DNA from: a bacterium
GTDB lineage: Bacteria; Bdellovibrionota_C; UBA2361; SZUA-149
NCBI GenBank assembly: GCA_030433295.1
Contig: JAUIMJ010000003.1
Coordinates: 1-51,118 of the forward strand
DNA: 51,118 bases
Direction: 5' to 3'
The position numbers and the translations under genes are program-made. Shown one piece after another: positions 1 through 51,118 of this stretch. Within the stretch, counting starts at the first letter, position 1, and each line of letters begins with the position of its first letter. The notes below the pieces were generated by a model. It had not been told where the DNA came from, did not search any database, and saw only the letters and a program-made list of their open reading frames with translations.

Positions 1-193
1 GGACCTCCCTAGGCAAAGCTGTCTTGAGCCACCTTCACTAACTAAGACAACTCTTCTTTAGGCGTTCTTTCATAAACGTCGCGCAATCGCTCGTACGCAA
101 TCCAAAAATTATGCGATTGGTTCCGATTCTCGGACGCTCGGTCAGTTTTTCCTGCTATAAAACTAGCGTTCCTTACTTTGTAACATAGAGCAA

Positions 194-199
194 TATAAT
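194..199 (+). promoter_or_regulatory. Candidate -10 element upstream of the aminotransferase gene
   Basis: A perfect TATAAT lies about 77 nt before the GTG start of the aminotransferase gene. The only -35-like sequence is weak (TTACTT, spacing about 15), so this is a candidate only. The rest of bases 1-275 shows no gene. Confidence 0.35.
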
Positions 200-275
200 T
201 AGAGTGTGCGATTTCGGCGGAGTGGTGTACTGTTTTATGGAAGTAACCTGATACTATATTTAAGAGGTAGTTACA

Positions 276-1385
276 GTGGCCAATATGGATGCAATGCTTT
301 CACAGCGCGTTCGTTCCGTTGATGCTTCGGGGATACGACGGGTTTTTGATCTGGCGGCGAGTCTGGAAGCGCCGATCAATCTTAGTATCGGACAGCCGGA
401 TTTTGATGCTATGCCCGAAGTGTTGCAGCGGGCGCATGAGGCGATTGATGCGGGGCGCAGCGGATACACCCAGACGCAGGGTATTCCCGAACTGCGTGAG
501 TCGATTCGTGAACGACACGGCATCAGCGGCAGCGAAGACCTCGACGTGTTTGTAACCGCAGGGGTGAGTGGGGGATTGCTGCTCAGTTACATGACCCTGC
601 TTGACCCGGGTGATGAGATTCTCATGCCCGATCCCTTTTTCTGTATTTATCGGGATCTGGCACTGATGATTAATGCGCAGCCCGCGTATTACGACATCTA
701 CCCGGATTTCTCTTTGTCCGCAGAAAAGATCGAGGCGAAGATCACCCCGAAGACAAAAGCGATAATCGTAAACAGCCCGGGAAATCCCACGGGCTATGCA
801 GTGGCGCAGGATGAGCTTGATGCGGTGATTGAGCTTGCCAGACGCAGGAATCTCTTTCTCATCTACGATGAAATCTACGACTCTTTTGTATACGACGCCC
901 CGCATGCCGCCTGCCTCGGCTCGTATGAAAACACCATACTGCTGAACGGCTTTTCAAAGTGGGCCGGGGTGCCCGGTTGGCGGGTCGGCTACGTCATTGC
1001 GCCAAAAGAACTCATTCCGCATATGCTGAAGCTACAGCAGTACACACTTGTTTGCGCCAATTCAGTAAGCCAGTGGGCGCTGGTAAAAGCATCATCAGTG
1101 GATTTTACTCCCTATCTGGAGGAATATCGTAAGAAGAGGGATTTTCTCGTCGACAATCTTAAGGAGCACTACTCCTTCGTGACACCGGGCGGCGCCTTCT
1201 ATCTCTTTGCAGAAGCACCCGGCGGAAGTGGTCAGGCTTTTGTCGAACGGGCGATTGCTGAAAATTTGCTCGTTGTTCCGGGCCATGTTTTTTCTCAACG
1301 CGATACGCATTTTAGAATTTCATTTTCTGCTCCAATGGAAGCGCTTGAGCGGGGAGTGGAGATACTACAACGATTGTCACGCTAG
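276..1385 (+). CDS. Class I/II pyridoxal-phosphate aminotransferase (aspartate aminotransferase-like)
   Basis: Fold-type I PLP enzyme that transfers an amino group between an amino acid and a 2-oxo acid in the cytoplasm. The 369-residue length is normal for the family. Family landmarks are visible: NSPGNPTG near residue 166 (Asn170 should contact PLP), IYDEIY near 197 (Asp198 pairs with the pyridine nitrogen), FSKWAGVPGWR with the Schiff-base lysine at about K228, and a C-terminal FRISFS holding the carboxylate-binding arginine. The start is GTG, chosen because AAGAGGT sits just upstream and the alignment begins naturally there. The next gene starts 9 nt after its stop, so the two are probably co-transcribed. 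Exact substrate cannot be read from sequence; aspartate, alanine or aromatic amino acids are all possible. Confidence 0.93.
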   Translation: MANMDAMLSQRVRSVDASGIRRVFDLAASLEAPINLSIGQPDFDAMPEVLQRAHEAIDAGRSGYTQTQGIPELRESIRERHGISGSEDLDVFVTAGVSGGLLLSYMTLLDPGDEILMPDPFFCIYRDLALMINAQPAYYDIYPDFSLSAEKIEAKITPKTKAIIVNSPGNPTGYAVAQDELDAVIELARRRNLFLIYDEIYDSFVYDAPHAACLGSYENTILLNGFSKWAGVPGWRVGYVIAPKELIPHMLKLQQYTLVCANSVSQWALVKASSVDFTPYLEEYRKKRDFLVDNLKEHYSFVTPGGAFYLFAEAPGGSGQAFVERAIAENLLVVPGHVFSQRDTHFRISFSAPMEALERGVEILQRLSR

Positions 1386-1394
1386 GAACTGATT

Positions 1395-2018
1395 GTGAGT
1401 GTATCTGAATATCTTGCAGTAAAGCCCGAGGACCATGAGGTTTCTGTCCTGCGACAGGAGTGTCGTGCCGATGGTGTGCACGCTATAACATTGGGTGGCT
1501 TTACCTGGGACTTCGAGGACGAAATACCAAGAAACCAGGAGGGAGAGCTTCGTTTTTCTTTCGAGGGTGTTCGCGAGAACACGCTTAGTGTGGGGAGCCG
1601 GGCTAAAGACATAGGCCTTAGTTTTGAGCACCCGATACTCTGGGACTATGGGCCGACCGGCAGTATCTTCGGTAATGCGCCCTTACCGGATCCGCCAAAG
1701 TTTTATTTTGATTTTCATAATCTGGTTTCCTATCGGCTGGGCGTACCGAGAAACCCGAATACCTATCTGAACTTTTCAAGCAGTCTGGACGAATGGTTAC
1801 AGTTCGTCTATTCGAGGACCTTTCAGCTCCTTGGCGCGCCCATGGAAATTGCAAGCAAAGCGGCAAAGCTACTGGAAGCTCAGGCGGCAGACTTTACTCT
1901 CCTGCCGGATGAAGCGAAGGAACATCCAACGCTGGCAGTACTGTTTTTGGGAAATTCCTGGATAGTCTTTGAGAAAGGTGGGGTCGTGCGGCAGGAGACT
2001 TCTGAAGGTTCGGAATAA
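1395..2018 (+). CDS. Hypothetical protein, co-transcribed with the aminotransferase
   Basis: A 207-residue protein I do not recognise. It begins with GTG nine bases after the aminotransferase stop, with AGGA about 7 nt upstream, so a two-gene operon is likely. It has no signal peptide and no membrane segment. It is rich in aromatic residues (FYFDFHNLVSYRLG, WLQFVY) and acidic, which suggests a soluble globular protein, with a predicted helical stretch (MEIASKAAKLLEAQAADF) late in the sequence. It converges on the LysM lipoprotein gene with only 21 bp between the stops. The coding call rests on frame length, operon spacing and plausible composition, since the opposite-strand ORFs are shorter and disordered. 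Function is unknown. Confidence 0.75.
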   Translation: MSVSEYLAVKPEDHEVSVLRQECRADGVHAITLGGFTWDFEDEIPRNQEGELRFSFEGVRENTLSVGSRAKDIGLSFEHPILWDYGPTGSIFGNAPLPDPPKFYFDFHNLVSYRLGVPRNPNTYLNFSSSLDEWLQFVYSRTFQLLGAPMEIASKAAKLLEAQAADFTLLPDEAKEHPTLAVLFLGNSWIVFEKGGVVRQETSEGSE

Positions 2019-2039
2019 GCCCGGGATTCAGGGAACACT

Positions 2040-2999
2040 CTAAGGGCTCGCACTCAGCTCGCGAATATAACGCTCAACTTCCTCCTCCGGAAAGGCGTTT
2101 CTTCGTTTCAACAGATACTCGGGAAGCCTGATTTCCTGACCCAGATAGAGCATGTCGGGGTTCTCTATACCGTTTATCCTCGCGATACGTCCTGCGTTAT
2201 CAGCATTACCCGTGTACCAGGAGGCGATGATTCTAAGGGTTTCCCCGGGATACTTAACCATATGCGATACGTCGCTTCCCGTCGTTGAGGATGGAGAAGA
2301 AGAAGTCCTCGGTATATCACGAGAGGCCGTAATCGGAACCTTTCGAGCTTTACCCAGGCCACTCGTCTGCTGATTTTTTTCCCGAGCCAATGACGCTAAG
2401 GTTCTTGGCGCCTTCTTTGTCGGCTCAGGCACATTCGCTTCCTTCTTCACCACATCTCTGGCGACGCGCGACGGAGGCGTTTCGGAGAGCTTGTTTCTTA
2501 CCGGAGGTTCTGTGGCGATTTCCTCGGGCTGGTTCAGGTAGGAGTCGATTGAGATTTCCGGGTTGCCCGGAGCATCTGGGTCGCGCTGTGCGAGCGCGGG
2601 CTTTCCCGGGAGGACACCGGCGAGTTTATCAAGAATTGCAAAAGGAATTTTCTCGGGGCCTCGAATTACCCAGGCGACGTCGCGCTCTTCAAAGACATAC
2701 CCCTCGCGATTATCCATGTAGAAGAAGAATATGCGCATGGGGCTGAACCATTCCTGCCGAATCTCAACAGCATCCGGTTCTCCACGATAACTAATGAACT
2801 TCTTAATCAGCGGGCTTGCGTCTTTCTCCAGGGAGAGAAACATGTTTGCGGCGATGAAAGGGTTTTCCTTACTCAGCGCAACCGGCCCCTCGTTGGCAAG
2901 CTCCTCGCGCAGGTAGTTCGGGCTCACGCTGCTGCAGGCTACACAGAGTAGAGCGATGGGAAACAGCACAAGAATTTTGGGTAGAAATCTCAAGCACAT
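2040..2999 (-). CDS. LysM-domain lipoprotein
   Basis: About 319 residues. An N-terminal hydrophobic signal runs into a lipobox (LLCVAC, with Cys as the probable lipidated residue), so the protein should be anchored in an envelope membrane. A central Pro/Ser/Thr/Lys-rich linker leads to a C-terminal module (about residues 250-300: YPGETLRIIASWYTGN ... ENPDMLYLGQEIRLP) that matches LysM, a peptidoglycan-binding fold. The N-terminal half, with several aromatic and acidic stretches, is not a domain I recognise. The ORF track starts at a GTG (3005). The ATG six bases further in (2999) has AGGTGG just upstream and is preferred. It lies downstream of mreB on the same strand, consistent with a cell-wall role, though 150 bp separate them. 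Function beyond wall binding is inferred. Confidence 0.8.
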   Translation of the reverse strand: MCLRFLPKILVLFPIALLCVACSSVSPNYLREELANEGPVALSKENPFIAANMFLSLEKDASPLIKKFISYRGEPDAVEIRQEWFSPMRIFFFYMDNREGYVFEERDVAWVIRGPEKIPFAILDKLAGVLPGKPALAQRDPDAPGNPEISIDSYLNQPEEIATEPPVRNKLSETPPSRVARDVVKKEANVPEPTKKAPRTLASLAREKNQQTSGLGKARKVPITASRDIPRTSSSPSSTTGSDVSHMVKYPGETLRIIASWYTGNADNAGRIARINGIENPDMLYLGQEIRLPEYLLKRRNAFPEEEVERYIRELSASP

Positions 3000-3073
3000 A
3001 GCCACCTATTCTATACCGATATGCTCTGATTCGCAATAAATCGGGCCAGGGGAGGCTGTGGACAGCTGAATCT

Positions 3074-3104
3074 GCCCCGGAAAGCGGTCCCGGGGCGATT
3101 TTTT
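3074..3104. terminator. Terminator-like hairpin between mreB and the LysM gene
   Basis: GCCCCGG, a 9-nt loop, then CCGGGGC followed by GATTTTTT on the plus strand. The stem is strong, but the T tract is on the plus strand whereas both flanking genes are on the minus strand. It may therefore act against antisense transcription or be incidental. A second pair of GTTCCCGGGG / GTTCCCGGGG direct repeats lies just to the right (about 3118-3144). Confidence 0.4.
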
Positions 3105-3152
3105 GGGTTTCTACCGTGTTCCCGGGGTCTTAGGTTCCCGGGGAAGCTCTGC

Positions 3153-4310
3153 CTAGGCTATGCAGACACCGCGCATATCTTTGAAATTTTCGACCACATT
3201 TCCGGTCCCGCGCACGATCGCAGTCAGCGGATTTGCAGCACGAAGGAAGCGGATATTGGTTTCGAGGCTGAGCCGCTCCGGAAGACCGGCAAGCAGTGCT
3301 CCACCACCGGCAAGGTAAATACCCTTGTTGATGATATCCTCCGCAAGCTCCGGGCTCGTGCGCTCGAGTGCGCGATGCACTGCTTCGACGATGGCAATCA
3401 CCGGCTCCTTCAGCGCTCTGCGCACTACTGCGTCGTCGATGATCATTTCTCTTGGTGTTCCAGTCGCCAAATCTCTGCCGAAGACTTTTAGCTCACGGGT
3501 CTCAGCCATCGGCATAGCCGAACCGATGCTGAGCTTTACTCGCTCTGCTTCGAAGGTGCCGATTTGCAGATTAAAGGCCCGGCGGATGAAGTGCTCGACC
3601 GCATCATCCATCTCGTCCCCTGCAATTCTCACTGACTCAGAGTATACGGTAGCACCCATGCTGATGACTGCGACTTCAGTGGTTCCTCCACCAATGTCTA
3701 CGATCATATTACCGCCGCATTCCTGAACGGGCATGCCCGAGCCGATAGCTGCGGCCATTGGCTCTTCAATCAGATGAATTTGTCGCGCGCCGCTGGCTAG
3801 GGCTGCATCGATTACCGCTCGCTTCTCCACCATGGTCACCCCTGACGGGATGCTCACTACGAGCCGGGGACGTCTGAGTTGCCATTTGCGCGACACTCGC
3901 GTGATGAAATCTTTTATCATCAGATGAGTAATCTCAAAATCGGCGATTACACCATCTTTCATCGGCCGGACGCAGCGGATGCGCCGCGACGTTTTACCGT
4001 ACATATCCTTTGCTACCGCACCGACGGCGACGGGCGTTCCGTCGTCCTCCGAAACGGCGACGACACTGGGCTCGTTCAGGACAATGCCCCGGCCTCTGAC
4101 ATAGATCAGCGTGTTCGCCGTTCCAAGGTCCATGGCCATGTCTTGTCCGACCCAACCGTCAAAGAATCCCCGAAAGCCGCCGAAGCGCTGGGGGGACGGC
4201 TCGGGAAGCGAAGCCTCCTGAGTGCGAATGAGATCATGCTGCACGAGTCCCGTAGTTACGTTGACTCCCTTCATCGTACGCTCCGCAGAGGTGTTACCAA
4301 TTTCCAGCAT
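3153..4310 (-). CDS. mreB: MreB-family actin-like cell-shape protein with extended N-terminus
   Basis: Bacterial actin that forms membrane-associated filaments guiding lateral wall synthesis in rods. Visible motifs: phosphate-1 loop DLGTANT (residues 61-67 of the ORF), phosphate-2 loop VDIGGGTTEVAV, and the adenosine motif YLAGGGALLAGL near the C-terminus. Typical MreB proteins reach DLGTANT within about 10-20 residues, so this ORF carries an unusual 40-60 residue N-terminal extension. Two starts are plausible: ATG at 4310 (GGAAG upstream, overlapping the preceding gene by 17 bp) or ATG at 4274 (GGAG 6 nt upstream). Even the shorter one leaves about 48 residues before the motif. No mreC or mreD follows. 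The preceding gene is a GAF sensor protein, which suggests a regulated or second MreB. Confidence 0.92.
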   Translation of the reverse strand: MLEIGNTSAERTMKGVNVTTGLVQHDLIRTQEASLPEPSPQRFGGFRGFFDGWVGQDMAMDLGTANTLIYVRGRGIVLNEPSVVAVSEDDGTPVAVGAVAKDMYGKTSRRIRCVRPMKDGVIADFEITHLMIKDFITRVSRKWQLRRPRLVVSIPSGVTMVEKRAVIDAALASGARQIHLIEEPMAAAIGSGMPVQECGGNMIVDIGGGTTEVAVISMGATVYSESVRIAGDEMDDAVEHFIRRAFNLQIGTFEAERVKLSIGSAMPMAETRELKVFGRDLATGTPREMIIDDAVVRRALKEPVIAIVEAVHRALERTSPELAEDIINKGIYLAGGGALLAGLPERLSLETNIRFLRAANPLTAIVRGTGNVVENFKDMRGVCIA

Positions 4311-6051
4311 TTGCCACTTCCCTCATTGCTGTTGTTGTCTCTAATTTCGCATTCTTCGACTGCGTGTCCTGACTGAGATTTGTCTGCATCTCCAATGCAC
4401 TTGCGTCAAGCTGCGCTCTTGTTCTCGCCATAAGTGTCTCAAGATCGCCCTGTCCGTTTCGCGTCTCGTCACTCGCGATACGCACTGAAGAACGGATTAT
4501 CTGGCCGAGGGTATTCGAAACATCGGCGGTATTGCTGCCTGTCTCAATACCGAAGTCTTCCGGGCGCATGCGTTCAAGCAAGCGGAGAATTCTCGTTCGG
4601 ATTTGCTCGGCTTCAGATTTTTCCGCGAGGATAACGACCTGTGAGTCATACAGGGCGCAACTCAGGGAGGGGTGGCGGCATAGTTGCTGAATCAGACGCA
4701 GAACTTTTTTGCTGACTGAAATCGCAATTTCAGTGCCGAAGAACTCCTCAAGGCGTGCACCGCCAGAGAATGAAACGCGAAGCAGCGTCAGGGTGTCCCG
4801 GCTGCCTCGGCCGCCGGCAAATGAGCCATGTTCCGAGAGACGGGCACGGGCGCGTATGGCAAAGTGTTTCCAGGACATTCCTCGGGGAGCGTTCTCATTT
4901 GCCTTGCAGCGTTCTTTAAGACGTATGCGCTCCAGAGTGAGTCCGGTGGCCTGCGCAATTTTTTCCAGGGATTCAATCTCTTCCGCCTGAAAAGCATTGT
5001 ATGGCTGACTCAATACATTGAGGGAGCCGGCTTCAGCACCTTCGCAGTGAAAGGGGATGGACAGAAAACTACGCTGTTTACTGTCGCTGTTTGGAGAAGA
5101 AAGAACCACCCTGTCGGCGCAGATGACTTTTTTGTGCTTGCAGACCAGCTCGATGAGGCGGTTTCCGACCATATCGGTCTTGCTGGACGAGTAAAAGGTT
5201 CCCGATCCGACACCACCCTCTGCCGTGGTCATCACCACCAGCGCGTCTCTCTGAATCAGGGACGTGGGCAGGGAGGCGACGAACTCCAGCAGCTTGCTCT
5301 CATCCTCAAACTCGAACAGCTTTTCCGTGATGCGCGGAAGAAGCGCCGGAGTTCCCGTTTTCGGTGCGGAGGCAGATCGCGTCACCAGTTTAATCAGCGA
5401 AGCCGCCTGCTGGGCGCAGTCGGAGAGAATCTTTTCAGTTATCTTAGCAAAAGCGTAACTCTTTTTGCTGTCTACTGCGATCACGCCCAAAAGCTGTTCC
5501 CCATCTAGTATGGGGACAGCGATGAAACTTTTCAGGTCCTGATCCGAACCGTAGTAGAGGAGGGTGCTGGCGTCACGCTCAAACGGACAAACCGAAATTC
5601 GCACCGCGTTCTCAGCAGTCCAGCCCACCAGGCCGCTACCGACACCTATCTTCACGTCCTTGAGGAAGTCGCGGCTTAGCGAGTGGGAGCCAACAATGCG
5701 GAGAAACTCCGCGCTTTCGTCGAGAAGGAAGATTGATACCGTAAATGCCTCAGTGACATTTGCGATGAGTTCGGCGAGCCGATTCATATGTTCATTCAGT
5801 GACTCAGCGGCCGGCGCTTTTCTGTTTGTTTCTTGTTCACCGCCGCTTGTCGTTGTGCTGGCGCCTGTCGCGGGCTTGGCTCTGCCTCCGAAAGCAGAAC
5901 TGCCTGGCGGAACACTCGGCGCCTCACGTCGCTGACCTGCATGCGCCTCCCCACGATTCGGGGCGCTGCCCTTTGAGGAAGGCATGTTCGAGTTACTCTT
6001 AAGCGTATGACGGTCGGTGAGGTAGAAGATGTCTTTGGTGCTGCCGGTCAT
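4294..6051 (-). CDS. GAF-domain signalling protein with degenerate GGDEF-like C-terminus
   Basis: 585 residues, soluble, no signal peptide. A low-complexity N-terminus (Ser/Pro/Gly-rich, about residues 1-80) is followed by a clear GAF domain (about 85-220; VGSGLVGWTAENAV, FIAVPILDGEQLLGVIAVDS) and a second weaker GAF-like region (about 240-380; SFLSIPFHCEGAEAGSLNVL). The last about 150 residues have the spacing of a GGDEF domain: TLTLLRVSFSG, EIAISVSKKVLRLIQ, LSCALYDSQVVIL in the position of the GGDEF hairpin, and a final DLETLMARTRAQL resembling the closing helix. The catalytic GG(D/E)EF signature is absent, so no cyclase activity is expected. It may bind a nucleotide or serve as a scaffold. 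AAAGG precedes the ATG. Its end overlaps or abuts mreB, indicating co-transcription. Confidence 0.82.
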   Translation of the reverse strand: MTGSTKDIFYLTDRHTLKSNSNMPSSKGSAPNRGEAHAGQRREAPSVPPGSSAFGGRAKPATGASTTTSGGEQETNRKAPAAESLNEHMNRLAELIANVTEAFTVSIFLLDESAEFLRIVGSHSLSRDFLKDVKIGVGSGLVGWTAENAVRISVCPFERDASTLLYYGSDQDLKSFIAVPILDGEQLLGVIAVDSKKSYAFAKITEKILSDCAQQAASLIKLVTRSASAPKTGTPALLPRITEKLFEFEDESKLLEFVASLPTSLIQRDALVVMTTAEGGVGSGTFYSSSKTDMVGNRLIELVCKHKKVICADRVVLSSPNSDSKQRSFLSIPFHCEGAEAGSLNVLSQPYNAFQAEEIESLEKIAQATGLTLERIRLKERCKANENAPRGMSWKHFAIRARARLSEHGSFAGGRGSRDTLTLLRVSFSGGARLEEFFGTEIAISVSKKVLRLIQQLCRHPSLSCALYDSQVVILAEKSEAEQIRTRILRLLERMRPEDFGIETGSNTADVSNTLGQIIRSSVRIASDETRNGQGDLETLMARTRAQLDASALEMQTNLSQDTQSKNAKLETTTAMREVANAGNW

Positions 6052-6505
6052 TTGCTACCTTTCTTGTCGTGTTTTCACCTGCAGGTTTGTGTCTTCAAAG
6101 CCGGCTCGGGAGAATTCCAGCGGAAGAGGGAGGCCGAAATGCAGGGTATTAATTCAGTGTGCAACCCGGCAATATGACTCTCGTTAACCTGCGCAGTGTC
6201 CTAACGTTAACTAACTTAAAGTAACACCCTAGCAGGGCAAGGACAAGCCGTAAAGCCTCTGGCCGATCATTTCCGGGGGCTTCCTCGCGCCCCAATATCG
6301 CTGCAGTGCAGCGGGCGCAGGGGCGCCAAGCAGTCGGAAGGGATGGACGGATTAGGGGAGCGGATTTTTACCGGGAGTGCGGCACACCTGCGTGGGGCAG
6401 CAGCGATTCTCGGAAAGATAGGGACTGTCTGTTTAGCGTACGCTGCAGCGCCAGGGCGTATCAAAACGCGCTGGCGCATGCAGGTCCGTTCGCTGCTACA
6501 GTCTT
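6052..6505. other. Intergenic region between RNase E/G and the GAF gene
   Basis: No credible gene; ORFs here are short shadows. It carries the 3' side of the RNase E/G transcript and the presumed minus-strand promoter region of the GAF-mreB unit. Features seen are GTTAAC repeats around 6182-6210 and the hairpin at 6444-6482 listed separately. Confidence 0.5.
6444..6482 (-). terminator. Hairpin just downstream of the RNase E/G gene
   Basis: TGCAGCGCCAG pairs with CTGGCGCATGCA around a 16-nt loop, about 25 nt beyond the RNase E/G stop. The stem is long and GC-rich, but no T tract follows on the minus strand, so it may be a 3'-end stability structure rather than an intrinsic terminator. Confidence 0.45.
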
Positions 6506-8437
6506 TTATTCACTTGCGGCTGAGGACTCCTGCCGTGAGCGACGTGGTGAGGATTCGCGCTTTGAAGAGCTGTCCTTCTTCTCTCCACGATCGCTTTTCT
6601 GGCTGTCGCGGCTTTTTGACCTGCCTTCAGTTTTACCCTGCGAGCTGCCAGAAGACTGAGGCTTTGATGAACCGCCAGAACCTTCTCCGCGGTCGCGAGA
6701 ACTGCCTCGAGCATTTCTGGATCCTCTTCGTCGAGAGCCTCTGTTTCCTCCGCCGGATGAGTTGCCGCCTGAGGAATTCCCTCCACGTCTGGATTTTGAA
6801 CGCGACCCTCGAGACCGGCGGCGAGAGGAATCTCCGCGTCTTCGGTTTCCTTTGCGATCCTCCTGCGTCTCTCGCTCTTCCCGGCCGGCATTACGACTGA
6901 TGCGAACTTCCTCGCCCTTTGAGGTAACGAGTTCGAGCTCATACTGCTCGGGCTTCATACGTCCGTCAGCAAAGATAATGATCCTTGTGCCGGAACGCTC
7001 TTCAAAATCAGCGAGAATCGCACGCTTATCATTAAGCAACATCAGCGCTGCCCCAGGGGACATGTGCGCCTTAATCGCATCGATGCCACCGGCGAACACA
7101 GAAGCCTGAATTTTTCTCAGTGCTTCGAGGGCCGCGGAGTCTGATGTTTTAACTCTTCCTCGACCCGTGCAGTGCGGGCAAACCATGTGACTCTGACTAT
7201 TCAACGAAGACTTCAAACGCTGGCGCGACATTTCCAAAAGTCCGAATTTCGAAATTCTGCCAACTTCGATCTTCGCTTTGTCGGAGCGAACTGCGTCTTT
7301 CAGGGTTTTTTCAACAACCTGTTTGTGCCGCTTATCCACCATATCGATAAAATCGATTACGACAAGGCCACCAAGATCTCTAAGTCTAAGCTGCTTGGCG
7401 ATAACTTCAGCGGCTTCTTTATTGGTTTCAAACGCGGTCTGTTCAACGTCCGACTGCCCTGTTGAGCGACCCGAGTTTACGTCGACCGCCACAATGGCTT
7501 CAGTAATGTTGATGACAATTGAGCCACCGGAAGGCAGGATGACTTCCGGTTGATTTGTCTCTTCGATCTGAGCATCGAGATGGAAGCTCGAGAAAAGCGG
7601 CTGCGGCTTGTCGTAGAAAGTAACGCGCTCCTCGAAGTTAGGTACTATCTTACTGACAAACTCTTTTGCGTTGTCGTAGATATCTTTGTTGTCGATGAGG
7701 ATCTCTTCTATCTCGGGCGTCAGGTAATCACGGATGGTCCGAATAGAGAGGTTGCTTTCCTTGTAGAGCGCGATTGGTCCGCCCGGTTCAAGACTTTTTT
7801 GAACGATGTCTACCCATGTATCTACGAGGGCGTCCAAATCTCTTTGAAGTTCTACCGAGCTTTTGTTTATACCTGCAGTTCTGACAATGACCCCCATGCC
7901 CACGGGAATCTTCAGACTTTGAACTGCCTGGCGTAATCGCTTGCGCTGCCCCTCATCCACGATCTTCCGGGATACGCCGCCACGCTGATTGCCGACCATG
8001 AGGACGAGATAGCGACCAGGAATTGAAATGTTTGTGGTAAGCGTCGCGCCTTTGGCTGCGCGCTCATCTTTTACTACCTGAACTACCAGGTGCTGATTGG
8101 GCCTCAGGCCGTCCTGGATAGCCACGCGCTGGCTCTGACGCTGTTTTGATCCATTCTCTTCCTCGTCCTCATCGCTGTCGCTGCTCTGTTCAGGACGGGA
8201 AAAATACGAGGGGTTGATGTCGTTGATTTGCAGAAAACCGTTTCTACTGGAGCCGATATCAAGGAACGCAGCCTGAAGACTCGGTTCGATTCTGGTGATA
8301 GGTGCTTTGTAGATGTTTCCTTTTGAAAGGGAGTGGTCTGCTCGCTCGACCTCGAGTTCCAGTAAGGTGTTATCTTCGATGACCGCTACTCTACATTCCT
8401 CGGGGTAGAGCGCATTTATAAGCATCCGCTTTGCCAT
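6506..8437 (-). CDS. rng: Ribonuclease E/G family endoribonuclease
   Basis: Single-strand-specific endoribonuclease of mRNA decay and rRNA processing. The N-terminus MAKRMLINAL matches the start of RNase E proteins. An S1-type RNA-binding region (about 35-145) carries an acidic insert (SSDSDEDEEENG, near 85-96). The catalytic metal ligands are in VAVDVNSG (D319) and VIDFIDM (D362/D365), and the Zn-link CPHC (420-423) should hold the dimer of dimers together. The last about 120 residues are Ser/Gly/Arg/Lys-rich and disordered, unlike any catalytic part. They resemble the RNA-binding or degradosome tails of RNase E, so the name rne could apply equally. The gene stands alone, with AGGA about 11 nt upstream of the ATG and a very long gene-free upstream region. 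Confidence 0.95.
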   Translation of the reverse strand: MAKRMLINALYPEECRVAVIEDNTLLELEVERADHSLSKGNIYKAPITRIEPSLQAAFLDIGSSRNGFLQINDINPSYFSRPEQSSDSDEDEEENGSKQRQSQRVAIQDGLRPNQHLVVQVVKDERAAKGATLTTNISIPGRYLVLMVGNQRGGVSRKIVDEGQRKRLRQAVQSLKIPVGMGVIVRTAGINKSSVELQRDLDALVDTWVDIVQKSLEPGGPIALYKESNLSIRTIRDYLTPEIEEILIDNKDIYDNAKEFVSKIVPNFEERVTFYDKPQPLFSSFHLDAQIEETNQPEVILPSGGSIVINITEAIVAVDVNSGRSTGQSDVEQTAFETNKEAAEVIAKQLRLRDLGGLVVIDFIDMVDKRHKQVVEKTLKDAVRSDKAKIEVGRISKFGLLEMSRQRLKSSLNSQSHMVCPHCTGRGRVKTSDSAALEALRKIQASVFAGGIDAIKAHMSPGAALMLLNDKRAILADFEERSGTRIIIFADGRMKPEQYELELVTSKGEEVRISRNAGREERETQEDRKGNRRRGDSSRRRSRGSRSKSRRGGNSSGGNSSGGGNRGSRRRGSRNARGSSRDRGEGSGGSSKPQSSGSSQGKTEGRSKSRDSQKSDRGEKKDSSSKRESSPRRSRQESSAASE

Positions 8438-10128
8438 AGCATCTTGTCCTAGTCTATGGGGGCGAGTGACTCAGAATGTCGGCGGCTTGCTAAGAGTGCA
8501 CGGCATATGCGCAGGTCTGGCGCGTATGCCAGGGACTCAGGCGAACAGCAGGAAGAGAGGCGCATGCGTAAGGGCAACGAATGCCTCGCTCAAAGACCTC
8601 TCTTCGTTCTCAGGAAAATGAAACAAACTAGTTCCGTTTTCTGTTGCTGTACTATGCCTGGCGTTTCCCATCAGGTGCGATACTCTTTTTCTAAACTCTC
8701 GTTTGTTCGCCTTCCGCCGCTAATCGGCTCGAGCGGTATGTGTCTTTCTGGAATGGGCTTAGTAGGGGACCTGGGGAGAGAAAGGATATAGAAAGAATAA
8801 GATGAAGGGGATAAAAACCGGATCAATCTGGTTTTGCCGCCGGGCTTAGCCCTGTGGCGTATCGAACATTCATCGCAATAGTGGGGTCGGTCATGGTTCT
8901 GCTTGGTTCCCTTTCCAGTTACCTTTACAAGTTTCTGTTAAGAAACCTGTGCAGTGCGAACCTGACTTCTGCCGTCTATTTCGCCTCTCAATGGCGGGGT
9001 TCTCTTCAGCTCAGGCCCCACGATACGTGGCGCGTAAAACCGGAGCTACCCATCGATGTATGTGCGACCTCCCTTACTCGTTTATTTCATTCGTTCATCT
9101 GAGACTGTTACTGATACGCACATTGAATTGAATGTTGTATCAACGTGGGAGTATTTCAATGCAACGGTCTCTGTTGTAACTACTACCGTTCCTAATACCC
9201 GCATTCTCAAATGTTCTTCCTCACGCACCGTTCTTACAATCGAAGCGGTGCCCTGGTCTTGCTTTCTCGAGAGCAGGCTATGCTCCAAAATTACAAGACC
9301 TTTTCGAGTCCTTTTGTATACTAAGCGCTCTCAGACCGACCTATGCCACGCGAAAACCGTTAGCTGGTCTTCTGTCGTCAAACACTCCTCATTGTTTCTC
9401 AAATAATCCGCTTATCCGGAGCTCTTTTCCCGCAAAGTGCGTCTATGCTCTTTGTTTCTGACGCTCAGTGCTTGCGTACTGCCGTTTGTATCAACCGTAC
9501 CGGCTCCGCCTAAACTCTCGTGGTAAATCTAAAGGTTATGCCTTTCCTATAAGTTGTTACGGGATAGTTCAGCCAATCGCTGCATCTCTATCCCTGCGAT
9601 AATGTGATTCTAAAAAAAATTCATTCTTCGTGGCGGGGCGTATCCCCCATCCCTGTGAGAATTTTAAAAGGTGAAAATTCCGCTTAGCCGCACAATGTCG
9701 AGCTAAATAGTCGGGAAAGAGCCGTGTTTTCTACTGCCTGGATAGTCCTTTTGATATCCAAACGAGCGATGCAAAGTCCCCAAACGGACCGCAGCTGCGC
9801 TGCATTCTGCCTGCTACGGTAGCGTCCCGAGATATTGTCTGGGACATGCTCAAGGCCTCATCAGCAAAAAACTCAAGGGTTAAAACAACTTGCTAAACCA
9901 AAAGCAGAAAACTTATCAATAATTCCCGAACCTTAGTATATCGCATGCACGCGCGTATGCCAATATTGGACATTGGAGCCAGCGATACCGAAGAATTATT
10001 GCTGCGGTTCTTTACTGAGGTGCTCACGCCTCTCTCTAAAATTACGATGCCGACTACTCGGAGAGAGATTTTGGAAATTCGACGAGCGTTTCGGAGGCAG
10101 TCGGCAGGTCCGGCGGCTAAGGGGTCAC
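8438..10128. other. About 1.7 kb with no convincing protein gene
   Basis: This is the longest gene-free stretch in the window, between the start of RNase E/G (minus) and the stop of the reductase-like gene (minus). ORFs of 60-116 codons overlap each other in several frames, lack good ribosome sites and have scrambled composition. I see no tRNA T-loop signature, no RNase P, tmRNA or SRP core motif and no IS ends. Small structures include an A/T-rich hairpin GAATTTT-N8-AAAATTC at 9659-9680. It could hold the long RNase E/G leader, an unrecognised structured RNA or a decayed gene. Confidence 0.5.
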
Positions 10129-11463
10129 TCAGGCCGGGCAGGGAAGGCGCTCTGCCCAGGTTCTCAGCTTATTGGGATTGGTCCAGGGGGAGCGACCCCA
10201 ATCAGTTTCAAGGCAGTAGCGAAAAATTTGCTCGGCGTATGAGGTGAACAGAGGAGCCTCTGCCTGGGCGCCAGGCAATACGAGTTTCGTCTGGCTGCAG
10301 TCAAACCGAGGATTGGTGATCATATACGGAATGAACGGCATGGTCTTTCTGAAGATCTTAAGATGGTCTGAGACCAGCTTTTCAAGTTGTAGCAGTCCCT
10401 CGTAGGCTGCCGAGAAAGAGCTGATCGCACGAGTGATAAGTTCAGGGGACACAAATGCCGGCACATTTAGTTTCTTTGCCGTGTAGAGGTGTGCCGTTCG
10501 GATCACGAGGTCGAGAATTTCGGCCGGGCTTGATTCCCGTCCGATGCCGGCACAAAGGTGGTAGCAGGCTCCTGATTCACTCGATACTTTACTGAGATCC
10601 TGAATCGCATCAGCGACGAAATCAATCGGGACTACATCAAACGGTGCGCTTGGCCGGGCCGGCACCGCGTTCAGTAAACCGCTCAGGATGAAACGAACCG
10701 GAACGTAAAGCACGTTAAACGCCGAGGTTTGCCCGGTAATACTGTCACCAACCACAATGCTGGGACGGTAGATTGTCGTCTGAATGTAATCTGACGAAGA
10801 GCGGACCAGCCATTCTGACTCGGCCTTGGATTGTTCATAGGCATTGCGGAAACTCACATCGCGTCGGAGTTCGCAGGGCTTAACCGTGCGCTCTGTGTTG
10901 CCAGCGACGTACGCAGTTGAAACATGGTGGAAGTGTACTGCCTTCTCGGATGCGGTCTGCTCCTTGAATAGGCCGGACTCCCGCTGAGCGTGTGATTGGG
11001 CCAATTCCGCGAGCCTGAGCACCTGCCGGGTTGAAGCGACGTTTGCCGTTCGAGCCGCCTCAAGCTTTTGATCAAGGCTGGTGCTTGCCGCGCAATGGTA
11101 GAAGATACGCATTTCTCTTGCGAGTTGCGCGAAAGCTTCGGCACCGATACCGAAGTCATCCTGACAGAGATCGCCACGCAGTACGCGAACTCGAGAGAGG
11201 GCATCTTTCACGTAGTGCGAACCTGTTCTGCCCCTGTTCTTTTCGGAAGAATTGTTCTTTTCAGAAGAATGTTGTGAGGCCGAACCCTCGTTGTTTTCGC
11301 CGGTAGCGAAAATGTCTTCAATGACCTGGCGAATCCGAAGTTCTGCCTCATGCTGAGTGTTCGCACGAACGAGTACTGTAAACTTCGCCCCGGGTTCACT
11401 GACAAGCAGTCGAGCGAGAAGCTGGCTACCAAGAAATCCGGTCGCACCGGTAATAAAGTACAT
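10129..11463 (-). CDS. NAD(P)-dependent acyl/thioester reductase-like extended SDR
   Basis: 444 residues with an N-terminal Rossmann motif TGATGFLG, preceded by YFI and followed by QLLARLL. It has a Tyr-x3-Lys pair (YEQSKAES, near residue 220) and the C-terminal half typical of the male-sterility/fatty acyl-CoA reductase or thioester-reductase branch (VPIDFVADAI). Such enzymes reduce acyl-CoA or carrier-bound acyl groups to aldehyde or alcohol. Here it is free-standing, without an adenylation or carrier domain. A Ser/Asn/Glu-rich insert (near 65-85) lies between the Rossmann N-terminus and the next strand. The ORF track starts at TTG (11466); the adjacent ATG (11463) is preferred. No clear ribosome site and no neighbour that fixes the substrate. 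Confidence 0.8.
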   Translation of the reverse strand: MYFITGATGFLGSQLLARLLVSEPGAKFTVLVRANTQHEAELRIRQVIEDIFATGENNEGSASQHSSEKNNSSEKNRGRTGSHYVKDALSRVRVLRGDLCQDDFGIGAEAFAQLAREMRIFYHCAASTSLDQKLEAARTANVASTRQVLRLAELAQSHAQRESGLFKEQTASEKAVHFHHVSTAYVAGNTERTVKPCELRRDVSFRNAYEQSKAESEWLVRSSSDYIQTTIYRPSIVVGDSITGQTSAFNVLYVPVRFILSGLLNAVPARPSAPFDVVPIDFVADAIQDLSKVSSESGACYHLCAGIGRESSPAEILDLVIRTAHLYTAKKLNVPAFVSPELITRAISSFSAAYEGLLQLEKLVSDHLKIFRKTMPFIPYMITNPRFDCSQTKLVLPGAQAEAPLFTSYAEQIFRYCLETDWGRSPWTNPNKLRTWAERLPCPA

Positions 11464-11793
11464 CAAAAAGGTCGCTTGTTCTTCTGTTGTTATACCCGTA
11501 TGTGATCTACGACTTCTAGCTCAAAAAAGCGATTTCCGGCAACTTAATGCAAGCCGGCCTCTCTACCGCCGAGTAGGCGTCCCGGCCAGGACCTGCAATG
11601 TTGTATGTCCTTATTATATAGACAGTCACTGGCCAGAGCCAGTCGCGTTTTTCTGATACGGAGTTTCTGAATACTACGATGATCCTTCCTCCACCATGTG
11701 GTGCAGGAAACAGAGTCTGCTTCGGAGAAAAGTCGTGTAGAGAGTTTTGGACTACGCCAGGTTCCTGATTTTCGGGAGAATCATCAGGCAGGT
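11464..11793. other. Intergenic region upstream of the reductase-like gene
   Basis: No gene seen. On the minus strand a TATATAAT-type -10 (TATAAT at 11613-11618) lies about 150 nt before the reductase start and is a candidate promoter, with no convincing -35. The rest is the 3' flank of the glycine-zipper lipoprotein gene. Confidence 0.35.
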
Positions 11794-12225
11794 TTACTTC
11801 GCGCTCATGAAAGGTCGGTCGTCGTTTCTTCCCGTGTAGCGCTGGTCCCAGGACTTCACTTCGTTCTGTCCCCAGGAACTGGATTCGTATACCTCGCTCC
11901 TGAGTCGGTCGAGTTCGCGCTGGTTTTTGCTGATCATCCGAGCTTCACGCACCACGACTTCACGTTCTCGTGCCACCTGAATATTTCGCTGATTTAAGAC
12001 CGCACCACCAAGGAGGCCGAGGCCACCTCCGATTGCCGCATTTACCGCAATGTTTTTGCCCTTATTCCCGACTTTCTCGCCCAATACCCATCCGATACCG
12101 CTTCCGATACCCGTTCCAAGAAGGGTTCCGAATAGTCCTTCCTGCGATGTGTAGTTTCGGGCAGAGCAGGCAGAAGTACTGAAAATAATTGCCGTTCCTA
12201 AAAGGAGGTTAAGCGCAGTTCGCAT
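11794..12225 (-). CDS. Glycine-zipper lipoprotein
   Basis: 143 residues. A short hydrophobic signal ends in FSTSAC, a lipobox-like site with Cys as the first mature residue. Residues about 30-80 contain GxxxG repeats in two blocks (GTLLGTGIGSGIGWVLG and AAIGGGLGLLGGAVL), the pattern of glycine-zipper domains that pack against or insert into membranes. These are found in outer-membrane lipoproteins such as the SlyB/Rick17kDa type. The C-terminus is charged and probably helical (EREVVVREARMISKNQRELDRLRSEV). Likely an envelope protein; a precise role cannot be assigned. The gene is monocistronic as far as the sequence shows. Confidence 0.85.
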   Translation of the reverse strand: MRTALNLLLGTAIIFSTSACSARNYTSQEGLFGTLLGTGIGSGIGWVLGEKVGNKGKNIAVNAAIGGGLGLLGGAVLNQRNIQVAREREVVVREARMISKNQRELDRLRSEVYESSSWGQNEVKSWDQRYTGRNDDRPFMSAK

Positions 12226-12775
12226 GGTAAATCACTCGATAATTATTCGGGTCGTCCGTTCAATTGTAGAAATCCGTGTGGGGTATGCTCCTGCCTCTGT
12301 GGAGAAAGGTAGTTATTACAGCTACTTACCTACCGCAGTGTAAGTAGATAGCCTTTTGTTCCCACTCACTACTCTGTTATGGGGATATGGTTCTCAAGCG
12401 TTACCTGGGATTGCGCCTACTTTTGCGACAAGCCTTTGTCTGCGGATATGCCCCTGGTGACAATGAAGGGGACTTTTGCCCGAATCGTCCGGCGTAGGGA
12501 CCGAAGACGGCGGTCGCTTTTATGCGATTTCCTGCTCGTCCGGTCTCTGCCTGCCGCTGTCTACTAGCTAGCGGTGGTCTATGCCGTAGCTAAGCACCGG
12601 AGGGCGTGGCCCTGTTGAGAGCGGCATTTTCGGACGGAGTAGGATACTTGTGAAGATTCTCTATAAGTGTTTAGGTTGCTTGGCGTTATTTCGTCGGATA
12701 TTCTCGCGTTGGTTCGCTTAGGTCGCGCGCTCTTCTGTTCGGTAATTCCTTGCTATTCGTAACGGTGCTTTGGTG
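12226..12775. other. Divergent intergenic region between the lipoprotein and receiver genes
   Basis: No convincing gene; the 62-codon plus ORF near 12379 has no ribosome site and an improbable Arg-rich composition. It should hold the promoters of both flanking genes. A perfect 8-bp inverted repeat lies inside (listed separately). Confidence 0.5.
12322..12347. promoter_or_regulatory. Inverted repeat CTACTTAC-N10-GTAAGTAG
   Basis: A perfect 8-bp dyad about 100 bp upstream of the glycine-zipper lipoprotein start and 430 bp from the receiver gene. It could be an operator or an RNA hairpin; no T tract supports a terminator. Confidence 0.35.
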
Positions 12776-13141
12776 ATGCAAAAGAAAATACTTGTGATTG
12801 ATGACGATATTACTTCGCTTGATATCGTTTCCTTTCTGTTTGAGGAAAAGGGTTTCCTCGTAGAGCGCTGCACTGATGGCTTCTCCGCAATTGAACAGGT
12901 AAAAAAAGAACATCCGGATCTCATAATCGTAGACCTGATGATGCCCGGTATTAATGGCGTCGACACTGTCAAAGAACTGCGATCTCAGGGAGTGAGTTCT
13001 CCGATTATCGCCTTTACCGCCGTCGATGAACCGATCCTCCACAAAGAGGCAGAGGAGGCGGGCTGCAACACGGTCTTAACCAAGCCCTGTCGTTCTGAAA
13101 AGCTGGTCGAAACCATTCACCGCTTGCTGCCCGATTCCTAG
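12776..13141 (+). CDS. Single-domain response regulator (CheY-like receiver)
   Basis: 121 residues comprising one receiver domain and nothing else. Landmarks are the acidic pocket VIDDD, the phospho-acceptor in VDLMMPG (about D53), the conserved Thr in AFTA and the Lys in LTKPC (about K103). Such stand-alone receivers pass phosphate to a partner or bind a target such as a motor or kinase. No kinase gene is adjacent, so the partner is elsewhere. In-frame TTG (12770), GTG (12773) and ATG (12776) follow each other with no clear Shine-Dalgarno; I chose ATG. It converges on rarD with a hairpin between them. Confidence 0.93.
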   Translation: MQKKILVIDDDITSLDIVSFLFEEKGFLVERCTDGFSAIEQVKKEHPDLIIVDLMMPGINGVDTVKELRSQGVSSPIIAFTAVDEPILHKEAEEAGCNTVLTKPCRSEKLVETIHRLLPDS

Positions 13142-13221
13142 CTAATACGCTTTGCTGCCGTCCACAGCGGCGCAGGCTTCGGAGACATTCCCCCGCCAGA
13201 GCATCTGCAGACGTTAGGCCT

Positions 13222-13240
13222 GTGCGCTCACTGCGCACAA
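13222..13240. terminator. Hairpin between convergent receiver and rarD genes
   Basis: TGTGCGC-TCACT-GCGCACA is a perfect 7-bp stem with a 5-nt loop, midway between the two stop codons. There is no long T tract, so it is a probable but not proven bidirectional 3'-end structure. Confidence 0.5.
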
Positions 13241-13264
13241 GCTGGTGTTAGAACGCGGCCACTC

Positions 13265-14212
13265 CTAGATTGCTTCCGGGGATGCAGGGTCCAGACTGAG
13301 CAGTCGATTTTTCTCGAGTGCCGATATCTGCCTCATCATTCCCGCATCCGAGCGCTTTGCGGTCGGAGCAAAAAAGCCCAGCACACCTAACCAGATTCCC
13401 CCCAGGCAGAGAAGGTCTTCCGGCTGTACGGCTTCGCCAAATGCCGCGACAGCGACCAGCCACATCAGCGTTGGCAGCAAGTAGGATGCGAGACCCATGC
13501 ACTGCATGGATACCTGCGGGGCTGCACGAAGCAACATCACCATGGGAATGACCGTTATTGCACCAGAGATGAGCAATAGAACGTTTTCGGCATTTGTATC
13601 ACCCCAGAAAGATGGACGGGCGAATCCCTCGCCCGCTACCTGTCCGAGCGCGAGGGCCGATACCACCATGAAACAGCATTCGAAAAACAGACCAGCGACG
13701 GGGCAGGGCTTGTTGATTTTCCGAATGAGTATATACGTGGCAAATGAGCCACCCAGAACCAGGGCGATCCAGGGGAAGACACCGAGCTGCAAGACCTTCA
13801 GTGCGACTGATGCCGCTATCACCATGAGGGCGAGCTGCTTGCGTCGCGCCAGCTTCTCTCGGAGGAACAAGGCGCCCAGTATGATGTTAAACAGGGGAAG
13901 GAGAAAGTAGCCGAGGCTCGCTTCCATCACGCGCCCCTGAGCGATAGCCCAGAGGTAGGTGTGCCAGTTGATCGCAAGCAAAGCAGAAGAAGCCAGTATG
14001 GCAACAATGTTCTTTCTGTTTTTTAGTATCTGCCGGAGTCCCTCTCTGTGTTTTGACAATATCATGAGCAGCATAAGAGCAGACCACAGGGCTCGGTGGA
14101 TCAATATGCGCTCTGCCGGCGTCTCCTGTAAGAGCTTCCAGAATAAGGGGGATACTCCCCAGATTACATTTGCCGCCAGCACCCAGAGTATAGCGTGTCT
14201 GTTCGTGTTCAC
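13265..14212 (-). CDS. rarD: RarD-like EamA/DMT-family permease
   Basis: 315 residues with about ten hydrophobic helices arranged as two EamA repeats, so an inner-membrane transporter of the drug/metabolite superfamily. The RarD signature is present: ANVIWGVSPLFWKLL near the N-terminus, LIHRALWSALMLL, and NWHTYLWAIAQGRVMEASLGY in the first repeat. RarD proteins are poorly characterised and annotated from a chloramphenicol-sensitivity phenotype; the substrate is unknown. GTG start with GGAG 8 nt upstream. A copy of the intergenic palindromic repeat family lies just upstream of the start, where it would be in the promoter or leader region. Confidence 0.9.
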   Translation of the reverse strand: MNTNRHAILWVLAANVIWGVSPLFWKLLQETPAERILIHRALWSALMLLMILSKHREGLRQILKNRKNIVAILASSALLAINWHTYLWAIAQGRVMEASLGYFLLPLFNIILGALFLREKLARRKQLALMVIAASVALKVLQLGVFPWIALVLGGSFATYILIRKINKPCPVAGLFFECCFMVVSALALGQVAGEGFARPSFWGDTNAENVLLLISGAITVIPMVMLLRAAPQVSMQCMGLASYLLPTLMWLVAVAAFGEAVQPEDLLCLGGIWLGVLGFFAPTAKRSDAGMMRQISALEKNRLLSLDPASPEAI

Positions 14213-14234
14213 CTTTTTTCTCCACTGCGTACGA

Positions 14235-14320
14235 GCGCGGACCTACGTCCGCGCGGAAAACGAGAAGCTGGAGCAGTCACGGAATAAAATCCTCTGATGA
14301 TTATCCGAAGGCTGCTTCAG
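14235..14320 (+). repeat. Palindromic intergenic repeat, copy 1 (hairpins 2 and 3)
   Basis: Contains the perfect hairpin GCGCGGAC-CTAC-GTCCGCGC (14235-14254), then a GGAAAACGAGAAG linker and the long third hairpin of the family (GGAGCAGTC...GGAATAA...TTATCCGAAGGCTGCTTC). The first hairpin of the family is missing or decayed. Same order and spacing as the copies at 26182 and 34771. Lies in the leader region of rarD. Confidence 0.8.
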
Positions 14321-14636
14321 TTCACTTAGTTCACAAGGTGAGGGTGCTGCTGCGTCCAGACAATGGGCCTTGTAAATTGGCGGATAACTGAGACAAAGCG
14401 TTGTCGATTGTCGAGAAATCCGGCGGAGAGTGATGCGGAGCGAGTGAATACCGCTGTCTTTTCCAAAAAAGAATGAAGATAGCCCGGGGTATTTGTTGAT
14501 TTTTGGGGAAATCTTCGGGGCTCTTCACTGATCTCGTTGACAGTGCCATGCTTCGTGCTTACGTCGTTACTCAATGGGGCTGTGAGCATCGAGAGCGTTG
14601 CGTGAGCTTTGATTAGGGATTCTTGGAGATTTGGTT
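14321..14636. other. Intergenic region upstream of the AsnC/Lrp gene
   Basis: No gene supported; the 87- and 72-codon minus ORFs are two frames of the same stretch without ribosome sites. It should hold the promoter of the tandem AsnC gene. Confidence 0.4.
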
Positions 14637-15707
14637 ATGAGTGTTTCTTTAGATCGCCTCGACAGGCGGATATTATTCGAACTCGATTGTAACTCTCGAC
14701 GTTCATTGTCTTCTCTTGCTCGGCAGGTGCGTTTGGGGCGTGATTTGGTGTCCTATCGCATAGCTCGCCTGAAAGAACAGGGCGTTCTCGATAACTGTAC
14801 TGCGATGATCAATCCGTACAAACTGGACCTGACCGTATATCGCACGTATTTGAAACTTGAGGCCGATAAGGAACGCTGGGCTCAGTTTGTTCGCCATTTG
14901 GATCTGCATCCGCGAACCTCCTGGTTAACGGAGTGTTACGGGCGATGGGATGTGGTTTGGAACGTGCTCGCGGCAACCCCAAAGGAAGTATACGATCTTC
15001 AGGATGTCTTGTTTTCCAAGTTTAGTGACATCATCGTTGGTTATAACGTCTGTACCCTGGTCAACTATTGGCGATTTCCGAAGAAATACCTAATCGGTAC
15101 CTCCGTTGATGATATCAGGGGCTGGCAGTTTGAGTTACCTGAGTTCACCACGGGAACCACGCCCCTTGAGCACGAGCTGGATGATATAGAGCGAGGGCTG
15201 ATACGTTTGCTTTCCGCCGATGCGACCCTCAGCTTTGTGGATCTTGCCGAGGCGTTGAAGGTAACCCCTGCAATAGCGAAGTATCGCACTGAAAAACTCG
15301 AGGAGCTTGGTATCATCGCCGGCTACCGGGTTAATTTGAATCGCGAGGCGCTGGGTCAGACCTTGTTTACTGTGCAGGCATCGCCGCGAGATTTCGTTGC
15401 AGAAAATGAGGCGGAATTTCATAAATTCTGTCGGGTCCATCCTCAGATAACTGCCTACACGCAGCAGCTTGGAGACTGTAAGATAGAGTTTGAGGTTGAA
15501 GCCAGGGATTACGCTGAGTTCAGCAAGGTGATCGACGAAATAAGAGAACGTTTCTCTCGTTATCTCCGCTCACTCGACTATCTGATGGTTAAGAAGGATT
15601 ACTTTCACAGAACTCCTTCGCATATCGTGCCCGTTGGTGCCGCTGAGCTGAAGGCACCCGCTGATTTTTACGAACCCGAACCGCTAATACATGCGGCGGT
15701 CGCATAG
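14637..15707 (+). CDS. Tandem-domain Lrp/AsnC-family transcriptional regulator
   Basis: 356 residues built from two consecutive AsnC/Lrp units. Unit one has an HTH (LDRLDRRILFELDCNSRRS ... YRIARLKEQGVL) and a RAM-like ligand domain to about residue 155. Unit two restarts at LEHELDDIERGLIRLLSADA with its own HTH (YRTEKLEELGIIAGYRV) and a second ligand domain. Ordinary Lrp proteins have one unit of about 150 residues. Likely an amino-acid- or metabolite-responsive DNA-binding regulator. ATG at 14637 has GGAG 8 nt upstream and is preferred over the TTG at 14631. It converges on the acyl-CoA dehydrogenase gene; the regulated genes are not evident. Confidence 0.87.
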   Translation: MSVSLDRLDRRILFELDCNSRRSLSSLARQVRLGRDLVSYRIARLKEQGVLDNCTAMINPYKLDLTVYRTYLKLEADKERWAQFVRHLDLHPRTSWLTECYGRWDVVWNVLAATPKEVYDLQDVLFSKFSDIIVGYNVCTLVNYWRFPKKYLIGTSVDDIRGWQFELPEFTTGTTPLEHELDDIERGLIRLLSADATLSFVDLAEALKVTPAIAKYRTEKLEELGIIAGYRVNLNREALGQTLFTVQASPRDFVAENEAEFHKFCRVHPQITAYTQQLGDCKIEFEVEARDYAEFSKVIDEIRERFSRYLRSLDYLMVKKDYFHRTPSHIVPVGAAELKAPADFYEPEPLIHAAVA

Positions 15708-15714
15708 TGAACAC

Positions 15715-15746
15715 GGTTCCTTGCTGCCTGGCGGCGGCAGGGAACC
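15715..15746. terminator. Convergent hairpin between asnC-like and acyl-CoA dehydrogenase genes
   Basis: GGTTCCTTGCTGCC pairs with GGCGGCAGGGAACC (12 of 14 positions, 4-nt loop), just after the regulator stop. No T tract. It is followed by two near-identical units TTGTCCCCCGGGCTA / TTGTCCCCCAGGGCTA (15749-15780). Confidence 0.5.
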
Positions 15747-15748
15747 AA

Positions 15749-15780
15749 TTGTCCCCCGGGCTATTTGTCCCCCAGGGCTA
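15749..15780. repeat. Two-copy 16-bp tandem repeat
   Basis: TTGTCCCCCGGGCTAT followed directly by TTGTCCCCCAGGGCTA, in the gap between two convergent genes. Probably a local duplication. Confidence 0.6.
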
Positions 15781-15804
15781 AATTCTGCGCCAGAGTAGTC
15801 TCGA

Positions 15805-16941
15805 TTATTTGAGCAGCTCTCGACTGATGACGAGGCGCTGTATCTGATTGGTGCCTTCGACAATCTGTAGCATCTTAGCATCCCTCATAAGACCCTCCAC
15901 GGGGTAGTCTCTTAGGTATCCTGCCCCACCAAAGATCTGCACCGCGTCAGTGGTGATCGCCATCGCGGAGTCCGTCGCGAAGCACTTTGCGATCGAAGCC
16001 GGGCCGTTTGACGATGTGCCGTGGTCGAGTAAGGCCGCCGCGTTTCGAGTGAGCTCTATGCTCGCACGAAGTCGGATTGCCATATCGGCAAGCATGAACT
16101 GTAGTCCCTGAAAGTCTGAGATGGGTTTTCCGAACTGTTTGCGTTCCTGCGCGTAGCTCGTAGCCAGTTCCAGGGCATGGGCGGATACGCCACAGGCAGC
16201 CGCAGCGATATTCACTCGTCCGCCGTTCAGGCCGGAGAGCGCGATTTTGTATCCATCTCCCGCTTTGCCCAGCATTGCGCTCTGCGGGACGCGGCAGTTC
16301 TCAAAGAGAACAGAGGCAATCGGGGAACCTTCACAACCCATTTTGCCTTCTTTTGCACCGAAGCTTATTCCTTCTGATGTCGCCGGGACAATGAAGGCAG
16401 AGATGCCGCGCTTGCCTTCATCACTAGTTCTTGCAAACACGAGATACACGTCTGCCTGACCGCTGCTCGTAATATATATTTTCTCGCCGTTGAGGAGGTA
16501 TGCATCACCCTGTGATATGGCACTGGTCTTTAGCGCAGAAGCATCGGAGCCGGCCGAGGCCTCGGTCAGGGCAAAGGCACCGAGTTTTTTTCCTGCAGCC
16601 ATGTCCTGAAGCAAGGCGAGGTGAGTCTCGTCTTCGATCCAGGATGAGATAAGCTTGCAGACCATCAGATGTACCGAGAGATAAATGGCTGGCCCCATCT
16701 CGGCGCGAGAAATTTCAAACAGCGCGGTGGCAATACTCAGGGCATCAAAGTCAGTGCCACCGAACTTTTCCGGGAGTGACATGCCGCTCAGTCCCAGCTT
16801 TGCCATATCTTCGAAATCCGCTCGCCGGTATTCTATCTCGTCGTCAGCATGTCGGCTTGCCCGCTCCTGCGCGTATTTTGCGACGACTGAGCCGAGTTCG
16901 CGTAGTTCACTGCTATCTAAAGGGGAGGTGAATGAGTTCAT
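15805..16941 (-). CDS. Acyl-CoA dehydrogenase
   Basis: 378 residues, the usual length for the family. FAD-dependent alpha,beta-dehydrogenation of an acyl-CoA, passing electrons to electron-transfer flavoprotein; cytoplasmic. Visible signatures are ALTEASAGSDASALKT (first ACAD signature), LNGEKIYITSSG, DFQGLQFMLADMA, and the C-terminal FGGAGYLRDYPVEGLMRDAK then QIVEGTNQIQ, whose Glu is in the position of the catalytic base. Resembles short-/branched-chain or butyryl-CoA dehydrogenases more than long-chain ones. AGGA lies 5 nt before the ATG. No etfAB, enoyl-CoA hydratase or thiolase is adjacent, so the pathway (fatty acid or branched amino acid oxidation) is open. Confidence 0.95.
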   Translation of the reverse strand: MNSFTSPLDSSELRELGSVVAKYAQERASRHADDEIEYRRADFEDMAKLGLSGMSLPEKFGGTDFDALSIATALFEISRAEMGPAIYLSVHLMVCKLISSWIEDETHLALLQDMAAGKKLGAFALTEASAGSDASALKTSAISQGDAYLLNGEKIYITSSGQADVYLVFARTSDEGKRGISAFIVPATSEGISFGAKEGKMGCEGSPIASVLFENCRVPQSAMLGKAGDGYKIALSGLNGGRVNIAAAACGVSAHALELATSYAQERKQFGKPISDFQGLQFMLADMAIRLRASIELTRNAAALLDHGTSSNGPASIAKCFATDSAMAITTDAVQIFGGAGYLRDYPVEGLMRDAKMLQIVEGTNQIQRLVISRELLK

Positions 16942-17360
16942 TGTGTCCTGCTTCTTCTTGGTCCCGCACAGTTGGTACCATACGCACGCGCTGTGGGCTT
17001 TCGCAATTGCCAGCTCACAGAGACGCGAAATCCCGGGGAGAATTGCGACCGATTTTGTGTCACAACGCGAGGCGAGGTTGCTCAGGGGGGTAATTCTGCG
17101 CGCATAGCCTGATTTCCCCTAAAATAAGACGTTTTTCGTCGCTGGGGCGGCAAGGCCCCGAAATGTCTTACAAACTACTAACAAATTTTTCATTGCACGC
17201 TTTAGGTCCTGCGGGTAGAGCATGTAGGTAACCCCCTTAGGGGTAAGGGGGTAAACAATGCGGATGAGGTTGAGGATAGAATCTTAAAGAGAAATGGTCT
17301 TTGGCACCGGTAGAGAGGCCTGTGTCCATATGTGGATCATCATCTAAGGAGGCAGGAAGC
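16942..17360. other. Divergent regulatory region between acyl-CoA dehydrogenase and porin genes
   Basis: No gene. Holds hairpins GACG-TTTTT-CGTC (17128-17140) and GGGGC-N6-GCCCC (17144-17159), a direct repeat resembling a Pho box (17167-17188) and a GC-rich dyad CCCCCTTAGGGGTAAGGGGG near 17232-17251 in the porin leader. Confidence 0.5.
17167..17188 (+). promoter_or_regulatory. Pho-box-like 11-bp direct repeats upstream of the porin gene
   Basis: CTTACAAACTA followed immediately by CTAACAAATTT, identical at 8 of 11 positions and spaced one helical turn. PhoB/PhoP-type regulators bind 11-bp direct repeats, and the downstream gene encodes a phosphate-selective porin. This is a candidate only; I did not find the same repeat before the pstS-like gene. 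Confidence 0.35.
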
Positions 17361-18491
17361 ATGCGTACATTAAGTTCATTAGCGGTTGTTGGGCTTGCCG
17401 CCCTTTTACCGCTTTCTACACCGGCGATGGCCGATGATAGTGCCGGGAAAGTTACATATAAAGATGGTCTGCGGATTGCTGCTGACGACTTTGATGTGAA
17501 GTTCAACGTTCAGTTGCAACCTCGGTTCACCTACACTGACAACGATGTTGAGAATCGTATCGCTAACGGCGCTGAGAGTGCCGACGCGGACACTGCAAGC
17601 TTCGACCTCCGTCGTGCTCGCTTCGTTATCAGCGGTAACGCCCTCGACAAGAAGTTCAGCTTCAAGTTGCAGAACGACTTTGCCAGCAGCAGTGGTGGCG
17701 GAGACATGAAGGATGCCTGGATCCAGTGGAACGGCGATGCTGTCAAAGTTAAGTTTGGTCAGTACAAGCAGCCTTTCGGTCGTGAAGTCAGGATTTCTTC
17801 CACAAAGCTTTTCTTCACCGACAGAACTGCCGTAACCGATCTCTTCGGAATCGAGCGTGCGCAGGGTGCTCAGGTTTCTGGTGCTCTCGGTGAGTTGGCC
17901 AACTGGTATGCTTCGGTTAACAACGGTAACTCCAGCGGGGAAGGCCGAAACCGAGAAGGGCAGGATAACAACGTTCAGGGTGTTGTCGCTCTTGACTTCT
18001 CCACCGAAGGGTATGGTAGCCGGGGTATGGAAGGTGACTTCCGTGAAGACGGTGCCTTCGCTGCAACTGCCGGTGCCGGTGTTGCATACGGAGAAGGAAC
18101 TATCGACGGTCTCGGTGACTACAGCGAAGTTGACCTGAACGCCGACGTCGGTATCCGAGTTGAAGGTCTCGAGCTGTGGGGTGAGTACTACTACGCCACG
18201 GTTGATCCGGATGCAGGTGGAAGTGAAATCGATGCCAGCGGATTCTTCGTTTCTGCTGCATACAACATCGATGACACCTGGGGTGCTGGTGTTCGCTTTG
18301 CGCTTGAGGACAACGACGCTAAGCCAGCGATCGACACAACCACTGAGTATGCTGCGGTGTTGAACTACTTCATCAACGGCCACTACCTGAAGCTTCAGAA
18401 CTCTGTTACGTTCACCGTCGACAGTGCTGAAGGTTCTGGTGAAGATGTTACCGACTTCGCATATGTTCTTCAGCTTGCTGGCTACTTCTAG
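17361..18491 (+). CDS. Phosphate-selective porin O/P family outer-membrane channel
   Basis: 376 residues. A Sec signal peptide (MRTLSSLAVVGLAALLPLSTPAMA, cut before DD) is followed by an all-beta protein with alternating aromatic strands and a C-terminal Phe (LQLAGYF), the signature of an outer-membrane barrel. The segment VQLQPRFTYTDN, FDLRRARFVISG and KLQNDFASSS ... DAWIQWNG, VKFGQYKQPFGRE matches the OprP/OprO family, trimeric channels for phosphate or polyphosphate. The ORF track starts 20 codons early; ATG at 17361 is preceded by a perfect AAGGAGG (17346-17352). The strong ribosome site, uniform codon choice and strong terminator suggest high expression. The pstS-like and glpD genes downstream support a phosphate role. 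Confidence 0.92.
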   Translation: MRTLSSLAVVGLAALLPLSTPAMADDSAGKVTYKDGLRIAADDFDVKFNVQLQPRFTYTDNDVENRIANGAESADADTASFDLRRARFVISGNALDKKFSFKLQNDFASSSGGGDMKDAWIQWNGDAVKVKFGQYKQPFGREVRISSTKLFFTDRTAVTDLFGIERAQGAQVSGALGELANWYASVNNGNSSGEGRNREGQDNNVQGVVALDFSTEGYGSRGMEGDFREDGAFAATAGAGVAYGEGTIDGLGDYSEVDLNADVGIRVEGLELWGEYYYATVDPDAGGSEIDASGFFVSAAYNIDDTWGAGVRFALEDNDAKPAIDTTTEYAAVLNYFINGHYLKLQNSVTFTVDSAEGSGEDVTDFAYVLQLAGYF

Positions 18492-18514
18492 TAGGTAGTA
18501 TCTGAAGATACGAA

Positions 18515-18548
18515 AGCCGGGTCCTCTTCAGGGCCCGGCTTTTTTTTG
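18515..18548 (+). terminator. Rho-independent terminator of the porin gene
   Basis: AGCCGGGTCC-N6-GGGCCCGGCT followed by a run of T residues, about 25 nt after the porin stop. This is the clearest intrinsic terminator in the window. Confidence 0.93.
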
Positions 18549-18710
18549 TTTGTATCCCTGAACAGAGCATAGAATGCTCTATTCTCTCCTGTTTCTGACC
18601 CGAAATGCACCCGCTCCATTCGACCAGGGTCCGTTGCTATGGCATGATTGCCGCTGAGTTGCCCGGCACATACCCTTGATAACCTTAATTTCCGCTCACA
18701 CTTTTCCCCT

Positions 18711-20540
18711 ATGTCGACCTTTGAACGAGACACCGATTCATTAACCAAAGATGTCTTTGACATACTGGTCATCGGTGGCGGCATCGTCGGTGCTGCCTGT
18801 GCCTGGGATGCCGCCTTGCGTGGCTATTCGGTAGCACTGGTCGAGAAATCAGATTTTGGTTCTGCAACCAGCGCGGGCTGCTTCAAGATAGTCCACGGGG
18901 GCTTGCGCTATCTTCAGCATGCCAATATTCCTCGCCTGAGAGAGTCGATGTGCGAGCAGCGCACCCTGAGACGTATTGCCCGACATTTCGTTCGTCCCAT
19001 GCCATTTCTTGTACCGACCTACGGAATGGGACTTAACAGTAAGTTGGCTCTCACCGCAGGCTGCTCTGTCTATGAGCTTCTTACTCTCGACAGGAATAAT
19101 AATTTCGACGAAGAGGATACGATGCCGGGGCATCGACGGCTTTCGCGTGAGGAAGTGCTCGGCATAAGTCCCGGCCTGGCCAATGCTCCCCTGACGGGTG
19201 GGATTGTGTACTACGATTGTCAGATGACAAACTGTGACCGCCTGACTCTGGCGGTGGTGCAGTCCGCTGCGGAGGCCGGTGCGCAGGTGTGCAACTATGC
19301 CAGGGTGGTTGCTGCGCAACAGTCATCGGTGAGTAACTACGAGCAGAAGATCGATGCGGTTGAGGTCAGGGACGAATTATCGGGTGAGACTAAGACGCTG
19401 CGTGCGCGCTTTGTTGTCAATGCTACGGGTCCCTGGGCTCAGAGGCTTGCCAATACGGTGTTCGGAGAGAGGGAGCTCGAAGCAGCTCCGGTTTTTTCCA
19501 AGGGGATTCAGCTTGTCGTTCCAAAGTTTGTAGATGGGTATGCCCTGGCCCTGGAGAGTAAGTATCGGGACTCTTCCGCGGCGGTGAGTCGCGGCGGAAG
19601 GAGCTACTTCGTGCACCCCTGGAGAGGCCATTCGCTCGTGGGAACTTCGGATTCCCTATATGATGGCGATCCGGATGACTTTCGTATCGATGCTGAAGAG
19701 ATAAAGGAACTTGTGCACGGCGTAGCCGGTGTCTACGAGGACGGGGTGTTGAAGCCTGAGTATGTTCGCTACGCCTTTGGGGGCTTGCGACCGGTGCATA
19801 GGAGTTCCTTATCGGCGGCTAATGAAGGGGATGCGACGGTTGCTCACAAGGACGTGGTGCACGATCATCTTGATCAAGCGAGTCGTATCGGCAATCTCAT
19901 TTCCGTGCATGGCGTAAAGTATACGACGTTTCGGGCACTGGCGGAGAGAATTATTGATACCGTCGCTCATCGGATCGGGCCTGTGCTCAGTCTGAGCGAA
20001 GTAAGTCCGCAGCCGCTGTATGCTTCGCGTACAGCGAAGTCCAATCTGTATGGAAGCGTCTCCACCACCAAAGACGTGTTCCTTCATACGTTGCAAAGAT
20101 CCGGTGCTGAACTTTCCCTGCCGCAGGCTGAGTACCTGTATTCAAATTACGGCGAGGCAGCTCACAGGATTGTTGAAATCATGCGCGATGAACCAGGGAT
20201 GAGCGAGGTTCTGGGAGAGCGCGATGCACCGCTTGGTCAGGGCTCGAATTGCCTTGCGGCAGAAGTGGTCTATTGTGCGCGAAATGAAATGGTCGGCACG
20301 CTCGGGGATGTCGTGTATCGACGGACCGGCCTCGGAGCCCTGGGCCTTAGCGGTGCAATGCCGGAGGAGATCATCAGTCAGTGCAGTAAAGAGGCGCGCC
20401 TGGAGCAGCGCACATCCTTTGCGCGGAGCACGCTTGGCGAGGTGGCCGGGGTTCTTGGTGGGGCGCTCGGCTGGGATGAGGCTCGGCAGGCAGAGGAAGT
20501 CGAATCGCTCATGGCCGGATTGATCGCGCCGGATCTCTAG
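18711..20540 (+). CDS. glpD: FAD-dependent glycerol-3-phosphate dehydrogenase
   Basis: About 609 residues. Oxidises sn-glycerol-3-phosphate to dihydroxyacetone phosphate, feeding electrons to the quinone pool at the inner membrane. The N-terminal FAD site is clear (VIGGGIVGAACAWDAALRG), followed by SATSAGCFKIVHGGLRYLQ, which contains the conserved G-G-LRYL segment. RGGRSYFVHPWRGHSLVGTSD and KYTTFRALAE are further family blocks. The C-terminal domain (CARNEMVGTLGDVVYRRTGLG) matches the DAO C-terminal domain. The ORF track adds 21 codons; ATG at 18711 fits the family start, although no Shine-Dalgarno is evident there. No glpF or glpK neighbours; it lies between the porin and pstS-like genes. 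Confidence 0.94.
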   Translation: MSTFERDTDSLTKDVFDILVIGGGIVGAACAWDAALRGYSVALVEKSDFGSATSAGCFKIVHGGLRYLQHANIPRLRESMCEQRTLRRIARHFVRPMPFLVPTYGMGLNSKLALTAGCSVYELLTLDRNNNFDEEDTMPGHRRLSREEVLGISPGLANAPLTGGIVYYDCQMTNCDRLTLAVVQSAAEAGAQVCNYARVVAAQQSSVSNYEQKIDAVEVRDELSGETKTLRARFVVNATGPWAQRLANTVFGERELEAAPVFSKGIQLVVPKFVDGYALALESKYRDSSAAVSRGGRSYFVHPWRGHSLVGTSDSLYDGDPDDFRIDAEEIKELVHGVAGVYEDGVLKPEYVRYAFGGLRPVHRSSLSAANEGDATVAHKDVVHDHLDQASRIGNLISVHGVKYTTFRALAERIIDTVAHRIGPVLSLSEVSPQPLYASRTAKSNLYGSVSTTKDVFLHTLQRSGAELSLPQAEYLYSNYGEAAHRIVEIMRDEPGMSEVLGERDAPLGQGSNCLAAEVVYCARNEMVGTLGDVVYRRTGLGALGLSGAMPEEIISQCSKEARLEQRTSFARSTLGEVAGVLGGALGWDEARQAEEVESLMAGLIAPDL

Positions 20541-20553
20541 TACGGGCTAAATT

Positions 20554-20563
20554 GGGGGGGGGG
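20554..20563 (+). repeat. G10 homopolymer tract
   Basis: Ten consecutive G residues 14 nt after the glpD stop and about 180 nt upstream of the pstS-like gene. Such tracts are prone to slippage; an effect on transcription of the next gene is possible but unproven. Confidence 0.7.
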
Positions 20564-20746
20564 CTGCCTGCTCTCTTGTTTGCAGCCAGAGGGCCTTATC
20601 TATCTCAAAATACGCGATAAATTTCTGAAATTCTTCTACGGTCAATCATCGTGTTCCCTATCTGCGCGGTATTTGCTATAGGATTAGGCAAGATTTCCCG
20701 GGCTCATGGCCCTCTATGCTAATTCATCGACGTTGGTAGTTCAGCA

Positions 20747-21727
20747 ATGAATCCTAAATTCTTCACCCTGATGACGCGTTTCCTTTTTGTGGCCTGCTGT
20801 TTTTTGGCAATTGGGGCTGCTTCTGCAGAAGACGCCATGCCCAAGTACTCAGGTGCCGAACAAAGAGTGGAAAATATCACCTCAGTCGGCTCTGACTCCA
20901 TGGGAGGCCTGATGCGCCGTTGGGTAGAGGCGTATCGTTTAGTTCAGCCGAAGGTTACGGTTCGCGCAGTCAGCCGCGGCTCTGCTACCGCGCCCCCCGC
21001 GCTTATCGAAGGGAGTGCCGATATCGGTCCCATGGCGCGAGAGATGAAATCGCGGGAGAAAGAAGAGTTTGTCGCGCACTACGGATTTGAGCCGACCGCA
21101 GTTCGAACAGCGATCGCCGCGGTGGCAGTGTACGTCGAAAAAGAAAATCCCTTAAACTCGGTGACCTTCTCGCAGCTCGAGCGAATCTATGCGGCGAATC
21201 CAAAGCGTGAGTCTTCGATGAAGCCCGCGATGGTCTGGGGAGATCTGGGGGTGAAAGGTCCGTATGCCGCAAAAAAGATCGTTGCCTTTGGACGTAGCGA
21301 AGGCTCGTACCTCCGTGACTATTTCAAGCAGCAGGTGCTTCTGCAGGGTCCTGAGCGCGCGGGTGTGATGAGCAGCGCAAGTGCAAGTGGAATGGTCGAC
21401 GCGATTGAGGCAAATTCCGGCGGTATCGCGTATGGGGAGGTTTTGTCCGCTGATAAAATGAGCGGCCTGAAGTTGCTCTCTGTGCGTCGCGACAGCGATT
21501 CTCCTGCGGTAAAACCAAATCTTCAGAACATGCTTTCTCAGAAATATCCTCTCGCTCGCTTCCTGAATGTGTATCTCGTTAGAGAGCCGGGTGAAGCACC
21601 TGAGGAAGGCATTACCGACTTCCTCTCATTTATCCTGAGTAAGCAGGGGCAGGGCCTGGTTCAGCAGTCAGGTCTGGTTCCGCTTCCTGTTGAGACCGTT
21701 CTCAGCGAACGAGCAAAACTCAAGTAG
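20747..21727 (+). CDS. PstS-like periplasmic phosphate-binding protein
   Basis: 326 residues. The signal peptide is a hydrophobic core (FLFVACCFLAIGAASA) cut before ED. The mature part matches PBP-like domain phosphate-binding proteins: ITSVGSDSMGGLMRRWVEAY with the Gly-Ser-Asp-Ser/Thr phosphate loop, SRGSATAPPALIEGSADIGPMAREM carrying the second ligand loop, and FGRSEGSYLRDYFKQQVL with a third. The usual partner genes pstC, pstA and pstB are not next to it, so it either serves a distant transporter or acts as an independent binding protein. ATG at 20747 without a strong ribosome site. Upstream are glpD and the phosphate porin, suggesting a phosphate-acquisition neighbourhood. Confidence 0.88.
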   Translation: MNPKFFTLMTRFLFVACCFLAIGAASAEDAMPKYSGAEQRVENITSVGSDSMGGLMRRWVEAYRLVQPKVTVRAVSRGSATAPPALIEGSADIGPMAREMKSREKEEFVAHYGFEPTAVRTAIAAVAVYVEKENPLNSVTFSQLERIYAANPKRESSMKPAMVWGDLGVKGPYAAKKIVAFGRSEGSYLRDYFKQQVLLQGPERAGVMSSASASGMVDAIEANSGGIAYGEVLSADKMSGLKLLSVRRDSDSPAVKPNLQNMLSQKYPLARFLNVYLVREPGEAPEEGITDFLSFILSKQGQGLVQQSGLVPLPVETVLSERAKLK

Positions 21728-22078
21728 GATTCTGCTCGCACCTTGGCGTAGGGCGTGCCCGTGTGCTCCGCCCTGCGCAGTCCTTGCGTATCTCGCTTAT
21801 CATCAGCACAAAGCGTGTTTCAGCCTTGCGTGCCGGCGCGGTGAGTTTCCTTGCGCGCAGGCGCGCTGTGCTTTCTTACGCGCAGGCGCGGGGCTTTGAA
21901 TTTCTATCGCTACCGCTCAGAAAGTGGTATGTAAACACTATCTTAGCCGGATACCCGGGCTCTCCTGGTGTAGCCTGGCAAGGTGGCTGATGGCGGTGCT
22001 TGTTAGAAGAGCGCTGCTTCTTTGAGTGAAATGAAAGAGCGCGTCGCCGCATGACGCCCGATTACTGGTATCTGATTG
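21728..22078. other. Intergenic region between pstS-like and glgX genes
   Basis: No gene. A hairpin GCGTAGGGCG-N13-CGCCCTGCGC (21746-21778) follows the pstS-like stop and may end its transcript, though it lacks a T tract. A 12-bp direct repeat CGCGCAGGCGCG occurs at 21854-21865 and 21879-21890. Confidence 0.5.
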
Positions 22079-24208
22079 ATGCAAATCCTTCCGGGGGCCT
22101 CTTATCCCCTTGGTGCACATTGGGATGGCTCCGGGGTGAATTTCGCCCTCTTTTCCGAACATGCGACACGTGTTGAGCTTTGCCTTTTCTACTCCACTGA
22201 TGATGACTGTGAGTATGTTCGACTGGAGCTTCCTGAGCGAGAGCACCATGTGTGGAGTGGGTATGTCGCCGGTTTGAAACCAGGCCAGCTCTATGGATAC
22301 CGGGTGTACGGCCCCTTTGATTCCAGACAGGGGCTGCTCTTTAATTCACATAAGCTGCTGCTTGATCCCTACGCCCGAGTCGTTGCGCGAGAGCCAAAGT
22401 GGGACGAGTCTTTGTTTCCTTACGAGCGCATGGGTGAGCAGACGCAGAGTTCAGGTATGCTGCCGTCGACGACAGATTCCGCTCCCTTTGCCGCGCTTGG
22501 AATGGTCGTCGATTCGGATTGGGATTGGGAGGGGGATGTCTGCCCCCAGGTTCCCTGGACCGATACCGTGCTCTACGAGACGCATGTTAAAGGCCTGACT
22601 CAGCTGCATCCTGAAATCGATCCAGCCTTGCGCGGTACCTACCTGGGCCTGGCGAGTGAGCCAATCATCGAGCATCTGAAATCATTGCAGGTCACTTCAA
22701 TCGAGCTTCTGCCGATACATCAGCACTTTGTTGAAGAGCATCTGCATATGCGCGATTTGAAAAACTACTGGGGCTACAACACCCTGGGCTACTTTGCTCC
22801 CGACCTTCGCTACGGCACAGATCCGGGGGACCCGCTTAAAACGCTTGATGAGTTTCGCACTATGGTGAAGATACTTCACCGCCATGGTCTGGAGGTGATC
22901 CTCGACGTGGTCTACAATCACACCTGTGAGGGTACTCCGCTGGGGCCAATGCTTTCGTTCAAGGGGATAGATAATAGTTCCTATTATCGCCTCAGTCAGA
23001 GAGTTCCGCGATCTTATGTTGATTTTACTGGCTGTGGAAACACCCTCGACACACGACACCCTCGTGTGCTGCAGCTTATCATGGATAGCTTGCGTTACTG
23101 GGTCGAGGAAATGCATGTCGATGGTTTTCGATTTGATCTGGCAACTGCTCTGGCACGTGTTGATCACGACTATGACCCTTCATCGCCTTTTCTTAACGCC
23201 GTTCAGCAGGATCCTGTCTTGTCGAGAGTGAAGTTGATTTCGGAATCCTGGGATATCGGAGCGGGCGGCTATCAGGTCGGCGGATTCCCGGCAATCTGGT
23301 ACGAGTGGAATGGTAAGTATCGGGATTCGATTCGCAGATACTGGCGGGGCGATGGTTATAGCAGAGGGGATGTGTCTACCCGGGTGGCGGGTAGCAGCGA
23401 TCTCTTTCAGCATAATGGAAGACGGCCTCAGGCAAGTATTAATTTTGTGACCTGCCACGATGGTTTCTCCCTCGTCGATCTCACCAGCTATAACTCCAAG
23501 TATAACGAGCACAATCGCGAGGATAATCGCGATGGTAACAACGACAACATGAGCTGGAACTGCGGGCATGAAGGGGAGACCGATGATCCTGAAGTTCTCG
23601 AGCTTCGCCTGAGGCAGAGAAAAAATTTCCTTTTTACTCTGGCGGTATCACTCGGTGTGCCCATGTTGAGGGCAGGAGATGAACTCAGTCAGACACAGAA
23701 GGGAAATAACAACGCCTATTGTCAGGATAATGAGCTCAGTTGGTTGTCCTGGGACCTGGATGAAGAGCAAAGAGAGTTCTTGCAATATACCCGAACTTTA
23801 CTCTCTATCCGCAGCGCACACTCGATTTTCCGGCGTACGGAATTTTTCACGGGAAAAAGCGATCCGCGCAACGGGCGCAAGGATGTCACCTGGTATGCTG
23901 ATGATGGTCGTGAGCTGGAAGGTGACGCCTGGGGGGCAGCCGATAGCACGATCGGTATTTGCTTTTCTCCTGCCAGTGCAGCAACGGACGCGGAGATGGT
24001 TCCTCCTCCTTTGTTGATTTTGCTCAACCCTACCCACGAATTGAAGTATTTTACTCTGCCGCAGGTGTCGGGAGTGCTTGCCTGGAATTTGCTAATTGAC
24101 ACCTATTCGCAGGGATATTCCGGTACAGGTCCCCTGCGGGAGCTAAAGGATTCATTAGAAATTCCCTCACGGACAGCATTTCTGTTTCAGGCCCTGCTTG
24201 ATGAGTGA
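22079..24208 (+). CDS. glgX: Glycogen debranching enzyme (GlgX-type)
   Basis: 709 residues, GH13 family. Hydrolyses alpha-1,6 branches of limit dextrin made by glycogen phosphorylase. An N-terminal CBM48-like beta domain (YPLGAHWDGSGVNFALFSEHA) precedes the barrel. The four GH13 regions are visible: DVVYNHTCEG, VDGFRFDLA (nucleophile Asp), LISESWD (acid/base Glu) and NFVTCHDG (transition-state Asp). The block RREDNRDGNNDN-like sequence after region IV (EHNREDNRDGNNDN) is typical of GlgX/isoamylase. The ORF track starts at TTG 22076; the following ATG is preferred, with no clear ribosome site. First gene of a glgX-glgB-malQ set, 63 nt before glgB. Confidence 0.95.
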   Translation: MQILPGASYPLGAHWDGSGVNFALFSEHATRVELCLFYSTDDDCEYVRLELPEREHHVWSGYVAGLKPGQLYGYRVYGPFDSRQGLLFNSHKLLLDPYARVVAREPKWDESLFPYERMGEQTQSSGMLPSTTDSAPFAALGMVVDSDWDWEGDVCPQVPWTDTVLYETHVKGLTQLHPEIDPALRGTYLGLASEPIIEHLKSLQVTSIELLPIHQHFVEEHLHMRDLKNYWGYNTLGYFAPDLRYGTDPGDPLKTLDEFRTMVKILHRHGLEVILDVVYNHTCEGTPLGPMLSFKGIDNSSYYRLSQRVPRSYVDFTGCGNTLDTRHPRVLQLIMDSLRYWVEEMHVDGFRFDLATALARVDHDYDPSSPFLNAVQQDPVLSRVKLISESWDIGAGGYQVGGFPAIWYEWNGKYRDSIRRYWRGDGYSRGDVSTRVAGSSDLFQHNGRRPQASINFVTCHDGFSLVDLTSYNSKYNEHNREDNRDGNNDNMSWNCGHEGETDDPEVLELRLRQRKNFLFTLAVSLGVPMLRAGDELSQTQKGNNNAYCQDNELSWLSWDLDEEQREFLQYTRTLLSIRSAHSIFRRTEFFTGKSDPRNGRKDVTWYADDGRELEGDAWGAADSTIGICFSPASAATDAEMVPPPLLILLNPTHELKYFTLPQVSGVLAWNLLIDTYSQGYSGTGPLRELKDSLEIPSRTAFLFQALLDE

Positions 24209-24271
24209 TTTGCCTTGCGTTCCGTATTGTTGTTCACTTTGATGTACTAGAGAAACTAAACAGGGAGGAAT

Positions 24272-26185
24272 ATGCCTACATCGGAGCCATTCATTTCAAA
24301 TCTTGACGAATACCTCTTTTCAGAGGGGACCCATTTGCGCACCTACGAAAAACTGGGTGCTCACTTCGTTGAGGTAGATGGTGTGCGTGGTATTCAGTTC
24401 AGTGTCTGGGCGCCGAATGCCCGACGCGTTTCCGTTGTCGGAGATTTCAATAACTGGGACGAGACGCAGGCGCCCATGCAGAGTGTGGCCTCTACCGGCG
24501 TCTGGACTACTTTTGTTCCCGGTGTGAGGCAGGGGCAGTCCTATAAGTTTGCTATTCACTCGCACGTCAACGACTACCACATGCTCAAGATTGACCCTTA
24601 CGCCTTCTACGCTGAGGCACCACCGCGCTCGGCGTCGGTCGTTTGGAATCTTGAAGGGTACGATTGGGGTGATCAGAAATGGATGGAAGAACGTGCTGAG
24701 CGTCAGGCACACGACAAGCCTTTGTCCATTTACGAAGTACACCTGGGATCCTGGCGGCGTAATCCCAATGAGAACAATCGTTCACTTACCTATCGGGAAA
24801 TGGCCGATGAGTTGGTGGAGTACGTCTCCTACATGGAATTCACCCATGTCGAGTTTCTGCCGGTAACCGAACATCCGTTTGATGGCTCCTGGGGATATCA
24901 GTCGCTCTGCTATTTTGCACCGACTAGTCGATTCGGAACGCCACAGGATTTCATGTATCTGGTCGATCGTTTACATCAGGCGGGAATTGGCGTGATTATC
25001 GATTGGGTTCCCGCTCATTTTCCGGTCGATGAGCATGGACTCGGCTTCTATGACGGGACCCATCTTTTTGAGCATGCCGATGAGCGCCAGGGTTTTCATC
25101 CGGATTGGAAAACATACATTTTCAATTTTGGCAGGACCGAGGTTGCGAACTTCCTCCTTGCGAGCGCACTGTTCTGGTTTGAGAAATATCATATCGATGG
25201 AGTCAGAGTAGATGCCGTAGCCTCTATGCTGTATTTGGATTACTCCCGGAAAGAGGGGGAGTGGATACCCAATGAGTATGGGGGTAATGAGAACCTTGAA
25301 GCGATTAATTTCATAAAGCGCTTCAATGAGGTCGTGCACGAGAAGCATCCGGGAATTATCACCATCGCCGAGGAGTCCACCGCATGGCCGATGGTCTCTC
25401 GGCCTACGTATTTAGGGGGCCTTGGCTTTGGTTTCAAGTGGAACATGGGGTGGATGCACGATATGCTGGAGTATTTTGCGAAAGATCCGGTTCATAGACA
25501 TTACCACCACAACAATCTGACGTTTGGCTTGCTCTACGCATTCCATGAGAATTTTGTCTTGCCACTATCTCATGACGAAGTCGTGCATGGTAAGGGCTCT
25601 CTGCTCAGCAAGATGCCGGGCGATCCCTGGCAGAAGTTTGCCAACCTGCGCTTGTTGTACTCATACATGTGGGCGCATCCCGGAAAGAAACTCTTGTTCA
25701 TGGGAGGTGAACTGGGGCAGTGGACCGAATGGAATTCAGCTGACAGCCTTCCGTGGCATTTAGTTGAAGAGTCTTCGCATCAGGGTCTGCAACGCATTGT
25801 GAAAGATCTCAATGGCGTTCTGAGTGCTGAACCCGCGCTTCACGGTGTAGATTTTGACAGCTCGGGGTTTCGCTGGATTGATTGCAATGACAGTTCGCAG
25901 AGCATATTGAGCTTCATTCGATATGCCGACGATAGTCGAGATGCGGTTGTCTGTGTTTTTAACTTTACTCCCGTGCCCCGCTACAACTATCGGGTAGGGG
26001 TACCGCATGAAGGCTATTGGCTCGAGCTGCTCAACAGTGATGCGAGTATGTATCACGGAAGTGGCCTGGGGAATATGGGAGGCGTGGTTGCGGAATCACA
26101 TGCCATGCACGGTCTTCCTTTTTCGATAAGTCTGACGCTCCCACCCCTAGCGGCGCTTTATTTCAGGCTGAACAAATCAGACTAG
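24272..26185 (+). CDS. glgB: 1,4-alpha-glucan branching enzyme
   Basis: 637 residues, GH13. Introduces alpha-1,6 branches into glycogen. The N-terminal CBM48 ([24 protein letters not shown]) leads into the catalytic barrel: region [19 protein letters not shown] with the nucleophile Asp, ITIAEEST with the catalytic Glu, and [14 protein letters not shown] with the third carboxylate. Lacks the extra N1 domain of the longest forms, giving the shorter type. The start is supported by GGGAGGAAT directly before the ATG. Its TAG stop is supplied by the left edge of a palindromic repeat (CTAGAGCAGTC). With glgX and malQ it forms an alpha-glucan remodelling set; glgA, glgC and glgP are not in the window. 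Confidence 0.97.
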
Positions 26186-26355
26186 AGCAGTCGTAGGATA
26201 AAATCGCACTGGGTTATCCGAAGACTGCTCTAGAGCATTTTTCAATAAAGCGAAGCGAAAAATGCTTATGAGCGCGGACGCAAGTCCGTGCGGGAGAAGA
26301 GAAGGTAGAGCAGTCGTAGGATAAAATCGTACCACTTTATCCGAAGACTGCTCTA
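26182..26355 (+). repeat. Palindromic intergenic repeat, copy 2 (composite, most complete)
   Basis: Starts at the glgB stop codon. Order: hairpin 3 (26182-26233, CTAGAGCAGTC...GACTGCTCTAG with internal GGATAAA/TTATCC pairing), hairpin 1 (GCATTTTTC 26235-26243 with GAAAAATGC 26257-26265), hairpin 2 (GCGCGGAC-GCAA-GTCCGTGC, 26272-26291), then hairpin 3 again (26306-26355, TAGAGCAGTC...GACTGCTCTA). The two hairpin-3 units are nearly identical in the arms but differ in the loop. Fills the gap between glgB and malQ. Confidence 0.9.
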
Positions 26356-26500
26356 CAATAGCAGTTCCGCAGATTGATGGTTTGGGGTAGATATCCTTAA
26401 GGTGAACTAACTTCTGGGGAAATGAATGTTCCGCGTAAACAGTATTCGTCCTCTTTCCGATGGCGAAAGGGGTCTTTGGGCCGCACATGGGGGGCTGTAG

Positions 26501-28708
26501 ATGGCTTCTGACGCGCTAAGACAACTTGCCGGCTTGCACGGCATATCGGCGTTCTATTGGGACATTCACGGCAATCAGCATCACACCTCGGATGAAACGC
26601 GAGTTGCGCTTCTTCGGGCCATGGATGTCGCCTGTGAAAGCGAGGCTGATGTCCAGGGAAGTATTAGCGATTTCCATGAATCAGCCTGGCGTGAAATTAC
26701 TGCTCCGGTTCATGTACTAGCCCCGTCAGAGCAGACCTGCATTTCGATACGGCTTCCCGATGTGGTGAGCGGTCAGATCCATTGGTGTGTTGAGACTGAG
26801 AGCGGCAGCGAGCATCAGGGAGCGGTCTTTCTTGCTGATCTTCGGGTCTCGGATACCTTCGAGTTTCAGTCTGAGCGATTTTTAGAATATGAATTGATCC
26901 TGCCCCTCAGTCTTCCGCTGGGGTATCACTCGTTTCGATTGCAGTGGGAAGATGAGACCTCTCCGTCCCGGGAGGTTTTTGCAACGCTTATCATGGTCCC
27001 GGACAAATGTTATATGTCTGCCAAGCTCGGAGAGCGTGATGCACTGTGGGGATTGTCATGCCAGGTCTATGGTCTGCGTTCTGAGAGAAACTGGGGCATC
27101 GGAGATTTTACCGATGTTAAGGAGCTGTTCTCCTTTGCGGCAGACCAGGGGGCCTCGCTTCTCGGACTGAATCCACTTCATTCATGCGCGATGGGTAAGC
27201 GCATCGGGCAGAGCCCCTATTCGCCAAGTACCCGTCGTGCTGCCAACGCCGTTTATCTTGATCCGGACTGGACCTTTGGCTTCCTCAAGGCGGCTTCAGT
27301 TCAGGCGCGCTATCGGGGTGAAGCCCACGATACTCAGGTGCAGGAATTGAGAGACGCTGAGTTTGTCGATTATCAGCGTGTCTTTACTCTTAAGATGCAG
27401 GTCTGTGAGTCACTTTTTTCATGGTTTCGAGAGGAGCATCTCGGTTCCGGCACCTCTTTGGAGGACCGTTTTCGAGAGTATGTTCGCGCAGAAGGAGCGC
27501 CGCTTAGAACATTTGCTACCTATTCCGCTTTGCAGGAGCATTTTTTCGAGAAGGATCAGAGCTCCTGGGGATGGCGGACCTGGCCAACGGAGTTTTCGAA
27601 GCCGGGAACTGAGGCGGTCAAAAAGTTTTCGCTGAAGTATTTCGATCGAATTGAGTATTACCAGTTTGTTCAGTGGTTGGTGCATGAGCAGCTCAGTGAT
27701 CTCACGCATGGTATCACCGCGGGGCAGGATGTGCTTGGCTTGTATCTGGATCTGGCCCTCGGTGCGGACAGAAGCAGCGTGGATACCTGGGAGTTTCAGG
27801 AGGCCTATGCCCTCGATGCAAGCATGGGAGCGCCACCGGATGCTCTTGCGCCTCAGGGTCAAAACTGGGGTCTGCCGCCTTTTGTTCCTGCTAAACTTAA
27901 ACAGCTTCGCTACAAGCCGTTCATAGAGGCGGTTCGTGCGACGATGCGCTATTCCGGGGTTATGCGTATCGACCACGTGATGTCTATGCAGCGATTATAC
28001 TGGGTGAGTGAGTCGGCACCGGAGGCGGGAGGGGCCTACGTCAACTATCCGATGAGCGACCTTCTCGGTATTCTTGCGCTGGAGAGCGTGCGCCATTCCT
28101 GTCTGGTGGTGGGGGAGGATCTGGGTACCGTGCCTGATGAGGTGCGCGAGGCAATGGGCCGAATGCGACTGCTCTCGTATAAAGTAATGTATTTCGTAAA
28201 GAACGGTCCGGATTCCTTCATCGCGCCACAGGATCTCCCTCGGGATTCTCTGGTCGTTTCCAGTACGCATGATCTTCCAAGCATCCAGGGGTACTTTTCC
28301 AAGCACGACCTGGCCTTGCGCAGGGAGCTTGAGTTGCATGAGGAGGGGGTGCTTTTAGATATTGAAGCGGAGCGAGAAGCCGACAGGCGAGCCTTGCTTG
28401 AGCAGCTTGAGAATGCGTCTCTCCTTGATCCTTCTGTGTCTGAAGCGATTCTGGCCGGGAAGAATTACGATAAGGCACTGTTGAGAAATGCGGTCCATGA
28501 GTTTCTTGCGGGGGCGGGCTCTATGCTGCAGGCATTGCAGATAGAGGACCTGCTGCTTGAGTCAGAGCAGGCAAATCTCCCGGGCACGGTTGAGGAACAT
28601 CCGAACTGGTTGCGCAAGCTCCCTCGTACGCTTGCTTCAATCTCGACTGATGCTGAGCTGAAAAAACACCTGGCTCGAGTCAATCAGCTACGGCGTTCGC
28701 ATTCCTAG
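26501..28708 (+). CDS. malQ: 4-alpha-glucanotransferase (amylomaltase, GH77)
   Basis: 735 residues, in the long MalQ class with an N-terminal extension of about 150 residues. Transfers segments of alpha-1,4-glucan between chains, releasing glucose. GH77 features: WGLSCQVYGLRSERNWGIGDFTD, QSPYSPSTRRAANAVYLDP, the nucleophile in MRIDHVMSMQRLYWV, the acid/base Glu in VGEDLGTVPDEVR and SSTHDLPSIQGY with the third carboxylate. GGGGGG a few bases upstream of the ATG can serve as ribosome site. It is separated from glgB by a composite palindromic repeat, and its stop overlaps a small AGAGCA-N6-TGCTCT hairpin (28707-28724). Confidence 0.95.
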   Translation: MASDALRQLAGLHGISAFYWDIHGNQHHTSDETRVALLRAMDVACESEADVQGSISDFHESAWREITAPVHVLAPSEQTCISIRLPDVVSGQIHWCVETESGSEHQGAVFLADLRVSDTFEFQSERFLEYELILPLSLPLGYHSFRLQWEDETSPSREVFATLIMVPDKCYMSAKLGERDALWGLSCQVYGLRSERNWGIGDFTDVKELFSFAADQGASLLGLNPLHSCAMGKRIGQSPYSPSTRRAANAVYLDPDWTFGFLKAASVQARYRGEAHDTQVQELRDAEFVDYQRVFTLKMQVCESLFSWFREEHLGSGTSLEDRFREYVRAEGAPLRTFATYSALQEHFFEKDQSSWGWRTWPTEFSKPGTEAVKKFSLKYFDRIEYYQFVQWLVHEQLSDLTHGITAGQDVLGLYLDLALGADRSSVDTWEFQEAYALDASMGAPPDALAPQGQNWGLPPFVPAKLKQLRYKPFIEAVRATMRYSGVMRIDHVMSMQRLYWVSESAPEAGGAYVNYPMSDLLGILALESVRHSCLVVGEDLGTVPDEVREAMGRMRLLSYKVMYFVKNGPDSFIAPQDLPRDSLVVSSTHDLPSIQGYFSKHDLALRRELELHEEGVLLDIEAEREADRRALLEQLENASLLDPSVSEAILAGKNYDKALLRNAVHEFLAGAGSMLQALQIEDLLLESEQANLPGTVEEHPNWLRKLPRTLASISTDAELKKHLARVNQLRRSHS

Positions 28709-28765
28709 AGCATTAGATTGCTCTGGCCCCCGGCCTGGATATGCGAGGACTATGCGGAGAAGGGG

Positions 28766-30043
28766 ATGAGAATACTTCTGGTAAACGAAACATTTTACCC
28801 CGACGTCGCCGCCACGGCGCAGCATCTTGCGGATCTTAGCTTTTCCCTGTCTGAGAGTGCCGACGCAGAAGAGGTTGCGGTCTTATGTGCGCGCCGTTCG
28901 TATGTTGAGCCCGAAAAGCTGCATCCCCATACCGAGAGACACCGCGGCGTTTTGATTAAGCGTGTGTGGACTCCCCATCTGAAGGCAGAGGGGAGGCTGG
29001 CGAGAATAACGGCTGCCATGCTTTGCAACCTTGCCTTCGCGTTTCGTCTTCTCTTCTCGCGACGCTATGACGTCGTTGTTTCGCTCACCTCGCCGCCTCT
29101 GATAGCGGTGATTGCTCTGCTGGTAAGCCGTCTCTGGGGCGCAAAGTTCGTGTATTGGGTAATGGATGTGAATCCGCACGAGGCGATAGAGGCTGGTTGG
29201 TTGAGATCGGACTCGGCGATGGCATCCCTGCTGAGATGCTCTCTGCGGTATGTGCTGCGGCGAGCGGATGTGCTTATCGCTCTCGATACCCATATGAAGG
29301 ATTTGCTTGTTTCGGAAGGGGCGACTGCGTCCAGGGTCGTTACGAGCCCGCCTTGGCCTGTGGGAGAGATGGGGCCTGTAGGAGAAATGGGGCCTGTAGG
29401 AAAACAGGAGCCGCAGAAAGCATCGCCTCCCGCCAGCAGAAGTGAAAATTCTTTTCGTCGAGAACACGGTCTCGGGGATCGCTGCGTTGTGATGTACTCG
29501 GGTAACCATAGTATCTGCCACCCGCTTGATACCGTTCTGGAGGCGGCCAAGGCGTTGCAGGGTGAAGCAGAGGTCGTATTCGTTTTTGTCGGGGGCGGGC
29601 AGCGTGTTCGGGATGTCAGCGATTTTGTCAGGGAACACGAGCTTCCTAATGTGATGCAGTTACCGTATCAGCCGATAGAGAAGCTACCGGAATCGCTTGG
29701 GGCTGCGGATTTGCATCTGGTAGTTATGGGCGAGCCTTTCGTAGGTATTGTTCACCCATGTAAGATTTACGGAATTCTGGCCAGCGGTTCTCCCTACGCC
29801 TACATTGGTCCCGAGAGGAGTCACCTTGGGGAGATTGTACGACACTCAGAAGGGGCCTTTCATGTTGATCATGGGTCGCCGGAAGATTTGGTGGCTGCGA
29901 TAAGAAGCACGCAGGGCATGTCTGAGAGCCAGAGGGCTGGCATTGCAACTGCAAACAGACGGTTACTTAAACAAGAATTTGACGCCGATACCCTACTTGG
30001 TGTGGTGAAAGATAGTATCCTGCAGCCGGAGTCAGGCAACTAA
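28766..30043 (+). CDS. Family 4 glycosyltransferase
   Basis: 425 residues, GT-B fold. N-terminal domain MRILLVNETFYPDVAATAQHL, then a hydrophobic stretch (VVSLTSPPLIAVIALLVSRLWGAKFVYWVMDVNPHEA) like that of WcaI-type and sugar-phosphate glycosyltransferases, suggesting membrane association. The C-terminal domain has MYSGNHSICHPLDTVLEAA and VFVGGGQRVRDV, with an acceptor-side VVMGEPFVGIVHPCKIYGILASG in place of the usual E-x7-E region. Donor and acceptor are unknown; exopolysaccharide or LPS is likely. The ORF track starts 16 codons early; ATG 28766 has GGAG 6 nt upstream. An in-frame 18-bp tandem repeat sits in the inter-domain linker. Confidence 0.85.
   Translation: MRILLVNETFYPDVAATAQHLADLSFSLSESADAEEVAVLCARRSYVEPEKLHPHTERHRGVLIKRVWTPHLKAEGRLARITAAMLCNLAFAFRLLFSRRYDVVVSLTSPPLIAVIALLVSRLWGAKFVYWVMDVNPHEAIEAGWLRSDSAMASLLRCSLRYVLRRADVLIALDTHMKDLLVSEGATASRVVTSPPWPVGEMGPVGEMGPVGKQEPQKASPPASRSENSFRREHGLGDRCVVMYSGNHSICHPLDTVLEAAKALQGEAEVVFVFVGGGQRVRDVSDFVREHELPNVMQLPYQPIEKLPESLGAADLHLVVMGEPFVGIVHPCKIYGILASGSPYAYIGPERSHLGEIVRHSEGAFHVDHGSPEDLVAAIRSTQGMSESQRAGIATANRRLLKQEFDADTLLGVVKDSILQPESGN
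29354..29408 (+). repeat. Three-copy 18-bp in-frame tandem repeat in the glycosyltransferase gene
   Basis: About three copies of TGGGGCCTGTAGGAGAAA encode PVGEMG-PVGEMG-PVGKQE in the linker before the C-terminal domain. The period is a multiple of three, so copy-number change would alter linker length without frameshift. Confidence 0.85.
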
Positions 30044-30087
30044 GGCGCTGCTTCGGAGGACTAAGCGGAACACCGTGCTGCTGCTGT

Positions 30088-31155
30088 TTAATGTTCGAGA
30101 GCAGGCTGTTCTTCGACGGAAACGTTCCTGGCGGCCTCTTCTTCACTCTCCTGCTGCCCCGCTTGTGGCGTGATGAACTCAGGAGTCTTTCCTTCTTTTT
30201 GCAGATATACCTGTTCTTCAATCCAGCGATACGTAGGAGCCAATCCGGACTTTAAACTGGTAGCAGGTTCCCATCCGAGGACCTCTCGAAGCTTATTGTT
30301 ATCGCTGTTTCTTCCGCGCACGCCCTGAGGTTTACTGAGGTCGTGCTCTTTCTCAATCTCTTTACCGGCAACTTCAGCGACATAATCGACCAATTGATCG
30401 ATGCTTACCTGCTCTTCGGTGCCCAGATTCAGCGCCTTGCCGTAGTCTGAGCGCATGAGTCGATAAATCCCCTCGACGCAGTCATCGATATACATGTAGC
30501 TTCTGGTCTGCTGCCCATCTCCCCAGACCTCAACACCATCGACGTCAGCAGCCTCTGCTACTTTACGACAGATCGCAGCCGGAGATTTCTCTCTTCCACC
30601 TTGCCAGGTGCCCAGGGGGCCATACACGTTGTGAAAGCGAACCGTTCTGGTAGGAAGATCAAACTCTTCTGCGTAGTATTGGCAGAGCTTCTCCATATAT
30701 ATCTTTTCCCAGCCGTAGCCCTCTTCAGGATTTGCGGGGAAGGCGTCCTCTTCTTTGAGGGCAGGGGCGTCGACCGTCTCCTGCAGCTGCTGAGGGTAGA
30801 CGCAGGCGGTAGACGAGAAGAGAAACCTCGCGACTGAAGCTTCACGTGAGGCTTCAAGCATGTGTATATTCATGAGAGTATTGTTGCTACAAAGGTCTGC
30901 TTTATTCTGGGAAATGTAGCCAATCCCTCCCATATCAGCGGCAAGGTGATAGACCTCGTCGACACCTTCAACTGCTTTGTCGCAGTTTTCACGCTTTCTC
31001 AAATCCAATTGCAGGAATTCGTTGCCTTTTGATACTTCAAATTCGGGCTGTTTGATATCCACACCTCGAACCCAGTATCCCTGCGCAACGAGATAGCTGA
31101 CCAGGTGATGTCCGATGAATCCACCTGCTCCGGTAACTAATACCTTTTTGTTCAT
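30088..31155 (-). CDS. NAD-dependent epimerase, GDP-mannose 3,5-epimerase-like
   Basis: About 355 residues. Extended SDR with TGAGGFIGHHL at the N-terminus and YGWEKIYMEK as the Tyr-x3-Lys pair. Two blocks match GDP-mannose 3,5-epimerases closely: ADMGGIGYISQNKAD, and GPLGTWQGGREKSPAAICRK followed by GDGQQTRSYMYIDDC. That enzyme converts GDP-mannose to GDP-L-galactose/L-gulose in plants and occurs in scattered bacteria for surface sugars. The last about 30 residues (QESEEEAARNVSVEEQPALEH) form an acidic tail outside the family domain. The ORF track start (31224) runs into a palindromic repeat; MNKKVLV at 31155 is the family start. Probably acts with the converging glycosyltransferase in polysaccharide synthesis. 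Confidence 0.88.
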   Translation of the reverse strand: MNKKVLVTGAGGFIGHHLVSYLVAQGYWVRGVDIKQPEFEVSKGNEFLQLDLRKRENCDKAVEGVDEVYHLAADMGGIGYISQNKADLCSNNTLMNIHMLEASREASVARFLFSSTACVYPQQLQETVDAPALKEEDAFPANPEEGYGWEKIYMEKLCQYYAEEFDLPTRTVRFHNVYGPLGTWQGGREKSPAAICRKVAEAADVDGVEVWGDGQQTRSYMYIDDCVEGIYRLMRSDYGKALNLGTEEQVSIDQLVDYVAEVAGKEIEKEHDLSKPQGVRGRNSDNNKLREVLGWEPATSLKSGLAPTYRWIEEQVYLQKEGKTPEFITPQAGQQESEEEAARNVSVEEQPALEH

Positions 31156-31192
31156 TGCCGAGAATACCCACATTGATGTGGTTTCGCTCATA

Positions 31193-31316
31193 CCGGAACA
31201 GTTTTCGGATTTTTGTCGCGACAATGTATCCGTCGAACCGCTCTGGTTTTTCTATTCCCGCGTGGATGTACAATCCGCGCTGGTACGCATTCTTCACGAG
31301 GCTTTTTGAAAAATGC
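31193..31316 (-). repeat. Palindromic intergenic repeat, copy 3 (degenerate, minus strand)
   Basis: Read on the minus strand the order is hairpin 1 (GCATTTTTC...GAAGAATGC), hairpin 2 (AGCGCGGATTGTACATCCACGC), a GGGAATAGAAAAACC linker and a decayed hairpin 3 (AGAGCGGTTCGACGGATAC...ATCCGAAAACTGTTCC). The module order and linker match copies 2 and 4, with many base changes. It sits about 40 nt upstream of the epimerase start. Confidence 0.75.
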
Positions 31317-31997
31317 GCCAGAGTCTTCCACATTCTTTCTATAACTACTGTATATATCGGCACTTTGGCCCATTCTCTTTATTTAGTAATTTACTGTGTT
31401 TGTCGGACGTGGAATTGACGATATTTCGTCGGTCTGTGCTGTGGCTTTTGGCGCTGAACAGAAGGTGATTTTGACTCGCAGCGGTATGTTTCGGCCTTCA
31501 TTGGGCCCGGATTATGGCGTTGTGACAAAATTTTTACACCGCACTTTTTTCAAACTACAGCAAAATGCTGTCCAACAATGTACACAAATTTTGGGGTGTC
31601 TGTATTCTGACGCCGAGCGTCCAATTATTAAGCAGTGCCTGAAATGTGCCGACATCCACGCCCCGGACTACTCGGAAATACCGTTTTCGTAATTAAAATC
31701 CAATAGTTAGCCTCAAGGCCTCCAGCCACCTCAGTCCCGAGCTGCAAGGAGGATGAAGAGGGGTGTCGGAATTCTGTCACTTTCCCGAACACTGGCATGT
31801 CCTTTGCCATTTCTCTGACACCGGACGCGTTGGCCTGAATCTTTACGTGTCCATTTTTTGGCAGGGTGCATCAATACTCTCTGTGGATGCCAATTTCCCG
31901 TTTCTGCGGTGGAGCATTCACGAGAAAAGATTTTTGAGTTTATTGGTGCTGTGCGAATCCTTAGGGAATGTAACGGTTAATTAGGAGGCAGGTTTTC
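31317..31997. other. Intergenic region upstream of the flagellar regulatory operon
   Basis: About 680 bp between the epimerase leader and the sigma-54 activator gene. No credible gene; the 98-codon plus ORF near 31396 lacks a ribosome site. It contains a strong sigma-54 promoter match at 31793 and a partial dyad TGTCGGA ... TCTGACA (about 31763-31825) around it. Confidence 0.5.
31793..31808 (+). promoter_or_regulatory. Sigma-54 (-24/-12) promoter upstream of the first activator gene
   Basis: TGGCATGTCCTTTGCC matches the TGGCACG-N4-TTGCW consensus in nearly all fixed positions, with the required GG-N10-GC spacing. It lies about 190 nt upstream of the activator ATG. Activity is inferred. Confidence 0.7.
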
Positions 31998-33104
31998 ATG
32001 TTTGAGCACGCAGCGGATTATGACGGTTATTCATCTCACTTTAGTACATTCTCCGCGACTTCGGAGACCGCAGAGATTCCGAAGAAAAACGGCAAAGGCT
32101 CCTTCGACCACATTGTTACCGAGCATCCACGCATGCGGGAGATATTCAATGTCGTCAAGAAAGTAGCTTCCACGAACAGCACCGTCCTTATCCTTGGGGA
32201 TAGCGGAACGGGCAAGGAGCTCATCGCAAGAGCAATTCACGAAAGCAGTGGCTCCAAAGGTCATTTCGTTCCCGTCAATTGCGGGGCGATTCCAGACAAT
32301 CTCCTGGAAAGCGAACTCTTTGGTCACGAGAAGGGAGCATTTACCGGTGCGATAAGCAGTAAACCGGGTCGCTTCATGATGGCTGACAACGGAACCATCT
32401 TTCTCGACGAGATCGGAGAGATGAGTCCTCATCTGCAGGTAAAACTCCTTCGTGTATTACAGGAGCGAGTAGTTGAGTCAGTAGGTGGACTCAAAGCAAA
32501 GCCGGTAAATGTCCGCGTTATCGCAGCGACGCATGTAAATCTTGCTGAGCGGGTAAAAGAAGGAACGTTTCGGGAGGATCTCTACTATCGTCTGCAGGTG
32601 GTGCCTGTTGAGCTTCCGGCTCTGACTGACCGCAGAGAGGATATTCCTCTTCTTGCGAAATTCTTTAGTAAGAAATTTGCCAAAGAGAACGGACGTCGGC
32701 CCCTCGTCTTCAGTGACGAAGTACTCGATGCCTTCGGTTTATATCAGTGGCCGGGAAACATCAGGGAGCTTGAGAACCTGATACAGCGCCTCAGTATCCT
32801 CGTTGACAGTGATGCCGTACATCTGAGCGACGTGCCTCCTCATATTCTAAGTCCGAATGCGGGATCCGCAGGTCTTGTTCAATCAACCGAGCTCCCCGAT
32901 GAAGGGCTGGACTTTAATGCCGTAGTTGAAGAGTTCGAAAACGGCCTCATTCTACAGGCCCTGGAGCGAACCGGAGGAAATAAAAAGGCTGCAGCCCGAC
33001 TACTCAACCTCAACCGTACGACGCTGGTCGAGAAGATAAAGAAGAAAGGGCTTGATTCCGCTGTTGCACGCTCGGGTGCCGGCAATGACGCTGCATCGCA
33101 CTAA
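31998..33104 (+). CDS. Sigma-54-dependent transcriptional activator without receiver domain
   Basis: 368 residues. About 40 N-terminal residues of no recognised domain precede an AAA+ activator domain: Walker A GDSGTGKE, the sigma-54 contact loop GAFTGA, Walker B GTIFLDEIGEM and REDLYYRLQVVPVELP. The C-terminus carries a Fis-type HTH (GGNKKAAARLLNLNRTTLVEKIKKKG). It remodels sigma-54 RNA polymerase for open-complex formation. FleQ/FlrA-type master regulators have this arrangement, so it is probably the top activator of the flagellar genes that follow. AGGAGG lies 9 nt before the ATG. A sigma-54 promoter precedes it, suggesting autoregulation or a higher-level activator. Confidence 0.94.
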   Translation: MFEHAADYDGYSSHFSTFSATSETAEIPKKNGKGSFDHIVTEHPRMREIFNVVKKVASTNSTVLILGDSGTGKELIARAIHESSGSKGHFVPVNCGAIPDNLLESELFGHEKGAFTGAISSKPGRFMMADNGTIFLDEIGEMSPHLQVKLLRVLQERVVESVGGLKAKPVNVRVIAATHVNLAERVKEGTFREDLYYRLQVVPVELPALTDRREDIPLLAKFFSKKFAKENGRRPLVFSDEVLDAFGLYQWPGNIRELENLIQRLSILVDSDAVHLSDVPPHILSPNAGSAGLVQSTELPDEGLDFNAVVEEFENGLILQALERTGGNKKAAARLLNLNRTTLVEKIKKKGLDSAVARSGAGNDAASH

Positions 33105-33114
33105 GGAGAGTGGT

Positions 33115-34050
33115 ATGAAACTCCTTCGTTTTACATACGCACTAGCGATTCTCTCTCTGGTGCCTGGAGCCGTGGCGGAAACGCATTCACGGGCTCGTCT
33201 CCAGCAGTTTACCAATCCCACCCCGGCTTCGACCGTGCTCGAGCTCAATCGTCAGCAGAAGCACTACGAAGCGGTGCTTGCCTACACTGAGCGAGATGCA
33301 AAAACGCTGTCGCTCACTGAGAAGCTTGCCGCGGCACGCAGTGCCTGGGCTCTGGGGCTCGTCGATACCTCACGAAATATCTGGCAGGAGGCATCCTCCC
33401 GACGCGGATTTACCGGCTCAGAACGTTCACGAGCACTCCTGGCCTATTCGATCATGGAATTTCAGGAAGGGAACTATGAGAAGTCCCGCTCTCTGGCTGA
33501 GCAGGAAGCGCAGAATCTACCTGCCTCGGATCTTCGTTCTCAGTTCTGGCTGGTGATTGCGGAAGCACTCAAAGCTCAGGGCGCCTGGAGTCTGGCGGAA
33601 GGATACTACAACAAAGCCCTCGAGGAAGCTGAACAGGCTCATTCAAGTGAGGCAACCTATCTACTGGGTAGCTGTCAGCTGCGACTCGGGAAGGTAAACG
33701 ACGCACGGTATACCTTTGCTTCTCTTGATACCAGTTCCAAGAACACTGCTGATGCTCTGCGTCGACTTGCCGAGATTGACCTTGGCCAGGGGAACTATGA
33801 GGGAGTGCTGACCTGGCTCGAGGAGGGTCGGGAGAGCTATCCGAGTTTGTTTAACGACTCATGGACCTCCTATGCTGAAGTTACCTCGCTAAGCCGTCTG
33901 TCTCGTGCGCAGGATGCACGCAAAGCGCTGACACGCGCACAGAAAAACCATTCGGATAATGATCCCTGGATTCTCTTTGCTCGTTCTGCGCTTGAGTCAC
34001 ACTTGGCGAAGCAGCTTTTAGAAAACGAGAATGCGGACGGGGAGGAGTAG
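33115..34050 (+). CDS. Exported TPR-repeat protein in the flagellar regulatory operon
   Basis: About 311 residues. A signal peptide (LLRFTYALAILSLVPGAVA) is cut before ET. The mature part is helical with repeated TPR-like pairs: NRQQKHYEAVLAYTER, EFQEGNYEKSRSLAEQEA, QGAWSLAEGYYNKALEEAEQ and LGQGNYEGVLTWLEEG, a solenoid for protein binding in the periplasm. The ORF track adds 21 codons; ATG 33115 has AAGGAGAG upstream and starts 10 nt after the activator stop. Its end is 4 nt before the kinase ATG, so it lies in one operon between the two halves of the regulatory system. Its role is unknown; an envelope checkpoint or flagellar assembly factor is possible. Confidence 0.82.
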   Translation: MKLLRFTYALAILSLVPGAVAETHSRARLQQFTNPTPASTVLELNRQQKHYEAVLAYTERDAKTLSLTEKLAAARSAWALGLVDTSRNIWQEASSRRGFTGSERSRALLAYSIMEFQEGNYEKSRSLAEQEAQNLPASDLRSQFWLVIAEALKAQGAWSLAEGYYNKALEEAEQAHSSEATYLLGSCQLRLGKVNDARYTFASLDTSSKNTADALRRLAEIDLGQGNYEGVLTWLEEGRESYPSLFNDSWTSYAEVTSLSRLSRAQDARKALTRAQKNHSDNDPWILFARSALESHLAKQLLENENADGEE

Positions 34051-34054
34051 GTTT

Positions 34055-34774
34055 ATGGCCCCTGCAACATCGGGTTCAGTTGAATCGGAACGAGCAAAGC
34101 GTCTCATTGCGATGGGGCAAATGGCTGCGAGCCTTGCCCATGAGATTAGGAATCCTCTGGGGAGCATGGAGCTCTATTGCACGCTTCTGAAAAAAGATTT
34201 GGCGACCCAGAGTGAGTCCCTGCAGCTCGCTGAGCAGATACACTCGGGGATACGGACGCTTGATCGGATCATTACGAATTGCCTGCAGTTCTCAAGAGAC
34301 GTTAAGCCGCGCTACGTTGAGGTTGATTCAACCGAAGGAATTTTCAGCGAGATAGTTTCCTATGTGAAACCTCAGCTCGCTGCCGGAACCTTGGGAATCA
34401 CGGTAGAGGAGGAGGGAGATAGTCAGTTGGTAATCGATCCTCATCTGGTGAAACAGGCGCTCGCGAATGTGGTGATGAATGCGGTTGAAGCGATGACTGA
34501 TGCCGGAGTAGAGGGAGGAAGTGTGGAGATTAAGAGCGATCGCCGAGATCCTTCAGTGTGGAAAGTCCTGGTGCAGGACGATGGTCCGGGGATTGAGGAA
34601 GAGAAGCTGGAAACGATTTTTGAACCCTTTGTAACGACGAAGGAAGGAGGTACGGGACTGGGTTTGCCTATCGTACATTCGGTCGTCGCCGCCCATGGCG
34701 GAAAAGTAACCATTGGCAGTAAGTCTCCACATGGCACCACGGTGTCTTTGGAGTTCCCAAATTTTGAGCGCTAG
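34055..34774 (+). CDS. Soluble sensor histidine kinase of the flagellar regulon (FlgS/FleS-like)
   Basis: 239 residues with no membrane segment and no recognised sensor domain. The dimerisation and phospho-acceptor motif is SLAHEIRNPLGSME (His29), followed by the ATPase domain with N box VVMNAVEA, G1 DDGPGIEE and G2 GGTGLGLPIVHS. It presumably phosphorylates the NtrC-type regulator encoded next. A cytoplasmic kinase lacking a sensor fits FlgS of epsilonproteobacteria and FleS of Pseudomonas, which respond to assembly of the flagellar export gate. ATG 34055 has GGAGGAG upstream. The TAG stop is the left edge of palindromic repeat copy 4, which separates it from its partner. Confidence 0.92.
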   Translation: MAPATSGSVESERAKRLIAMGQMAASLAHEIRNPLGSMELYCTLLKKDLATQSESLQLAEQIHSGIRTLDRIITNCLQFSRDVKPRYVEVDSTEGIFSEIVSYVKPQLAAGTLGITVEEEGDSQLVIDPHLVKQALANVVMNAVEAMTDAGVEGGSVEIKSDRRDPSVWKVLVQDDGPGIEEEKLETIFEPFVTTKEGGTGLGLPIVHSVVAAHGGKVTIGSKSPHGTTVSLEFPNFER

Positions 34775-34895
34775 AGCATTTTTCAGGGATGCGTAGCGAA
34801 AAATGCATATGAGTGCGGACGCAGGTCTGTGCGAGAAAAACAGAAGAGCAGTTGCAGGATACCATCTTGCTACAGGTATTCGAGAGCTGCTCTAG
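34771..34895 (+). repeat. Palindromic intergenic repeat, copy 4, between kinase and regulator genes
   Basis: Begins CTAGAGCA at the kinase stop. Hairpin 1 is GCATTTTTC (34776-34784) with GAAAAATGC (34798-34806), hairpin 2 is GTGCGGACGCAGGTCTGTGC (partly decayed), and hairpin 3 is AGAGCAGTTGCAGGATA ... TATTCGAGAGCTGCTCT, ending CTAG at 34895. It runs right up to the ribosome site of the regulator gene. Confidence 0.88.
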
Positions 34896-34908
34896 AAGAG
34901 AGGTCGTA

Positions 34909-36255
34909 ATGCAGGAAAGATCAACAATCCTTGTCGTGGATGACGAAGAGCAGATGCGCTCGGCCATGGAGGCGGTGCTGGCCCGTATGGGACACTCTGT
35001 GATCAAAGCGGTAAACGGCAGTGATGCTCTGGAGAAGCTTGAGCAGAGCAAAGTAGACGTCGTTATCTCGGATATGAAAATGCCCGTGATGACCGGGGGG
35101 GAGCTGCTTGCTCAGATAAAAGAGAATCATCCAGGTATTCCTACGGTGATGATTACGGCGTACGGAACGATTGAACAGGCTGTCGAAGTGATGAAAGACG
35201 GTGCCTTTGATTTTGTTACCAAGCCCTTCTCCGCCGAAGATCTCGAGGGAGTGATTTCGCGAGCGACATCCAAGGGGAGAAAAATTCCGACCAAAAAAGC
35301 CTCGTCGATCAGTCAGGACGCGGTTGCGATTGTGACCGGAGATCCGACCTTCAAGCGAGTTCTGGAGATTGCGGTAAGTGTTGCAAGCAGCTCTGCCAGC
35401 GTGCTGGTTCAGGGAGAGTCTGGGACCGGTAAAGAACTCATTGCCCGTCTCTTGCATACCAGCGGCAAGCAGGACAACGAACCTTTTGTGGCCGTCAACT
35501 GCGCTGCGCTGCCCGAGAATCTGCTGGAAAGCGAGCTGTTTGGGCATGAGAAGGGAGCATTTACGGGTGCGACGGCTACCAAAATCGGAAAGTTCGAGCA
35601 GGCCAACGGTGGTACCATACTCCTCGATGAGATTTCCGAGATGGAATTGCCCCTGCAGGCGAAGCTTCTGCGTGTCCTGCAGGAAAGAGAGGTGGATCGT
35701 ATTGGTGGTACAAAACCAATTCCCGTCGATGTGCGAGTTGTCGCTACGACGAACAGAGACATTCGTCAGACCGTAGCGAAGGGCGATTTTAGAGAAGATC
35801 TCTACTATCGACTTAATGTAATTCCGTTGTATGTCCCGTCTCTGCGTGAGCGAAAGGGCGATATTAAGCTTCTCCTGGAGTATTTCATCCGTCGCTTCTC
35901 AAACGGTGCCGCGAAGAAAATCACTGATGCTCAGTTGAAGAAGCTGGAGGACTACGCATGGCCCGGAAATGTGCGGGAATTGCAGAATGCCTGTCAGCGG
36001 GCCGTCTTGCTGGCGCAGGATGGCGACCTGCAAGCCGAGCATTTTCTGCTCGGGGCTATTGATTCCACTCAGGAGTCTGAGGGTGACGATTCTCTGCGCC
36101 TGCGCTCGGGATTGAGCGTCGCTGAGGCAGAGAAGAGATTGATTCTCGAGACCCTGCGAGTCACGAACAATAATAAAACGAAAGCGGCGGAGTTGCTGGG
36201 GATAAGTATCAGGACCCTGCGTAACAAACTGCACGAGTATGATGCCCCGCGCTAG
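34909..36255 (+). CDS. NtrC-family response regulator of the flagellar regulon (FlgR/FleR-like)
   Basis: 448 residues in three domains. The receiver (phospho-acceptor in VVISDMKMP, about D55; Lys in FVTKPF) is followed by an AAA+ sigma-54 activator domain (GESGTGKE, GAFTGA, GGTILLDEISEME) and a Fis-type HTH (NNNKTKAAELLGISIRTLRNKLHEY). It should activate the sigma-54 promoters found before flgB and fliK. The ORF track begins 32 codons early inside the palindromic repeat; the true start is ATG 34909 (MQERSTILVVDDEEQ), preceded by GAGAGG. It stands as the last gene of the regulatory operon, with the flgB promoter 62 nt after its stop. Confidence 0.94.
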   Translation: MQERSTILVVDDEEQMRSAMEAVLARMGHSVIKAVNGSDALEKLEQSKVDVVISDMKMPVMTGGELLAQIKENHPGIPTVMITAYGTIEQAVEVMKDGAFDFVTKPFSAEDLEGVISRATSKGRKIPTKKASSISQDAVAIVTGDPTFKRVLEIAVSVASSSASVLVQGESGTGKELIARLLHTSGKQDNEPFVAVNCAALPENLLESELFGHEKGAFTGATATKIGKFEQANGGTILLDEISEMELPLQAKLLRVLQEREVDRIGGTKPIPVDVRVVATTNRDIRQTVAKGDFREDLYYRLNVIPLYVPSLRERKGDIKLLLEYFIRRFSNGAAKKITDAQLKKLEDYAWPGNVRELQNACQRAVLLAQDGDLQAEHFLLGAIDSTQESEGDDSLRLRSGLSVAEAEKRLILETLRVTNNNKTKAAELLGISIRTLRNKLHEYDAPR

Positions 36256-36316
36256 TACGTCGTGATGTCCTGGGGTGAAATTGGTGTGGTTATCTTGACG
36301 TAGTCATGCTGGTTTT

Positions 36317-36334
36317 TTGGCCCCTCGGCTGCTT
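36317..36334 (+). promoter_or_regulatory. Sigma-54 promoter upstream of flgB
   Basis: TTGGCCCCTCGGCTGCTT has the GG-N10-GC core and about 8 of 10 consensus positions of TGGCAC-N5-TTGC. It lies about 150 nt upstream of flgB. A hairpin GGGCA-N7-TGCCC (36382-36398) lies in the leader. Confidence 0.6.
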
Positions 36335-36480
36335 GGGGAAAAAATATAGCGTCGTTCTGGTGGCTTACGGAGTTATGTGTCGGGCATAGAACTTGCCCAA
36401 AAGAAGAATAGAGCATTGTGCTCAGATTTGGATGAACTCTGAATCGCTACTATTTGAAGCATTAAACATAGTGTGTTCGC

Positions 36481-36879
36481 ATGAAACTATTCGATAAAAC
36501 ATTTGACGCAATCGAGAAGAAGCTCGATTTGACGTTACAGCGACATAGCGTGCTCTCCAGTAACGTAGCAAACGCTGACACTCCCAATTACACGGCTCGA
36601 GAGTTGAATTTCGCCGGTGAGCTGCGCAAAGCCCTGGGCGATGCGCCGGAGAACGTAACAAAGACGCACCCTCAGCACATGGACATTTCGTCGTCCACCG
36701 GTTCACATATTGTCCTCGATCACAGTGGAGCGCGTGGCGCTGATGGAAATAACGTCGACCTCGATATTGCCATGGGGAAATTGTCCTCAAACGCGGCCAA
36801 GTATCGTGGTGCAGCTGAATTGCTCTCAATGAAAGTAAGAATTCTGCGTATGGCTGCACGCGGACGAGGAGGAATCTAG
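36481..36879 (+). CDS. flgB: Flagellar basal-body rod protein FlgB
   Basis: 132 residues. Proximal rod subunit, secreted by the flagellar type III apparatus into the periplasm. The N-terminal rod signature is clear: LQRHSVLSSNVANADTPNYTARELNF. The C-terminus ends in a coiled-coil segment (YRGAAELLSMKVRILRMAAR) that pairs with the N-terminus in rod assembly. No strong ribosome site precedes the ATG. It is followed after 2 nt by flgC, the usual order. First gene of the basal-body operon behind a sigma-54 promoter. Confidence 0.96.
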   Translation: MKLFDKTFDAIEKKLDLTLQRHSVLSSNVANADTPNYTARELNFAGELRKALGDAPENVTKTHPQHMDISSSTGSHIVLDHSGARGADGNNVDLDIAMGKLSSNAAKYRGAAELLSMKVRILRMAARGRGGI

Positions 36880-36881
36880 GT

Positions 36882-37319
36882 ATGTTCGATAAAATATTTA
36901 ATATCGCTTCCAGCGCGATGAGCGCAAATCGTCTCCGTATCAATACGGTCGCAAGTAACATCGCCAATGCTCAGACCACGCGGACCGAAGAAGGTGGCCC
37001 GTACAAGCGTAAAGACGTGGTCATGGCGGCGACCGACATGAAAGTAGAAGGATTTAATCACGCGCTCGACAGAGCGACATTGAAGGGAGTGGCGGTAGCA
37101 GGAGTATTGGAAGACCAGAGTGAGCCACAGAAGGTATATGACCCTGGTCATCCGGATGCTGACCCCAATACCGGGATCGTCAATCTGCCAAACATCAATG
37201 TGGTTACCGAGATGGTCAATATGATCAGTGCAAGTAATTCGTATAAAGCAGCCGCAGAGATAGCCAGTGTCACCAAGGAAATGTCACAGGCACTGCGACA
37301 GCTCGCATCGAGATTCTAA
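36882..37319 (+). CDS. flgC: Flagellar basal-body rod protein FlgC
   Basis: 145 residues. Proximal rod subunit. The N-terminus has the rod motif ASSAMSANRLRINTVASNIANAQTT, the middle has YDPGHPDADPNTG with the proline-rich segment usual for FlgC, and the C-terminal helix is NMISASNSYKAAAEIASVTKEM. It starts 2 nt after flgB, and fliE follows after 30 nt. Length and neighbours are normal. Confidence 0.97.
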   Translation: MFDKIFNIASSAMSANRLRINTVASNIANAQTTRTEEGGPYKRKDVVMAATDMKVEGFNHALDRATLKGVAVAGVLEDQSEPQKVYDPGHPDADPNTGIVNLPNINVVTEMVNMISASNSYKAAAEIASVTKEMSQALRQLASRF

Positions 37320-37349
37320 TCGGCTCTAAAGCCCAGATAGGGAAAAACT

Positions 37350-37685
37350 ATGTCTTCTATTGGTTCAATACAGGTATCAGAGCAGCTTCGGATGCTCCGC
37401 GAAGGAGTTACCGCGGAGAAGCCCAAATCTGATATTAAGAATGTGGGTGCAGAGTCCGGAACGGTTTCCTTCGGGGAGTTCCTGTCTGACCACATTCGCG
37501 CGGCAAATGAGAGCGGTCTCGAATCTGAGCGCGCTCTGCAGAAAGCAGCCATGGGTGAGGAGATGAATCCGCATGCGACCCTGATTGCCATGCAGAAGGC
37601 GAGCATCTCACTTACGCTTATGATGGGTATCAAGGAACGGCTTGAGAGAGCCTACCAGGAAATAATACGAACTCCGTTGGGATAG
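37350..37685 (+). CDS. fliE: Flagellar hook-basal body protein FliE
   Basis: 111 residues. FliE joins the MS ring to the rod and is among the first exported proteins. The C-terminal region NPHATLIAMQKASISLTLMMGIKERLERAYQEIIR matches the family (conserved M-x-x-A-x-x-S-L and rod-joining helix). The N-terminus is variable as usual. Position between flgC and fliF supports the call. Confidence 0.94.
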   Translation: MSSIGSIQVSEQLRMLREGVTAEKPKSDIKNVGAESGTVSFGEFLSDHIRAANESGLESERALQKAAMGEEMNPHATLIAMQKASISLTLMMGIKERLERAYQEIIRTPLG

Positions 37686-37757
37686 GATCGGCTGTGCGGT
37701 CTCTGACCGTGTAGCTACGAAATCGGTTTTTAAACGCACAGGTTGTGGTACGGGACT

Positions 37758-39410
37758 ATGAAGCTAGATATAGCCGCAGTTTTTGAGCAAATACTTTCCT
37801 TCTATACAAAACTTCCATTGGCGCAGAAGGTGGCACTTCCGCTTTTGGTGGTGGGTAGTATGGGAGTAATTGTCTTTATTTCGAACTGGGCCACGCAGCC
37901 TGACTTTCGCGTTCTCTACTCCAACCTGGAAGAGGCTGATGCGGCCGGGGTTGTCGAAATCCTCAAAGACAAGAAAATCAACTACAAGATACGTAACGAC
38001 GGAAAGACCATTGAAATCTCTCCGGCCGATATCGTGCACGAACTCCGACTTGAGCTTGCCAGCATGGGTGTCCCCAAGGGAGGCAATGTCGGTTTTGAGT
38101 TGTTCAATGAACCAAAGCTCGGACAGTCCACCTTCAGCGAGCAGATAAACTACATACGATCACTTCAGGGTGAACTGGAGAGAACCATTGCCACCATCGA
38201 CGCGGTTAAGGCGGTGCGCGTCCATGTCACCAAGCCAAAGCCCTCGGTATTTGCAAAGAGAAACACGCCGCCAACCGCTTCAGTATTACTGAGAATTAAA
38301 GCCGGTCGAGAGCTCGACAGGGGGCAGGTAGTAGGTGTTGCAAACCTGGTCGCCGGGAGTGTTGAGGGGCTTACCGTCGAGAACGTCAATATTCTCGATC
38401 AGAACGGAAAGCTGCTGAACGAGAAGCCGGGTGAGGATGATATGTCCACCGCTGATAACAAGCAGTTGGAGTATCAGCGCAAGCTCGAGCGCAGCTATGT
38501 GAAGCGGATTGAGACCATGCTGTCTGAAATCCTTGGTGCGGGGCGTGTTGTTGCCCGTGTTACCGCGGACCTTGATTTTAATCGCTTCGAGAAAGAAGAA
38601 GAGGCCTATGACCCTGCGGCAACGGTTACTCGCAGTGAGCGCACCGTTTCTGAGTCTCAGGGCCTGACGGCTCAGGGCGGGGTTCCTGGTGTCCTGTCTA
38701 ACCTCACTAATGACCCTGGCATTCTTACACCACCTGATTCTTCTGAGAATGCAAACATTCGCAGTGAGAGTGTTCGCAATTTCGAGATATCCCGAGCAGT
38801 CAGCCGTATGGTTTCGGCTCCGGGTAAGATTCAAAAGCTATCAGTAGCGGTATTGGTAGACGGGCAGTACAGTGCCCTTGCGCAGACAGGAGCTGAGGCT
38901 ACCGAAAAGCGCGTATATCAGCCGCTTTCTGCTGAGAAGCTTAAGAAGATTGAAAACCTGGTTAAGCAGGCAGTTGGCTTTGACCCGACGCGTGGCGATG
39001 AAGTCACGGTGGAGAACATGCGCTTTGCTGAGCCGGATGAGGCCCTGATCGAGGCACTTAATGCCGCCGAAACGCAGGGCTGGTATGACCTGGGACTTCG
39101 CTATGCGCTACCCGCACTGCTCATGATTATGTTCATGCTGATACTCGTTCGCCCGCTGGTAAGCTTCCTCGTGTCCCCCTCGGATTCGGAGGTCGACCTC
39201 AGTCGCTTGCTTCCTGCGGGTATTGAGGAGCTCGAGGCGGAGCTTGAAGCTGAGCGCTCTAAGCTCAGTGTCCTGCCGGAGCGCAATCAGCCAGCAGTTG
39301 ATATTGAAGAGCTCGAGCAGTTGCTTTCAGAGAACTCTCGAATGGTTAAAGAGAATCCACAGCAGGCAGCGCTTCTCATTCGCTACTGGCTGAACGACGG
39401 TAGAATCTAA
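37758..39410 (+). CDS. fliF: Flagellar MS-ring protein FliF
   Basis: 550 residues, inner membrane. A first transmembrane helix (VALPLLVVGSMGVIVFISNW) is followed by the periplasmic ring-building motifs (VLYSNLEEADAAGVVEILKDKKINYKI and GFELFNEPKLGQSTFSEQINYIRSLQGELERTI). A second transmembrane helix (YALPALLMIMFMLILV) near residue 460 leads into an acidic cytoplasmic tail that binds FliG. ATG 37758 is chosen over the TTG five codons upstream. The stop overlaps the fliG ATG (TAATG), indicating translational coupling. Confidence 0.97.
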   Translation: MKLDIAAVFEQILSFYTKLPLAQKVALPLLVVGSMGVIVFISNWATQPDFRVLYSNLEEADAAGVVEILKDKKINYKIRNDGKTIEISPADIVHELRLELASMGVPKGGNVGFELFNEPKLGQSTFSEQINYIRSLQGELERTIATIDAVKAVRVHVTKPKPSVFAKRNTPPTASVLLRIKAGRELDRGQVVGVANLVAGSVEGLTVENVNILDQNGKLLNEKPGEDDMSTADNKQLEYQRKLERSYVKRIETMLSEILGAGRVVARVTADLDFNRFEKEEEAYDPAATVTRSERTVSESQGLTAQGGVPGVLSNLTNDPGILTPPDSSENANIRSESVRNFEISRAVSRMVSAPGKIQKLSVAVLVDGQYSALAQTGAEATEKRVYQPLSAEKLKKIENLVKQAVGFDPTRGDEVTVENMRFAEPDEALIEALNAAETQGWYDLGLRYALPALLMIMFMLILVRPLVSFLVSPSDSEVDLSRLLPAGIEELEAELEAERSKLSVLPERNQPAVDIEELEQLLSENSRMVKENPQQAALLIRYWLNDGRI

Positions 39411-40417
39411 TGCCAAAATCAGATGCTAATAACGTAGTTAAGGCAGCGGTTGTCTTGATGAGCCTCGGTAAGGACCTTGCCGGGGATGTGATGAAGCACT
39501 TAACCGAGTCTGAAGTTAAGAAGCTGAGTCGCGCTTTCATGAGCGTTCACGAGGTAGGAGGGGATAGCCAGCGCGAGAGCGCTTCGGAATTCCAGACCAT
39601 GCTTCGTGCGTCCGAGACGGTTGTTGTTGATGGTAGTGAGTTTGCCAAGCAGGTAATCTCTCAGGCCTTTGGCGACGATACCGGTGAATCCCTTCTCGAG
39701 TATGTAACGGGAAGCAGGAAGGAGCCACTCTCAACGCTCATCAATGATATTCCTGCCAACATCGTCGATAACTTCATTCAGTCGGAGCATCCGCAGACAA
39801 TCGCATTTCTTCTTACAAAGATGCCCCCGGATGCCGCTGCAGAGATGCTCGGTAAAATGACCGAAGAGATGCAGACTGATGTTCTCGTGCGCGTGTCTCA
39901 GCTAGAGCATGTAAAAGGCGACGTAGTCGATGAGGTCCGTGAGGTACTGCGAACACAGCTTCGTGGTGTGAGCATGGGTGAAGAGGAAGAAGTCGGAGGT
40001 CCTAAGGCTACCGCAGATATTCTCAACTTCATCGATCGTTCAAATGAAGAGCGTATCATCACTGAGATTGAAGATATGCTGCCAGAGCTTGCCGAAGAAA
40101 TTCGCAATCTCATGTTTACTTTCGAAGATATTACGAAAATCGACGACAGAAGCATTCAGACAATTCTCAAGGAGGTTCCACGAGATCAACTCGTTCTTTC
40201 GCTTAAGACTGCCAGCGAGGATCTGCAGGATCTGCTGTTCCGCAACATTTCACAGCGTGCGGCCGAAATGCTCAGGGATGACCTTGATACCCTTGGGCCT
40301 ACCAAGTTGAAGGATGTTGAGAAAGCACAGCAGTCAATTGTTGATGTGGTTAGACGCCTCGAGGCTGAGGGGCAGATCACCATCTCCAGTGGAGCTGCTG
40401 ATGAGGTTCTCGTATAG
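39410..40417 (+). CDS. fliG: Flagellar motor switch protein FliG
   Basis: 335 residues. Rotor protein that transmits torque and switches direction, bound to FliF on the cytoplasmic side. The middle domain carries the EHPQT motif (SEHPQTIAFLLTKMPPDAAAEML) that interacts with FliM. The C-terminal domain has FEDITKIDDRSIQTILKEVPRDQLVLSLKTA with charged residues of the torque helix, and RAAEMLRDDLDTLGP. Starts by a 1-nt overlap with fliF. Confidence 0.98.
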   Translation: MPKSDANNVVKAAVVLMSLGKDLAGDVMKHLTESEVKKLSRAFMSVHEVGGDSQRESASEFQTMLRASETVVVDGSEFAKQVISQAFGDDTGESLLEYVTGSRKEPLSTLINDIPANIVDNFIQSEHPQTIAFLLTKMPPDAAAEMLGKMTEEMQTDVLVRVSQLEHVKGDVVDEVREVLRTQLRGVSMGEEEEVGGPKATADILNFIDRSNEERIITEIEDMLPELAEEIRNLMFTFEDITKIDDRSIQTILKEVPRDQLVLSLKTASEDLQDLLFRNISQRAAEMLRDDLDTLGPTKLKDVEKAQQSIVDVVRRLEAEGQITISSGAADEVLV

Positions 40418-40471
40418 ACCTCACCGCTTGTCCGGTTTGTATTGCGTATTTTGCTTTAGAGAAGGTTTGGA

Positions 40472-41353
40472 ATGGAAGAACAGGTTTCTGACAATCAGGA
40501 TGTAGAGACTACTGAGAGCACGGGAGAGGAGTTTACCGCTCCGGAGCCGGGAGCTGATCAGTACGTCTTATGTCAGAAGGACTATAAACCAACGCCTTTT
40601 GTCGGTACCACCTGGGAAATCGTCGGTGAGCAGATCGCTGAGCGCAATTTTATGAGCATGGAGCTTGAGGTCCTGCTCGATGAGCGCGCCGCCGCGGATC
40701 CCATGTTTGAATCTTTCGATACTACCGCAGCGATTTGCCAGGATACCAGCAGCTTCTTTCTTCCCGGTGGCGAGCTACCACGCCAGGCGGGAGAAGTAGA
40801 GGAGACCTTCTCACTTCAGGAAGCTCTGGAGAGTGAAGAGTTTCAGCAATTACTGCAGCAGAAGTATCAGGAAGGGCATGCTGCGGGTTTTGCGCAGGGC
40901 GTTGAGCAGGAATCAGCGAGAGTGGCAGAGCACTACGAAACTCTTTCGGCCCGCACCACGGCACTCACCGAGTCAATCAGCGGTGAGCTTCAGGGTGTTT
41001 TCGCAACGCTTGAGCGCCGGGCCTTTGAGCTGGCCATACAAATCGCAGAAAAAGTAGTTCACACCACCGTTGAACTCAAGCCGGAATACATAGTGAATGT
41101 GATTCGCAATGCGATTGGAAGCCTGAATGCAGCGAAGGCTTTGAAAATCAGGGTAAGCCATCAGGACTACGAATTCCTGGAGGTTATTGGTATGCCCCCG
41201 GAGATCAGCGAGTCTGAACTCGGCGTTCAGTATGTCGCAGATGACAGTATTTCAGGTGGCTGTATCGTCGAAACCGATTTTGGAGAGCTCAATCTCGATA
41301 TCGAAACCATGTGGAATGAAGTTAAGAAAGCATTAGAAGCAAGTGTGGGCTAG
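40472..41353 (+). CDS. fliH: Flagellar assembly protein FliH
   Basis: 293 residues. Peripheral stalk and regulator of the FliI export ATPase. The acidic N-terminal half (about 1-125) is not conserved in sequence. A Gly-rich helical repeat (YQEGHAAGFAQGVEQE) near 132-147 is the GxxxG segment typical of FliH. The C-terminus (LAIQIAEKVVHTTVELKPEYIVNVIRNAI, LKIRVSHQDYEFLEV) matches the FliH/YscL ATPase-binding domain. Its stop overlaps the fliI GTG. Confidence 0.92.
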   Translation: MEEQVSDNQDVETTESTGEEFTAPEPGADQYVLCQKDYKPTPFVGTTWEIVGEQIAERNFMSMELEVLLDERAAADPMFESFDTTAAICQDTSSFFLPGGELPRQAGEVEETFSLQEALESEEFQQLLQQKYQEGHAAGFAQGVEQESARVAEHYETLSARTTALTESISGELQGVFATLERRAFELAIQIAEKVVHTTVELKPEYIVNVIRNAIGSLNAAKALKIRVSHQDYEFLEVIGMPPEISESELGVQYVADDSISGGCIVETDFGELNLDIETMWNEVKKALEASVG

Positions 41354-42660
41354 TGGATATCTGGACCAGAGCAAATAACGCCTTATCAGCAGTAAAGCCG
41401 ATTACCGCACGCGGAATCGTTACCGATGTTACCGGCCTCATTGTCGAAGGAAACGGGCCTCCCGTGGGCCTTGGTGCGACATGCAGCATTCATCAGGGTG
41501 ACCGAGAAATTCAGGCCCAGGTCGTTGGCTTTCGCAAGGACAGAATTCTTCTCATGCCGCTGGGCGAGCTTCATGGGGTTGCTCCCGGAGCGACTATCCT
41601 TTCTCAGGGACGTGGTGAGAGTATCTCAGTTGGAGAGGGCTTGCTTGGGAGGACGATTAATCCTCTGGGTGAGCCCATTGATGGTTTGGGACCGCTTGGC
41701 GGAGGCATGGAAATGCCACTCTATGCAGCGCCGCCTTCGCCCCTTACCAGAGCACGAATCACCGAACCCTGCGATGTGGGCATAAAAGCGGTCAACTCTA
41801 TGCTGACCATTGGTCGTGGCCAGCGTGTAGCGATCATGGCCGGTTCCGGTGTGGGTAAATCGACCTTTCTGGGAATGATCGCAAAGCATGCGGCACGATC
41901 GGTTAATGTTATTGCGCTGGTTGGTGAGCGAGGGAGAGAGGTCCGTGAGTTTATCGAGCGGGATTTGGGTCCCGAGGGAATGGCCAGGAGTATTCTCGTT
42001 GTCGCAACGAGTGACAGCAGCCCGCTTATGCGAATACGAGCGGCTTTCGTAGCGACGGCTATCGCGGAGTATTTTCGCGACCAAAACGAAGATGTGATGC
42101 TCATGGTCGACTCCATTACTCGATTCTGTATGGCTCAGCGGGAAATCGGCTTAGCGGTAGGGGAGCCGCCCAGCGCGAGCGGGTATACCCCTTCGGTCTT
42201 TGCCATGTTGCCCAAACTCCTCGAGCGCGCGGGAACATCTTCTGGTGAGGGCGCGATTACCGGCTTTTATACGGTTCTTGTCGAGGGCGATGATATGAAT
42301 GAGCCGATTGCTGACGCGGTGCGTGGAATTCTTGACGGTCATATTATTCTCAGCCGCGATCTGGCAGGGCGAGGTCACTTTCCTGCAATTGATATTTTGC
42401 AGAGCATTTCCCGGGTGATGACCGAGGTCGTTGATGAGTCTGTCGTCGTGCGGGCGCAAAAAGCCCGTCAGGTTCTGGCGGATTATCGAGAGGTTGAAGA
42501 TCTTATTACCATTGGTGCGTATCAGGCCGGGCAAAATCCCAAGGCAGACTACGCAGTTGAGCGGATTGAGGGCGTATTGCGGTTTCTGAAGCAGAAGCCG
42601 GAAGAGAAGTTCACAAGTGAAGAAACCCATCGGCTTCTCCAGGAAGCCGTCGGGAACTGA
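41353..42660 (+). CDS. fliI: Flagellum-specific export ATPase FliI
   Basis: 435 residues, F1-beta-like. Hydrolyses ATP to unload export substrates at the flagellar type III gate. The P-loop is AGSGVGKSTFL (Walker A) with VMLMVDSITRF (Walker B). Further family blocks are GERGREVREFIERDLGPEG, GEPPSASGYTPSVFAMLPKLLERAG and GRGHFPAIDILQSISRVM. Starts with GTG, overlapping the fliH stop by one base (TAGTG). Confidence 0.98.
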   Translation: MDIWTRANNALSAVKPITARGIVTDVTGLIVEGNGPPVGLGATCSIHQGDREIQAQVVGFRKDRILLMPLGELHGVAPGATILSQGRGESISVGEGLLGRTINPLGEPIDGLGPLGGGMEMPLYAAPPSPLTRARITEPCDVGIKAVNSMLTIGRGQRVAIMAGSGVGKSTFLGMIAKHAARSVNVIALVGERGREVREFIERDLGPEGMARSILVVATSDSSPLMRIRAAFVATAIAEYFRDQNEDVMLMVDSITRFCMAQREIGLAVGEPPSASGYTPSVFAMLPKLLERAGTSSGEGAITGFYTVLVEGDDMNEPIADAVRGILDGHIILSRDLAGRGHFPAIDILQSISRVMTEVVDESVVVRAQKARQVLADYREVEDLITIGAYQAGQNPKADYAVERIEGVLRFLKQKPEEKFTSEETHRLLQEAVGN

Positions 42661-42676
42661 GGCATAGAGCAGTAGT

Positions 42677-43138
42677 ATGAAGAAGTTTCACTTCAGGTTG
42701 CAGGGAGTCCTTGACTACCGAATCTCCTGCAAAAAGGAGAAGGAAAGGGTGCTTGCAGCTCGCAATGCTGAACTCGCAAAAGCGGAACAGTATTTGCAAA
42801 ACATCATGAAGCGCCAGGATGAGTTCACTGAGCCGGAGGAAACGGAGATTTCCATGGCTGAGCTGGCGGTGCGAAGGCAGTATATCTGTGCCTTGCAGGA
42901 ATCCCTGATTCGCCAGCGTCAGCAGGTGCAGGAGGCAATTGAGGCAGTAGCAGAGGCACGGGAGGCCTTCGTCGCTTCGGCGATTGAAGCGGAGACGCTT
43001 GAGACGCTGAAGAAGAAAAGATTTAAAGCTTTCTCTGAGGAGCAAAAGAAGCTCGAGAGAAAGGAACTGGATACATTGACGGTTACCCGACATCGTTTCA
43101 GGAAATCGCAGGGGGGAGAACATGGAAGCAGCGATTGA
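42677..43138 (+). CDS. fliJ: Flagellar export chaperone FliJ
   Basis: 153 residues, almost entirely a charged coiled coil. FliJ is the central stalk of the export ATPase and escorts substrates. The N-terminus KKFHFRLQGVLDYR matches the FliJ start, followed by KKEKERVLAARNAELAKAEQYLQ. The call rests on this, on length and on position after fliI. Its end overlaps the next gene by 17 bp. Confidence 0.88.
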   Translation: MKKFHFRLQGVLDYRISCKKEKERVLAARNAELAKAEQYLQNIMKRQDEFTEPEETEISMAELAVRRQYICALQESLIRQRQQVQEAIEAVAEAREAFVASAIEAETLETLKKKRFKAFSEEQKKLERKELDTLTVTRHRFRKSQGGEHGSSD

Positions 43139-44198
43139 CGAGCAGGATCAGGCTTTGCTCGACTTAAAAGCGCAGATGAGCGAGGAGCAGGTCCAGGAAA
43201 TGGCCGATATGCTCAAAGCAGAGCTTGAACGAAGAGAGCAAGAGAAACGCAAAGGAAGTTCGAAGATGGCAAAAGATAAAAGTGCGATAAAGAGTTCACC
43301 GCTGAGTGGTGGTCTGGATGCTCAGGCAATGGGTGAGATGTACGGCGATCTCGAAGGTCAGGTCCGCAATCTTCGCGTTAAAAAGCTCGAAAAGCAGATT
43401 GAAGATGCAAAGCGTCAGCAGAAACGTCTGGGTGTGAAGTCAAAGAAAAAGAAATCTCCGTTCAGCAGCCGGACTGCACCGGTAGCGTCCGGCGCCACAG
43501 CGGCTCCTGATTCCATGGCTGCTGCTGCGGCAGGACATGCTGCATTGAGCGCGCCGACATTCCGCATGCCTGGTCAGAACATGATTATTTTTGCTGCCCT
43601 GCTCGGACTCGCCGCCCTGAAAATCGGCGTGAGCACGGGGAGCGTGCAGGCTGCAATACCTGATTCAGAAGACACGGTGTCGGCAATTGCGCAGGAGCCG
43701 CAAAGCAGAGCTCGCCTCGCTCAGCCGGGTGCTGTTCCCGCGGGTCTTGCCGCAGTAGAGCCCATCTCTGCTCCTCGTAGTTTCGAGAACAGCGCGGTGT
43801 CAGATGCGGAGCGGCTTGTGCTGACGCAGCTCGATCAAAGGAGAGTTGCTCTAGACAAACGAAAGGTGAGTCTCGACAGAAGGGAAGAAGAGATTGAGGC
43901 ACAGAGCGGAATTCTTGCGGAGCGACTTGCAGAGCTGCGTGCTCTGACTGAGAAGTTGGAGCGTGACCGGGATGTGCGCGATAAGCGTCAGCTTGCGAGG
44001 CTGGAACAGCTGGCAAGCGTCTACGGTTCTATGGCGCCAAAGGAAGCTGCGCCTCTTATTGCCCGACTCGATACGGGAATTGCCCTGTCTCTTCTGGAGA
44101 GAATGCCCGGTAAGCGCATGGGGCAGATACTAAGCCTGATGAATCAGGAGCGGGCGATAGAGCTGACTAAGATGCTCACTAACAGCGAGATACATTAG
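43122..44198 (+). CDS. MotE/MgtE-N-like flagellar protein with large N-terminal region
   Basis: 358 residues. The last about 90 residues (LEQLASVYGSMAPKEAAPLIARLDTGIALSLLERMPGKRMGQILSLMNQERA) match the MgtE intracellular-N/MotE fold. They are preceded by a long coiled coil (DQRRVALDKRKVSLDRREEEIEAQSGILAERLAELRALTEKLERD). MotE proteins are periplasmic chaperones of a motor protein. A single hydrophobic segment (MIIFAALLGLAALKIGV, near residue 155) would place the C-terminus in the periplasm and about 150 Lys/Glu/Ala-rich residues in the cytoplasm. Typical members are nearer 200 residues, so this N-terminal half is extra. ATG overlaps fliJ, with a GGGGGAGAA ribosome site. Confidence 0.78.
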   Translation: MEAAIDEQDQALLDLKAQMSEEQVQEMADMLKAELERREQEKRKGSSKMAKDKSAIKSSPLSGGLDAQAMGEMYGDLEGQVRNLRVKKLEKQIEDAKRQQKRLGVKSKKKKSPFSSRTAPVASGATAAPDSMAAAAAGHAALSAPTFRMPGQNMIIFAALLGLAALKIGVSTGSVQAAIPDSEDTVSAIAQEPQSRARLAQPGAVPAGLAAVEPISAPRSFENSAVSDAERLVLTQLDQRRVALDKRKVSLDRREEEIEAQSGILAERLAELRALTEKLERDRDVRDKRQLARLEQLASVYGSMAPKEAAPLIARLDTGIALSLLERMPGKRMGQILSLMNQERAIELTKMLTNSEIH

Positions 44199-44244
44199 TC
44201 CTTCCACTAATCCTTTTACTGCCTTTTACTACAATTGGGTGATT

Positions 44245-44276
44245 CGATAGTCCGCCAGCGGTCCGGCGGACTATCG
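44245..44276. terminator. 12-bp perfect hairpin between the motE-like gene and the FMN reductase gene
   Basis: CGATAGTCCGCC-AGCGGTCC-GGCGGACTATCG sits between two convergent stop codons. The stem is perfect. There is no run of T residues on either side, so Rho-independent termination is likely but not certain. Confidence 0.65.
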
Positions 44277-44298
44277 GAGGCAAAGACCCTCGTCTTTT

Positions 44299-44883
44299 CT
44301 AGTCCTGCCTCAATCCGGCAGAAACTCTCAACAGCTCGCCAAGCATATCGTTTAATTTCTTTTGCTTTCCGTCGTCGAGTAGCTTCGGTTCATCCTCGCT
44401 GAATGCATCATGGGCAGAGCCCACGGCCAGCTGATCGGGCAGGACGTGCATGCCGATGTTACCAAGAATATCCCGCACATGAACGAGGCCTCTCATGCCG
44501 CCCAGGGCACCGGGGGAGGCGCTCAGCAGGAGTGCTGCCTTTCCGCGAAAACCAGCCATTGGCGTTTCATCCGGCTGCTTTCGGGAAATCCAGTCAATAG
44601 TGTTCTTAAGCAGGGGGCTGATGGAGCTATTGTATTCCGGTGAGACGATGATGAGCCCGTCTGCGGCATTGAAAACTCTCTTCAGGCGCAGCACATCGTC
44701 GGGAGCACCTTCGCTGGCCTCCAGATCCTGATTGTAGAGGGGGATATCCAGGTCTTCCAAACGTATGTTGCTGACATTGGCGCCCTGCTCCTCAGCGATT
44801 TTGGCGGCAATGTCCTTCAGGAGTGAGTTGTATGACCCCTTTCTGCTGCTTCCGGAAATTGCGACGATGTTTACCTTACTCAT
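44299..44883 (-). CDS. NAD(P)H-dependent FMN reductase (flavodoxin-like fold)
   Basis: 194 residues. Flavodoxin-like reductase of quinones, chromate or other electrophiles. The FMN phosphate loop is AISGSSRKGSYNSLL, followed by EYNSSISPLLKNTIDWISR, where SPEYN is the family signature. ATG 44883 has AGGAG 5 nt upstream; the ORF track start is 17 codons too early. It is the last gene of a marR-pirin-reductase set on the minus strand, about 60 nt after the pirin stop. The likely role is defence against quinone or electrophile stress. Confidence 0.93.
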   Translation of the reverse strand: MSKVNIVAISGSSRKGSYNSLLKDIAAKIAEEQGANVSNIRLEDLDIPLYNQDLEASEGAPDDVLRLKRVFNAADGLIIVSPEYNSSISPLLKNTIDWISRKQPDETPMAGFRGKAALLLSASPGALGGMRGLVHVRDILGNIGMHVLPDQLAVGSAHDAFSEDEPKLLDDGKQKKLNDMLGELLRVSAGLRQD

Positions 44884-44943
44884 ATTTGCTCCTTTTTCCT
44901 TGATTCTTACCACTGGGTGACTTTTACGTATCAATTTTGCCGA

Positions 44944-45702
44944 TCAATTGGCGTTTTTTGAGCTGCGAAGATCAAAGAGGAGAAACAGACTTTTTGCATC
45001 TGCCTCTATCTCCAATGTATCTTCAGTCTCATTTGGGAATTCCAGGCTGAGACCATCGCCTGCAGCCATCTGCGCTGAATTGACGCGAATTTCTCCTTCG
45101 AGAAGTTGTATCCATGCGGATCTGCCGACAGAGCTGCCATAGCTGAGGCCTGCTCCGGCTTCCAGAGTGCCTACAAATATATTGGCGTCCTGCCGGATTG
45201 GAAACGACTGCTCCCTACTGTTCTCTGGGCTGCTCTCCGCTGTTCTAGATGAATGGGCTATGCGCCTCAGGCTGTTCTTCTCTATGCCCTCCCGAAGCGA
45301 TAGTTGTTCGTATCTGGGTCCCAGGCCTTTTGTCTCCGGGTGCAGCCAGATCTGGTAGAGATGCAGGGGCTCGGAGCTTGAGGCGTTGTACTCGCTGTGG
45401 GTAACGCCCGAACCGGCAGACATATACTGCAGCTCCCCGGCCCTGATAATGCCGGAGTTACCCATACTGTCCTCGTGCTTAGCCGCGCCACTCAGTACAT
45501 AGGTGAAGATCTCCATATTGGCATGGGCATGGGTTGGAAATCCTTTGCCCGGTGCTATGACATCTTCATTAATGACCCGTAAATCGCTAAATCCCATATG
45601 CCTCGGGTCCCGATAGGAGGCAAAGCTAAAGGAGTGCTTACTGTCCAGCCAGCCGTGCTGCACATGTCCTCTGTCTTCGGCGTGTCGTATTGCGCTATTC
45701 AT
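44944..45702 (-). CDS. Pirin-family bicupin protein
   Basis: 252 residues. Bicupin with a metal site in the N-terminal cupin: the HAHANMEIFTYVLSG stretch gives two His and a Glu, and further on there is HSEYN. Some members (YhhW) show quercetin 2,3-dioxygenase activity; most roles are unknown. The ORF track extends 43 codons too far upstream. The family start MNSAIRHAEDRGHVQHGWLD at 45702 has AGGGAGG 5 nt before it. Lies 77 nt after the marR stop and before the FMN reductase gene; a pirin-reductase pair under a MarR repressor suggests redox or quinone response. Confidence 0.93.
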   Translation of the reverse strand: MNSAIRHAEDRGHVQHGWLDSKHSFSFASYRDPRHMGFSDLRVINEDVIAPGKGFPTHAHANMEIFTYVLSGAAKHEDSMGNSGIIRAGELQYMSAGSGVTHSEYNASSSEPLHLYQIWLHPETKGLGPRYEQLSLREGIEKNSLRRIAHSSRTAESSPENSREQSFPIRQDANIFVGTLEAGAGLSYGSSVGRSAWIQLLEGEIRVNSAQMAAGDGLSLEFPNETEDTLEIEADAKSLFLLFDLRSSKNAN

Positions 45703-45779
45703 TGCGTCCTCCCTATTATTAGTCCCCGTAGCCTGAAACTTCTGCTGAAATATCCCCCTCATGAGATCACTCTGCAGGC

Positions 45780-46250
45780 TTATGCGGGGGAAGCTACCCA
45801 GGCACTGCGTACCGTTTCTAAGAGCTGGCAAAGCGTAGTCATTTGCTCTGCGTCTACATGGGCGAACAGCTCTTTGTTGAGGGATTCCACTTCGGGTTGT
45901 AAGCGCCGAAGCAAAGCCTCGCCTTCGCTGCTCAGCCTGACGAGAATCTTTCGTCTATCGCTCTCGCCGCGTACCCGTTCAATGAGCTGCTGCTTCTCGA
46001 GTCGGTCGAGGAGGCCCGTAATCGCAGGAACGACCTGAATCATCCGCTGGGATATTTCTGAACACTGAAGTGCTTCCGCTGCTCCTCCAAGAATGCGTAG
46101 CACGTTATACTGTGAACTCGTGATTCCATGGCTGCGAAACAGACGACCAAAACGATTCTGCAGGAGGTCACTGGTTCTCAGTATCTGTAGGCTGCATTCC
46201 TCTTCTATGAGCTCGAATGGCCGGCTGCGCTGTAGTTGTTTGTAGAGCAC
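45780..46250 (-). CDS. MarR-family transcriptional regulator
   Basis: 156 residues. Winged-helix dimeric repressor. The core is QYNVLRILGGAAEALQCSEISQRMIQVVPAITGLLDRLEKQQLIERVRGESDRRKILVRLSSEGEALL, which contains the recognition helix and the wing DRRKILV. No conserved pair of sensing cysteines is visible; one Cys lies near the N-terminus (SLQIL preceded by EEEC) and another in LQCSE. GTG start with GGAGAT upstream. First gene of the marR-pirin-reductase set, with a likely self-operator 14-46 bp upstream. Confidence 0.92.
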   Translation of the reverse strand: MLYKQLQRSRPFELIEEECSLQILRTSDLLQNRFGRLFRSHGITSSQYNVLRILGGAAEALQCSEISQRMIQVVPAITGLLDRLEKQQLIERVRGESDRRKILVRLSSEGEALLRRLQPEVESLNKELFAHVDAEQMTTLCQLLETVRSAWVASPA

Positions 46251-46263
46251 GAATCATCTCCAA

Positions 46264-46296
46264 TAGTTGATATGTAAAATAATCACACATAAACTA
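46264..46296. promoter_or_regulatory. Candidate MarR operator
   Basis: TAGTTGATATGT, 9 bases, then ACACATAAACTA. The arms are related by dyad symmetry at about 9 of 12 positions. AT-rich and directly upstream of the marR start, as expected for an autorepressed MarR gene. It lies between marR (minus) and fliK (plus). Confidence 0.55.
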
Positions 46297-46472
46297 AAGT
46301 TCGTCAAGTCTGGCGGGCAGAGTGAGAACAGGCAGGGAAAAGTGAGCAAAAGGGACAAAATTTCCGGCAAAATTTGCCTGCCTGGTAGAAACTGCCTCTG
46401 CTGCTATTTTTATCCAAAATGTAAGCCTCTGAAATAGCTGGGTAAAATCCTCCCTGGAGCTTTGGCGCGGGC

Positions 46473-46488
46473 TGGCAAGGGCTTTGCT
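46473..46488 (+). promoter_or_regulatory. Sigma-54 promoter immediately upstream of fliK
   Basis: TGGCAAGGGCTTTGCT differs from TGGCACG-N4-TTGCW at one fixed position and keeps GG-N10-GC. Transcription would begin near 46498. The ORF track start (TTG 46484) lies inside the -12 element and cannot be the translated start if this promoter is used. Confidence 0.75.
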
Positions 46489-46510
46489 TAGTATTGGAAG
46501 TGGATGTGGA

Positions 46511-48103
46511 GTGGAACTGAGCAGTATTAGTGGGGATGGAAGCGTGGAAAGCAATAAGATTAGCCAATTGGCTCAGGGACTGAGTTCAAAGGCGCAGGCA
46601 GCGCAGAAAGCAGTGAGCGGTGAAGATGTGGAAGGCACATTTTCACGATTGTTGGCCCAGCTCTTCGGAGGAAGGCCGGCACAAAGCGAGGTGCTTGACC
46701 CATTAGAGTTCGCACCAGCTCCCGTAGGGACTGAAGTACGGCAGGAAGCCAGAGAAGCAGAGGTATCGGAGGAAGTAAGCGATGAAGACGCTTCGATTGC
46801 ACAGGAAGAAGAAGTAGCACAGGAAGAGAGCTCTTCCACCGAGGAAGAAACGGAGGAGAGCGAAGTTGCGGCGGAAGGGAATTCAGCCACGGAAATAGCG
46901 GACGAGACGATGATCATAGAGGATTTGATCACCGAGGTAGTCCCAGAAGAGGAAGTTGTTCTGCTTGAAGAGGCCATACCCACGGAACAGGTGGCAGAAG
47001 TTGTTGAAGCAGTAGCAGAAGAAGTTGAGCCGACGCAGGTAGCAAAGGCAGCAGTTGTCACGGAGACAACGACTGAACGAGTGCGAAACGTTGAAATACA
47101 GAAGGATCAGGCAGTAGACGTGAAGAAAGATGCTCCACAACAGCAGCAACAGCGACCTGAGATGCTTCAGTCTCAGGCCCAGGAGGCAGCAGAGTATGCT
47201 GAGCTCGCAGGGGAGGCCGTTGAAACTGCAAATAGTGGAAAGCAGACACAGGCAGTGAACAGCAAGCGAGTTGAGAAAGTTCAGCTGGACGTAAGCCGTC
47301 CGGAACGTTCTTTCACTAACTTCGAGGAAGTATCGGAAGGAGCCGAGGCAACGCTGACTGCTACAATACCACAGGCGCAGGCAGCGCCCGTGCAGGCGCG
47401 AAGCGCAGAGACAGGACTGCAGAACGTTGGCGGTGCTGAACTGGCAGGCGGAAGCGCTTTGAGTGCACAGATAGTGCAGTCGGCAAGTTCGACAGGAGGA
47501 CAGTCGGGACAGTCAGGTCTTTCAGGGCAGGGAGCAGACGCCGGACTATTTGCAGGAAGCAAGAGCAAGCGTGCAACTACTGATGCAAAGGCTGCGGAGA
47601 AGCCACGCGGAGAGAAGTTAGCACAAAGTGAGCAGGAAAAAGTTGTTGAGAAGGTGAAAGAGCTTCTCAAGAATGCTTCAGCTGCTCGAAATGGTAATAC
47701 ACTTGTCGTTAGACTGGATCCCCCAAAACTCGGTAGTATGACGATGCGGGTGACACATAAGGATGGCCAGGTGTATGCTCGAATTGTTCCGGATTCTCAG
47801 GAGGTAGAGGATACCTTGAGAAATCGAATTCCGGAGCTGATGCAGGTGCTGAGTCAGGCGGGAATGCGCGCAGACGATGTGCACGTAAGTATTGGCCACG
47901 AGCGATCCGAGTCCGAGATGTACCAGTTTAGTGAGTTTTTTAATCAGAGTGGATTTTCAAAGGAGCAGGCGAAGAGCGAGCGCGAAAAGCAAGGCAGTAA
48001 GTCAGATGCCAGCGGTTCTGCGGTCCAGGGTGATGCCGGAGTGGATATCACAATGACGTCTTCGCAGCAGCAATCAGTCGAGAGTGGCGCCTGGGTGGCA
48101 TAA
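46511..48103 (+). CDS. fliK: Flagellar hook-length control protein FliK
   Basis: About 530 residues. Secreted molecular ruler that sets hook length and switches export specificity. The C-terminal domain is diagnostic: LVVRLDPPKLGSMTMRVTHKDGQVYARIVPDSQ ... LRNRIPELMQVLSQAGM. The N-terminal about 400 residues are low-complexity (Glu/Ala/Val/Gln-rich), as expected for the ruler part. The TTG start of the ORF track overlaps the -12 box. GTG 46511 or GTG 46544 (GGGGATGGA upstream) are realistic starts; I list the first, without much certainty. Separated from the motE-like gene by a minus-strand islet but followed directly by flgD and flgE. Confidence 0.9.
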   Translation: MELSSISGDGSVESNKISQLAQGLSSKAQAAQKAVSGEDVEGTFSRLLAQLFGGRPAQSEVLDPLEFAPAPVGTEVRQEAREAEVSEEVSDEDASIAQEEEVAQEESSSTEEETEESEVAAEGNSATEIADETMIIEDLITEVVPEEEVVLLEEAIPTEQVAEVVEAVAEEVEPTQVAKAAVVTETTTERVRNVEIQKDQAVDVKKDAPQQQQQRPEMLQSQAQEAAEYAELAGEAVETANSGKQTQAVNSKRVEKVQLDVSRPERSFTNFEEVSEGAEATLTATIPQAQAAPVQARSAETGLQNVGGAELAGGSALSAQIVQSASSTGGQSGQSGLSGQGADAGLFAGSKSKRATTDAKAAEKPRGEKLAQSEQEKVVEKVKELLKNASAARNGNTLVVRLDPPKLGSMTMRVTHKDGQVYARIVPDSQEVEDTLRNRIPELMQVLSQAGMRADDVHVSIGHERSESEMYQFSEFFNQSGFSKEQAKSEREKQGSKSDASGSAVQGDAGVDITMTSSQQQSVESGAWVA

Positions 48104-48181
48104 AACCCCGACGATCTCGATTGACCTTGAAGTCGAATTGAAACAGCCTCGATAGAGGCATAGTGAATACAGAGAGCAATT

Positions 48182-48862
48182 ATGGCCGATGACAACAGCA
48201 TCAATGCTATAAAAGGGGCAAACAACGTAACCCCCGCTTCCAATACCCAGAATTCTTCGAGTTCCTCGAGTCTGACGGGTCAGCAGGAGCTGGGGCAACA
48301 GGAATTCCTGACGCTGCTGGTCAACCAGCTGCAGAATCAGGATCCCCTGGACCCCATGAACAGTGAAGAGTTTGCGGTGCAGTTGGCACAATTCAGTCAG
48401 CTGGAAACACTGAACCGCATCGACCAGAAGCTGGGAGATAGTTTCTCAAGTTCAAATTCTATCGGAAGCATGGCTTCCTACCTCGGAAACGAAGTAGTGA
48501 TGGGTGATGCTTTCATGAATGTTGAAGGAGGTAATGGATCAAACCTCCTACTCGATGTACCCGAGGGCACGCAGTCGATTCGCGTGGATCTCGTTGACCA
48601 GGATGGGACCATTGTAGGGCAGCACGCAATCGATGACATCGATGCAGGCCGGCAGGTAGTAAATCTCAAAGATTTGCCGGTGCAGGATGGAAAATACGAT
48701 GTTCGTGTTGTGTCAGTTGACGCGGAAGGTCGCTTTGTCGACCTGGATGCCAAGGTCACTGCTACGGTGGAAGGATTTGTTCTCGAGCCTGAGCCACGAC
48801 TGATTGTCGATGGTGAAGAGGTGGCGCTGGAGCAGATAGTGGAAGTTTACAAGGGAGCGTAG
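48182..48862 (+). CDS. flgD: Flagellar hook-capping/assembly protein FlgD
   Basis: 226 residues. Hook cap needed for polymerising FlgE. The N-terminal signature is LGQQEFLTLLVNQLQNQDPLDPMNSEEFAVQLAQFSQLE. The middle and C-terminal beta domains follow (DVPEGTQSIRVDLVDQDG, GRQVVNLKDLPVQDGKYDVRV), matching the FlgD Ig-like FLG domain. The 78-nt gap from fliK holds no clear promoter, so co-transcription with fliK is likely. Confidence 0.95.
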   Translation: MADDNSINAIKGANNVTPASNTQNSSSSSSLTGQQELGQQEFLTLLVNQLQNQDPLDPMNSEEFAVQLAQFSQLETLNRIDQKLGDSFSSSNSIGSMASYLGNEVVMGDAFMNVEGGNGSNLLLDVPEGTQSIRVDLVDQDGTIVGQHAIDDIDAGRQVVNLKDLPVQDGKYDVRVVSVDAEGRFVDLDAKVTATVEGFVLEPEPRLIVDGEEVALEQIVEVYKGA

Positions 48863-48897
48863 TGCGCAGGTAGATTCGGCATGATGCCGGGGCTATG

Positions 48898-49007
48898 CCA
48901 GTTCTTGCATGAAGCAAGCTGGTGTGCGGCGCCACGGGAACGTGGAACCTTGTAAGCAGAGCGGTTGTTGTTGTGGGTTAATTTAATTAACGTGGGAGGA
49001 ATCCACT
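48898..49007 (+). promoter_or_regulatory. Structured flgE leader with ribosome site in a hairpin loop
   Basis: The 145-nt flgD-flgE gap contains several stems: CCAG-TT-CTTGC-ATGAA-GCAAG-CTGG (48898-48922), CCACG-GGAA-CGTGG with a GNRA-type loop (48932-48945), GTTAA-TTTAA-TTAAC (48977-48991) and GTGG-GAGGAAT-CCAC (48992-49006). The Shine-Dalgarno GGAGGAA is in the loop of the last stem, just before the GTG start. This suggests translational control of hook protein; a known riboswitch class could not be assigned. Confidence 0.45.
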
Positions 49008-50330
49008 GTGCCTAGTATCTCTGATGGTCTATTTGCCGGTCGTGCCGGAATTCAATCACACGGAACTGCGATTTCAGTTCTCGCTGATAATATCGCAAAC
49101 CAAAACACAGTTGGTTTTAAACAATCCCGCGCGGATTTTGTTGACCTGCTCGCCGGAACTATCGGCGGTGGCGGCGGTGCCGGTTCTACGGGGAGTGGTT
49201 CCTCGGTAGTCGGTATCACACCAAACCTCAAGCAGGGGTCATTCGAATTCACCGGTCGAGGTCTTGATGCCGGTATTGATGGCAACGGATTGTTCATCGT
49301 AAACGACCCCAACACTAACCAAAGATTTTACACACGAGCGGGTAACTTTCAGGTCGACCCCTCCGGTAACCTCCTCGATCAGAACGGCTTCGGCGTTCTC
49401 GGATTTCCGGCAAACGGTGCCGGTGGCCTTGAGGCCCTGAACGTAAACATTCAGGCAACGGGCGATGTGGATTCGGGGAACGTGACGATTACCGGTAACC
49501 TTGATGCTACGTCGGAATTGAGGCCAACACCTGGTTTTGTAAATGCTGTAGACGGAACTGCTGTTGCTGGACAAACCTTTGCAACCCTTGGAGCTCAGGC
49601 TAATTTCCAAACGTCGGTCGACGTATTTGACTCCATTGGCGCGAGTCATACTGTTACCCTTTTCTACTATCACAGCACCCTGGGGGATGCGAGCGTTCCT
49701 CAAAACAGCGTATGGACAGTACAGGCTGTAGTAGATGGGTCGGAGGTGACCGGTGGTACCGCGGGACAGCCTTTTCAAATTGGTTCTCAAACAATAGAGT
49801 TTGGCTCTAACGGTTTGCGAACGGCTCCGCCTATTGCGCCCGCAGCAGACTTCACTGCGACTCCCGCGTGGAGTAGTGGTGCAGCCGCGGGTGCCATTAA
49901 TTTTACCCTTGCGCCCTATACGCAGTTTGCATCGCCATCAAACGTTGGCTCTATTGCTCAGGACGGAACGGGTTCTGGTAGTGTTGTCGGATTTAACTTC
50001 TCCGACGACGGAACTCTCTCTGCCCAGCTCGATAACGGTGAGGTAGCAACCATCGGAACCGTTGCTCTGGCGATTTTTGCAAACACCGAAGGTCTCGCTC
50101 GTCTCGGTAACTCGCTCTTTGCCGAAACATCAGACGCGGGTGAAGCCGTTATCGGTCAGCCGGATACGGGAACCTTCGGCCGTCTGGAGTCAGGTGCGCT
50201 GGAGCTTTCAAACGCCGATATCGCTGCCGACTTCATTAAGCTGATTTCACTACAGCGGGGTTTTCAGGGGAGTTCGCGGGTTATTACGAATATTGATGAC
50301 CTTCTAAACGAAATCATCAACCTCGCCTAG
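49008..50330 (+). CDS. flgE: Flagellar hook protein FlgE
   Basis: 440 residues. Polymerises into the hook, the universal joint of the flagellum. The N-terminus GLFAGRAGIQSHGTAISVLADNIANQNTVGFKQSRADF is the rod/hook signature, and the hook D1 domain has GRGLDAGIDGNGLFIVND. The C-terminus LESGALELSNADIAADFIKLISLQRGFQGSSRVI completes the family. GTG start, preceded by GGAGGAA. Last flagellar gene here; a bidirectional terminator follows. Confidence 0.97.
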   Translation: MPSISDGLFAGRAGIQSHGTAISVLADNIANQNTVGFKQSRADFVDLLAGTIGGGGGAGSTGSGSSVVGITPNLKQGSFEFTGRGLDAGIDGNGLFIVNDPNTNQRFYTRAGNFQVDPSGNLLDQNGFGVLGFPANGAGGLEALNVNIQATGDVDSGNVTITGNLDATSELRPTPGFVNAVDGTAVAGQTFATLGAQANFQTSVDVFDSIGASHTVTLFYYHSTLGDASVPQNSVWTVQAVVDGSEVTGGTAGQPFQIGSQTIEFGSNGLRTAPPIAPAADFTATPAWSSGAAAGAINFTLAPYTQFASPSNVGSIAQDGTGSGSVVGFNFSDDGTLSAQLDNGEVATIGTVALAIFANTEGLARLGNSLFAETSDAGEAVIGQPDTGTFGRLESGALELSNADIAADFIKLISLQRGFQGSSRVITNIDDLLNEIINLA

Positions 50331-50379
50331 AAAAACGATTTTGGCTGATCTCGTCAGAACGGGAGATTTTGCGATGCTC

Positions 50380-50398
50380 GCTGTAGTGCTACTACAGC
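50380..50398 (+). other. Hairpin after flgE
   Basis: GCTGTAGT-GCT-ACTACAGC is a near-perfect short palindrome 50 nt beyond the flgE stop. Possible 3'-end stability structure; the real terminator is further downstream. Confidence 0.4.
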
Positions 50399-50542
50399 TG
50401 TGCTTCTCAAATTCACGTTCTAACGACCTCAACTCAAACTCATTTTTCTAGGTCGACCGATGGCGGTTTGTACTCAAACTCCTTCCTCTCGGTCTTCTAG
50501 TGGGCGTCGTTTTTTTTCGACGTAGATCCTTCAGCTTAGATC

Positions 50543-50584
50543 AAAAAAAGCCTCTGGCTCCTTGGAGCGTAGAGGCTTTTTTTT
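50543..50584. terminator. Bidirectional intrinsic terminator
   Basis: AAAAAAAGCCTCT, a 15-nt loop, then AGAGGCTTTTTTTT. The A tract on one side and T tract on the other let it stop transcripts from flgE (plus) and from the barrel gene (minus), which converge here. Confidence 0.92.
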
Positions 50585-50604
50585 GTTCTGAGTTCGGCTG
50601 GTTT

Positions 50605-51118
50605 TTAGAGGGGGAGGCCTACTAAACCGGCGTTCAGGGTTACGTAGATTCGGTTGACTTCGTAGTCGTTGCTCTGGAATCTGAGCTGTTCTTCGAGGTC
50701 GTCGTCTTCTGCGTTTTGGGTGATGTAGTTGTAGCCGAAGACCAGAGAGAGGTTCTGCGTGAGGGCCAGGGTTCCGGAGGCGCTGGCGTCGAAACGTTGT
50801 GTGCTGCGCGACAGGCTGCTGTCGGATGAGAACTCGTTGTAGGTTCCGGCAAGCGTCAGGCTGAAGCGGTCGCCGAATGCCTTGGTGAGGTTGGCAAATA
50901 CCGATCGGGTGAAGATGCGGTCGCCATCGAGGTCATTGGTGATTTCCTGCGCGAGGCCGAGGCTGGCGGTGCTCCCGGGTGCGAAGTTGTAGCCCATGTT
51001 TCCGGAGAAGGTGAGGGAACTGTCTGAGCTGCCAGGCTCGATGATCACGGTTTCTGCGTCGCCGTTCTTCTTGATGAAGGTGACCTCTCTGGGGCCCGGC
51101 TCATCATGCAAACTGCTG
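50605..51118 (-). CDS. Probable outer-membrane beta-barrel protein, 5' end outside the window
   Basis: Only the C-terminal part is present; the frame stays open to the right edge, so the TTG start given by the ORF track (51111) is not real. About 170 residues of alternating hydrophobic and polar strands with short loops are visible: LTFSGNMGYNFAPGSTASLGLAQE, FANLTKAFGDRFSLTLAGTYNEF, ASGTLALTQNLSLVFGYNYI and VNRIYVTLNAGL. This matches the pattern of an outer-membrane barrel or a repeat-built porin. It does not end in the canonical Phe. Unknown function; it converges on flgE across a bidirectional terminator. Confidence 0.75.
   Translation of the reverse strand, partial: SSLHDEPGPREVTFIKKNGDAETVIIEPGSSDSSLTFSGNMGYNFAPGSTASLGLAQEITNDLDGDRIFTRSVFANLTKAFGDRFSLTLAGTYNEFSSDSSLSRSTQRFDASASGTLALTQNLSLVFGYNYITQNAEDDDLEEQLRFQSNDYEVNRIYVTLNAGLVGLPL

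Follow-up and report, generated by a model that had tools for sequence, protein, structure and literature searches.

A three-hairpin intergenic repeat whose ends often coincide with stop codons in a bacterial genome

In the stretch of DNA analysed here (51,118 nt, hereafter the window), a group of palindromes begins exactly at the stop codon of glgB, and its modules recur at three other places. The locus raises the question of what kind of element this is, and how it came to lie in such a position without damage to the genes beside it.

Repeat unit and its loci in the window

The repeat unit is about 125 nt long and consists, in this order, of hairpin A, hairpin B, a purine-rich linker and hairpin C, with termini of the CTAG type. 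The consensus of the ordered unit common to the four loci is CTAGAGCATTTTTC..GCGnAGC GAAAAATGC TTnnGAGC RYGGAC nnnn GTCCRYGC GGGAAAAGAGAAG CTAGAGCAGTC GnA GGATAAA..TTTATCC GAA GACTGCTCTAG. As in MITEs, short terminal inverted repeats (6–8 nt) are present, of the form (CTAG)AGCA...TGCT(CTAG).

The three-hairpin repeat is confirmed as real. All four loci (Table 1) could be read directly, and they rank first to fourth in the window against a covariance model of 26 copies run with filters off, although this is not a fully independent test, as the copies at 26230 and 34771 belong to the model. No Rfam family reached its gathering score in the window. The original prediction, that the same modules stand in the same order at the four loci, therefore holds with two corrections to the order. 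The copy at 14235 is without hairpin A, and at 26182 an extra hairpin C leads the unit, so that the order is C-A-B-C.

Table 1. Coordinates of the repeat copies, their modules and the adjoining glgB gene in the window.
Feature	Position	Strand	Remarks
Partial copy retaining B and C, without hairpin A	14232-14320	+	model match 14188-14320, 66.9 bits
glgB	24272-26185		TAG stop 26183-26185
Extra leading hairpin C	26182-26233	+	CTAG 26182-26185 holds glgB TAG stop 26183-26185
Complete unit A-B-linker-C	26230-26356	+	147.7 bits; leading CTAG overlaps end of preceding hairpin C
Hairpin A, 26230 copy	26235-26265	+	arms GCATTTTTC 26235-26243 / GAAAAATGC 26257-26265
Hairpin B, 26230 copy	26272-26291	+	arms GCGCGGAC / GTCCGTGC, 26272-26279 / 26284-26291
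A/G-rich linker, 26230 copy	26292-26306	+	
Hairpin C, 26230 copy	26307-26354	+	outer arms 26307-26315 / 26346-26354
Hairpin C inner arms, 26230 copy	26319-26325 / 26336-26342	+	GGATAAA / TTTATCC
Diverged complete copy A-B-C	31193-31321	-	59.4 bits
Complete unit	34771-34895	+	109.4 bits; between histidine-kinase gene and AtoC-like response-regulator gene

At 34771-34909 the repeat unit stands between a histidine-kinase gene and the gene for the cognate AtoC-like response regulator. The TAG stop of the kinase gene (34772-34774) is the terminus of the unit, and the regulator likely starts at ATG 34909. Given its position between these two genes, the unit is probably transcribed inside an operon.

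Copies, placement and stop-codon register

The window belongs to a metagenome-assembled genome of 4.45 Mb (425 contigs, 86% complete), a fragmented draft of the kind in which contigs are often broken at repeats. With the 26-copy model, 134 matches at E ≤ 0.023 were found in this genome, in 105 clusters on 80 contigs, and 142 at E ≤ 1; since scoring covered 150 of the 2238 candidates, 134 copies is a lower bound. When 40 contigs (372 kb) were sampled systematically, about 8 distinct copies were detected at E < 0.001, two of them absent from the first list. These numbers are consistent with a genome total of roughly 100–200 copies, and the expectation of many copies genome-wide is borne out.

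Outside this genome the family was not recovered. Fourteen genomes from this order gave zero covariance-model matches at E ≤ 1, and in 288 kb taken from three same-family genomes the best match reached only E = 0.79. Among 57 relatives searched, one match at E = 0.009 in a class-level genome (L067), with a degenerate hairpin B and without hairpin C, was set aside as probably due to chance. An exact 22-base pattern from the A/B junction occurred 0 times in approximately 85,000 species genomes and 0 times in IMG/VR, scans from which the genome of the window and its closest neighbours may be missing; a search of plasmids and phages for homologues gave no match. The original prediction had also pointed to Rhizobiales palindromes beginning with AGAGCA. 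No relation to these was found in the exact pattern scan or in 80 loci including several from Rhizobiales, none of which held the TAGAGCA...TGCTCTA palindrome, and together these form a weak test.

Two-sided changes were observed in 13 of 33 arm pairs, compared with a mean of 2.7 in shuffled controls, and none of 500 shuffles reached this value. In the same arm pairs 97.9% of the cells were paired, against 36–50% when the arms were slid, and folding of the best copy as single-stranded DNA yielded z = -7.7. The results support a folded element with conserved or compensated arms, as had been proposed. Quasi-palindrome correction without selection could yield part of the covariation signal. Further copies and an excess of compensatory changes, the two points on which the original prediction was to stand or fall, were thus both found.

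Gene positions were taken from a home-made hexamer gene caller applied to 502 kb around the copies and are approximate. For 83 clusters (matches of at least 40 bits), the mean overlap with coding sequence was 7.6% in a sample that was 79% coding, in agreement with the predicted intergenic bias. Cluster density per kb of gap was 2.4 for convergent, 1.2 for tandem and 0.5 for divergent gaps, and copies were densest 3' of genes. In 17 of 49 tandem-context clusters, both neighbouring genes lay within 100 nt. All 17 multi-copy clusters had a single orientation, the units repeating about every 123 nt. Array neighbours averaged 86% identity (up to 98%), compared with 76% for unlinked copies, which indicates local tandem duplication.

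In 33 of the 83 clusters (about 40%), the overlap between a gene end and the element was exactly 4 nt, which makes the terminal NTAR the stop codon; this count does not include leading hairpin Cs, of which the one at glgB (26182) is an example. A second test used no model boundaries and scored the first 9 bases of the element, with at most 2 mismatches, directly after the stop. Among 406 genes near copies, 41 had an element start at offset 0, against a chance value of about 2 (P ≈ 1e-41), and each of offsets 1–11 accounted for 1–4 genes. The offset-0 stops comprised 33 TAG, 8 TAA and 0 TGA; TGA was thus found at 0/41, compared with 60/310 elsewhere (P = 0.0006). CTAG was present at 18/33 adjacent stops versus 57/310 (P = 1e-5). 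Both ends of the element abutted stops, 13 on the A side and 20 on the C side (P = 0.3).

The genes adjoining the copies are intact and untruncated. GlgB ends at residue 637, where its homologues mostly end at residues 634–640, and a PurH beside a copy ends in RHFRH, the canonical PurH ending. The best matches to this GlgB share about 64–66% identity with it and are spread across several phyla. Random-phase insertion with truncation of gene ends was rejected on the basis of the exact 4-nt overlap, since two of the three phases would stop at element base 18–26 or deeper.

Unusually for bacteria, about 50% of the stop codons in this genome are TAG, making it the commonest of the three. The same holds for two of three same-family genomes from which the repeat is absent, and for this reason the repeat was rejected as the cause of such usage.

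The exact stop-codon register is new here and goes beyond the original prediction. Its novelty is moderate, since GTAG REPs, which lie 3' of genes, have already been reported to supply TAG stops often (Di Nocera 2013, PMC3733652).

Comparison with known repeat families and candidate mobilisers

A REP/BIME- or MITE-like architecture had been suggested for the repeat. The intergenic position, the palindromes and the many copies agree with this; REP-, ERIC- and BOX-like behaviour is supported, while membership in any of these classes is not. The family behaves like GTAG REPs, BOX, ERIC and RUP, and it lacks both tested features that define REP/RAYT systems, the tag and the flanking RAYT.

With GTAG-tagged REPs and BIMEs (PMC3733652) it shares short intergenic palindromes, a 3' bias, frequent species specificity, TAG-supplying termini and clustering, as well as the many extragenic palindromes per genome typical of REPs (at least 134 here). 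It differs in its composite three-hairpin unit and in its head-to-tail arrays. The GTAG tag of REPs lies at one end, whereas here mostly CTAG/NTAR is found at both ends and GTAG is a minority, and no flanking RAYT was found in the 86%-complete genome.

BOX of Streptococcus pneumoniae, boxA-(boxB)n-boxC (PMC3049150), compared by architecture alone, is likewise a composite of ordered hairpin modules with variation in module copy number; in BOX only the middle module is iterated, in contrast to the whole A-B-C unit here. ERIC/IRU/RU-1 (PMC2229807), compared by structure alone, resembles the repeat in length (about 127 bp), intergenic position, palindromic character, TA termini and unknown mobiliser. 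ERIC is, however, a single long 127-bp palindrome, whereas the present unit has three separate hairpins and an exact stop register, with no target-site duplication demonstrated. RUP (about 107 bp, about 108 copies), associated with IS630-Spn1 (PMC2229807, PMC3049150), is similarly MITE-like with TA-containing targets, but its termini match a resident IS, while the IS630 remnants in this genome carry different ends.

No resident autonomous IS with matching ends, as expected for a MITE, was found. The search, which covered only a few IS families, recovered remnants of IS630 (PF13358) and DDE_Tnp_1 (PF01609) whose ends do not match the repeat. Several decayed IS630-type (DDE_3) copies (L148-L151) have ATATACCCCTAAC / TATACTGAGCGC near their ends, and two decayed PF01609 transposase copies (L153 and L154, about 1100-1900) have a conserved flanking palindromic sequence in common. 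Closely spaced copies enclosed no autonomous element; the genes between them were ordinary ones (purH, nadA, thiG, trxB and others, assigned from their sequences alone). No correlated target-site duplication beyond TA was detected, and the TA that many ends share is indistinguishable from the element's own end. At ends that do not serve as a stop, the terminal tetranucleotide was often degenerate, TA being kept at 17/41 A-ends and 18/34 C-ends.

The family would be a REP/BIME-type repeat if it had been spread by a RAYT or TIRYT, an HUH Y1 transposase that would act on hairpins in single-stranded DNA and recognise the tetranucleotide tag NTAG. The NTAG tag does precede both hairpin A and hairpin C, the stop-supplying position matches that reported for GTAG REPs, and six Y1_Tnp matches are present in the genome. 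None of the six, however, is flanked by a well-matching copy; the sole copy near a Y1 gene, 374 bp beyond it, is a degenerate remnant of A and B. Three of the matches were checked and are weakly like NF047646. Two near-identical Y1 (HUH) genes, at L031:1230-2613 and L033:1228-2600, are each bounded by GTATCAG-type terminal inverted repeats, which are unrelated to CTAGAGCA; TIRYT elements of Acidobacteria resemble these two genes (PMC3733652). The tag is, moreover, mostly CTAG and present at both ends, and known families form mostly head-to-head or tail-to-tail dimers and only rarely the head-to-tail arrangement seen here. The RAYT/IS200-type link envisaged in the original prediction was thus not substantiated, and this route of spread is considered unlikely.

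Proposed mode of spread

The reading we prefer, at a probability of roughly 0.6, is a family of lineage-restricted, non-autonomous miniature mobile intergenic repeats that were placed in trans at CTAG/TA sites and formed arrays by tandem duplication.

A rival explanation of the stop-codon pattern is a functional 3' RNA element (an mRNA stabiliser, a control of translation or decay, or a terminator) held beside stop codons by selection. Strong covariation, the 3' bias and hairpins beginning within about 1 nt of the stop are in line with such a role, as is the lowered translation reported where fewer than 16 nt separate a REP from a stop (work cited in PMC12306157). Evidence against pure selection of this kind comes from the lack of TGA stops and of an orientation bias, and the pattern fits CTAG/TA insertion better. 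Copies also lie within an apparent operon (the kinase/regulator pair, 34774-34909) and, in the 17 tightly spaced tandem-context clusters, between close neighbours, and the family is absent from the 14 same-order genomes. Predicted terminators coincided with none of the A-B-C hairpins; a single terminator-like site falls inside a copy (31193-31208, +), in agreement with chance (14 found versus 12.3 expected). A selected 3' RNA element is therefore judged improbable. Spread by recombination, duplication or gene conversion alone, with no history of transposition, would suit the unusually alike array neighbours and the lack of a target-site duplication, but local duplication alone cannot account for more than 80 separate clusters that lie on 80 contigs, have unrelated flanking sequences and keep a precise stop register, so that this reading is highly improbable.

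Under placement in trans, a transposase would cut at TA within CTAG/YTAR. A possible precedent is IS630-type insertion at TA in CTAG. As neither a target-site duplication beyond TA nor a resident transposase with matching ends was found, we infer this step. In coding sequence no tetranucleotide is rarer than CTAG (0.41 per kb), yet CTAG accounts for 18% of stop contexts, so insertion at the TA of CTAG/YTAR would mostly be tolerated in intergenic positions and at stops. At a stop codon, insertion would regenerate the stop and leave the protein intact. Arrays would then have grown through local tandem duplication and not through new insertions. The transposase may be lost, or may be encoded in the unassembled part of the genome (about 14%), and most copies look old and decaying. 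In transcribed copies, the hairpin that immediately follows the stop may have a secondary effect on translation or on mRNA decay.

A more specific idea is put forward only tentatively, namely that stop codons may serve as a safe harbour. The element would land on TA-type stops (CTAG/YTAR, never TGA), regenerate the stop and amplify between housekeeping genes without harming them, and its tag class would be distinct from the GTAG and CGTC REP superfamilies.

How small non-autonomous repeats spread through dense bacterial genomes without harm is poorly understood. The family suggests a rule, a TA/CTAG target that is rare within genes and common at gene ends, with TGA excluded, which could be examined in further families of repeats, among them the GTAG REPs, for which a supply of stop codons has been reported.

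Follow-up and report, generated by a model that had tools for sequence, protein, structure and literature searches.

The 51,118-nucleotide stretch of DNA analysed here (the window) carries a flagellar gene cluster in which fliK, the gene for hook-length control, is followed by flgD and flgE and is separated from the flagellar genes upstream of it by an islet that encodes MarR. The locus raises the question of how fliK is transcribed: does it have a promoter of its own, and if so, does that promoter owe its place to the islet? The features on which the first part of the question turns are as follows.

46473 to 46488, + strand: predicted sigma-54 (-24/-12) promoter TGGCAAGGGCTTTGCT of the fliK-flgD-flgE unit, called from pattern, matrix and relatives
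46499 (A), + strand: predicted transcription start of the fliK unit, 12 nt below the C of -12, placed from the position of the site
46544 to 48103, + strand: fliK (PF02120, control of hook length), for which GTG 46544, preceded by GGGGATGG, is the preferred start
48182 to 48862, + strand: flgD, putative member of the fliK transcription unit
49008 to 50330, + strand: flgE (hook protein), putative member of the fliK transcription unit

The sigma-54 site at the head of fliK

The fliK product matched the Flg_hook family (PF02120) with 59.2 bits against a cut-off of 29.8, and flgD and flgE are adjacent to the gene. At its head, TGGCAAGGGCTTTGCT places the GG of -24 and the GC of -12 10 bp apart, as in TGGCAY-N5-TTGCW, with a single departure from the consensus, an A for C/T at position 6 (C to A relative to TGGCAC). 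This site was the only zero-mismatch match to TGGCA-N6-TTGCW in the 51 kb. It was also the top match of the window to a sigma-54 matrix (an approximation to the published consensus), scoring 16.6 bits where 0.05 matches as good are expected per shuffled window. The genome contains rpoN (PF04552, E=6.5e-66). The strict pattern TGGCAHRNNNNTTGCW occurred nine times in the 4.45-Mb assembly and the reversed control pattern did not occur; four of the nine fall in long open frames or on their margins, and genes follow most of the remaining matches. A pattern match alone is therefore no proof of a promoter. The loose pattern with 2 mismatches was uninformative in the window (94 matches versus 88 expected). 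The second-best sigma-54-like site of the window, TGGCATGTCCTTTGCC at 31793-31808, lies 189 nt upstream of the gene for a receiver-less activator (31998); an enhancer palindrome was looked for near this site, and none was found.

Thirty-five other genomes, which range in relatedness from family to class, yielded FliK relatives, and we read the DNA around these. The promoter count covers the 32 relatives with at least 170 nt upstream of fliK, which are non-independent samples. Of these, 26 have a sigma-54 site at the head of fliK that scores 12 bits or more, and 31 have one of at least 8.5 bits, against a background of 3.4% of random 400-bp segments from the same loci that reach 12 bits. The sites of three relatives are weak (8.5-8.7 bits), and G016 is the only one of the 32 in which the site is absent. 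TGG and TTGC are invariant across the 32 sites that score at least 8 bits (the window's included), and the relatives that carry the site belong to at least 15 families. In the nearest relative (G003), TGGCAAGACTCTTGCT stands at the same place. Flagellin upstream regions, tried as sigma-54 targets, were used as a contrast set; they were mostly siteless, with only 2 of 30 (8 from this genome, 22 from relatives) reaching at least 12 bits. The heads of six further PF02120 hits, which are paralogues or divergent copies, likewise lacked a comparable site. The host lineage is uncultivated: the named records that matched in the FlgE alignment are MAGs whose labels read Deltaproteobacteria, Bdellovibrionales, Pseudomonadota or just bacterium, and FlgD as a query for named relatives found nothing.

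Consensus matches do not prove function, and some of the nine strict matches of the genome fall inside long open frames; it could be argued that the site is accidental, and that fliK opens at TTG 46484 or even earlier and depends on a different promoter. Such a coincidence, by chance or through coding, is very improbable, since the position is kept across all of those families, together with a paired, phased enhancer (described below). In addition, the sigma-54 site of G003 is followed closely by an in-frame stop, and the SD of TTG 46484 is weak. That fliK carries a sigma-54 promoter of its own had been claimed in a sequence-only reading of this DNA, and the claim is upheld by the rank of the site in the window and by its conservation at the head of fliK in relatives. 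The sequence itself shows the promoter, the enhancer palindrome, the conservation and phasing of the two, and rpoN in the genome; that the promoter is used, which protein activates it, and the exact nucleotide and codon at which transcription and translation of fliK begin are inferred.

The marR islet and the predicted transcription-unit boundary

The second part of the question concerns two features that lie upstream of the promoter.

43122 to 44198, + strand: motE, a FlbB-collar-like gene at the end of the upstream flagellar operon, with matches below curated cut-offs
44299 to 46250, - strand: islet of genes for FMN reductase, pirin and MarR, between motE and the fliK enhancer

The name motE is a working name; MgtE_N and an FlbB collar model both matched, below cut-off. 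The sequence-only reading had suggested that the islet interrupts the operon and that the promoter restores late fliK expression past it. This would make the promoter a compensation for a motE-fliK operon broken by the islet. The islet genes oppose motE and fliK, so that read-through from motE to fliK is unlikely, and the promoter would indeed keep fliK expressed. However, the promoter is class-wide, and it is present where motE is close: in G004, the distance from motE down to the promoter is 130 nt, and that gap holds the promoter along with two copies of the enhancer, and the promoter is also present in G028 and G019, in motE-fliK gaps of 381 and 393 nt, respectively. (G027 was left out as a contiguous case; its motE match is possibly interrupted, and other coding sequence lies between.) This comparison of relatives with contiguous motE and fliK, which the sequence-only reading had itself proposed, speaks against restoration. 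The promoter is present, too, where fliK lies elsewhere: many relatives have no motE match upstream of fliK on the stretch read, fliK, flgD and flgE stand together there, and the site still heads fliK. Finally, between motE and the fliK promoter G003 carries an insert of another, transposase-like kind, with the same promoter and enhancer. Because the promoter occurs with motE near, without motE adjacent and with another insert, it would predate the islet and be independent of it, and we give the compensation scheme hardly any credence.

In the motE-fliK gap of the nearest relative (L031:3340-4300), a frame of about 320 codons resembled a REP-type/Y1 transposase when read by eye. Set beside the islet of the window, it suggests that the motE-fliK boundary took different inserts in two genomes. 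The order fliK-flgD-flgE is kept in most relatives. The islet sits at the boundary between two predicted transcription units, and no operon is cut. Our main reading is that fliK has its own sigma-54 promoter, which heads a separate fliK-flgD-flgE unit in the hook (middle) class and is ancestral and independent of the islet; we put its probability at roughly 0.88, on the strength of sequence comparison. The flagellar cluster would then be divided into two transcription units.

Translation start and leader of fliK

The position of the promoter bears on where FliK begins, and three further features are needed here.

46484 to 46486, + strand: TTG, the computed start, within the -12 box and rejected (its SD is weak at -4.1 kcal, and in G003 a stop comes after it in frame)
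46511 to 46513, + strand: GTG, a less likely fliK start, with its best SD-like stretch at 46496-46503
46499 to 46543, + strand: predicted 45-nt untranslated leader with five GGA triplets

As the sequence-only reading had pointed out, the computed TTG shares bases with the TTGC of the -12 box, and a codon inside the -12 box cannot serve as the start on a sigma-54 transcript. The same start artefact is found in 8 of the 32 relatives, in which the longest reading frame for fliK begins before the promoter. The start given to fliK by the automatic caller is thus corrected by the position of the predicted promoter. GTG 46511 and GTG 46544 are both in frame, which agrees with the earlier view that the real start is one of these downstream codons, and GTG 46544 is favoured. 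Measured from the predicted +1 (A46499), the leader would be 12 nt to GTG 46511 and 45 nt to GTG 46544; the "very short leader" that had been expected holds for the first codon but not for the second.

Two points favour the alternative that the promoter is real but FliK is translated from GTG 46511 behind a 12-nt leader: the codon is in frame, and the nucleotides GTGGAACTGAGCAGTATT are unchanged in G003. In G003, however, a TGA inside this shared stretch breaks the FliK frame, and the leaders of the window and G003 differ by indels of 1-2 nt; both points argue that the region around 46511 is not coding-like. Furthermore, the SD-like stretch of this codon begins upstream of the predicted +1. 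A start at GTG 46511 is therefore unlikely. GTG 46544, which has GGGGATGG at spacing 4, is the probable translation start, and in G002 a GTG at a similar position is likewise preceded by GGGGA. This preference would be weaker if the G003 assembly contained a frameshift error.

Of the fliK coding windows of equal length, 0.8% contain as many GGA triplets as this leader, and the flagellar contig C377 of this genome carries csrA. Control of the fliK leader by CsrA is possible. An Rfam search of the fliK upstream region in the window gave no match. In family f13, ten loci (L044, L047, L049, L050, L052, L054, L055, L060, L061 and L063) share a conserved leader downstream of the sigma-54 site and ahead of the fliK ATG, with the consensus TGGTGGGnnnGTGCAGGACGCRACnCnnGGCTTAAGATAAGCCGCCCCC. 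Compared with Rfam, the f13 leader reached no family at the gathering threshold, and the loci of the relatives gave only tRNAs. The leader folds into an outer stem and two hairpins, one of which has a GGA loop as in CsrA sites; covariation is thin, with one pair changed on both sides.

Upstream palindromes, their spacing and candidate activators

Two palindromes lie between the islet and the promoter.

46366 to 46378, + strand: candidate enhancer (ftr/FlbD-type), the palindrome GGCAAAATTTGCC, lying 107 bp before the first base of the promoter
46384 to 46396, + strand: second, weaker enhancer-like palindrome GGTAGAAACTGCC (7/8), at -89

The counterpart in G003 is GGCAAAACTTGCC at -109. GGCA-N5-TGCC with at least 7 of the 8 arm bases was found upstream of the promoter at 25 of 32 loci (the window included), compared with 8% of random segments, and the exact form at 11 of 32 loci against a background of 1%. 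The enrichment is specific to a gap of 5; gaps of 2, 3, 4, 6, 7 and 8 were not enriched. The published C. crescentus FlbD motif is CCCGGCAxxxxxTGCCGGG (PMC3333781). The palindrome upstream of fliK equals this motif and is a candidate FlbD/ftr-type enhancer.

The distances from palindrome to promoter cluster at about -56, -77, -88, -98, -109 and -120, and a periodicity scan of the spacing peaks at 10.5 bp. With one value per family (13 families), the phasing gave R=0.74 and p=2e-4 versus uniform spacing; with distinct values only, it gave R=0.57 and p=0.001. These p-values are optimistic because the pattern was seen in the data before testing; no fit was made for the period. According to PMC7408454, which cites Minchin et al. 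1989, dependence on the face of the helix was shown experimentally at a sigma-54 promoter for NtrC at nifLA. We lean slightly toward the view that, across the class, the enhancer moved from about -56 to about -120 mostly by whole turns of the DNA helix. If this is true, the activator would work through a short loop that holds it on one face of the DNA, a rule kept as the distance evolved, and the fliK promoters of this class would form a natural series for testing whether an enhancer must face its promoter.

Candidates for the activator were drawn from the window.

34813 to 36255, + strand: response regulator that combines a Fis-type HTH with a sigma-54 interaction domain, a FlbD/FlrC/FleR-like candidate for the activator
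34031 to 34774, + strand: histidine kinase, candidate cognate kinase, just upstream of the regulator
31998 to 33104, + strand: receiver-less second sigma-54 activator, alternative candidate

All three genes lie upstream of flgB-flgC-fliF. The response regulator scored 427.6 bits against the FlbD model NF050807, below the equivalog cut-off of 750; we regard it as a putative relative in kind of FlbD and do not file it as FlbD. By neighbourhood and family, it is plausibly the activator of the fliK promoter. The receiver-less protein also has a sigma-54 interaction domain and a Fis-type HTH, and this protein, or one encoded elsewhere, might act at fliK instead. We think this doubtful: FlbD is the second-best NCBIfam model for the response regulator, with 427.6 versus 304.7 bits for the receiver-less protein, at the head of the flagellar cluster the regulator gene adjoins the one for the histidine kinase, and the motif of the enhancer is of FlbD type.

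With the response regulator as the most plausible activator, we propose that a hexameric FlbD/FlrC-type protein would bind the palindrome or palindromes at 46366-46396 and be brought by looping over about 100 bp to the closed sigma-54 polymerase complex at 46473-46488, where its ATP hydrolysis would open the fliK promoter. By analogy with FlbD, FlrC, FleR and FlgR (PMC7064773, PMC8036289, PMC3930126), the promoter may be opened once the basal flagellar parts have been made. RNA would then begin near 46499 and FliK translation at GTG 46544, and sigma-54 RNA polymerase and the activator would transcribe fliK-flgD-flgE under mid-class flagellar control.

Control of fliK by sigma-54 in other bacteria, and the enhancer motif, are already known. 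The arrangement resembles the FlbD/ftr hook and late promoters of C. crescentus in its -24/-12 promoter, upstream GGCA-N5-TGCC and mid-class flagellar genes (PMC3333781, PMC3930126). Unlike Caulobacter FlbD, which is without a cognate kinase (PMC7064773), the candidate regulator here adjoins a histidine kinase. In Pseudomonas, fliK is a class III gene under sigma-54 and FleR of the two-component pair FleS/FleR (PMC8036289), a similar form of control, whereas here fliK heads a fliK-flgD-flgE unit. The Desulfovibrio vulgaris sigma-54 regulator DVU1063, which has an atypical receiver, also has its motif upstream of flagellar genes (PMC3333781). The printed form of that motif, GGCAxxxxTGCC, has 4 spacer bases, in contrast to the spacer of 5 found here, where 4 is not enriched. 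In the FlgS-FlgR regulon of Helicobacter and Campylobacter, fliK is likewise RpoN-dependent (PMC3930126), but FlgR acts without an enhancer, whereas here the upstream palindrome is conserved. The predicted fliK promoter with its FlbD-type candidate enhancer is an old flagellar control switch that recurs across the class, and in this uncultivated lineage it would place hook genes under sigma-54 and a FlbD-type enhancer.

Twelve Flagellin_N matches were found in this genome (G000) and up to 23 in relatives, some of them in open frames of 600-980 codons. Only two other loci on the flagellar contigs of this genome were found to combine a sigma-54 site with an enhancer-like palindrome, one upstream of fliD and one at C377:6976, and the enhancer is weaker at both. 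At the latter (L130), a strict sigma-54 site with a palindrome at -91 lies upstream of a gene for a small protein of about 114 residues.
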